Shown one piece after another: positions 1 through 33,627 of a DNA stretch of 33,627 nt; positions within the stretch are counted from its first letter, which is position 1; each line of letters starts with the position of its first letter. The notes under the pieces were generated by a model. It was not told the origin of the DNA. It saw only the letters and a program-made list of their open reading frames with translations, and searched no databases. The stretch covers positions 1 through 33,627 of the forward strand of contig CAJOLL010000012.1 of assembly GCA_905235455.1 (NCBI GenBank), written 5' to 3'. The position numbers and the translations under genes are program-made. Source of the stretch: an uncultured Clostridia bacterium. Lineage in GTDB: Bacteria; Bacillota; Clostridia; Saccharofermentanales; Saccharofermentanaceae.

Positions 1-1284
1 GTCTAATGTCTCTTCGATATCTCTGTCCTGATTGAAGCCCTGGGATACGTATTCTTTTTCGAAAGCATCGGAGAACTTCGCGTAGAGCTTATCCATGTCG
101 GTAAGCGCGGCTTCACCTAAGATGACCATGAGTTCTTTTGCTTCTTTACCACGTGCATAAGCCGAGAAGAGCTGGTTCATGGTGTTACTGTGGTCCTCAC
201 GGGTCTTGCCTTCACCGATACCCTTATCCTTAAGACGGGAAAGCGACGGCAGAACGTCGATCGGCGGCATGACGCCCTTTCTGTACAGTTCACGGGAAAG
301 GATGACCTGTCCCTCTGTGATATAACCGGTAAGGTCAGGGATAGGGTGAGTCTTGTCGTCCTCAGGCATGGTTAGGATCGGAATCATGGTGATGGATCCG
401 TTTTTGCCCTTCTGGCGGCCGGCTCTTTCATACAGGGACGCAAGGTCGGTGTACATGTAGCCCGGATAACCACGACGCCCCGGAACTTCTTTTCTTGCGG
501 CGGAAACCTCACGGAGCGCGTCAGCATAGTTCGTGATATCCGTGAGGATAACGAGTACATGCATGTCCAGGTCAAATGCCAGATATTCTGCGGCGGTCAG
601 CGCCATACGCGGAGTTGCGATACGCTCGACGGCCGGGTCATTCGCAAGATTTATGAAAAGCACTGTTCGGTCGATAGCGCCGGTCTCTTTAAAACTGTCC
701 ATGAAGAAGTTTGCTTCTTCGAATGTGATACCGATCGCGGCAAATACTACGGCAAACTTTTCGTCAGTACCTCTTACCTTTGCCTGACGTGCGATCTGGG
801 CAGCGAGGTTCGCGTGCGGAAGACCGGAGGCCGAGAAGATCGGGAGCTTCTGGCCACGTACGAGAGTATTCAGGCCATCGATGGCAGAGACGCCTGTCTG
901 GATAAACTCGTTCGGGAAGTTTCTGGCGGCCGGGTTCATCGGAAGACCGTTAACGTCCAGACGCTTATCCGGGATGATCTCGGGCCCGTCATCGATCGGA
1001 CGTCCGAGTCCGTCGAATACGCGGCCGAGCATATCCTTACTTACCGGGAGCTCCATTTGCTTTCCGGAGAATCTTACTTTACTGTCGGCAAGGTTAATGC
1101 CGGCGCCGCTTTCGAAGAGCTGTACGAGAGCATTGGTGCCGTCGATCTCAAGAACACGGCAGCGGCGCTTCTCGCCGTTCGCAAGCTCAATCTCGCCGAG
1201 CTCGTTGTAACTTACATCCGTAACGCCGCGGACCAGCATCAGCGGTCCTGCAACTTCTGATATGGTACGGTACTCTTTTGCCAT
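1..1284 (-). CDS. ntpB: V-type ATPase subunit B (3' end beyond window)
   Basis: Non-catalytic B subunit of the V/A-type ATPase V1 head, which alternates with A in the hexamer and forms the non-catalytic nucleotide interfaces. Read on the minus strand it starts [14 protein letters not shown] at 1284 and stays open for 428 codons to the left edge without a stop, so only the last 30 or so residues of a roughly 460-residue family member are missing. Recognisable B-family stretches include [12 protein letters not shown], the segment [30 protein letters not shown], which lacks a canonical P-loop lysine as expected for B, and the conserved [25 protein letters not shown]. It begins 3 bp after the A subunit stop and is surely co-transcribed with it. 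Subunit D is expected next, outside the window. Confidence 0.96.
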
Positions 1285-1287
1285 GTC

Positions 1288-3054
1288 TTAATCCTCCTTA
1301 TTCAGCAGTTCGGAGAGTTCGAACGCCAGCTGTGCACCGATGGAGACATATTCATTCTCCGCGTCATCTTCGGTAATATACTTGAAACGACCGATCTTCT
1401 CACGAACCGGGAGAGCGATCAGCGCTTCGATATCGGCACCCATCTCGAGGGCACCGGTTGCTTTGTCGTAGTAATCCAGGATGAGCTTCATCATGAAGTC
1501 CTGTTTCTTCAGGGAAGTATGGGTATCGACTTCGTGGAACGCCAGCTGATGCAGGAAGTCCTCACGAATGGATCTTGCGACTTCCATCTTCAGACGGTCG
1601 GAAGAGGAAAGGGCATCCATACCTACAAGTTTTACGATCTCTTCGAGTTCCGCTTCTTCCTGTAGGATGAGCATCATGCGGGCGCGGTTACTGTTCCACT
1701 CCGGAGATACGTTCTCTTCGAACCATCCTGCGAGGGAATCGGTATAAAGAGAGTAACTTGTCAGCCAGTTGATCGCCGGGAAGTGACGCTTGTAAGCAAG
1801 TCCGGCATCCAGACCCCAGAATACTTTTACGATACGAAGGGTTGCCTGGGAGACAGGCTCGGAAATATCACCACCCGGAGGAGATACGGCGCCGATCGCG
1901 GAGAGAGAACCTTCAAGCCCTTCGGAACCGAGTGTCGTTACACGGCCGGCACGCTCATAGAACTGCGCCAGACGGGAACCGAGGTAAGCCGGATAACCTT
2001 CTTCACCCGGCATTTCTTCGAGACGACCGGACATCTCACGGAGAGCCTCTGCCCAACGGGAGGTGGAGTCCGCCATGAGGGCAACGGAGTAGCCCATGTC
2101 ACGGAAGTATTCAGCGATCGTGATACCTGTGTAGATGGAAGCCTCACGAGCGGCAACCGGCATATCCGAGGTGTTCGCGATAAGTACGGTACGCTTCATC
2201 AAGCTCTCGCCTGTATATGGGTCGATGAGTTCCGGGAACTCGTTCAGTACGTCGGTCATCTCATTACCACGCTCACCGCAGCCGATATAAACGACGATAT
2301 CTGCCTGTGCCCATTTTGCCAGCTGGTGCTGGGTTACGGTCTTTCCTGATCCGAAAGGACCCGGGATCGCAGCCACACCGCCCTTTGCGATCGGGAACAT
2401 GCAGTCGATAACACGCTGTCCGGTGACAAGCGGCATGGTCGGAGCGTGCTTTTTGACATACGGACGGCCTTTTCTTACCGGCCAGCGCTGAAAGAGCATA
2501 AGGTCGATCTGATCGCCCTTTTCAGTAGTAAGCTTACCGACCGGATCTTCGAGCTTATATTCACCGCTGCTGATAGAAGCGATCGTACCGGATACTCCCG
2601 GCGGGACCAGGATCTTATGTTTAACGGTCTCGGTCTCCTGAACGATACCGATCGTATCACCGCCGGCAACCTTATCACCGACGCTCTTTGTCGCTTCGAA
2701 CTTCCAGACGCTTTCTCTGGAAAGGGAAGGAACTTCGATACCGCGGGAGAGGTTGTTGCCGATCTTTTCCATGATGGACTCCAGAGGTCTCTGGATACCG
2801 TCGAAGATACCGCCGATCAGGCCGGGTCCGAGTTCAACGGAGAGAGGAACACCTGTAGATTCTACAGGCTCGCCGGCCTTAAGACCTGCCGTTTCCTCGT
2901 AAACCTGGATGGAAGCACGATCACCATGCATCTCGATGATCTCTCCGATCAGGCGCTCGTTACTTACACGCACAACGTCGAAAAGGTTAGCATCACGCAT
3001 TCCTTCTGCAATTACCAGTGGTCCGGAGACCTTCACGATGGATCCGTTGCTCAT
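1288..3054 (-). CDS. ntpA: V-type ATPase catalytic subunit A
   Basis: Catalytic A subunit (588 residues, normal length) of the V1 head, which hydrolyses ATP to drive ion pumping or makes ATP in reverse. The Walker A motif GPFGSGKT is at residues 232-239, followed by the GCGERGNEM segment carrying the catalytic glutamate, and Walker B-like [17 protein letters not shown]. The long insertion between the N-terminal barrel and the P-loop (about residues 115-200) is the non-homologous region that separates A subunits from F-type beta. The start at [13 protein letters not shown] is preceded by a good ribosome binding site (AAAAGGAG on the coding strand). It lies between F (22 bp upstream) and B (3 bp downstream) in the operon. 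Confidence 0.98.
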
Positions 3055-3076
3055 TTTGCATACTCCTTTTATCTTC

Positions 3077-3397
3077 TTACTGTTCTTTCAAAATGTCGCT
3101 TCCGACTGCCTTCTCCACAGATTTGGAGATGGCCTTCATGCCCATACCTTCGTTCCCTGTAACTCCCGGGATCGGAAGGATGACAGGCAGTGGCCGGTCG
3201 CTGTATTTGTCGATTTCTGTTTCCAGATTCTTGGCAAGCGATTCAGTGATCAGGATCACCGCATAATCGCCTTCGGCCAGATTGTGAAGCGTGGTGGCCG
3301 GATTGTCCATGCGGTCCAAAGGGAAGATATCCAGACCGATGGAAGCGAAGCCGTATATACTGTCACGATCGCCCATTGCAGCAATTTTCTTACTCAT
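3077..3397 (-). CDS. ntpG: V-type ATPase subunit F
   Basis: Small central-stalk subunit F (106 residues; called NtpG in Enterococcus hirae), which binds subunit D in the rotating shaft of V1. The sequence shows the family pattern: an N-terminal Rossmann-like beta-alpha fold ([24 protein letters not shown]), a central [12 protein letters not shown] strand-helix, and a C-terminal helix with [18 protein letters not shown]. It overlaps the end of the C gene by 8 bp, which suggests translational coupling, and precedes A by 22 bp. Its position between C and A matches the E. hirae ntp order. Confidence 0.93.
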
Positions 3398-4376
3398 ACA
3401 GCCTCCTTGTTCTTCCGGCTACAACATCTACCGGCAGACCGTTCTGCTTGGCAGAAAGGATGATCCTTGCATTCTTGATCTCCGCTTCCTTGCCCAGATA
3501 GAAGCCGATCATCGGCTCCGGTCCGAGCGGACTGTTCTTATGAGGGAGAAGAAGGGAGATCATCTTATCATCGACCCATTTCTCGAATTCCGCCGGGGAG
3601 GAGGACAAATATTTCGTCCCCGAACTATAGGACGTCGTAGAAAGATAGGTCATCAGATCCTCCATCTTATTCTCGGCTTCGGCACAGGCGATGAGCTTGT
3701 CCCGGGAGATCGAGGTGTTCCCTGTGGAGAGTGCTTTTTCCAGAAAAGAACTATCCTTGCCGGTCTTGATGGCACGGAAGGCTGTCTTGATATTAGCGGT
3801 TGCCGTATAGATCTCTATTTCTTCCTTCAGAAGATCGATGCCGCTGTTCTGTGCAGAGCGGGTAAGCTCGGTAAGACAGCATGTATCGATCATGATATCC
3901 GCCATCTGGCCGTCGCCGGTGCGGACGAGCAGGTCATAGACATCTGCCGCCAGTTTGGCAAACGGGGCGGGAAGCTTAGAGAACTCATGTGATTCGATCG
4001 ATTCCTTCATGAGGGATCGGTCAACCGTGCAAGGTCCCGTGAAATGAAGATCTACGTCAAAGTCACTCAGCAGGCACTTAATACCTGCCTTGAGATTATG
4101 GAAGTCATTACGGAGGATCAGGGCTTGGAAGACCTTCGGATCCGGAGCAGATTCCAGGATCCATCCCCAGGCACGGGCAAGCTCAATATCGAGGATCTTG
4201 CCGATATCTCTGGAGTCTTCGGGTATGCTCCAGCCGTGATCCGACAGCACTGCCAACGCCGCTTCATACGAAGGGGCGGACAGAAGCTTATCCAGGTCGT
4301 GCTTACGTAAGAAAGACTTCTCGTAAACATTCGCGCCGGACACGGCAAATGCATATTTGCTATCACTTACAGCCAT
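3390..4376 (-). CDS. ntpC: V-type ATPase subunit C (d-type)
   Basis: Subunit C/d (328 residues), the funnel-shaped socket that couples the central rotor stalk to the membrane proteolipid ring. The N-terminus (KYAFAVSGANVYEKSFLRKHDLDKLL) and the internal ILRNDFHNLKAGIKCLL segment are typical of the all-helical AC39/NtpC family. A late FYLGKEAEIKNARIIL motif is the family's C-terminal signature. The gene sits between E (23 bp upstream) and F (8 bp overlap). Nothing unusual was seen in it. Confidence 0.94.
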   Translation of the reverse strand: MAVSDSKYAFAVSGANVYEKSFLRKHDLDKLLSAPSYEAALAVLSDHGWSIPEDSRDIGKILDIELARAWGWILESAPDPKVFQALILRNDFHNLKAGIKCLLSDFDVDLHFTGPCTVDRSLMKESIESHEFSKLPAPFAKLAADVYDLLVRTGDGQMADIMIDTCCLTELTRSAQNSGIDLLKEEIEIYTATANIKTAFRAIKTGKDSSFLEKALSTGNTSISRDKLIACAEAENKMEDLMTYLSTTSYSSGTKYLSSSPAEFEKWVDDKMISLLLPHKNSPLGPEPMIGFYLGKEAEIKNARIILSAKQNGLPVDVVAGRTRRLYE

Positions 4377-4399
4377 GAACCTCTAAAGTTCCTTTCCAT

Positions 4400-4987
4400 T
4401 TACTTTGAGAAAAGCACCCGGTTGATCTCGTCACGGATCTCTTCCTTGCGGTCGGCAGCCAGGGCATCCAGCGTTCCGTTATACTCGCATTCCCCGCAGA
4501 TGAGAATGCATCCGGTATCAAAAGAACCGGCATTCTCGGAGAGCGTGATCGTGGAACCGGTCGCCTTCGACAGCTCAGAAAGGAAATCCGCCGGAAGCTC
4601 CGCCTTATCCTTGTTGTTTAAGACTAGGACACCGTCCTCGCCTTCGCTGTTTTGGATGACGAAATTTCTGATCATGTCCAGGTGATCAGAAACAGGTAAT
4701 GCGCGGATCCGTTTCTTAGCTTCTTCCACGATCTCATCGATCATGGCGACGCGCTCGGAAAGAAGACGCCGCTGCGACTTCGTGTTTTGAGTCGCACGGT
4801 TTTGTCTGGCCTGCGCATCGATCACAGCCCGGGCTTCAGAGAGCATCTTCGCCTCTTCTTCCTTCGCCTGTTCTTTCTTCTTCGCGATCAGCTTTTCTGC
4901 ATCGCTTCCGGCACGGGCCACACGGGCATCGGCGCTTTCTCTAGCTTCTGTTAAGATCCGTTCGATGATGGAATCTATACCAGCCAT
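4400..4987 (-). CDS. ntpE: V-type ATPase subunit E (peripheral stalk)
   Basis: Peripheral-stalk subunit E (195 residues). It pairs with the G/H-type coiled-coil protein to form the stator that holds the A3B3 head against rotation. Residues 1-100 are a charged, alanine-rich helix (ESADARVARAGSDAEKLIAKKK) expected to form the coiled coil. The C-terminal half (NNKDKAELPADFLSEL, then CILICGECEYNGTLDALA and a terminal RDEINRVLFSK) matches the globular domain that contacts subunit B. The start MAGIDSIIERIL is 14 bp after the K stop, with AAGGAGCAGGT upstream as a ribosome binding site. Confidence 0.94.
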   Translation of the reverse strand: MAGIDSIIERILTEARESADARVARAGSDAEKLIAKKKEQAKEEEAKMLSEARAVIDAQARQNRATQNTKSQRRLLSERVAMIDEIVEEAKKRIRALPVSDHLDMIRNFVIQNSEGEDGVLVLNNKDKAELPADFLSELSKATGSTITLSENAGSFDTGCILICGECEYNGTLDALAADRKEEIRDEINRVLFSK

Positions 4988-5001
4988 ACCTGCTCCTTAT
5001 A

Positions 5002-5481
5002 TTAAAAACCGAGTTTGCTGACGTTCATGACCATCAGAAGAGAGGTAACCAGGCTCAGAAGAGCATAGAGCTCAACGAGGGAAGCGGAGGTAACCGCTTT
5101 ACCGGAATCCTGAGGTCTCTTGGAGATGAGGTTTACACCTGTCAGAGCTACGCGAGCCTGATACAGAGCGGAAACCAGACCACCGATAGCCATCGGCAGG
5201 CAGGCGATGAAGTACAGAAGGCCGGTGGAAAGTGTCGTAACAGGTGTTCCGCCGAGGATACCGATCTGTGTCAGTGTCAGGATGGCGATAACGAGTCCGT
5301 AGAGTCCCTGAGAACCCGGAAGAAGCATGAGGACCAGAAGCTTACTGAACTTGCTGGAATCCTCCGCGATGACCGGAGAAGAAGCCTCCGCCACCATACC
5401 TACACCCTTGGACGAGCCGAAACAATTCGTCGTAACTGCCAGTCCTGCTCCGAATAATGCCAGTAACATACCCCAATTCAT
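5002..5481 (-). CDS. ntpK: V-type ATPase proteolipid subunit K (c ring)
   Basis: Membrane rotor proteolipid (159 residues) with two fused hairpins, four transmembrane helices in all, as in Enterococcus hirae NtpK. Only the second hairpin carries the essential ion-binding carboxylate (E137 in LVELYALL), which is the V-type arrangement. The residues that line the Na+ site in E. hirae are matched here by L54, S57 and Q58 in LLPGSQGLYG, Q108 in YQARVALTG and E137. The threonine ligand becomes serine, a conservative change. It lies immediately after subunit I (stop and start adjacent) and before E. Confidence 0.96.
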   Translation of the reverse strand: MNWGMLLALFGAGLAVTTNCFGSSKGVGMVAEASSPVIAEDSSKFSKLLVLMLLPGSQGLYGLVIAILTLTQIGILGGTPVTTLSTGLLYFIACLPMAIGGLVSALYQARVALTGVNLISKRPQDSGKAVTSASLVELYALLSLVTSLLMVMNVSKLGF

Positions 5482-7551
5482 TTAATTGTCCTCCTTAATT
5501 TTGAAGTGTTTGGTGTTACCAGTAAAGGGGTGGAACATCGTTCCGCCGCCTTCGTAGAATTTCGCGAAAAATTCTACATACTGAAGTCTATTAACATGGA
5601 CATATGCGCCGAGAGCGCTGATGCCCAGATTAATCGCATGGAAGAACAGGAATACCGGGATGAAGATCAGAAGCTTTACCACGCCTGTTCCGAAGAGTGT
5701 GCCGATCATGTTGGCAACACTGCCGATGATACCCGTAACGAGACCCAGAGCCATAAGACGGGAATAGGAGAGAAGATCACTGAAATAACCGGTGACGCCG
5801 TAGATCTTACCAACACCGCCGATCACTTTGCCGATACCCTTGGCTTTTCTGCCGCCGGTAAGGATCAGACCGGCCACACCGGCAATTGCCACGTATTTAC
5901 CGATGTTTGCGATAAGCTCGGAATTGATGATCTCGACCGGAGCCATCATCGGCGCGACCATCGGGAAAAGGAAGATCGCAAGACCGGCAAAGGTCAGGAT
6001 CCAGAATCCGGAATCACAGATCGCATCGCCTTTTTCACCGTTTTTCCAGGAACGGTACATATTGGCGGAAAGACCGAGACAGATGTGGATAAATCCTAAG
6101 ATAAAGCTCAGGACCAGGAGCTTCATCGGGTCGTTACTCGGGTCGAACCACAGAGGCGGCAGGGAGACGGAACCATCGAAGAATCCCTTGGAGACGGCAC
6201 CGACGAGATCGCCGAAGAAACTGCCGTACATGATTCCCCAGAAGATGGTAGCCAGGCCGCAGTAGAAGAACTTCATCATATTCTTCTTCGCGCTACCTTC
6301 CGGCTTTCTCTTCTTAAGGACGAAGAGTGTGCCGAGGCAGAGAAGAATGCCGTAGCCGGCATCGGAAAGCATCATGCCGAAGAAGAAGTAGTAGAAAAAC
6401 GCCATGACCGGATTCGGGTCGATGTCACCCTTGGCCGGAGCACTGTAGGACTCTACGATATCTTCCACCGGCGAAACGAATGCGCCGTTTTTAAACTTCG
6501 CCGGAACGTCTTCGTCCGGGAGCGGATCGCGGCTTTCGAACACCAGATCGAACTTCGAGGTGAGTGTCATTTCCACTTTTTCGAGATCTTCCGCGGCGAC
6601 AAATCCGTCGAGGATAAAGGTCTTCTTGGAAAAGAGCAGCTGGCCGAGCATCTCGTACTTATCCTGACGCATGATAAGATAATCCGATAAGAAATACATA
6701 TCATCGAGATACTTCGCATATTCGGAGAGCTTCTCGCGGGATTCAGTGATCGTATCCGTCGCCTCCTGTATACGCTTTCTAAGTCTCGATATACGGACCT
6801 CCGGCGGATGCTTGGTCGGATCGGAAGGGGAGATGAAAGACATGCGGCGGAGTGTCGCCATCACGTCTTCATAATCCTTCTTATGTGTCATGATGCACAT
6901 GCAGGTCTGATCGCCTGCAGAGTAAACTACTTCGGTATAAAGAGGCGGAATCACCAGCTCTTCTGTCTTGAAGCTGCCGCCCTTAAGTGCCGCTTCGGAT
7001 TCTTTCATCGAGGAATATTGTGAGCAGAATGCCTCATAGAATGAGGATTCGTTGTATGGCTCGGAGAACTGTCCGACGATGCAGGAGGTCCTCTGGGAAC
7101 CTGTATATTGCATCGGGATATCCAGCTTTTCCCAAGGAAGTACCGCATCGAGCTGATGCTGGGTATGTGTGCGGACGGTCGTCTCTGAAGCGATCTTACG
7201 GTCGAGCGCTTCGATATCATAGACGATCTTCATAGTCTCGTCATTTTTCTCCATCCGCCGGTTAAATTCTTCTTCGGAGAGTGCTGTTCTTCCGGCAAAT
7301 CCGGACAGGAAAGGCTTCTTCTCGGTGGAATATTCTTCGACAAGAGAGATGGCATGTGCCACTGTCTGGGCATTTTTCTCCAGCTGGGCGAGGCTCTTTT
7401 CTGTCGGGAAAAGGGAGAGATCATCGGTCACATCCGAGGTGTCCCGCTCGGTGACATCCACGGTACCGAGGCGCTGCAACTGCTCGACGATCTTCTGAGC
7501 GTCTTTCTGCATCGCGATGATCTCTATATGCTTCATGGGAAGTATAGCCAT
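5482..7551 (-). CDS. ntpI: V-type ATPase subunit I (a-type stator)
   Basis: Subunit I/a (689 residues), the membrane stator that forms the ion half-channels beside the K ring. The N-terminal half, about residues 1-370, is cytoplasmic and coiled-coil rich (MKHIEIIAMQKDAQKIVEQLQRLG). The C-terminal half carries about eight hydrophobic segments, beginning near NPVMAFFYYFFFGMMLSDAGYG. Arginines known in NtpI to release the ion from the rotor carboxylate are matched by R598 in LLSYSRLMALGL and R655 in HVNRLQYVEFF. It begins 6 bp after the upstream G/H-like gene and abuts K. Confidence 0.97.
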   Translation of the reverse strand: MAILPMKHIEIIAMQKDAQKIVEQLQRLGTVDVTERDTSDVTDDLSLFPTEKSLAQLEKNAQTVAHAISLVEEYSTEKKPFLSGFAGRTALSEEEFNRRMEKNDETMKIVYDIEALDRKIASETTVRTHTQHQLDAVLPWEKLDIPMQYTGSQRTSCIVGQFSEPYNESSFYEAFCSQYSSMKESEAALKGGSFKTEELVIPPLYTEVVYSAGDQTCMCIMTHKKDYEDVMATLRRMSFISPSDPTKHPPEVRISRLRKRIQEATDTITESREKLSEYAKYLDDMYFLSDYLIMRQDKYEMLGQLLFSKKTFILDGFVAAEDLEKVEMTLTSKFDLVFESRDPLPDEDVPAKFKNGAFVSPVEDIVESYSAPAKGDIDPNPVMAFFYYFFFGMMLSDAGYGILLCLGTLFVLKKRKPEGSAKKNMMKFFYCGLATIFWGIMYGSFFGDLVGAVSKGFFDGSVSLPPLWFDPSNDPMKLLVLSFILGFIHICLGLSANMYRSWKNGEKGDAICDSGFWILTFAGLAIFLFPMVAPMMAPVEIINSELIANIGKYVAIAGVAGLILTGGRKAKGIGKVIGGVGKIYGVTGYFSDLLSYSRLMALGLVTGIIGSVANMIGTLFGTGVVKLLIFIPVFLFFHAINLGISALGAYVHVNRLQYVEFFAKFYEGGGTMFHPFTGNTKHFKIKEDN

Positions 7552-7557
7552 AGAATG

Positions 7558-7875
7558 TCAGTTCCTTCCCATCAGTATGTTCATCGTAGCGGTGATGGCT
7601 GCCTCGCGGCGTGGCTCGGCATCATCCCTGAGTTTTTCTGCCGCCTTTTCCGCAGCCGAATCGCTCGCGGAATTTTCATCGGAACCGTCCGACTTATGTT
7701 TCTCATAAAGATCGGCGACGTGTTTTCTGGCGGAGGAAAGAGCGTCCTGATATTCTTTCTGGGCCTGTTTCTGTGCATTTGCGAGGATCTCATCCGCCTT
7801 GACTCTTGCTTCCTGCTCGAATCCGGCGGCCTTCTTTTCCGCTTCGACAATGCGATTCACCTGCTCTGATGCCAT
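7558..7875 (-). CDS. ntpF: V-type ATPase G/H-like peripheral stalk subunit
   Basis: Small coiled-coil protein of 105 residues. MASEQVNRIVEAEKKAAGFEQEARVKADEIL followed by Glu/Ala/Lys-rich helix is the typical look of the V-ATPase G/H (NtpF) family, which partners subunit E in the stator stalk. The open frame extends another 35 codons upstream, but the ATG at 7875 is chosen because GGAAAGGAAG lies about 6 bases before it and the upstream residues (MNILHKYPLDFYVFL) do not fit the family. The hydrophilic centre (HKSDGSDENSASDSAAEK) is less conserved. As first gene of the operon it fits the E. hirae order F-I-K-E-C-G-A-B. Confidence 0.85.
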   Translation of the reverse strand: MASEQVNRIVEAEKKAAGFEQEARVKADEILANAQKQAQKEYQDALSSARKHVADLYEKHKSDGSDENSASDSAAEKAAEKLRDDAEPRREAAITATMNILMGRN

Positions 7876-7921
7876 AGATGCTTCCTTTCCGAAAACCCAA
7901 ATTTCCACATATAAATCATTG

Positions 7922-7941
7922 TTCCTATTTTCACATAGGAA
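7922..7941. repeat. Perfect 7-bp inverted repeat in the V-ATPase leader
   Basis: TTCCTAT and ATAGGAA are separated by six bases. The dyad lies at or just after the predicted transcription start of the V-ATPase operon, about 47 bases before the first start codon. It could be an operator or a 5' hairpin in the messenger. It has no U-tract, so it is not a terminator. Confidence 0.5.
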
Positions 7942-7971
7942 TACATAGAAATCAAGTGGATATTTGTGCAA
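7942..7971 (-). promoter_or_regulatory. Candidate promoter of the V-ATPase operon
   Basis: On the minus strand TTGCAC (7966-7971) and TATGTA (7942-7947) are separated by 18 bp. This would start transcription near 7934, about 60 bases before the ntpF-like start codon. Both boxes deviate from consensus, so this is a moderate call. A 7-bp dyad (7922-7941) overlaps the predicted start site. Confidence 0.4.
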
Positions 7972-8162
7972 AATGTTCAAAGTTTCTTGCTTTTGTCTGA
8001 AAGTAGTCTGAATTAATCTTTTCTTTATAAATGCTTAGCGAATCTTTGGGGATTATTCTCTAGAATGAAAAATAACAACAAGAGATGGGGTGCCCGGCCG
8101 GATATTCTCAAGAGATGTCGGGCATATATTATGTAAAGAGAGTACTTGGGAGGATCAGAAAT

Positions 8163-8876
8163 ATGCTGAATATCTATCACATGACGAAAACATACCCGGG
8201 CGGAAAGGTTGGCGTGGATGACTTGTCGCTGGAGGTGAAAGCCGGTGAGATATACGGCTTTATCGGACATAACGGAGCCGGTAAGACGACGACGATCAAG
8301 GCGATCGCCGGACTGCATGACTTCCAACAGGGTTCGATCACGATCGACGGTATCTCTATTAAAGAGGATCCGCTTAAGGTCAAGAGCTTCATCGCATATA
8401 TCCCGGATAATCCGGAGCTTTACGATAACCTTTCCGGACTTCAGTTCCTGAATTTCATCGCGGATATATTCCGTGTCCCGAAAAATGTGAGAAAAGAACG
8501 CATCGAAAAATATGCCACTGATCTTGAGATCATAAGCGCACTGAATAACCAGATCGCATCCTACTCTCATGGTATGAAACAGAAACTGGCGATCATCGCC
8601 GCTTTCCTCCACGAGCCGAAACTGCTGATCATGGACGAGCCTTTTGTCGGACTTGATCCGAAGGCGGCATTCATCGTGAAGAAAATGATGCGTGATTTCT
8701 GCGATAAGGGCAGCGCAATCTTCTTTTCCACACATGTGCTCGAGGTCGCGGAGAAGCTCTGCGACAAGATCGCGATTATTAAGAACGGCAAGCTGATCTC
8801 TTCCGGCACGATGGAAGAAGTAAAGGGCGATGCTTCTCTCGAAGAAGTCTTTCTGGAACTGACAGAGGAGGCCTGA
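8163..8876 (+). CDS. ABC transporter ATP-binding protein (ABC-2 exporter type)
   Basis: ATPase subunit (237 residues) of an ABC exporter, acting with the membrane protein encoded 3 bp downstream. Visible motifs are Walker A GHNGAGKTT, the signature-like YSHGMKQKLAIIAAFL (SHGMK rather than LSGGQ, common in this family), Walker B LLIMDEPFVGLD, and the switch histidine in FFSTHVLEVAE. The frame is open 26 codons further upstream, but ATG 8163 has GGGAGG about 8 bases ahead and begins the standard MLNIYHMTKTYPGG core. The substrate is not evident. Members of this family export drugs, peptides or lipids, or act in membrane homeostasis. Confidence 0.93.
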   Translation: MLNIYHMTKTYPGGKVGVDDLSLEVKAGEIYGFIGHNGAGKTTTIKAIAGLHDFQQGSITIDGISIKEDPLKVKSFIAYIPDNPELYDNLSGLQFLNFIADIFRVPKNVRKERIEKYATDLEIISALNNQIASYSHGMKQKLAIIAAFLHEPKLLIMDEPFVGLDPKAAFIVKKMMRDFCDKGSAIFFSTHVLEVAEKLCDKIAIIKNGKLISSGTMEEVKGDASLEEVFLELTEEA

Positions 8877-8879
8877 CAG

Positions 8880-10490
8880 ATGCGTACGTTATTGATTTTG
8901 CTGCGCACGGAGTTCCTCTCTCTGGTCAACAGCGCGAATAGAAAAGGGAAGACGCCGTTCATCGTAGCGGCGGTCCTGCTTGCCATCCTGAGCATTTTTA
9001 TAATTGGCATGTTCGGCTTCATCGGAGCATCGACTGCGAGTATTCTGGTGGATAAGGGTCTTTCTGAGTTTGCGGTATTTTTTTCACTTTCTCTTAGCAT
9101 GATCATCGCGCTGATGTTCGGAGTGATGAACTCGACAAGAGATGCCAGATCAAATGATACCGATATGCTTCTTTCGATGCCGATCCCGAAGTCGAGCATC
9201 GTTATCTCGAAGCTTCTCGGAATGTATCTTCTTGATGTGCTCTGCGCGGCGGTCATGATCCTTCCGAGTACGTTCATCATCTGCCGGAGAGGGCCGGGTA
9301 ACGGTGCACTTTTTATGAGAAGTACGCTGATCGTTTTCCTCGTCCCGGCGATCCCGCTCTTTATTTCACTTCTCGTCGGATCACTTATTTCTTATCTCAG
9401 AAAGGTAACCAAATTCGGGCAGCTCGCGGCGATATTCCTGTCATTTGCCGTGCTTATGGCCTATATGATCGTCGTCCCGAATCTCTCCAGCTATGCGGAG
9501 AAACTGGATATCACCCCGGCAGAGGCTCTGAGTAAAATGAAGATGATCCCGCCGTTTTACTGGATCACGGAGGCGGTCTATAGCGGGGATGCGCTGTGCC
9601 TCCTTCTGACCTTGCTGATCACCCTGATCCCGATGGCGCTGGCAGTATATATCCACGCAAGAGGTTTGAATGGTGTGGACTTCCATGCGGATAACTCGAA
9701 GAAGACACGCACGTACAAGACGGCTTCTCCGAGAAAAGCGGTCATCTCTATGGAGTTTAGGAGATACTTCTCTTCCGTGAACTACATTATGAATACGATG
9801 ATCGGTTCGCTCTTCCTTGTAGCAGCTACTGTATTTCTGCTCGTCAAGGGAATGCCGACGATTTCGGTCAATGAAGCAGTGGAAATGAATGGTGAAACGA
9901 TCTATATTGCGTCGAAATTCAGTGGCGCTGCCTGGGCGCTGATATGGGCGATAATGATCATGTTCTTTGCATCGATCACCTATACCACCCCGCCGTCCGT
10001 CTCCCTGGAAGGAAAGCGGATCTGGCTGAATAAGTCGCTTCCGATCAGCACGAGAGACATTCTGGTTTCGAAGCTTGCAGTAAGTGTTCTGATCTTTCAG
10101 CCGATCTCGATCATCTGCAGTATCGTCCTGTCGATCATTTCCGAATGCGGGATCGCCGGATGCATCTTTCTGATCGTGCTGACGTCGCTTGCGCACCTTC
10201 TGTTTTCGATGGTCGGTCTGATCTTCGGCCTGGTATTCGTCCGTCTGGACTGGACCAACGAGGCGCAGGTCATCAAGAGCGGTATGGCGCTGATCATCAC
10301 CATGATCGTCAATTTTATCCTGGCGCTTTTCCTCTCCATCGGACTTTTCATCGCTATCGTTATCGGTGGAAATGCAGTCATCTTCGGAGCTTTCGCAGGG
10401 GAAATCATCCTCATCGGAGGACTTTGCATCGGTGCATATGCTATAATTACTCACTACGGGGTGAAAAAATATGAATCGCTGAACGGCTGA
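8880..10490 (+). CDS. ABC-2 type exporter permease
   Basis: Polytopic membrane protein of 536 residues with about twelve hydrophobic segments, for example residues 28-48, 60-80, 108-130, 145-165 and 178-200, then another group from residue 300 on. This is two six-helix halves in one chain, rather than the single six-helix ABC-2 permease. The two halves are joined by a basic segment (HADNSKKTRTYKTASPRKAVISMEFRRYFSS). Motifs such as DTDMLLSMPIPKSSIVISKLLG and KRIWLNKSLPISTRDILVSKLA, one per half, are the cytoplasmic coupling-helix regions typical of such exporters. It is coupled to the ATPase by 3 bp, so the two form one transporter. Substrate unknown. Confidence 0.85.
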   Translation: MRTLLILLRTEFLSLVNSANRKGKTPFIVAAVLLAILSIFIIGMFGFIGASTASILVDKGLSEFAVFFSLSLSMIIALMFGVMNSTRDARSNDTDMLLSMPIPKSSIVISKLLGMYLLDVLCAAVMILPSTFIICRRGPGNGALFMRSTLIVFLVPAIPLFISLLVGSLISYLRKVTKFGQLAAIFLSFAVLMAYMIVVPNLSSYAEKLDITPAEALSKMKMIPPFYWITEAVYSGDALCLLLTLLITLIPMALAVYIHARGLNGVDFHADNSKKTRTYKTASPRKAVISMEFRRYFSSVNYIMNTMIGSLFLVAATVFLLVKGMPTISVNEAVEMNGETIYIASKFSGAAWALIWAIMIMFFASITYTTPPSVSLEGKRIWLNKSLPISTRDILVSKLAVSVLIFQPISIICSIVLSIISECGIAGCIFLIVLTSLAHLLFSMVGLIFGLVFVRLDWTNEAQVIKSGMALIITMIVNFILALFLSIGLFIAIVIGGNAVIFGAFAGEIILIGGLCIGAYAIITHYGVKKYESLNG

Positions 10491-10569
10491 TGCATCTGCA
10501 AAAGCACTGGATGTGACAGACATGATCGGCACGATCCGGAAAACGCGCGCCCCGATAAAGGAGTATTCG

Positions 10570-11262
10570 ATGGACCTTTTTCGTCGGGCACAGGAACCGG
10601 AAAATCGGGAGCTAACCTGGATCAAACCATTCGATAACCGGATGGATGAGATTCTGCGGCTCAAGGAGAAATCCGAGACCTGTCCCAAAGAGATGAAAAA
10701 GGTCTTTCTGACGGCATGGGCCGAGCTGGCGTCGCAGGTGAAACTTCACCAGAAAGTCGCCTCCCAGATCGTTCAGTCCGGGCTTCCTTTATCCGTATAT
10801 TATAATGTTACGCTGAAAACAGATATGTCCTCGGGGACGATCGATTTCCTGATCATTTCCGATGAACTGATCGTCGCAGTGCTTTTCAAGACGAAAGAGC
10901 ATATCGAGTGGGACCGCTATGACACGAGATTTGCCAAGCTCCCGGCGATGAAAGAAGTGATTGCTGCAGAGGAGACGGCCTGCATGCTCGCAGACTGGCT
11001 GCAGGTGAGCCGCGCACTCTCGGCAAAGGAGATGGCGCGCGTGGTCCCGGTCCTCATCGACGAAGAGCAGGATGAGCTTAGCGCCAGTGCACATCCGATC
11101 GAGAGAAGTGAAGTATTTACAGGCATCAGTAAGGCACTGGCGGTCAATCCGGATGTCTTCGGAAAGTGGCTCGGCGAAAACTGCGAAGAATCTGAATTTC
11201 CTGTATTTGTCGGACAGCGTCTCCATCGGGTCACGGATGCGATCGATGGGGCGATCATCTGA
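10570..11262 (+). CDS. Hypothetical protein with a possible nuclease-like fold
   Basis: I do not recognise this 230-residue soluble protein. ATG 10570 is chosen over an in-frame ATG 57 bases upstream because AAAGGAG lies 6-7 bases before it. The core, about residues 75-112 (SVYYNVTLKTDMSSG, then TIDFLIISDELIVAVLFKTKE), has the strand pattern and the conserved-looking Asp of NERD or PD-(D/E)XK nuclease-related domains, but L105 stands where the acidic residue of E-x-K would be expected, so activity is doubtful. There is no signal peptide or membrane segment. It follows the ABC permease by 79 bp and may share its transcript. Confidence 0.75.
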   Translation: MDLFRRAQEPENRELTWIKPFDNRMDEILRLKEKSETCPKEMKKVFLTAWAELASQVKLHQKVASQIVQSGLPLSVYYNVTLKTDMSSGTIDFLIISDELIVAVLFKTKEHIEWDRYDTRFAKLPAMKEVIAAEETACMLADWLQVSRALSAKEMARVVPVLIDEEQDELSASAHPIERSEVFTGISKALAVNPDVFGKWLGENCEESEFPVFVGQRLHRVTDAIDGAII

Positions 11263-11330
11263 TAACTTCACAATTCACACTAAACAAAAAATGGGCAGAG
11301 ATATAGCAAAATACAGTATTTCAGGCCCTG

Positions 11331-11345
11331 CCGTTTACAAAACGG
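11331..11345. repeat. Short hairpin between the hypothetical gene and the SDR gene
   Basis: CCGTTT and AAACGG form a 6-bp stem around a 3-base loop. The sequence after it is A-rich rather than T-rich, so it is at best a weak terminator for the upstream gene. The rest of the 11263-11474 gap shows nothing I can name. Confidence 0.35.
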
Positions 11346-11474
11346 TCATAAAAAAGACGTAATATAGTCCGTTTGTTTTCTTGATTTCAATAAATTATTC
11401 ATTTGTTCCCTGCATAATGTAACCATAAGGTCGAGACAAGGAGACCGTAATTCCTAACAAAGGGGGACAAGAGG

Positions 11475-12512
11475 ATGACTCGGTATCTAGTTACCGGTGC
11501 CACCGGACAAATCGGCAACACTATCGTGAGAATGCTGCTGGATAACAATAAGCCTGTGCGCGTTCTCGTACACCCTGAAGAGGATACGACTCCTCTGGCA
11601 GGACTTCCCGTGGAAGTGAAATATGGCGATATCCTGGTAAAGGATTCCCTGAAAGATTTCTTTGATCTGGAAGATCCGCGTGATGCGATCCTGATCCATG
11701 CACACGAGAGAAACGTGATCTCCGAGAAGCAGGATCTGATGGTTCGAAAAGTAAACGTGCACGGCACGATGAACATCACCGACATCTGCGTAAAGAAAAA
11801 GATCGGTAAGCTGATCTACATCGGATCTGCAAGAGCGATCCCGCTGTCAGGCGATAAGAGCAAGCCGGTAAAAGACGTAGAGTTCTTCGACAGAAACAAA
11901 GTTGTTGGCGACTACGCGAAGTCAAAGGCGGAAGCGACCCAGTATATCCTGGACAAGGTCACACTGAACAATCTTAATGCAGTGATCCTTCTTCCGTCGC
12001 TGGTATTAGGACCTTATGAGTACGGTAACTCAGACATCATCTCGCTGATCCGGGATTACCTATCCGGTGACCTCAAGGTCAGTATCCCGGGCGGCGTAGA
12101 TTTTACCGACGTGCGTGACGTAGCTTCCGGTGTTCTGGAAGCCGCGGAAAACAGCCAGAAAGGAAAGTGCTACATCCTTTCTAACACCTACGTAAGTACG
12201 CAGGATTTCCTGCATAACCTGCATGAGATCACAGGTAGAGACGAAGTAACGAAGACAGTTCCGAATTGGCTTCTGAACGGTAAGGGCATCGCCCAGCTGT
12301 ATTACAAGATCACGAAGAAGACCAATCCGAAAGACAAATACGGACCGTTCATCTCGCCGGAACCGCTCTATGAGAGTGAGAATGCGAATACGGACCTGCA
12401 CTACGCACCGAGAGAACTTCGGGCATCGCTGGAAGATACGATCGACTGGGTAGAGCATACGAAGCCGGTGGATGCAGATCCGGCCGGAAAACAGAAGGCC
12501 AGCAATGGCTGA
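11475..12512 (+). CDS. NAD(P)-dependent epimerase/dehydratase (extended SDR)
   Basis: Extended short-chain dehydrogenase/reductase of 345 residues, probably cytoplasmic, acting on a sugar-nucleotide or small carbonyl/alcohol substrate. The Rossmann glycine motif TGATGQIG is at residues 7-14. The catalytic residues are visible as S118 in YIGSAR and Y147-x3-K151 in DYAKSK. A late PxxxxGP-like LVLGPYEYG and a substrate-binding C-terminal domain follow. AGGGGGAC lies about 7 bases before the ATG. The gene stands alone between two intergenic gaps and ends before a strong hairpin, so it is probably a single transcription unit. Context gives no pathway. Confidence 0.9.
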   Translation: MTRYLVTGATGQIGNTIVRMLLDNNKPVRVLVHPEEDTTPLAGLPVEVKYGDILVKDSLKDFFDLEDPRDAILIHAHERNVISEKQDLMVRKVNVHGTMNITDICVKKKIGKLIYIGSARAIPLSGDKSKPVKDVEFFDRNKVVGDYAKSKAEATQYILDKVTLNNLNAVILLPSLVLGPYEYGNSDIISLIRDYLSGDLKVSIPGGVDFTDVRDVASGVLEAAENSQKGKCYILSNTYVSTQDFLHNLHEITGRDEVTKTVPNWLLNGKGIAQLYYKITKKTNPKDKYGPFISPEPLYESENANTDLHYAPRELRASLEDTIDWVEHTKPVDADPAGKQKASNG

Positions 12513-12562
12513 TTAACTTAGAAGGACCTTCCTAAATATATACCTCTACTTCCTTGTTTCCT

Positions 12563-12594
12563 GAGGCTGTCCCATTACCCAACGGGGCAGCCTC
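12563..12594 (+). terminator. Hairpin, likely terminator of the SDR gene
   Basis: GAGGCTGTCCC (12563-12573) pairs with GGGGCAGCCTC (12584-12594), an 11-bp stem with one G-U pair and a 10-base loop. The tract after it (GACCCTTCTATAAC) is only modestly T-rich, so termination efficiency is uncertain. It lies in the 329-bp gene-free stretch 12513-12841. Apart from this hairpin and a candidate promoter at 12723-12753, I see nothing supportable in that stretch. Confidence 0.6.
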
Positions 12595-12722
12595 GACCCT
12601 TCTATAACATTTCATCAATATCTTCATCGCATTGAAACCGGCTGGGATGTGAGAAACTTTGTTATAATAATCGACCAGCTGATTGCCTGCAAGATGGAGG
12701 GATGACGATGAGAAACAGGTTG

Positions 12723-12753
12723 TTGAAGAAAGTGAGCCTTCTTGTGGTATAGT
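12723..12753 (+). promoter_or_regulatory. Candidate promoter for the hydrolase-CAT-nadA-mnmA run
   Basis: An extended -10 element, TG-G-TATAGT (12745-12753), has TTGAAG (12723-12728) 19 bp before TATAGT. A second TATAAT lies at 12761-12766. Transcription from here would give a leader of about 80 bases before the first start at 12842. The same TGTGGTATAGTA string precedes the secreted-protein gene at 22607. Confidence 0.5.
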
Positions 12754-12841
12754 AATAGGGTATAATGGTTGCGCGGGTCTTTCCCTCGGGGGAGGTGCGC
12801 GGCCGGAGTATGATTTTGATGGTTAAAGGAAGTGTTGTCTT

Positions 12842-13360
12842 ATGCCGAAGACGGCGATGCTTGTGGTCGATATGCAGAATGCTCTTATTCTGGAGCATCC
12901 GTACGATGAGAAACGACTGATCAAGACGATCTCCCAGATGGAGAAGATCTGCAGGGACAAGGGGATCGAAGTGATCTTTATCCGTCATGAGGATAATGCA
13001 CTGGTAAAAGGCGAGAGCGGCTTTGAGATCTATTCCCAGGTGGCTCCGAAAAACGGAGAGAAGATCTTCGACAAGCGGTATAACAGTGCTTTTCGAAAGA
13101 CAGGACTTCAGGAATATCTGAAAGAACAGGGCGTCGAGAGACTCATTATTACCGGTATGCAGACGGATTTCTGCGTGGATGCTACCATTAAGGTGGCTTT
13201 TGAGCTCGGATTTGATGTGATCGTTCCGCGTGGCGGACACACAACATTTGACAACCGCTATCTCTCCGGAGAAGAACTCTATCACTACTACAGCTACGAG
13301 ATCTGGAATCACCGCTATGCGCAAGTGATGTCCATCGATCATATTGAGGAGATCCTATGA
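12842..13360 (+). CDS. Isochorismatase-family cysteine hydrolase
   Basis: Cysteine hydrolase of the isochorismatase/nicotinamidase superfamily, 172 residues. The catalytic triad is visible as D10 in MLVVDMQNA, K78 in IFDKRYNSAF and C111 in GMQTDFCVDAT, with the cis-peptide region TGMQTDFCV intact. Such enzymes hydrolyse amides, for example nicotinamide, ureido compounds or N-carbamoyl substrates. Specificity cannot be read from these motifs. A nicotinamidase role would be attractive because a NAD biosynthesis gene lies two genes on, but that is inference. The gene ends 4 bp into the CAT-like gene, so they are translationally coupled. Confidence 0.9.
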   Translation: MPKTAMLVVDMQNALILEHPYDEKRLIKTISQMEKICRDKGIEVIFIRHEDNALVKGESGFEIYSQVAPKNGEKIFDKRYNSAFRKTGLQEYLKEQGVERLIITGMQTDFCVDATIKVAFELGFDVIVPRGGHTTFDNRYLSGEELYHYYSYEIWNHRYAQVMSIDHIEEIL

Positions 13361-14010
13361 AATCACAGTTTTTTACCTACGATCAGGCAACATGGCCGAG
13401 AGCCCAGCACTTCCATTACTATGCGAAGATGTTCCCGATGAACATCTCCCTGAACCGGAAGATCGACGTGACAGAGCTTCTGCCGGCAATCGAGAAAAAG
13501 GGATACCGTCAGGACTGCGTGTTCTACTACATGGTGACTCGTGCGATCAACAATCAGGGCGAGCTCAGCGTCGCTTACAAAGACGGCCAGATCGGCTGGT
13601 GGAACTACTTGAATCCGGCCTATCCGGTATTCCATGAGGACGATGCGACCAGTACGATCCTGTGGACAGAGTACGATGAGGACTTTCTGGTCTTCAACGA
13701 GAAGTTCCTGCAGGATCTCGAGAAATACGGCTCCAGCAAGGGCGTCTTTGCCATGAAGGGCATGCCGCCGACGAACAGCTATAATGTCTGCTTCAACCCG
13801 TGGTTCTCGTTTGACGGATTTTCTGTCGATCTCCATGAGATGAAGGACTATTTCTTCCCGACAGTGGATATGTGCAAGGTCGTCGAGGAGAACGGAAGAA
13901 AATATCTTCCGATCGCGATCACCGTGCATAAGGCGGCGACAGACCTGATCCACTTAAAGAAATTCTTCGACGACATCGAGAGTTATTTCCCGATGTTCAT
14001 CAACGACTAA
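13357..14010 (+). CDS. CatA-like acetyltransferase-fold protein with substituted catalytic His
   Basis: Homologue of type A chloramphenicol acetyltransferases (217 residues, the usual length). Family features include the N-terminal F-x-x-x-x-W/P-R-x-x-H-F/Y region, a W-x-S-F segment (NPWFSFDGFSVDL, residues 147-159), and LPIAITVHKAATDLIHL near the C-terminus. In active CATs this last stretch reads HHxxxDG, and the second His is the general base. Here it is H191-K192-A-A-T-D196, so the base is replaced by Lys. Chloramphenicol resistance should therefore not be assumed. It overlaps the hydrolase gene by 4 bp and precedes nadA by 14 bp. Confidence 0.85.
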   Translation: MKSQFFTYDQATWPRAQHFHYYAKMFPMNISLNRKIDVTELLPAIEKKGYRQDCVFYYMVTRAINNQGELSVAYKDGQIGWWNYLNPAYPVFHEDDATSTILWTEYDEDFLVFNEKFLQDLEKYGSSKGVFAMKGMPPTNSYNVCFNPWFSFDGFSVDLHEMKDYFFPTVDMCKVVEENGRKYLPIAITVHKAATDLIHLKKFFDDIESYFPMFIND

Positions 14011-14024
14011 AGCGAGGTACCCAT

Positions 14025-14942
14025 ATGACGGTTCGTGAACTGCAGGATGCGATCATCAAGGAAAAGAAGGAGCGTGATATCTGTATCTTAGTGCACGCAT
14101 ATCAGCGCCATGACATCTGGGAGGTCGCGGACTATATCGGCGATTCCTTCGGACTTGCTCAGGAGGCGGCAAAGGTCTCCGCGAAGAAAGTCATCATGTG
14201 CGGCGTCCGCTTTATGGCGGAGACGGTGAAGATGCTCTCTCCGGAAAAGCAGGTCTATCTGGCAAATCCGGTGGCAGGATGCCCGATGGCGGAACAGATC
14301 GAGCCGGAGATGCTCGCAGCACTAAAGGCTGAGAATCCGGATCACACCGTGGTTGCCTACATCAACACGACCGCGGAACTGAAGACGCTCTGCGATGTGG
14401 CGGTCACATCCTCTTCCGCAGTAAAGATCATCAACAATATCGATAACGACAAGATCCTTTTCGTACCGGACTGTAATCTCGGCGACTGGATCGGTAAGAA
14501 ACTTCCGAACAAGCAGATGAAGCTTGTCCATGGCGGATGCCCGACACATCTGCGTTTCACACAGAGAGATTTCGACCGGGCAAGAGAAGAACACCCGGAA
14601 GCGAAGATCCTGATCCATCCGGAGGCGAGACCTGAGTTCGTCGCACAGGCGGACTTCGTCGGATCCACCACAGAGATCATGGCATATGCAAAGAAGAGCG
14701 AGGATAAGGAGTTTATCATCGCGACAGAAAACAGTATTGTCGAGCATCTGCAATTCGACTGCCCGGAAAAGAGTTTCTACGCACTGTCCAAAGACTGCGT
14801 CTGCCACAACATGCAGGCGACGACGCTGGCAGATGTTTACCGTACCGTTTTGGGCATCGGCGGGGAAGAGATCCTCATGAGTGATGAGCTGATCCGCGAT
14901 TCCAGAAAGTGCATCGATGCGATGCTGGAACTCGGCAAATGA
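14025..14942 (+). CDS. nadA: Quinolinate synthase NadA
   Basis: Quinolinate synthase (305 residues), a [4Fe-4S] enzyme that condenses iminoaspartate with dihydroxyacetone phosphate in de novo NAD synthesis. The three cluster cysteines are visible as C86 in NPVAGCPMA, C172 in HGGCPTH, and C260 in CVCHNMQATTL (C258 is a less likely alternative). The start region ILVHAYQRHDIWEVADYIGDS is the expected N-terminal motif, with HAYQ where HYYQ is common. AGCGAGGTACCCAT precedes the ATG. The usual nadB and nadC partners are not in the window. The gene overlaps mnmA by ATGA. Confidence 0.95.
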   Translation: MTVRELQDAIIKEKKERDICILVHAYQRHDIWEVADYIGDSFGLAQEAAKVSAKKVIMCGVRFMAETVKMLSPEKQVYLANPVAGCPMAEQIEPEMLAALKAENPDHTVVAYINTTAELKTLCDVAVTSSSAVKIINNIDNDKILFVPDCNLGDWIGKKLPNKQMKLVHGGCPTHLRFTQRDFDRAREEHPEAKILIHPEARPEFVAQADFVGSTTEIMAYAKKSEDKEFIIATENSIVEHLQFDCPEKSFYALSKDCVCHNMQATTLADVYRTVLGIGGEEILMSDELIRDSRKCIDAMLELGK

Positions 14943-16009
14943 GCAGCGCCCTGATCGCCATGAGCGGCGGGGTGGACTCCTCGCTGGCAGCCAAGATCAT
15001 GCTGGAGCGGGGCTATGCCTGCACCGGCTGTACCATGAAGCTCTACAGCAATGACGATATCGTCGTCGCAAATCCCAAGACATGCTGTTCCCTGGATGAT
15101 GTCGAAGATGCCAGATCTGTCTGCATGCACCTCGGCATCCCTTACTATGTTTTTAATTTCCAGGATGAATTCAGGGAGAAAGTAATGGACAAGTTCGTGG
15201 ACTGCTATGAGCACGGACGCACGCCCAATCCCTGTATAGACTGCAACCGTTATCTCAAGTTCGGCAAGCTCTATGAACGCGCGAAGGTCCTCGGCTGCGA
15301 TGTGATCGTGACCGGCCACTATGCCAGGATCGAGGAGCGGGATGGCCGTTTCCATCTTCTAAAAGCACTCGACGAGACCAAAGATCAGAGCTATGTCCTT
15401 TATGCCCTGACGCAGGAGCAGCTGGCGCATACCGTGTTCCCGCTCGGCGATCTGAAGAAGACCGAGGTGCGCGAGATCGCAAAGGACGCCGGCATGGTCA
15501 ATGCGGAAAAAAGAGAGAGCCAGGACATCTGTTTCGTCCCGGACGGCGACTATGTCTCCTTTCTGAAGAAATATACGGGACATGAATATCCGGCAGGTGA
15601 TTTTGTAGATAAAGAAGGAAATGTCTTAGGCACCCATAAGGGTATCGTATGCTATACGCCCGGACAGAGAAGAGGACTGGGGCTGGCGCTTCCGGCGCCG
15701 ATGTACGTATCCCGGCTGGATGTGAAGAATAACCGGGTCATCCTGGTCTATGACGAAGATCTCCGAAACAACGAGGCCCTGATCGACGACGTCAACTGGA
15801 TCAGTGGAGAAGTTCCGACCGATCCGGTCCGCGTGCAGGCCAAGCTCCGCTACCATCAGAAAGAACAGTGGGCGACCGCACATCCTCTGGGAGACCGAAA
15901 AGTCCGCCTGGTATTCGATGAACCTATCCGCGCTATTAGCCCCGGACAGGCTGCTGTATTCTACAACGGCGACGAAGTCTTAGGCGGTGGCACCCTTATC
16001 CTCGAGTAA
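14939..16009 (+). CDS. mnmA: tRNA 2-thiouridine synthase MnmA, three-cysteine type
   Basis: tRNA-specific 2-thiouridylase (356 residues), which activates U34 of Lys, Glu and Gln tRNAs with ATP and inserts sulfur. The PP-loop SGGVDSS is at residues 9-15. The first catalytic motif reads TPNPCIDCN (C99, C102), and the second cysteine is C198 in SQDICFVPDGDY. Escherichia coli MnmA has Asp at the position of C99, so this protein has a Cys-x-x-Cys...Cys set. The start is the ATG overlapping the nadA stop (ATGA). An in-frame ATG ten codons upstream lies inside nadA and is less likely. A cysteine desulfurase gene is not adjacent. Confidence 0.95.
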   Translation: MSSALIAMSGGVDSSLAAKIMLERGYACTGCTMKLYSNDDIVVANPKTCCSLDDVEDARSVCMHLGIPYYVFNFQDEFREKVMDKFVDCYEHGRTPNPCIDCNRYLKFGKLYERAKVLGCDVIVTGHYARIEERDGRFHLLKALDETKDQSYVLYALTQEQLAHTVFPLGDLKKTEVREIAKDAGMVNAEKRESQDICFVPDGDYVSFLKKYTGHEYPAGDFVDKEGNVLGTHKGIVCYTPGQRRGLGLALPAPMYVSRLDVKNNRVILVYDEDLRNNEALIDDVNWISGEVPTDPVRVQAKLRYHQKEQWATAHPLGDRKVRLVFDEPIRAISPGQAAVFYNGDEVLGGGTLILE

Positions 16010-16010
16010 C

Positions 16011-16027
16011 CTTACATGCGATGTAAG
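16011..16027. promoter_or_regulatory. Predicted operator for the Bce-like response regulator
   Basis: CTTACAT and ATGTAAG form a perfect 7-bp inverted repeat around GCG, 1 bp after the mnmA stop and 57 bp before the exporter ATPase start. It contains TTACA-N5-TGTAA, very close to the TnACA-N4-TGTAA motif I recall for BceR-type regulators. A weak -35 (TGGTCT, 16028-16033) directly abuts it, with TACGAT (16051-16056) 17 bp further on. That is the layout of an activator-dependent promoter. Confidence 0.6.
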
Positions 16028-16056
16028 TGGTCTTTCTCCGATTCTTGTTTTACGAT
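16028..16056 (+). promoter_or_regulatory. Candidate activator-dependent promoter of the Bce-like operon
   Basis: TGGTCT (16028-16033) and TACGAT (16051-16056) are spaced by 17 bp and followed by the AAGGGAGGTG ribosome binding site of the exporter ATPase. The poor -35 box next to the dyad suggests that transcription needs the bound regulator. Confidence 0.4.
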
Positions 16057-16084
16057 GGTACCAGACAAGAAGGGAGGTGCATCT

Positions 16085-16855
16085 ATGCAGCCTGTTTTGA
16101 AAATAGAATCACTGAAGAAGTATTACGGGAAGGACGACAGCCAGACAAAGGCGCTCGACGGGATCAGCTTCCAGGTCATGCCGGGTGAATTTTTGGGGAT
16201 CATGGGTGCGTCCGGTTCCGGCAAATCCACTCTTTTGAACTGCATCGCCGCGGTCATTAAGCCGACTTCCGGATCGATCGAGATGGACGGGAAAGAGATC
16301 AGTAAGCTCTCCGGTTCGAAGCTCGCCGAGTATCGCGGAAAAGATATGGGATATATTTTCCAGAGCTTCGAGCTCATCGATAATCTGACCGGCAAGGAGA
16401 ATATCCTGCTTCCGGTATCGCTTCATGGCGGCAAAGAGAATGAGGACTCGGAGCGTTTCCGGAAGATCACGGAATATCTGGAAATCAAGGATATCCTCAA
16501 CAAGTTCCCGTCGCAGATGTCGGGTGGTGAGAAGCAGCGTATCGCGGCGGCCCGTGCCCTGATTCTGAACCCGGGCATGATTCTCTGCGATGAGCCGACC
16601 GGCGCTCTGGATTCGAAGAATGCAAAAGCACTGATGACGAAGCTCTCGGGCCTAAATTCCGAGGACGGATCGACCATCCTAATGGTCACGCATGACTCGA
16701 ATGCCGCTTCTTTCTGCAACCGGATTATGTTTATCCAGGACGGCAAACTCTTCCACGAACTTAGAAAAGAAGATGATGAGAGTCGCGAAAGTTTCTATGA
16801 CCGCATCCTGAAAGTGCTGGCACAGCTGGGAGGAGGATCTGCAAATGTTCTTTAA
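16085..16855 (+). CDS. BceA-like ABC transporter ATPase
   Basis: ATPase (256 residues) of the MacB/LolD/BceA group, which powers mechanotransmission-type ABC systems that relieve peptide antibiotic stress rather than simple export. Walker A is GASGSGKST, the signature is MSGGEKQRIAAARAL, Walker B is MILCDEPTGALD, and the H-loop is MVTHDSNAA. The frame is open 23 codons upstream, but ATG 16085 has AAGGGAGGTG about 7 bases ahead. The last 11 bp overlap the permease gene, a typical coupling of the two subunits. The extra C-terminal tail (KEDDESRESFYDRILKVL) follows the ATPase core. Confidence 0.92.
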   Translation: MQPVLKIESLKKYYGKDDSQTKALDGISFQVMPGEFLGIMGASGSGKSTLLNCIAAVIKPTSGSIEMDGKEISKLSGSKLAEYRGKDMGYIFQSFELIDNLTGKENILLPVSLHGGKENEDSERFRKITEYLEIKDILNKFPSQMSGGEKQRIAAARALILNPGMILCDEPTGALDSKNAKALMTKLSGLNSEDGSTILMVTHDSNAASFCNRIMFIQDGKLFHELRKEDDESRESFYDRILKVLAQLGGGSANVL

Positions 16856-18896
16856 GCTCGTCTTCCGTAACAGCGTCAGAAGCCATAAAGAGAATGCGCT
16901 CTTCATGGGATCGCTGATCACATCGATCATCGCATTTTATGTGGTGCTTTCTCTGGGCAGTCAGGATGTGATGCGCTACCTGAAATCTCTGGAAGGGGAT
17001 GCGATCAGAAAACTGTTTGCCATGATCTCCGTCCTTTACGGCTTTACGCTCTTTATCGTTTTCGCCCTGATCTACTTCGCAAGTAAATACCAGATCGAGC
17101 GCCGGGCGCATGAGTTCGGCGTATATATTATGATGGGTATGAAGAAGACCAAGCTGCTCCTGATGCTTCTTGCCGAGGATGTCAGCAGCTCCGTTCTGGC
17201 GCTTCTGATCGGACTTCCGGTCTCTGTCCTGATCACGGAGGTGATCAGCCTGGTGACAGTGAAGATGGTCGGGATCGGATTTATGGGACATCAGTCCACG
17301 TTCTCGCTCTCTGCAGCGCTACTTACGGCGGCAGGATTCTTCCTGGCTAAACTTCTGGCTTTTCTGATCCTCTCTGTAAAACTTGCCCGTAAGGAAGTGG
17401 GCTCGCTTCTTTCCGATGCGCCGGATAATGTCAGAAAGAAAGACTGCCCGGCCATCTCGGCAGTGCTTTTTATCCTGGGTGTGGTATGCCTGGCACTTGC
17501 CTATAGACGGGGTCTTTCCGGGAATGCATGGGAGAGTGTTGCTACTCTCCGTGATACCGTAGTTCTGGGCCTTCTCGGTACGGTCCTTCTGTTTAGGGGG
17601 GTCCGTTTCCTGATCGGTATTATCGCGCAAAAAGCACCCGGCGGAAAACTCTCGATCTTTACTTTCCGCCAGATCGAGGATACTGTCATCTTTAAGTCGG
17701 GAACGCTTGCGATCTGCTCGATCCTGATCCTAGTGGCAAGTTCCTGCCTGGCTGCCGGTATCGGTACATTTGCTTCGTATAACATGTATGACACAAAGCG
17801 CGTCGACTACACATTCACGAACTTTTTTAACGGATCAAATGACGACCTGAAGGCGAGACTCTCGGAACTCGGAGTATCCGGAAACTTCTCTTATCTCGAT
17901 GAGATTCGGATCGCACATCCGTATATCGTCGGAAATGAAGACTATGACAGTGCTTTTCAGGCCGGAGAATTTGCCAAGCTTCAGGATGAGCTGGACCCCG
18001 AATTTGAGATGCATGACCAGCGTGGAAGCATCAACGGATTCCCGTTCATGATCCGCCTCTCTGACTACAATGCGCTCGTGACAGCGATGGGGGAAGAACC
18101 TCTCGAATTGAAGGACGGCGAACTCGGACTCTATAGGAGTACCAGTTTCACGTATAGCGAAGAACTCGATAATCTCGTCCTTTCAAAGAGACCGCATGTT
18201 ACCCTTGCAGGAAAAGAATTCGTGATGACCGGGAAGATGCAGAGTGCGCCGATCGTAACCGACAGCTTCATCACTCTTTCCGGTGCCCTGATCGTGCCGG
18301 ATCAGGACTTTGATTCCTTTTGCGCAGGGAAAGAAGAGGTCTATCTCAACGGACTTCTCGATAAGACGAAGTACAGCCGCAGTACGATGGTGAAGACATA
18401 TACTGACTTGAATGCAGTGTTGGATAAGACAGATCTTGATTACGAGAGTTATCTGCAGAACATGGGCCGGCAGCTTTTCTATCTGGTTGCGGCGAGCTAT
18501 GTCACGATCTATCTGGCCCTGATCTTCCTGGTGGTCGCGAATACCATTCTCGGCGTGCAGTTCCTCATGGGACAGAAGCGTGCGTCCGGAAGATATAGAA
18601 CGCTCGTGAAGCTCGGTGCGGACCATAAGGCGATGAATAAGAGCTCGAAGCGGCAGATCAACTGGTATTTCGGACTTCCGATCGCTGTCGCCTGTGCGAG
18701 TACATTCTTTGCGGCCAAGTCTCTCTTCTTCGGGATCTTGAGCTCGAGAACTAAGATGAATATGGATAAGATGCTTCCGATCGTAGCGATTGTTGCAGTG
18801 GTCTTTTGTTTGGTAGAATATGTGTACATGCTGATCGTAAAACGTAGCAGCTCCCGGTTCCTCGAGACGCTGATGACGCCGGAAAGGGAAGAATAG
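16845..18896 (+). CDS. BceB-like FtsX-family ABC permease
   Basis: Membrane subunit (683 residues) of the Bce-type system. The topology seen is the expected ten-helix form: one helix at residues 17-38, three in the first FtsX domain (the region with EFGVYIMMGMKKTKLLLMLLAED), further helices near residues 205-310, then a large extracytoplasmic domain from about residue 318 to 540, and three closing helices with the second FtsX-like domain. That large loop is the part that senses antimicrobial peptides or their lipid II cycle complexes in characterised relatives. The regulator and kinase genes follow directly, so it probably signals to the kinase. Confidence 0.9.
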   Translation: MFFKLVFRNSVRSHKENALFMGSLITSIIAFYVVLSLGSQDVMRYLKSLEGDAIRKLFAMISVLYGFTLFIVFALIYFASKYQIERRAHEFGVYIMMGMKKTKLLLMLLAEDVSSSVLALLIGLPVSVLITEVISLVTVKMVGIGFMGHQSTFSLSAALLTAAGFFLAKLLAFLILSVKLARKEVGSLLSDAPDNVRKKDCPAISAVLFILGVVCLALAYRRGLSGNAWESVATLRDTVVLGLLGTVLLFRGVRFLIGIIAQKAPGGKLSIFTFRQIEDTVIFKSGTLAICSILILVASSCLAAGIGTFASYNMYDTKRVDYTFTNFFNGSNDDLKARLSELGVSGNFSYLDEIRIAHPYIVGNEDYDSAFQAGEFAKLQDELDPEFEMHDQRGSINGFPFMIRLSDYNALVTAMGEEPLELKDGELGLYRSTSFTYSEELDNLVLSKRPHVTLAGKEFVMTGKMQSAPIVTDSFITLSGALIVPDQDFDSFCAGKEEVYLNGLLDKTKYSRSTMVKTYTDLNAVLDKTDLDYESYLQNMGRQLFYLVAASYVTIYLALIFLVVANTILGVQFLMGQKRASGRYRTLVKLGADHKAMNKSSKRQINWYFGLPIAVACASTFFAAKSLFFGILSSRTKMNMDKMLPIVAIVAVVFCLVEYVYMLIVKRSSSRFLETLMTPEREE

Positions 18897-18906
18897 TTCT
18901 GTACAT

Positions 18907-19578
18907 ATGAAGCACATCGCTGTTGTCGAAGATGAAAAAATGGTTGCCATGGAACTTGCTTCTATGCTCGAAAAAGAAGGGTACCGGGTGACCCGTATCG
19001 AGGACTTTTCCCGCGTGACGGAAGAAGTCCTCGCGCTCACTCCGGATCTTCTGCTCCTCGATATCAATCTCCCGAAAAAGAGCGGATTCCAGATCTGCCG
19101 GGAGGTCAAGAATAAGAGTGCGATCCCGGTCGTGGTGCTGACTTCCCGTGACCAGCTTCCGGACGAGCTTCATGCGCTGGAACTCGGCGCGGATGAATTT
19201 ATCACGAAGCCCTACCGGAAGGAGAGGCTTCTGGCGCGCATCGCCAATGTGCTTCGAAGATACGAGGGAAGATCGAATATGCTTGAAGGTCCGGGATTTC
19301 TTCTGGATCGCGGAACCTATACACTGTTTTCGGACGGCACGTCGGTGCTGCTTCCGAAGAACCAGGGGAAGATCCTGGAGACGCTTCTCATGGAATTCGG
19401 GAAACCCGTGCCGAAGCAGACGATCTGCGAGGCGGTCTGGGGGACCAGTGAGTTTATCGATGAAAATGCACTTCAGGTAAATCTCACGAGACTAAAGAAA
19501 ACGCTTTCCGGACTTCCGCTGAATGTGCGGATCACGGCGGAGCGTGGGGTGGGCTACAAGCTGGAGGCGCTGTCATGA
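18907..19578 (+). CDS. OmpR-family response regulator (BceR-like)
   Basis: Two-component response regulator of 223 residues. The receiver domain has the acidic pair E8-D9, phosphoacceptor D52 in LLLLDINLP, T79 and K101. The C-terminal half is an OmpR/PhoB winged helix (LLPKNQGKILETLL ... ALQVNLTRLKKTL ... ERGVGYKL). It starts 10 bp after the permease stop and overlaps the kinase gene by 4 bp. Its likely target is the dyad at 16011-16027 in front of the exporter, which would make the four genes autoregulated. A ribosome binding site is not obvious (GAATAGTTCTGTACAT), so translation may be coupled to the permease. Confidence 0.93.
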   Translation: MKHIAVVEDEKMVAMELASMLEKEGYRVTRIEDFSRVTEEVLALTPDLLLLDINLPKKSGFQICREVKNKSAIPVVVLTSRDQLPDELHALELGADEFITKPYRKERLLARIANVLRRYEGRSNMLEGPGFLLDRGTYTLFSDGTSVLLPKNQGKILETLLMEFGKPVPKQTICEAVWGTSEFIDENALQVNLTRLKKTLSGLPLNVRITAERGVGYKLEALS

Positions 19579-20597
19579 GAAAAATGCTGCGCATGTTCCG
19601 GAGCTGCGTCCCGTTCCTTATCTGTGTCCTTCTGAGCGACATCTTCTTTATCGTGCTGCTGTGGACGACGGATGTGAGTGCTTTTCGATTCGTGGCATCG
19701 GCACTGATCCTGTTCTCCATACTCTCGTTCCTGCTTCTTCTTGCGGGACTTAATATCCGGGAAAGACGGATCGGAAGGGCATTTGAAGAATATCTTTCCG
19801 ACCCGGACGAGAATCATGTGAAGATCCTTCTGTCCAGGCTTTCCGGGATGGAGAAGGAGCGGACGGATACACTTCTTTCCCTGATCGAAGAGAAAGAACA
19901 GCAGCGGACACGCCTTCTTTCCCAGAATGAGGATTATGAGGAATATGTCGAGGCCTGGGCACATGAGGCAAAGACGCCGATAGCACTTCTTACTCTGATC
20001 CTGGATAACAACAGGGACGACATGGATCCCGAGATGACCTATAAGATCGAGTATATAAGGTCGCGCCTGAGCGGATCTGTCGATCAGATGCTGCAGTATG
20101 CGAGGATCAAAGGCGAGCGGAAGGACTATCTCTTCGAGGAGCTGTCCCTCCGAGAAGTTATCGATGAGGTGGTCGAGGAATACCGCCCGCTCCTTCTCGA
20201 GAAGAACTTTACCGTCATCAACAAGATCAGGGACGAGAAGATCTATGCCGATCAGCGCGGGCTGCTCTATATGCTCGGACAGTTCGTCAGCAACTCGATC
20301 AAGTATAGTTCGGACGATCCGAGGATCATGTTCTATGTCGAACCGGAGAATCACCTGGTCGTGGAGGATAACGGCATCGGTGTCAAGAAGTGCGATCTGC
20401 CGTATATCTTCGAGCGCGGATTCACCGGAGGCAGCGGTCAGGCCAGGTCGAAAGCGACCGGAATGGGACTGTATCTTGCCGGAAAAATCGCGGAGGATAT
20501 GAATTTTGAGTTAAATGTTTCCTCGGAAACAGGAAATGGATTCCGAATCGTGGTACAATATCCAAACGTGGAACAAAGACGTTACCACGATACATAG
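19575..20597 (+). CDS. Intramembrane-sensing histidine kinase (BceS-like)
   Basis: Sensor kinase of 340 residues. Two N-terminal helices (about residues 12-30 and 37-58) are joined by an extracytoplasmic turn of only about six residues, so it has no ligand-binding domain and belongs to the intramembrane-sensing class that relies on its ABC permease for input. The phosphoacceptor is H130 in EAWAHEAKTPIALL. The N-box is FVSNSIKYS (N240), G1 is VEDNGIG (D265), and G2 is GMGLYLAGKI. The gene overlaps the regulator by ATGA. Unlike the usual Bacillus layout, the kinase and regulator follow the transporter genes. Confidence 0.93.
   Translation: MRKMLRMFRSCVPFLICVLLSDIFFIVLLWTTDVSAFRFVASALILFSILSFLLLLAGLNIRERRIGRAFEEYLSDPDENHVKILLSRLSGMEKERTDTLLSLIEEKEQQRTRLLSQNEDYEEYVEAWAHEAKTPIALLTLILDNNRDDMDPEMTYKIEYIRSRLSGSVDQMLQYARIKGERKDYLFEELSLREVIDEVVEEYRPLLLEKNFTVINKIRDEKIYADQRGLLYMLGQFVSNSIKYSSDDPRIMFYVEPENHLVVEDNGIGVKKCDLPYIFERGFTGGSGQARSKATGMGLYLAGKIAEDMNFELNVSSETGNGFRIVVQYPNVEQRRYHDT
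20551..20559 (+). promoter_or_regulatory. Possible extended -10 for the suf pair
   Basis: TG-G-TACAAT lies inside the kinase 3' end, 117 bases before the sufC start. No good -35 is visible. It could give the Fe-S genes their own transcription start, separate from the Bce operon. Weak evidence. Confidence 0.25.
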
Positions 20598-20654
20598 TAA
20601 CTGCAGAAAAGGATCCGGCGGACCCTAGGCGGGTATGCGCTCAGACGGCGGGTT

Positions 20655-20666
20655 CTTCTCGAGAAG
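20655..20666. repeat. 12-bp perfect palindrome at the sufC ribosome binding site
   Basis: CTTCTCGAGAAG overlaps the start of the AAGGAGG Shine-Dalgarno sequence of sufC (20664-20670). A protein bound here, or a small hairpin, could affect sufC translation or transcription. It may also be chance. Confidence 0.35.
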
Positions 20667-20676
20667 GAGGAAAAAT

Positions 20677-21432
20677 ATGCTGGAATTACAACATGTCTCA
20701 TTCGAAGTGAATGAGGAAGGCAGCGGCAAAGAGATCCTCCGTGATATAAGTCTTACGATCCCCACAGGAAATCTTACGGTCATTACGGGTCCGAACGGCG
20801 GAGGTAAATCCACGCTGGCCAAGGTCATCGCGGGCATTATCCGCCCGACTTCCGGTAAGATCCTGTTCGATGGAGAGGATATTACGGAGATGTCTATCAC
20901 GGACAGAGCGAGAAAGGGTATCGGATTTGCTTTTCAGCAGCCGGTCAGATTTAAGGGCATCCAGGTCTTCGACCTGATTCGCCTGGCAACGGGCACCAAG
21001 CTCTCTACGGTGGATGCCTGCAAATATCTGTCGGCGGTCGGACTCTGCGCCAGGGACTATATCAACCGCGAGGTCAACAGCAGCCTGTCGGGCGGTGAAC
21101 TGAAGCGTATCGAGATCGCGACAGTCCTCGCGAAAGCATCGAAACTGTCCGTCTTTGATGAGCCGGAGGCGGGTATCGACCTGTGGAGCTTCCAGAACCT
21201 CATTGAGGTCTTCGACGATATGCGAAAGAATATCTCGGACAGCTCGATCATGATCATTTCCCACCAGGAGAGGATCCTGAATATCGCAGATGAGATCGTC
21301 GTCCTGAAGGACGGACAGCTCCTGTACTGCGGACCGAAGGACGAAGTGTTGCCGAAACTGAGCGGGACAGATTCCTCCATCAAGGGATGCGGCCAGGGGA
21401 TCATAAAGAAGGAGGTGGATCCAAAATGCTGA
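20677..21432 (+). CDS. sufC: SufC-like Fe-S assembly ATPase
   Basis: SufC-type ABC ATPase (251 residues) that works with a SufB/D scaffold to build Fe-S clusters in the cytoplasm, not a transporter. Walker A is GPNGGGKST, the signature is LSGGELKRIEIATVLA, and Walker B ends VFDEPEAGIDLWS, with the EAGID typical of SufC. The ATG at 20677 is preceded by AAGGAGG, and the 14 upstream codons in frame are rejected. It overlaps the next gene by 7 bp. No cysteine desulfurase, SufU or SufE gene is adjacent, which fits the compact two-gene SUF-like form seen in anaerobes. Confidence 0.9.
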   Translation: MLELQHVSFEVNEEGSGKEILRDISLTIPTGNLTVITGPNGGGKSTLAKVIAGIIRPTSGKILFDGEDITEMSITDRARKGIGFAFQQPVRFKGIQVFDLIRLATGTKLSTVDACKYLSAVGLCARDYINREVNSSLSGGELKRIEIATVLAKASKLSVFDEPEAGIDLWSFQNLIEVFDDMRKNISDSSIMIISHQERILNIADEIVVLKDGQLLYCGPKDEVLPKLSGTDSSIKGCGQGIIKKEVDPKC

Positions 21433-22352
21433 ATCTGGATGCTACATCTGACCGTCTATTGGCGGAAGTGGCCGACCTTCACAAGGTCCCGGTCGGTGCA
21501 TTTAACATCCGCGCCAACGGTAAAGCGGTCGCGAGAAATTCTTCGGCGAATATCGACATCATCCCGAAGGAAAATGGTTCGGGCATCGATATCAAGATCA
21601 AATCGGGCACGAAGAATGAAAGCGTGCATATCCCGGTCGTTATGACGGCCAGCGGCATCAAGGAACTCGTATATAACGACTTTTATATCGGTGAAGGAGC
21701 CGATGTCGTGATCGTTGCCGGCTGCGGTATCGATAACTGTGGTCCGAAGGACAGCGAGCATGACGGTATCCACCGCTTCTTTGTCGGCAAGGGTGCAAAG
21801 GTCAAATATGTCGAAAAGCACTACGGCTCCGGCGATGGAACCGGCAAGCGTATCCTGAATCCGGGTACGGAAGTCTACATGGAAGAAGACAGCTACATGG
21901 AGATGGAGATGACGCAGATCAAAGGCGTTGATGACACGGTCCGTGATACCAAGGCGGAGCTCGGAAAGGGCGCAAGACTGGTCGTCCATGAGCGTCTTAT
22001 GACCCACGGAGATCAAAAGGCCGTAAGTAATTACAGAGTTGATCTCAACGGTGAAGGCTGCTCGGCAGACGTGATTTCCCGTTCTGTCGCCAGAGATGAT
22101 TCTTATCAGAAGTTTGATGCAGTCCTTAATGGTAATACCGCATGTTCCGGACACACCGAGTGCGATGCGATCATTATGGATAACGGAAGGATCCTGGCTG
22201 TCCCGGGACTCGAGGCGAATAACGTCGATGCGGCGCTCGTCCACGAAGCCGCGATCGGTAAGATCGCCGGCGAGCAGTTGATCAAGCTGATGACACTGGG
22301 TCTGACCGAGGCGGAAGCCGAGGAGCAGATCATCAACGGCTTCCTGAAGTGA
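21426..22352 (+). CDS. Short SufB/SufD-family scaffold protein
   Basis: SufB/D-family protein of 308 residues, well below the size of classical SufB (about 470) or SufD (about 420). The C-terminal core is clear: TACSGHTECDAIIMD, then LVHEAAIGKIAGEQLIKLMTLGL and EEQIINGFLK. The GCGIDNCGPKDSEHDGIHRFFVG stretch carries Cys and His residues that could help bind a cluster. The long N-terminal domain of SufB is absent. The start ATG 21426 follows AAGGAGGTGG and overlaps sufC by 7 bp. With SufC it probably forms the whole scaffold complex. A bidirectional hairpin follows at 22383. Confidence 0.88.
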   Translation: MLNLDATSDRLLAEVADLHKVPVGAFNIRANGKAVARNSSANIDIIPKENGSGIDIKIKSGTKNESVHIPVVMTASGIKELVYNDFYIGEGADVVIVAGCGIDNCGPKDSEHDGIHRFFVGKGAKVKYVEKHYGSGDGTGKRILNPGTEVYMEEDSYMEMEMTQIKGVDDTVRDTKAELGKGARLVVHERLMTHGDQKAVSNYRVDLNGEGCSADVISRSVARDDSYQKFDAVLNGNTACSGHTECDAIIMDNGRILAVPGLEANNVDAALVHEAAIGKIAGEQLIKLMTLGLTEAEAEEQIINGFLK

Positions 22353-22382
22353 TCGCTAAAAAAGCACCTGCAAATGAAAAAC

Positions 22383-22414
22383 GGGTCTGTCTCAATCTGA
22401 TTTGAGACAGACCC
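22383..22414. terminator. Bidirectional terminator between the suf pair and tRNA-Ala
   Basis: GGGTCTGTCTCAA (22383-22395) pairs perfectly with TTGAGACAGACCC (22402-22414) around a 6-base loop. On the minus strand it is followed by GTTTTTC, so it mainly serves the tRNA. On the plus strand the following TTCCTG is weaker. It shares its core with the hairpins at 29977 and 33190. Confidence 0.9.
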
Positions 22415-22427
22415 TTCCTGTGTGTGT

Positions 22428-22503
22428 TGGTGGAGCATATGAGGATCGAACTCACGACCTCCAGATTGCGAACCTGGCGCTCTCCCAGCTGAGCTAATGC
22501 CCC
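22428..22503 (-). tRNA. tRNA-Ala (anticodon CGC)
   Basis: A complete 76-base cloverleaf on the minus strand. The acceptor GGGGCAT pairs with ATGCTCC and contains the G3-U70 pair that identifies alanine tRNAs. The D arm reads AGCTCAGCTGGGAGAGC, the anticodon stem is CCAGG/TCTGG with loop TTCGCAA (anticodon CGC, reading GCG), and the T arm is GTGAG-TTCGATC-CTCAT. The CCA end is encoded. It is a lone tRNA gene with its own promoter and terminator. Confidence 0.96.
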
Positions 22504-22516
22504 GAATTACTTCCCT

Positions 22517-22545
22517 ATTATCGTGGTTGGCACTATAAATGTCAA
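22517..22545 (-). promoter_or_regulatory. Promoter of tRNA-Ala
   Basis: On the minus strand a perfect TTGACA (22540-22545) is spaced 17 bp from GATAAT (22517-22522), and the tRNA begins 13 bases after the -10 box. This is the best sigma-A promoter in the window. Confidence 0.88.
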
Positions 22546-22566
22546 GGCGAATTTTCCCATCTTATG

Positions 22567-22575
22567 TGGTATAGT
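22567..22575 (+). promoter_or_regulatory. Extended -10 promoter of the secreted-protein gene
   Basis: TG-G-TATAGT lies 31 bases before the start codon at 22607. No convincing -35 is visible, so the extended -10 would carry recognition. The promoter lies back to back with that of tRNA-Ala. Confidence 0.45.
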
Positions 22576-22606
22576 AGGTGGAAGAGAAGGGGAGAGGGAG
22601 GATCCG

Positions 22607-23770
22607 ATGAAGATCTTTAAAAGAATCATCAGTGTCGTCTGCGCGGCAGTAGTCGCAGCGGGGATCTGTGCTGTGCCGGCAGCGGCTTCGGAAAAAGAAG
22701 CAGACACGCTTGTCGTGGACGGAAAGACTTTTTCTTCGACAAGAAACTGCAAGGGAGATAACTGGAAATATGACGCGGAGTCGCATACTCTTTCCCTGAA
22801 CGGATACGACGGTATGTACATCGATTTGGGTACGCAGGAAAATGCGGTGATCGAACTTATCGGCGACAATAAAGTCGTTTCACATGTGCCATCGCCGGCG
22901 ATCCTGGTGGAAGGGAATCTGACAGTCACGGGCGAAGGCACGCTTTCTCTGGTAGTGGACGCGTGTCACAGCGCAGTCTGTGCGCAGGCCGGTTCTCTCA
23001 CAATAGAAAATACGAAGATTTCCGTGAAAGGAAGCGGTGAGGTTCCCGAGTCCGCTTATCTGCTTATGGCGGATAATGAGGTTTCGATGACGGGATCCGA
23101 TATCTCGATCGAAGATGCGATCACGGGCTCCGGCGGAGTGGTCGGCGCCATGAACGGGGATATCCTGATAAATGAAGGCTGTAAGCTTTCCGTTGATACC
23201 GCGACAAAAGGACTTGCGGCCTTAGGCGGAAGTGTCTCGATCCTGGGAGAAGGCACAACGGCGGAGATCACGGCTTCGGAAAATGCGGTCTATGCAAAAT
23301 CCGGGATCACGATCGAAGAGCCGGCGAGACTTATTGCGGAAAGTAAAAATGCCGTTACATCGGTATACTGCCCGGAGGGAAACATCGTCCTTAACTCCGT
23401 TTCGGCGGATATCACATCGGCAAGCGCTGCTATTGCAGGTAAGTCGATCCTGATGAGCGGCTGCTATATCAAAGATCCGTTTGACTGCCTGATTGCTGAG
23501 GTTTCAGATTTTCAGACAGTGACTCTTTATGACGAGGTCTGGGGAGAGGTGCACATCGTCAAGGGAATTGCGCCGACTCCGACACCTTCGCCTTCTCCGA
23601 CGCCGACACCGATCCCGACACCGACGGACAAACCGGAAGAGTTCGGAAGCACGAGTAGAGGGATCACCCCCCGCATGATCCTCGGAGGTGTGCTGGTCGT
23701 TGCTGCGCTGACTGTATTTTTGGCGGTCCTTATTAAAGAACTCCGATCTCGATCTCGTTACCGTCGATAA
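22607..23770 (+). CDS. Secreted, membrane-anchored beta-structure protein
   Basis: Surface protein of 387 residues. A signal peptide (MKIFKRIISVVCAAVVAAGICAVPAAA, cleavage after about residue 27) leads to a region rich in short strand repeats such as SHTLSLNGYDGMYIDLG, ITVELxGxN-like AVIELIGDN and LTVTGEGTLSL. This pattern is seen in clostridial carbohydrate-binding or beta-helix-like proteins. A Thr/Pro/Ser linker (TPTPSPSPTPTPIPTPTDK) spans the wall, and a closing hydrophobic helix (MILGGVLVVAALTVFLAVLI) with a basic tail (RSRSRYRR) anchors it in the membrane. No catalytic motif was recognised. The ATG at 22607 follows GGGAGG. Its 3' end overlaps the convergent GH31 gene by 38 bp. Confidence 0.82.
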   Translation: MKIFKRIISVVCAAVVAAGICAVPAAASEKEADTLVVDGKTFSSTRNCKGDNWKYDAESHTLSLNGYDGMYIDLGTQENAVIELIGDNKVVSHVPSPAILVEGNLTVTGEGTLSLVVDACHSAVCAQAGSLTIENTKISVKGSGEVPESAYLLMADNEVSMTGSDISIEDAITGSGGVVGAMNGDILINEGCKLSVDTATKGLAALGGSVSILGEGTTAEITASENAVYAKSGITIEEPARLIAESKNAVTSVYCPEGNIVLNSVSADITSASAAIAGKSILMSGCYIKDPFDCLIAEVSDFQTVTLYDEVWGEVHIVKGIAPTPTPSPSPTPTPIPTPTDKPEEFGSTSRGITPRMILGGVLVVAALTVFLAVLIKELRSRSRYRR

Positions 23771-26111
23771 TGATCATCGTTCCCCATTCATTTAATTCCG
23801 GGATGCCTTCACTTGTCGAACTGATGCGGAAGATGTTGGCCAGGACGAGTCGTGTCTGGCCGTAGATGCCCTGTGTGCGGACGGTGATCTTGCCGTCCTG
23901 CTTCAGTGCTTTTACCGAAGCGATCGTCTTCAGGTCGGCAGAGTAGATATCTGCGCTGACTTCTTCGCCTTCGGGAAGTTCGAAGATCGTAATGGTCAGG
24001 TTTTCCATGTAGTTGTATACAGGTTTTTCGTCAAAAGCACCGGCGACGATGATCGAGCCCGGACGGACGAGGATCGGCATCGTGTCATACCCGTGCTGCT
24101 CGTTTTTCCAGATCGGACCTTCGACTCGCTCTCTTGTGAGAAGGTTGGTCCATGTGCCGGACGGTACATAATATCTGACGATGCCGTCTTCAGAAGAAAT
24201 CGGTGCGATGAGCAGAGACTGCCCCAGCATGTACTGCTGTTCGAGGTTGTATGTGTTCTGGTCTTCCGGGAATTCCAGCATCATCGGGCGGGTCATCGGG
24301 ATGCCGATCGAACTCGACTCCACGGCGCTGGAAAAGATGTAAGGCATCAGTCCCAGTTTGAACTTCGAGAACAACAAGGTTTCGTTCATCGCCTCGGTAC
24401 CATACTGCCACGGCACGCGGAAAGTTGTGGCGCCGCCGAATACGGCATTCGGCAGGAACATGGCGGCCTGATGCCAGCGCATGTAAAGATCCGGCGTCGT
24501 TTCATCGTCCAGACCGCCTATGTTTTCGCTCCAGAACGGGAAACCGCTGAGCGACAGGGAAAGACCGGAAGAAAGCGCCGTGCGCATGCCTTCGTAGGAC
24601 GGATCTTCGTTGTCGAGGGCCATGAACGGGAACTGATGAGATCCGATGAAGCCGGAGTGAGCAAGGATGCAGGCGCTGTTTTCACCGTTTCTTCTTCTCA
24701 GAAGATCGTAAACGGCTTCCTCGTATAGATAGGAATAGAGATTATGCATACTGCCTGCTTCAAGTCCGTTTTTATAAGTGATGCCGTGCGCAGCCGCTTT
24801 TGCACCGTATGCCGGAGATTCGGACGGAGCATCGCCGCCGTGGTCGAGCCGGAAAGCATCGACGCCCATTTTGATGAGGTCATCGAGAAATTTCTGGTAC
24901 CAGGAGCGGGCGACGAGATTGGTGAAGTCCACAAGGCCGGATCCGGGGGCAAAAGCATCGGATTGATACATGTCGCCGTTGCCGTAATTGATATAGTAGT
25001 TGCCGTCGAATCCTTCCTGGAACAGCGGTGATTTCTGCGAGATGTATGGTGTAATCCAGACGCAGACGCGGATGCCGTTATCGTGAAGCGTCTTGATCAT
25101 CTGCTGCGGGTTCGGAAATCTGTTTTTATCCCAAAGGAGAGAGGACCACTCGAATCCTTTCATCCAGAACGGACCGAAATGGATCACGGAGAGAGGCATA
25201 CCTATATTCTCGACCTGCTCGACCAGATCCAGAATGGAGTCTTCGTCGCAAGCTTCGTAGAACGGGGCAGAGAGCCAGGAGCCGAAAGACCAGGCCGGCG
25301 GGATCGCCGGACGTCCGATCAGTTCAGAGTAGATATCGAGAACGTGCTTCATGGAAGCGCCGCCCATGATAATGTATTCCATAGATTCCCCTTCGAGGGA
25401 GAACTGTGTGCGGGTGACGGGGCCGTCTGCCGAAATGTCGGAGGTGGCATCGTTTGCGATCTCGAAAGATACACACTCGGTGCTGTTGACGAGTACGCCG
25501 TACCCGCGTGAGGAGATAAAGAACGGGACACTCTTGGCCGAGCGGCCGAGTTTCATGCCGGCATCTTCATTCCAGATATCGTAGGAACCTCCGTTACGGA
25601 TGATGCTTCCGGGAGCTTCGCCCAGACCGTAGATATATTCCCCTTCGCTTAAGGATAACTGTTCACGGATATAGGTCTTTCCGTCCGGCGCGGTAACGTG
25701 CGCCATGCCGCCGATCTCGGTGGCGGTAAGATAGCGTCCGGAGTAGTAAAAAGAGATCCCCCACTGCCCGTTTTTGCTGATGCGCATTTCAAGAAGACTG
25801 GCGGTGTAACTGTAGTATTCTTCTGTTTCGCTGCTGACGGGCTGGATGATAGCCCTGTTCAGTTCCAGAGCGGCTTTGACCGCGCGGCTGCCTTTGTGGT
25901 TGCAGATCTTTATGGAAAACATGTTGGCGCCGACGGCGTTGATCGATACGGAAAGAAGTCCGGATCCGATGGCGGCGGCAGAGGTCTCCTGCTCACGGTA
26001 CGGCGCGAAAAGCGTGATTCCGGAATCGGAATAATCGATATCCGCGATCTCTTTCGGGATCTGCAGTGTGTACCCTTCTTTTACCATCCAAAGACCATCT
26101 GTGAATTTCAT
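23733..26111 (-). CDS. GH31 family glycosidase, YicI-like, with an altered active site
   Basis: Cytoplasmic glycoside hydrolase of family 31 (792 residues, no signal peptide), colinear with Escherichia coli alpha-xylosidase YicI through the N-terminal beta domain, the barrel and the C-terminal sheets (shared runs such as FWMKGFEW, VWITPYI, RVPW, QYMLG). The nucleophile is likely D423 in FRLDHGGD and the acid/base D500 in FMALDNED. Surrounding residues differ from YicI: HFDCFWM is HFGPFWM here (G313, P314), KTDFGE is RLDHGG, and ARS is AHS. The substrate is therefore uncertain, with an alpha-glycoside the safest call. AAGGAGAA precedes the start. It is divergent from the Fe-ADH-like gene. Confidence 0.9.
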   Translation of the reverse strand: MKFTDGLWMVKEGYTLQIPKEIADIDYSDSGITLFAPYREQETSAAAIGSGLLSVSINAVGANMFSIKICNHKGSRAVKAALELNRAIIQPVSSETEEYYSYTASLLEMRISKNGQWGISFYYSGRYLTATEIGGMAHVTAPDGKTYIREQLSLSEGEYIYGLGEAPGSIIRNGGSYDIWNEDAGMKLGRSAKSVPFFISSRGYGVLVNSTECVSFEIANDATSDISADGPVTRTQFSLEGESMEYIIMGGASMKHVLDIYSELIGRPAIPPAWSFGSWLSAPFYEACDEDSILDLVEQVENIGMPLSVIHFGPFWMKGFEWSSLLWDKNRFPNPQQMIKTLHDNGIRVCVWITPYISQKSPLFQEGFDGNYYINYGNGDMYQSDAFAPGSGLVDFTNLVARSWYQKFLDDLIKMGVDAFRLDHGGDAPSESPAYGAKAAAHGITYKNGLEAGSMHNLYSYLYEEAVYDLLRRRNGENSACILAHSGFIGSHQFPFMALDNEDPSYEGMRTALSSGLSLSLSGFPFWSENIGGLDDETTPDLYMRWHQAAMFLPNAVFGGATTFRVPWQYGTEAMNETLLFSKFKLGLMPYIFSSAVESSSIGIPMTRPMMLEFPEDQNTYNLEQQYMLGQSLLIAPISSEDGIVRYYVPSGTWTNLLTRERVEGPIWKNEQHGYDTMPILVRPGSIIVAGAFDEKPVYNYMENLTITIFELPEGEEVSADIYSADLKTIASVKALKQDGKITVRTQGIYGQTRLVLANIFRISSTSEGIPELNEWGTMIIIDGNEIEIGVL

Positions 26112-26154
26112 GCTCGGTTCTCCTTCTCCATGTGCCTCAAAACAGTGCTTTTCG

Positions 26155-26173
26155 CGGAGAAAACGTTTCTCCG
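26155..26173. promoter_or_regulatory. Candidate operator of the GH31 gene
   Basis: CGGAGAAA and TTTCTCCG form a perfect 8-bp inverted repeat around ACG. It overlaps the start site expected from the minus-strand extended -10 at 26179-26187. The position suits a repressor, perhaps of the LacI family, whose sites often centre on CG. No regulator gene is nearby. Confidence 0.5.
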
Positions 26174-26178
26174 ATTAA

Positions 26179-26187
26179 AGTATATCA
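26179..26187 (-). promoter_or_regulatory. Extended -10 promoter of the GH31 gene
   Basis: On the minus strand TG-A-TATACT (TATACT at 26179-26184) would start transcription near 26172, about 60 bases before the GH31 start codon. A clear -35 was not found. Confidence 0.4.
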
Positions 26188-26227
26188 GTTCAGTTCTCAA
26201 GAAAAGGGACAGAAATCCTACTACTGT

Positions 26228-26265
26228 GTTTCATTTATGTGAAACCGTCACGTGTATGTTATACT
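26228..26265 (+). promoter_or_regulatory. Promoter region of the Fe-ADH-like and CCA genes
   Basis: An extended -10, TG-T-TATACT (26257-26265), lies about 60 bases before the start codon. No standard -35 is present. In its place sits a 6-bp inverted repeat, GTTTCA (26228-26233) and TGAAAC (26240-26245), which could be an activator or repressor site. Confidence 0.4.
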
Positions 26266-26288
26266 GATTTCGATAGAAAAGAACTCGT

Positions 26289-26305
26289 CCCGAATGCTTT
26301 TCGGG
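26289..26305 (+). promoter_or_regulatory. 5' leader hairpin before the Fe-ADH-like gene
   Basis: CCCGAA and TTCGGG form a 6-bp stem with a 5-base loop, just before AAAAAGGAG. The spacing from this Shine-Dalgarno to ATG is long (about 11 bases). The hairpin may tune translation or mRNA stability. Confidence 0.4.
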
Positions 26306-26326
26306 TAAAAAGGAGATTGAAGATCT

Positions 26327-27526
26327 ATGTCTTCGACCAAAGAACTCGCCCGGTATGCGAAGAAAATGAATGACTGCCGACAGATCATACTGGCGGATGA
26401 GGGTGCGTTCTCAAACCTTGCCGGACACCTGATCGAAGAGGGCTACCGGCGTGTATTCCTGATCTGCGGCAAACAGACGCAGAAACTGAAACTTTTTGAT
26501 TCCTTTGTTGAAGAATTGCAGAGTAACGGCGCGAGATGCTTCGTCTGGGCGCACTCGGGAGAGATGGCGAGCAATGCCGCGATCGAGTCCTGCGCTTACC
26601 AGTGCAAACAGTATAACTGCGAAGTCATCGTTTCTTTCGGAGGCGGATCGGTGATCGATCTCGGAAAGATGGTGGCGGCGTGGCTGAAAAACACGGAGAA
26701 ATCCCTCTATCAGATGAGGGGGATCGGACGCATCAGGAATCCCGGCCTTCCGCATTATGCGGTGTCGACGACCTGCAGCGGCGCGGAAAGCTCTGCATGT
26801 GCATTTATTCTTGCCGACCGTCAGATCATCATGTACTACAGTGAATATCTGATTCCGACGGCGGTCGTTCTCGATCCGAATCTGGTCCTTCGTCTGCCGA
26901 TGGAGAACATGGCTTCTGCCTCTGTTCTCGCACTGACGCATGCGATCGAAGCCTTTGTAAACCCTCTGTCAGGAGAATTTCCGGATGAAAAGGCCAATCT
27001 TCTTATTGCGGTGCCGATCTTCTTTTCGTACATGGAAAAATCCTACAAGCACGGCTCCGGAAATGACGCCTATCTTCAGATGATGATGGCGCCTTACTAT
27101 TCAGGGGTAGCTTCCCGACGGCTCGGATTCGGAATGACCCACAGTCTTTCCGCATATATTTCCCAAAAGTGCAAGGTGTCTGCCGGAAGGGTCTGTGCGA
27201 TCCTTCTGCCGGCGGTCCTGGAATATGAATTTAATGAAGTAAAGACGGAACTGGCCGTCCTTGCCCGGGCATGTCACATCTGCTCCGCCCGTGCGACGGA
27301 AGAAGAGGCGGCCGAAGCTTTTATCAACGGCTTCCGGAGCATCTGCCGCCGCGTGGATATGCCGAAGGATCTTTCTTTCCTGAAAAGTGAAGATATGAAT
27401 GAAATCGCCAGGTTGGCGCTCTACGATGCAGAGACCTGGAACTATCCGAAGAAGATGAACCAGAAGACGGCTGTCTCTATCTTGAAACAAGTAAGATACG
27501 GAGAGCAAAGCGCAAATGGAACCTGA
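26327..27526 (+). CDS. Iron-type alcohol dehydrogenase-fold protein lacking two metal ligands
   Basis: Group III (iron-containing) alcohol dehydrogenase homologue, 399 residues, normal length. The NAD-binding motif GGGSVIDLGK (residues 105-114) and TTCSGAESS (148-156) are recognisable, as is LALTHAIEAFV. Active members bind the metal through Asp, His, His and His. Here the Asp of DALTH is L201, H205 is kept, H272 in GMTHSLS is kept, and the His of the usual PHGxANA is A286 in SAGRVCA. With two ligands gone it may be metal-free, bind another substrate or be a pseudoenzyme. It overlaps the CCA-adding enzyme gene by 11 bp. Confidence 0.88.
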   Translation: MSSTKELARYAKKMNDCRQIILADEGAFSNLAGHLIEEGYRRVFLICGKQTQKLKLFDSFVEELQSNGARCFVWAHSGEMASNAAIESCAYQCKQYNCEVIVSFGGGSVIDLGKMVAAWLKNTEKSLYQMRGIGRIRNPGLPHYAVSTTCSGAESSACAFILADRQIIMYYSEYLIPTAVVLDPNLVLRLPMENMASASVLALTHAIEAFVNPLSGEFPDEKANLLIAVPIFFSYMEKSYKHGSGNDAYLQMMMAPYYSGVASRRLGFGMTHSLSAYISQKCKVSAGRVCAILLPAVLEYEFNEVKTELAVLARACHICSARATEEEAAEAFINGFRSICRRVDMPKDLSFLKSEDMNEIARLALYDAETWNYPKKMNQKTAVSILKQVRYGEQSANGT

Positions 27527-28877
27527 GAGGTGTAAAGTTAACCATACTCTTCCGCAGCCGGTCTCCTTTCTCCTTTCCAAGCTCCGCGAGAACGGATATG
27601 AAACATACGTGATCGGCGGTGCCGTCCGCGACATCCTTCTTTCCCGAACACCCGGCGACTATGACATTGCCACTTCCGCACAGCCTTCTGAAGTGATCGC
27701 TGTTTTCGGCGAAAAACAAAGCCATCCCACGGGCATCTCCCATGGAACCGTGACCGTTGTATCGGACGGGATGCCCATTGAAGTAACGACATTCCGTGTG
27801 GACGGTGATTATACGGATTCCCGCCATCCTGAGGATGTCCGATTTACCCGCTCTTTAAAAGAAGATGTCCGCCGAAGGGATTTTACCGTAAATGCCATGG
27901 CGTTGGATGAGGACGGCACGGTGATCGACTTCTTCGGCGGGATCCGGGACCTCAAGGCCGGAGTCCTCCGCACGGTCGGCGATCCGAAAGAACGCTTCGA
28001 GGAAGATGCGCTGCGTATTCTCCGCGCCTTGCGCTTTTCCGCCGAATATGGTTTTTCCGTCGAGAAAAGCACTTCCGAAGAGATCTTCCGCCAGAAGGAT
28101 TCGCTTCTTCTGCTTTCCGTCGAAAGGATCTGGAAAGAGTTTTCCCGCCTGATCTGCGGGACTTACTGTGCGCCAATCCTTAGAAAATACTTTGACGTTT
28201 TTACGGTGATCCTTCCTGAGATCACACCGATGAGGAATTTTGAACAGAATAATCCGCATCACATCTTTGATGTGTGGGAACATACACTTGCCGCCATGAT
28301 GGTCGCGCCGCCGACACCGGTTCTTCGCGCTGCGATGCTTTTCCACGATATCGGAAAGCCTTCCTGTTATGAACTCGGACAGGACGGGATCGGACATTTC
28401 CGCGGACATCCGAAGGTCAGTGCCGTAATGACGGAGCAGATCCTTCAGCGCTTGAAGGTCGATACCGATACAAAAGAAACGGTCGTACTTCTGGTCAAAG
28501 CGCACGATGTCCCTCTTGAACCGAATTTAAAAAGTGTCAGGAGAAGGCTTGCCCAGTACGGTGAAGAACGAGTGCGACTGCTTTTGCAAGTCAAGCGTGC
28601 CGACATTTCCGCCCACTCCGTCAAAAGCGCCTGTCGCCTCCCGGAATTGGACCGTTTTGAAAGAATACTGGATCAGGTGATCAAAGATCGGCTTTGTTTT
28701 TCTTTCGCCTCGATGGCGGCGGACGGTAAAGATCTGATTGAGATGGGCATCCCGGCAGGAAAACGTCTGGGTGCCATCAAGAAACAGCTTTTGAATGAGA
28801 TCATCGACGGAGTTCTTCCCAACGAGAAAAGCGCCTTGCTTCAGCGTGCCCGGGAGCTTTGGGAAAGTGACGGATAA
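27516..28877 (+). CDS. cca: CCA tRNA nucleotidyltransferase with HD domain
   Basis: Class II CCA-adding enzyme or close poly(A)-polymerase-like relative (453 residues), which builds or repairs the tRNA 3' CCA end. The nucleotidyltransferase core shows GGAVRD (34-39), GDYDIATS with the metal-binding D48 and D50, and RRDFTVNAMA. FEEDALRILRALRFSAEYGF follows as the neck region. A C-terminal HD hydrolase-like domain starts near HHIFDVWEHTLAAM and includes LFHDIGKPSC. The ATG at 27516 lies inside the upstream gene and gives an 11-bp overlap. tRNA-Ala in this window already encodes CCA, so repair may be a large part of its work. Confidence 0.93.
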   Translation: MEPERCKVNHTLPQPVSFLLSKLRENGYETYVIGGAVRDILLSRTPGDYDIATSAQPSEVIAVFGEKQSHPTGISHGTVTVVSDGMPIEVTTFRVDGDYTDSRHPEDVRFTRSLKEDVRRRDFTVNAMALDEDGTVIDFFGGIRDLKAGVLRTVGDPKERFEEDALRILRALRFSAEYGFSVEKSTSEEIFRQKDSLLLLSVERIWKEFSRLICGTYCAPILRKYFDVFTVILPEITPMRNFEQNNPHHIFDVWEHTLAAMMVAPPTPVLRAAMLFHDIGKPSCYELGQDGIGHFRGHPKVSAVMTEQILQRLKVDTDTKETVVLLVKAHDVPLEPNLKSVRRRLAQYGEERVRLLLQVKRADISAHSVKSACRLPELDRFERILDQVIKDRLCFSFASMAADGKDLIEMGIPAGKRLGAIKKQLLNEIIDGVLPNEKSALLQRARELWESDG

Positions 28878-29076
28878 AGTCTCTTGCCTGAAATATGTAC
28901 AACATTTCACATTCCGACACATTCTTATGAGTAAATGTGCGACATAACCACAGGATTTTTTGTGGTATGTTGTGCAATATGCATAATATAGACGCCGAGT
29001 TTAAAAATTCGCAATAAAATAGACACAAATTGTGACAGAATTGTGACAAAATCGACAAGACTTTGAACTTTCGCCT

Positions 29077-29085
29077 TGTTAGAAT
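29077..29085 (+). promoter_or_regulatory. Extended -10 promoter of the prepilin gene
   Basis: TG-T-TAGAAT lies about 85 bases before the prepilin start codon. Upstream are two tandem AATTGTGACA repeats (29027-29036 and 29040-29048 region) that may be a binding site. Another AT-rich candidate, TTGTGG with CATAAT, is at 28964-28991. The 28878-29170 gap otherwise shows only a 6-bp CACATT/AATGTG inverted repeat near 28919-28940. Confidence 0.4.
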
Positions 29086-29170
29086 GTACTCATAAAACAA
29101 AAGACATCGTGGTGACGACATCAAGGATAAAGTCATTATTTAGCAAGGACATAGTGAGGAGGGAATTTCA

Positions 29171-29884
29171 ATGAAAAGCAGAAAAGGTTTTACATTAATG
29201 GAAATGATGGTCGTCATTGCCATGATCGTATTTATAGCAGCGGTAACATTGACGGGGGTTTCCCAATATATTCAGAGAACCCGTGAGATGACGTATAAGA
29301 CTAATGCCCACGCGGCGCTCCTGGATGAACAGGATCGGATTGTAGACGGATATCTGACATCGACCCGCGCAAGACCGGGCAGTGAGACAACAGATAACGA
29401 GCTCCATCACGATAGCGAGTCCTCTACGAACGGTCATTATTACGGAGGCGGCGGCGGAGGAGGCGGCGGCGGAGAATCCATAGCAGAACCGTCCGCAGAA
29501 CCCACAACGACGCCCCCTACGGAAGACACCACGACAGAAGTCGTTCCTTCCGAACCCGAAGCCACTGAAGCTCCGGCTGCAGGCGGCGGTGTTACGAATG
29601 CAAGAGCGTATGTTACTTATGGGACTCCCGGAAATGGTGTTATTTCGATCGACGATAATTCCGACGGATCCCAGACAGTCAAGCTTCTCTATGACCAATG
29701 GAACGATGGAACCGTAAAACTGACGAGAAACGCTGACGGATCTTATACGATTCAGATGACAAGCGGCAACAGTTATTTCCTTGGCGCCGTCATCGGATAT
29801 AATCACGATTTTTCCAACGGATTCCGACTCACAGATAGTGATAAGACGAACCTGAGCAACACATACGGCCTCAACTTCTCCTGA
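29171..29884 (+). CDS. Orphan type IV prepilin-like protein with Gly-rich insert
   Basis: Prepilin-type protein of 237 residues. The leader MKSRKG is followed by the cleavage/methylation motif FTLMEMMVVIAMIVFIAAVTL; the peptidase would cut after G6, F7 becomes the first mature residue and E11 is the conserved Glu5. After the N-terminal helix (to about residue 60) comes a low-complexity region with ten consecutive Gly (about residues 93-102) and a Pro/Thr/Glu-rich tract. A compact beta-like C-terminal domain (DGSQTVKLLYDQWNDGTVKLT) follows. No pilus ATPase, platform or peptidase gene is in the window. GAGGAGGGA precedes the ATG. A terminator follows at 29977. Confidence 0.88.
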   Translation: MKSRKGFTLMEMMVVIAMIVFIAAVTLTGVSQYIQRTREMTYKTNAHAALLDEQDRIVDGYLTSTRARPGSETTDNELHHDSESSTNGHYYGGGGGGGGGGESIAEPSAEPTTTPPTEDTTTEVVPSEPEATEAPAAGGGVTNARAYVTYGTPGNGVISIDDNSDGSQTVKLLYDQWNDGTVKLTRNADGSYTIQMTSGNSYFLGAVIGYNHDFSNGFRLTDSDKTNLSNTYGLNFS

Positions 29885-29976
29885 TTACGGGAAGTTCAAA
29901 ACAAACAAGAAAAATAACATGACAGATCGTTGACAATTGAGAACTGACAGCAAGGTGCATCACAAAAGACATTACG

Positions 29977-30012
29977 GGGTTGTCTCAAAGCGGATTTGAG
30001 GCAACCCTTTTT
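29977..30012 (+). terminator. Rho-independent terminator after the prepilin gene
   Basis: GGGTTGTCTCAAA (29977-29989) pairs with TTTGAGGCAACCC (29995-30007), with one G-U pair and a 5-base loop, followed by TTTTT. The core is shared with the hairpins at 22383 and 33190. Confidence 0.9.
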
Positions 30013-30066
30013 GCGTGATTTACAATTTTGCAATAATAGCGTGCTTTTTTTGCCATATCCGACAAC

Positions 30067-30072
30067 TATAAT
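30067..30072 (+). promoter_or_regulatory. Candidate -10 of the CAP-protein gene
   Basis: A perfect TATAAT lies 62 bases before the start codon. The -35 region is T-rich without a clear TTGACA. This is the only promoter-like site in the 30013-30134 gap. Confidence 0.4.
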
Positions 30073-30134
30073 TAGTATCGATAGTTAATGTTGTTTGGTG
30101 TTTGGGAAAGGCAACGGATTCGGGGGAGAGACGA

Positions 30135-31124
30135 ATGAAGCTGCAACACTTGGTCAAAGTAATATCGAAAAACCTCACGGTCATTTCGATCGCTTCTGTG
30201 TTTGCGCTGGGTGCTTTTGGCTTGTCTGATATCAAGGACGAATTCCGGGACACTTCCAACTGGTTCAAGCCCCAGCCCGAAACGGATCAGACGGCTTTTG
30301 AAAACATTGCCGAGGATGCAGATGCCAACCCGTTTGAAAAGAACGACAGCGGGCTTTCTCCGGAACTGGATCCGGATCACAAAGAGAGTTCCAAGGAATC
30401 CACGGCTGTAATTACCGCGACGACCACAGAAGAACCATCTTCCGAAACAAGCGATCCTTCAGAAGACAGTTCCGTTCCCTCCGACAGTGAAGAACCGGAC
30501 GATACTGAAGTAACGTCTTCTGCGACGACGGTTCCTGAAACGGAAAAACCTTCGGAAACAGCTGCCGAGACGACTAAGAAGAAAGAAACGAAGGCACCGA
30601 AAGAGACGACTAAGTCACCGGCTGAAACGACGAAGGCATCGACGACGGCAACGCCGAAAGAGACGCCGGCATCGACGACGGCCGCTCCGACCGAAACGAC
30701 AGCGGCACCTTCAGAAACAACCGCCGCTCCGACTCAGTCGGATTCGATGGGGAACACCGGCGGATCATATAACGATGACATGGCGGCAGCCGTCCTGACA
30801 TTGGTAAATAACGAACGTGCCGCAAACGGAAAGGCTCCTCTTTCATGGAGCGGTTCTCTTGCCAAGGCTGCGAAGACCCGTGCAGCTGAGATCGTCGTCA
30901 CATGGGATCATAAGCGCCCGGACGGAAGCGAGTGGTATACGGTAAGTGATCTGACCTATGGTGAGAACCTGGCGAAAGGTCAGTCTTCCGCAGATAAGGT
31001 AATGGAGGCATGGTTGAATTCCGCAGATCATAAGAGGAACATACTGGCGGACTATAAGACGATCGGAGTTGCCTGCTACTATTGCGGCGGCAAGTATTAC
31101 TGGGTGCAGGAGTTTGGATACTGA
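30135..31124 (+). CDS. Membrane-anchored CAP (SCP/PR1) domain protein
   Basis: Extracytoplasmic protein of 329 residues. One N-terminal helix (about residues 13-31, NLTVISIASVFALGAFGL) acts as signal or anchor. A long Thr/Glu/Ser/Pro-rich linker follows (repeats of ETTAAPS and ETTK type, about residues 80-205). The CAP domain fills residues 213-329 with its hallmark His and Glu residues in WDHKRPDGSEW, YGENLA and SADHKRNIL. CAP proteins are secreted, and their roles in bacteria are poorly defined. The ATG at 30135 follows GGGGGAG; an in-frame start 11 codons upstream is rejected. It slightly overlaps the start of the DUF2752 gene. Confidence 0.9.
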   Translation: MKLQHLVKVISKNLTVISIASVFALGAFGLSDIKDEFRDTSNWFKPQPETDQTAFENIAEDADANPFEKNDSGLSPELDPDHKESSKESTAVITATTTEEPSSETSDPSEDSSVPSDSEEPDDTEVTSSATTVPETEKPSETAAETTKKKETKAPKETTKSPAETTKASTTATPKETPASTTAAPTETTAAPSETTAAPTQSDSMGNTGGSYNDDMAAAVLTLVNNERAANGKAPLSWSGSLAKAAKTRAAEIVVTWDHKRPDGSEWYTVSDLTYGENLAKGQSSADKVMEAWLNSADHKRNILADYKTIGVACYYCGGKYYWVQEFGY

Positions 31125-31563
31125 CAGAAAGAAATCCCCGTTGATATTCCGCAATTACGTACGGTGGCCGCTCATGATCCTCATGGTGGCGACCGTCTTT
31201 TTGGGTCTTCTTTTTATGATCATTATAGACCCGATGAAGACGCCCGGTGCGACGCCGACCTGCTTTACCTACACACATTTCGGGATCTATTGTCCGGGCT
31301 GCGGAAATACCAGAGCTCTTCACGCGCTCGTCCACGGACATATTCCTGAAATGTTCGGATACAATCTGCTGTTTCCGTTTGCGGTCATCATTCTGGCATG
31401 GTATTTTTGCGTGGGAATCAGTACACTGCTGTTTAAAAAGAGAGTCATGTGGATCCCGAGCCGGATCCCGACGGCAGGAGCGATCGGTATCGGAGTTGCC
31501 ATAGTGCTTTTCACGGTGCTGCGGAATATTCCGGTATGGCCATTTACGATACTGGCTCCCTGA
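31114..31563 (+). CDS. DUF2752 membrane protein
   Basis: Small integral membrane protein of about 149 residues, with helices near the N-terminus (MILMVATVFLGLLFMIIID), in the middle (LLFPFAVIILAWYFCVGI) and at the C-terminus (AIGIGVAIVLFTVL). The DUF2752 signature YCPGCGNTRALHAL is complete. Its function is unknown. The start is uncertain: TTG at 31114 is reported because it keeps the basic N-terminus DRKKSPLIFRNYVRW, but its ribosome binding site is too close. TTG 31069, TTG 31141 and ATG 31174 are alternatives. It is followed 13 bp later by the first zinc-ribbon gene, clearly in the same operon. Confidence 0.8.
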   Translation: MDTDRKKSPLIFRNYVRWPLMILMVATVFLGLLFMIIIDPMKTPGATPTCFTYTHFGIYCPGCGNTRALHALVHGHIPEMFGYNLLFPFAVIILAWYFCVGISTLLFKKRVMWIPSRIPTAGAIGIGVAIVLFTVLRNIPVWPFTILAP

Positions 31564-31576
31564 AAGGAGGAAGAAC

Positions 31577-32068
31577 ATGTCCAAATGTATCTATTGCGGA
31601 AATGAAACGGGAGGGACACAGTTCTGCCAGAGCTGCGGTGCCAAAGTAGACGGCGTCCTTATCGAACAGGCGGCTCCGGTGGAGGAAAAGGCGGAGACTC
31701 CGGAGGTGATCACTCCCGAAAGGATTGACCCTCAGGACAATACTGCGTCGGGAAATTTCTACAGACCGCAGGAGGCCAAGGGACTTTTGACTGCGAACAT
31801 CGTCGTTCTGGTTCTTGCGATCGTCATGTGCTGGCAAACGATCGGTATCACGATCCTTGCCATGATCTTTTCGATCATTGGTATCGTAAATGCATCGAAA
31901 GTAAAAAGTGCGGCAAGCGAATTCGAGGCGCAGCACAGGAAAAGCACGGCGACTGTAATGTTTATCCTGGGGCTTGTCGTTCTTTTTGCGGGTTTTCTGG
32001 TTTATCTTATCCTGAAAATTCTGAAGGTCGTGACGAAAAATATATTCGGAAGTATTTTCGGGCTTTGA
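31577..32068 (+). CDS. Zinc-ribbon protein with CD225/DUF4190-like membrane domain (1)
   Basis: Protein of 163 residues. An N-terminal zinc ribbon (C4, C7, C17, C20 in CIYCGNETGGTQFCQSCG) is followed by a flexible acidic linker and two hydrophobic segments (about residues 69-103 and 126-150). The segment IFSIIGIVNASKVKSA between helices recalls CD225/dispanin or DUF4190 proteins. The function is unknown; such proteins are usually small membrane proteins with the ribbon in the cytoplasm. A strong AAAGGAGG lies 6 bases ahead of the ATG. It is the first of three related genes. The next gene's -35 box overlaps its stop codon. Confidence 0.85.
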   Translation: MSKCIYCGNETGGTQFCQSCGAKVDGVLIEQAAPVEEKAETPEVITPERIDPQDNTASGNFYRPQEAKGLLTANIVVLVLAIVMCWQTIGITILAMIFSIIGIVNASKVKSAASEFEAQHRKSTATVMFILGLVVLFAGFLVYLILKILKVVTKNIFGSIFGL

Positions 32069-32094
32069 CCGTGACTTAATGGTTAGGTTATAAT
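32065..32094 (+). promoter_or_regulatory. Promoter of the second zinc-ribbon gene
   Basis: TTGACC (32065-32070) and TATAAT (32089-32094) are spaced by 18 bp. The -35 box contains the TGA stop codon of the preceding gene. This allows the downstream genes to be expressed apart from the first. Confidence 0.7.
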
Positions 32095-32133
32095 GTTGTT
32101 TTAGAAAATGAAAGAAAACAGGAGGTAATTCTT

Positions 32134-32682
32134 ATGCCAGCTTGTAGATATTGCGGTCAGGAAACGGGCGGATCCGCTTTCTGCCAGAACTGTGGTGCCA
32201 AAGTCGAGGAGCAGCCGGTCATTCCGTCTCCGATCCCGCAGGTGATGCCGAATTCGATCCCGACGGAACCGATCCAGACACAGAATGCATCTTATACGAT
32301 TCCGACAATGCCGTCGTTTTATACACCGCGCGGTGCCGGCGGACTTCTTGCCGGAAACATCATCGCACTTATCCTTGGTGTGCTCACATGCTGCTTTCTC
32401 CTTCCGATCGTATCGATCATCGTTTCGATTATCGGTATCGTTTTTGCTTCTAAAGTAAAGAACAGCGCCAATGCAGCCGAGGAAAAATCCAACCGCACGA
32501 TCGCTCTTGTCATGATGCTTATCGCTTTTGCGTTCGTCATCATCGGTTCTGCGCTTTTTACAGTCGGCGTATATCAGGAGTACGGCGGATTTGAAGGATT
32601 CTTCGATTACATCAGTGAGCAGGTCGAAGAACAGGATGCAAAAAGAAAGATCTTTGCCGCTGCGATCAAAAGATTCTTCTGA
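32134..32682 (+). CDS. Zinc-ribbon protein with CD225/DUF4190-like membrane domain (2)
   Basis: Paralogue of the preceding gene, 182 residues, with the same layout. Zinc-ribbon cysteines are C4, C7, C17 and C20 (CRYCGQETGGSAFCQNCGAK). A Pro-rich linker (PVIPSPIPQVMPNSIPTEP) replaces the acidic one. Two hydrophobic segments follow, the first with LTCCFLLPIVSIIVSIIGIVFASKVKNSA, close to the CD225 pattern. The C-terminus adds a charged helix (EGFFDYISEQVEEQDAKRKIF). Function unknown. It has its own promoter and an AGGAGG ribosome binding site. Confidence 0.85.
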   Translation: MPACRYCGQETGGSAFCQNCGAKVEEQPVIPSPIPQVMPNSIPTEPIQTQNASYTIPTMPSFYTPRGAGGLLAGNIIALILGVLTCCFLLPIVSIIVSIIGIVFASKVKNSANAAEEKSNRTIALVMMLIAFAFVIIGSALFTVGVYQEYGGFEGFFDYISEQVEEQDAKRKIFAAAIKRFF

Positions 32683-32703
32683 TTATTTTCTTGAGGTCGA
32701 TGC

Positions 32704-33141
32704 ATGCGTTGCGGTAACTGTCAAAAAGAACTTTCGGAAAACGCTTTGTTCTGCCCGGATTGCGGAATGAAGATCGACAGAAGCGGATTTTCGGAGAATC
32801 TGCCGGATCCTATGGCATCCGTACATTCTCCGATCCTGAATACATATGATGAAAGTGATTATTATCACATCGATGCGACGGAAACTCCGGATTTTGAGGC
32901 AATGCGCGGCATCTCCATTGTTCTGATCGTTGCTTCGGCATTCTCCTTTTTGGGGATCCTTTTCCCGATGCCGCTTGCGATCGTAAGTCTGGTAAAAGCC
33001 TGCACGGGAGTCGACGAGAAAAATCCGTATGCCGCTCGGCGAGCGCATGATCTTTGTCGTACTCTGGTCATCATTTCGATCATTGGCGTCATATTGATCT
33101 GGACCGGACTGTTCGCCTTTTTCTATTTGCGTGATGCTTAA
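32704..33141 (+). CDS. Zinc-ribbon protein with CD225/DUF4190-like membrane domain (3)
   Basis: Third member of the row, 145 residues and more divergent. The zinc ribbon is C3, C6, C17, C20 (CGNCQKELSENALFCPDCGMK). The membrane part has two hydrophobic segments (about 72-98 and 118-142) with LAIVSLVKACTG in place of the SKVK motif of the others. The start follows GAGG at a 7-base spacing and lies 21 bp after the previous stop. Function unknown. A terminator at 33190 closes the unit. Confidence 0.82.
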   Translation: MRCGNCQKELSENALFCPDCGMKIDRSGFSENLPDPMASVHSPILNTYDESDYYHIDATETPDFEAMRGISIVLIVASAFSFLGILFPMPLAIVSLVKACTGVDEKNPYAARRAHDLCRTLVIISIIGVILIWTGLFAFFYLRDA

Positions 33142-33189
33142 AGCAGACAGCTGAAATAGAAAAGAGCAAAATAATAGAACTCGCATGCT

Positions 33190-33227
33190 GAGGGGTTGCC
33201 TCAAATGAAGTGAGACGGCCCCTCTTT
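33190..33227 (+). terminator. Terminator after the third zinc-ribbon gene
   Basis: GAGGGGTTGCCTCA (33190-33203) pairs with TGAGACGGCCCCTC (33211-33224), with two G-U pairs and one C-A mismatch, followed by TTTCTT. It resembles the hairpins at 22383 and 29977. Confidence 0.8.
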
Positions 33228-33351
33228 CTTGAATCAAAGACAAGGGGAGGAACTCTTTGAGTTGAGACAGTGACTTTGTTTTTTCTGAAAAATCTTTGTC
33301 AATTTATTGTGAAAATCGCCAAGAAAGAATGAAAAATATCTAAAATCGTTG

Positions 33352-33370
33352 TATAATTGTTTTTACAATT
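33352..33370 (+). promoter_or_regulatory. -10 box and dyad before the last zinc-ribbon gene
   Basis: TATAAT (33352-33357) is immediately followed by, and partly overlaps, an inverted repeat AATTGT (33355-33360) and ACAATT (33365-33370) around TTTT. The dyad is placed where a repressor would block the promoter. No clear -35 was found. Confidence 0.45.
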
Positions 33371-33391
33371 CATGCAATGAGGAGAATAGCG

Positions 33392-33627
33392 ATGAAGAAG
33401 TGTCCTGTATGTGGCGTTATGATGGGTGATAACGTTGCGCGTTGCTTCATGTGTAAGTACGATTTCCAAAAAGCCGCTCGCGAAGGAGAGGATGCCGCAA
33501 GGGAAGAAGCCAGTGCGAACATCAAACGGAGTGAGCAGGAAGCGAGTGCACGTGTTGAACAAAAACGCACCGAAGAGGAAAAAATAATCGCGGAAATGAA
33601 GAATCGCAATCAGCGTGAGATCGAAAC
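33392..33627 (+). CDS. Zinc-ribbon protein with charged helix (truncated at right edge)
   Basis: Open frame of 78 codons running off the window. It begins with a zinc ribbon (C4, C7, C18, C21 in CPVCGVMMGDNVARCFMCKYDF) and continues into a Glu/Ala/Arg-rich stretch (REGEDAAREEASANIKRSEQ and onward) that looks like a long helix or coiled coil. No membrane segment is visible yet. GAGGAGA lies about 8 bases before the ATG. It is fourth in a row of zinc-ribbon genes but has its own promoter after a terminator, and its second half differs from the other three. Confidence 0.8.
   Translation, partial: MKKCPVCGVMMGDNVARCFMCKYDFQKAAREGEDAAREEASANIKRSEQEASARVEQKRTEEEKIIAEMKNRNQREIE

Follow-up and report, generated by a model that had tools for sequence, protein, structure and literature searches.

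Organization of the DUF2752 and zinc-ribbon gene row

The window spans contig C12 from end to end (33,627 nucleotides) and contains a row of forward-strand genes: a gene for a DUF2752 membrane protein (31114..31563), the genes ZR1 (31577..32068), ZR2 (32134..32682) and ZR3 (32704..33141), each encoding a zinc ribbon and a membrane hairpin, and a further ribbon gene, ZR4 (33377..33627), which runs past the contig end. An earlier note on this DNA had described three adjacent genes with a ribbon, a linker and a membrane domain, opened by a DUF2752 protein with a CPGCG motif and followed by a fourth ribbon gene with a helical tail, and our analysis confirmed this layout. We found that in each of ZR1, ZR2 and ZR3 an N-terminal CxxC-x(9-10)-CxxC is followed by a linker that varies among the genes and by 2-3 hydrophobic helices, and that the CxxC-CxxC of the ribbons is invariant in the genus. 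ZR1, with the Shine-Dalgarno sequence aaaggagg, is the ortholog that follows DUF2752 in the genus loci, ZR2 is its tandem copy (38% identity), and ZR3 has a more distant hairpin. With the zinc ribbon profile (PF13240 and related; cut-off 25), ZR3 scored above the cut-off (Zn_Ribbon_1, 27.7 bits), and ZR1 (14 bits) and ZR2 (16 bits) scored below it.

The order DUF2752, 1-3 ZR hairpins, ZR3, ZR4 was kept in 21/21 complete loci of the genus, with ZR3 always behind a ZR1/ZR2-type gene, indicating that the row is more than chance. As the earlier note had stated, the tandem copies diverge in the linker, and we found that their number (1-3) varies too. The window genome also has a second ZR-hairpin locus, from which DUF2752 has been lost. 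Synteny across the genus extends from the pilin through the CAP protein, DUF2752, the ribbons and ZR4 to the EF-G-like gene, and thus the genus data alone cannot separate joint function from synteny. The CAP protein and the pilin were considered as module parts and dropped; outside the genus neither was seen beside DUF2752, the one exception being a close relative (L066) with a CAP-like protein.

ZR4 encodes a ribbon, a long coil and a DUF4177-like end, and starts at 33377 or 33392. The gene continues on contig C54, which overlaps C12 by 19 bp, giving a protein of about 690 aa; in the L034 ortholog of ZR4, DUF4177 scored just below the cut-off. ZR4 occurs in 103/113 genomes of the family, whether or not DUF2752 is present, and is preceded by a promoter of its own with a TATAAT element (33329..33357, forward strand) that is kept in 21 genomes. 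For these reasons we judged ZR4, by sequence and distribution, to be a separate coiled-coil protein that neighbours the module, and its earlier placement as a fourth member of the system was not upheld. A promoter-like TTGACC-18-TATAAT (32065..32094, forward strand) also lies before ZR2; this is a consensus match only, and the region has 3 such sites where chance alone would give 3.4. Together with the conserved TATAAT before ZR4, it suggests that the four ribbon genes are probably not a single transcript.

DUF2752 and the membrane hairpins

The window DUF2752 protein is a clear member of Pfam PF10825, scoring 58.2 bits (60.9 in the genome search) against a curated cut-off of 27. Its likely start is the TTG at 31114, which overlaps the end of the CAP gene. 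The alignment of relatives revealed three helices, a C-x9-CPGCGNTRA motif after the first helix and LRNIPxxPF at the C-terminus. In the window protein the motif is C50-x9-C60PGCG, between helices 1 and 2, and the C-x9-CxxC spacing is 9 in 150/151 non-redundant relatives. DUF2752 was present in 58/115 genomes of the window's family and in about half of the sampled Bacteroidota genomes. DUF2752 has no described function: our literature search found no paper naming it and no mention of its pairing with a hairpin protein, and nothing relevant on CD225 with TM2/DUF4190 and bacterial gene neighbourhoods.

The membrane parts of ZR1 and ZR2 matched no curated Pfam membrane family; for CD225 (PF04505) and DUF4190 (PF13828) the gathering score was not reached and neither was listed at E <= 1. 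Profile-profile comparison by hhalign, limited to the membrane part, matched the ZR1/ZR2 group to CD225 (95.8%, E 8e-9) and to the DUF4190 group (90.8%), whereas ZR3 reached only 56% against CD225. The previously proposed CD225/DUF4190-like domain thus holds for ZR1 and ZR2 by profile-profile comparison and fails by Pfam cut-offs, and on the profile evidence the window hairpin is a divergent relative of CD225/DUF4190. CD225/dispanin proteins (IFITM, including bacterial members) consist of a CC-tipped membrane hairpin, a positively charged cytosolic loop and a second helix; the window proteins differ in their N-terminal zinc ribbon and in lying below Pfam CD225 detection, and the animal proteins have not been reported with a DUF2752 partner. 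DUF4190 and the 'CCC motif membrane protein' NF040945 share the hairpin layout of the window proteins and are frequent DUF2752 neighbours in Clostridia and Bacteroidota. However, they are uncharacterised and mostly ribbon-less, and the window proteins fall below their curated cut-offs (ZR2 against NF040945, 21 bits, sub-threshold).

Pairing of DUF2752 with hairpin proteins across bacteria

We surveyed 200 DUF2752 loci from at least 7 phyla, counting as a partner any same-strand hairpin gene (CD225, DUF4190, DUF4234, TM2 or ZR type) within 300 bp, and found one in 165/200 loci. Partner models matched 206/3,846 nearby ORFs, compared with 1/5,388 ORFs at distances above 2.5 kb. Pfam models, applied independently to 58 partners, identified CD225 (24), Zn_Ribbon_1 (20), DUF4190 (18), DUF4234 (7) and TM2 (4). 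TM2 showed no profile similarity to the other hairpin families, and many partners outside the genus have no ribbon. The remaining 35 loci lacked a recognised partner; in some of them the place is taken by UppP/BacA or by small membrane proteins of other kinds. Hairpin genes were also found without DUF2752. No natural DUF2752-hairpin fusion protein was seen among the collected loci.

In the reciprocal test, Pfam CD225 genes were taken from randomly drawn genomes, with the centre genomes set aside. DUF2752 adjoined 11/13 of these bacterial CD225 genes (2/2 Pseudomonadota and 9/11 Actinomycetota loci). Among 10 genomes picked for DUF2752, 8 had exactly one CD225 gene, and in 7 it was DUF2752-adjacent. 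The pair recurs between flanking genes that are unrelated from locus to locus, and with either gene first: CD225, TM2 and DUF4234 partners lie mostly upstream of DUF2752, and DUF4190 and the genus ZR hairpins mostly downstream. These different sides suggest that the pairs were joined repeatedly and independently. The earlier note had held that independent scatter of the genes in related genomes would make a joint system unlikely; DUF2752 and the hairpin genes were not scattered in this way, neither within the genus nor in the wider survey. Judged by gene neighbourhoods, the real unit is DUF2752 together with a hairpin protein, and the pairing is general across bacteria and no clostridial peculiarity.

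Cysteines and predicted structures

Cysteine makes up 3.4-6.4% of the partner membrane segments, compared with 1.6% in control membrane proteins. The CC pair occurs in 83% of CD225 partners and 53% of the ZR group; at the hairpin tip ZR2 has CC, ZR1 has a single C, and ZR3 has none at that place. Since the ribbon hairpins of the second genus locus lack CC, it is not essential.

In structure models, confidence was high (mean pLDDT 88) both for DUF2752 and for the hairpin, which is predicted to be re-entrant and to have CC at its tip. The one joint prediction, in which a natural CD225-DUF2752 pair was modelled by read-through, folded in both halves, but its pTM of 0.58 does not fix their mutual placement. 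The ZR2 model (mean pLDDT 73) has helices at 69-84, 91-109, 114-150 and 153-181. Its hairpin gave its best-looking structural match to ninjurin NINJ1 (PDB 9bia; Foldseek probability 0.89, TM 0.56 on target, 13% identity), which at an E-value of 1.4 is not significant and serves as a lead only. Foldseek/VIA searches of the models returned no significant fold match, and VIA did not place the DUF2752 fold because its rows mainly cover the CD225 half of the model. The PDB sequence search with the DUF2752 and ZR alignments gave nothing meaningful; a claudin match (E 0.007) was rejected as a hydrophobic-segment match.

A proposed two-component membrane module

We consider it fairly probable that the row represents a widespread membrane module of two components, in a version that is amplified and specific to this lineage. 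The components would be DUF2752 and a small hairpin protein of the CD225/DUF4190 kind (elsewhere also DUF4234 or TM2). Gene order shows the pairing; the complex, its chemistry and its physiological role are what we infer. By the positive-inside rule, our sole guide to topology, DUF2752 would be N-in, and its three cysteines, which lie between helices 1 and 2, would sit at the outer face of the membrane. The partner ribbon would be cytosolic and the partner hairpin would dip into the membrane from inside. Given this topology of both proteins, the two cysteine sets could meet within the bilayer. DUF2752 and the hairpin protein may assemble into a hetero-oligomer, the cysteines allowing DUF2752 to hold the hairpin or modify it, with disulfide exchange, a shared metal or acylation as candidate chemistries. 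The N-terminal regions, which vary between partners (zinc ribbon, GYF_2, proline-rich linker), would act as cytosolic input or adaptor, and by tandem duplication (ZR1, ZR2 and probably ZR3) one DUF2752 would thereby receive several interchangeable inputs. As output, the module may alter the membrane locally, in curvature, rigidity or assembly, in the way that CD225 proteins do in animals.

It is possible, though we think it unlikely, that DUF2752 is not a stable subunit and is instead a dedicated maturation factor (a membrane chaperone or a cysteine-modifying or S-acylating enzyme), with the hairpins working alone. That one DUF2752 serves 1-3 ZR hairpins and ZR3 in the genus, that it pairs with detectably unrelated families such as TM2, and that cysteines are common to the partners would all fit such a role, as does the S-palmitoylation of mycobacterial CD225 proteins expressed in human cells (PMC4488726). 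However, PDB sequence and Foldseek/VIA searches recognised no known acyltransferase motif or fold in DUF2752, and hairpin genes occur without it. The same mycobacterial proteins restrict influenza virus in human cells (PMC4488726), and by analogy with animal IFITMs, the CD225 homology and the patchy distribution across phyla could point to a membrane defence or fusion-blocking system, for example against phage entry. We regard this as improbable: DUF2752 and the CD225 partners had no match in PADLOC, the flanking genes examined, conserved within genera, are mostly housekeeping genes and do not form defence islands, and one copy per genome is common. The single PADLOC signal for the row was a weak Csx18 match of ZR2 (8e-4) in a hydrophobic region.

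Ordinary conserved synteny of genes without shared function would account for the pilin to EF-G-like stretch within the genus, but is very unlikely given that the pairing turns up in many phyla between unrelated neighbours, also when the search starts from CD225. Very unlikely too is a zinc-responsive operon of four ribbon genes including ZR4, defined by the ribbons rather than by DUF2752; all four consecutive genes do have CxxC-CxxC and the genus preserves the row, but the family-wide occurrence of ZR4 without DUF2752, its conserved promoter and the many ribbon-less partners elsewhere argue against it.

A broader extension of the two-component module, which we put forward as speculative and rather doubtful, is that one dedicated partner, DUF2752, acts on cysteines inside the bilayer and has as its clients the bacterial IFITM/CD225 proteins together with several unrelated families of hairpins. 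Animal IFITMs would then go back to a bacterial module of two proteins that, on transfer, lost its DUF2752 half or had it replaced, for example by cellular acyltransferases.

Taken together, the window row would be the form that an undescribed bacterial membrane module of two genes takes in one genus, with the small cysteine-motif protein DUF2752 encoded beside a relative of the antiviral IFITM/CD225 proteins of animals, and the pairing provides the first functional lead for DUF2752. The function of bacterial IFITM proteins has been reported as unstudied. The presence of DUF2752 beside most sampled bacterial CD225 genes offers a first handle on this function, making it genetically and biochemically testable.

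DUF2752 and zinc-ribbon genes in the window and its genus

The window is a complete contig (C12) of a 2.17 Mb assembly of clostridial lineage, and close relatives (omasum, reticulum and rumen Clostridiales MAGs) were fetched by name. At its right end, on the plus strand, the DUF2752 gene (31114-31563; PF10825, 58 bits) is followed by the ribbon-hairpin genes ZR1 (31577-32068), ZR2 (32134-32682) and ZR3 (32704-33141), and by ZR4, which starts at 33377 or 33392 and is truncated by the contig end. ZR1 and ZR2 share 38% identity, and ZR3 is further removed. This row, described in the earlier note, was confirmed. The order DUF2752, ZR hairpin gene(s), one ZR3, ZR4 was found in 21/21 informative genus loci. 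The number of ZR hairpin genes is one in 12 loci, two in 4 (window included) and three in 5. Besides ZR1 and ZR2, the window's genome contains no further gene of their type and a single gene of a second type, at its second ZR-hairpin locus (L245, G000:C25); this locus kept the hairpin gene and lost the DUF2752 found there in relatives. Upstream of DUF2752 (window 29171-31124), nearly all genus loci encode a pilin-like protein, which has a GFTLxE leader and a run of poly-Gly, and a CAP-domain protein, which has a long region rich in Thr, Pro and Ser.

A promoter-like, near-consensus sequence lies upstream of ZR2, and a second promoter element, whose core GTTGTATAATTG is conserved in 21/21 loci examined, lies upstream of ZR4. 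Because of these two elements, the row is probably expressed as two or three transcripts, not one. The ZR4 promoter region (33329-33375; GTTGTATAATTGTTTTACAATTC) is nearly identical in 21 genomes, and a short inverted repeat, ATTGT...ACAAT, overlaps and follows its -10 element, a possible operator.

The rest of ZR4 was found on a second contig of the same genome (C54, L268), on the minus strand, with a 19-base overlap at the contig start, giving a whole protein of ~690 aa. Its relatives, present in 103/113 family genomes, join a strongly conserved, near-invariant ribbon (MKKCPVCGVMMGDNVARCFMCKYDF) to a long coiled coil and an end that resembles DUF4177. ZR4 by itself is a conserved, uncharacterised protein. 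Since many of these genomes lack DUF2752 or carry it at another place, we rejected ZR4 as a member of the DUF2752 unit.

DUF2752 is paired with hairpin membrane genes beyond the genus

DUF2752 loci were drawn from the family, an even phylum sample, an even Bacteroidota sample and a GTDB genome scan (Clostridia, Verrucomicrobia, Lentisphaerae, Xanthomonadaceae, Acidobacteria, Planctomycetes, Actinobacteria and others). In 165/200 loci, DUF2752 has a same-strand gene for a small hairpin membrane protein no more than 300 bp away; all counts in this section are of loci rather than independent events, and Xanthomonas is over-represented in the GTDB scan. Pfam, which is independent of our own partner models, named 58 representative partners as CD225 (24), DUF4190 (18), DUF4234 (7) or TM2 (4), and found a zinc ribbon in 20 of them. 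In these loci, the partner models matched 1/5,388 ORFs at distances above 2.5 kb, vs 206/3,846 nearby ORFs, the latter count being partly circular because the models were made from DUF2752 neighbours. The reciprocal test is non-circular, using Pfam CD225 in randomly drawn genomes with the centre genomes left out, and CD225 genes adjoined DUF2752 in 2/2 loci of Pseudomonadota and 9/11 of Actinomycetota. Exactly one CD225 gene was found in 8/10 genomes picked for DUF2752, and it adjoins DUF2752 in 7 of those 8 (one divergently).

The flanking genes vary between lineages and the pair order differs by partner class, with CD225, TM2 and DUF4234 mostly upstream of DUF2752, and DUF4190 and window-type ZR hairpins mostly downstream. 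This argues against a single frozen cluster and for repeated joining of the pairs. The joint system of four ribbon genes and DUF2752 proposed in the earlier note was partly supported and widened: the association is upheld for DUF2752 with the hairpins and not supported for ZR4, and we read the remaining row as the local version of a more general DUF2752-hairpin module.

The ribbon is not peculiar to the window, as CD225 partners with a ribbon also occur in Lysobacterales, Acidobacteria, Lentisphaerae and Actinobacteria. In L137, L139, L171 and L220, a GYF_2-like domain replaces the ribbon of the DUF2752 neighbour (with a CD225 hairpin in L139 and L171), putatively another variable N-terminal input. 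Five loci from one genus of the phylum (L108, L110, L111, L112, L114) had no recognised hairpin partner; there, an undecaprenyl-diphosphatase gene (UppP/BacA-like, EGLTEFLPVSSTGHL) lies directly or one gene before DUF2752.

Hairpin kinship, cysteines and predicted structures

ZR1 and ZR2 gave no significant Pfam membrane match. In alignments, their membrane part reached a probability of 95.8% against CD225 partners and 90.8% against DUF4190 partners, and these two classes reached 93.3% against each other. The suggested CD225/DUF4190-like domain therefore stands for ZR1 and ZR2 and is plausible for ZR3 (56% vs CD225). DUF4234 is at most doubtfully related to CD225 (38%), and TM2 partners showed no relation to other partner classes on alignment.

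The three cysteines of DUF2752 form a C-x9-C-x-x-C pattern, whose spacing of 9 is kept in 150/151 non-redundant sequences; CPxCG is present in 141/153. K+R counts are 3.6 for the 15-residue stretch preceding helix 1, 3.5 for the 14-residue helix 2-3 loop and 0.8 for the C-terminus, a charge distribution that suggests an outer location of the cysteine loop. Cysteine makes up 3.4-6.4% of partner membrane segments, vs 1.6% for the remaining membrane proteins encoded at these loci, and 83% of the CD225 partners and 79% of the DUF4190 partners contain CC.

We predicted a natural CD225-DUF2752 pair as one chain by reading through the stop codon. Both halves were well folded (mean pLDDT 88), and their mutual placement is not fixed by the model (pTM 0.58). 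In the CD225 half, helices 6-15 and 19-36 make a short hairpin that turns at C16-C17, and a long helix comes next; in the DUF2752 half, cysteines 130, 140 and 143 sit around a short helix that follows helix 1. The ZR2 model has the same hairpin as CD225, a long helix and a tail. Solved structures gave no significant match to DUF2752 or hairpin queries or models; the ZR2 hairpin (model mc7399b760345) weakly resembled NINJ1 (9bia; probability 0.89, E 1.4).

Proposed role of the module

The mechanism that we consider most likely builds on the demonstrated pairing, hairpin kinship, cysteine conservation and predicted hairpin shape. DUF2752 would bind the hairpin protein inside the membrane and control or modify it via the cysteine sets of both proteins, and the N-terminal part of the hairpin protein, a ribbon or another domain, would face the cytosol as an input. 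With DUF2752 as the constant partner, changes in hairpin copy number would supply it with additional inputs. Candidate chemistries are disulfide exchange, a shared metal or S-acylation, the last being attractive because, in human cells, CD225 proteins of mycobacteria undergo S-palmitoylation and have antiviral activity (PMC4488726).

DUF2752 and the hairpin gene families are already known by name. No paper naming DUF2752 was found in the literature searched, within which, to our knowledge, its link with bacterial relatives of IFITM, the animal antiviral proteins of the CD225 family, is undescribed. This link is now open to direct test.
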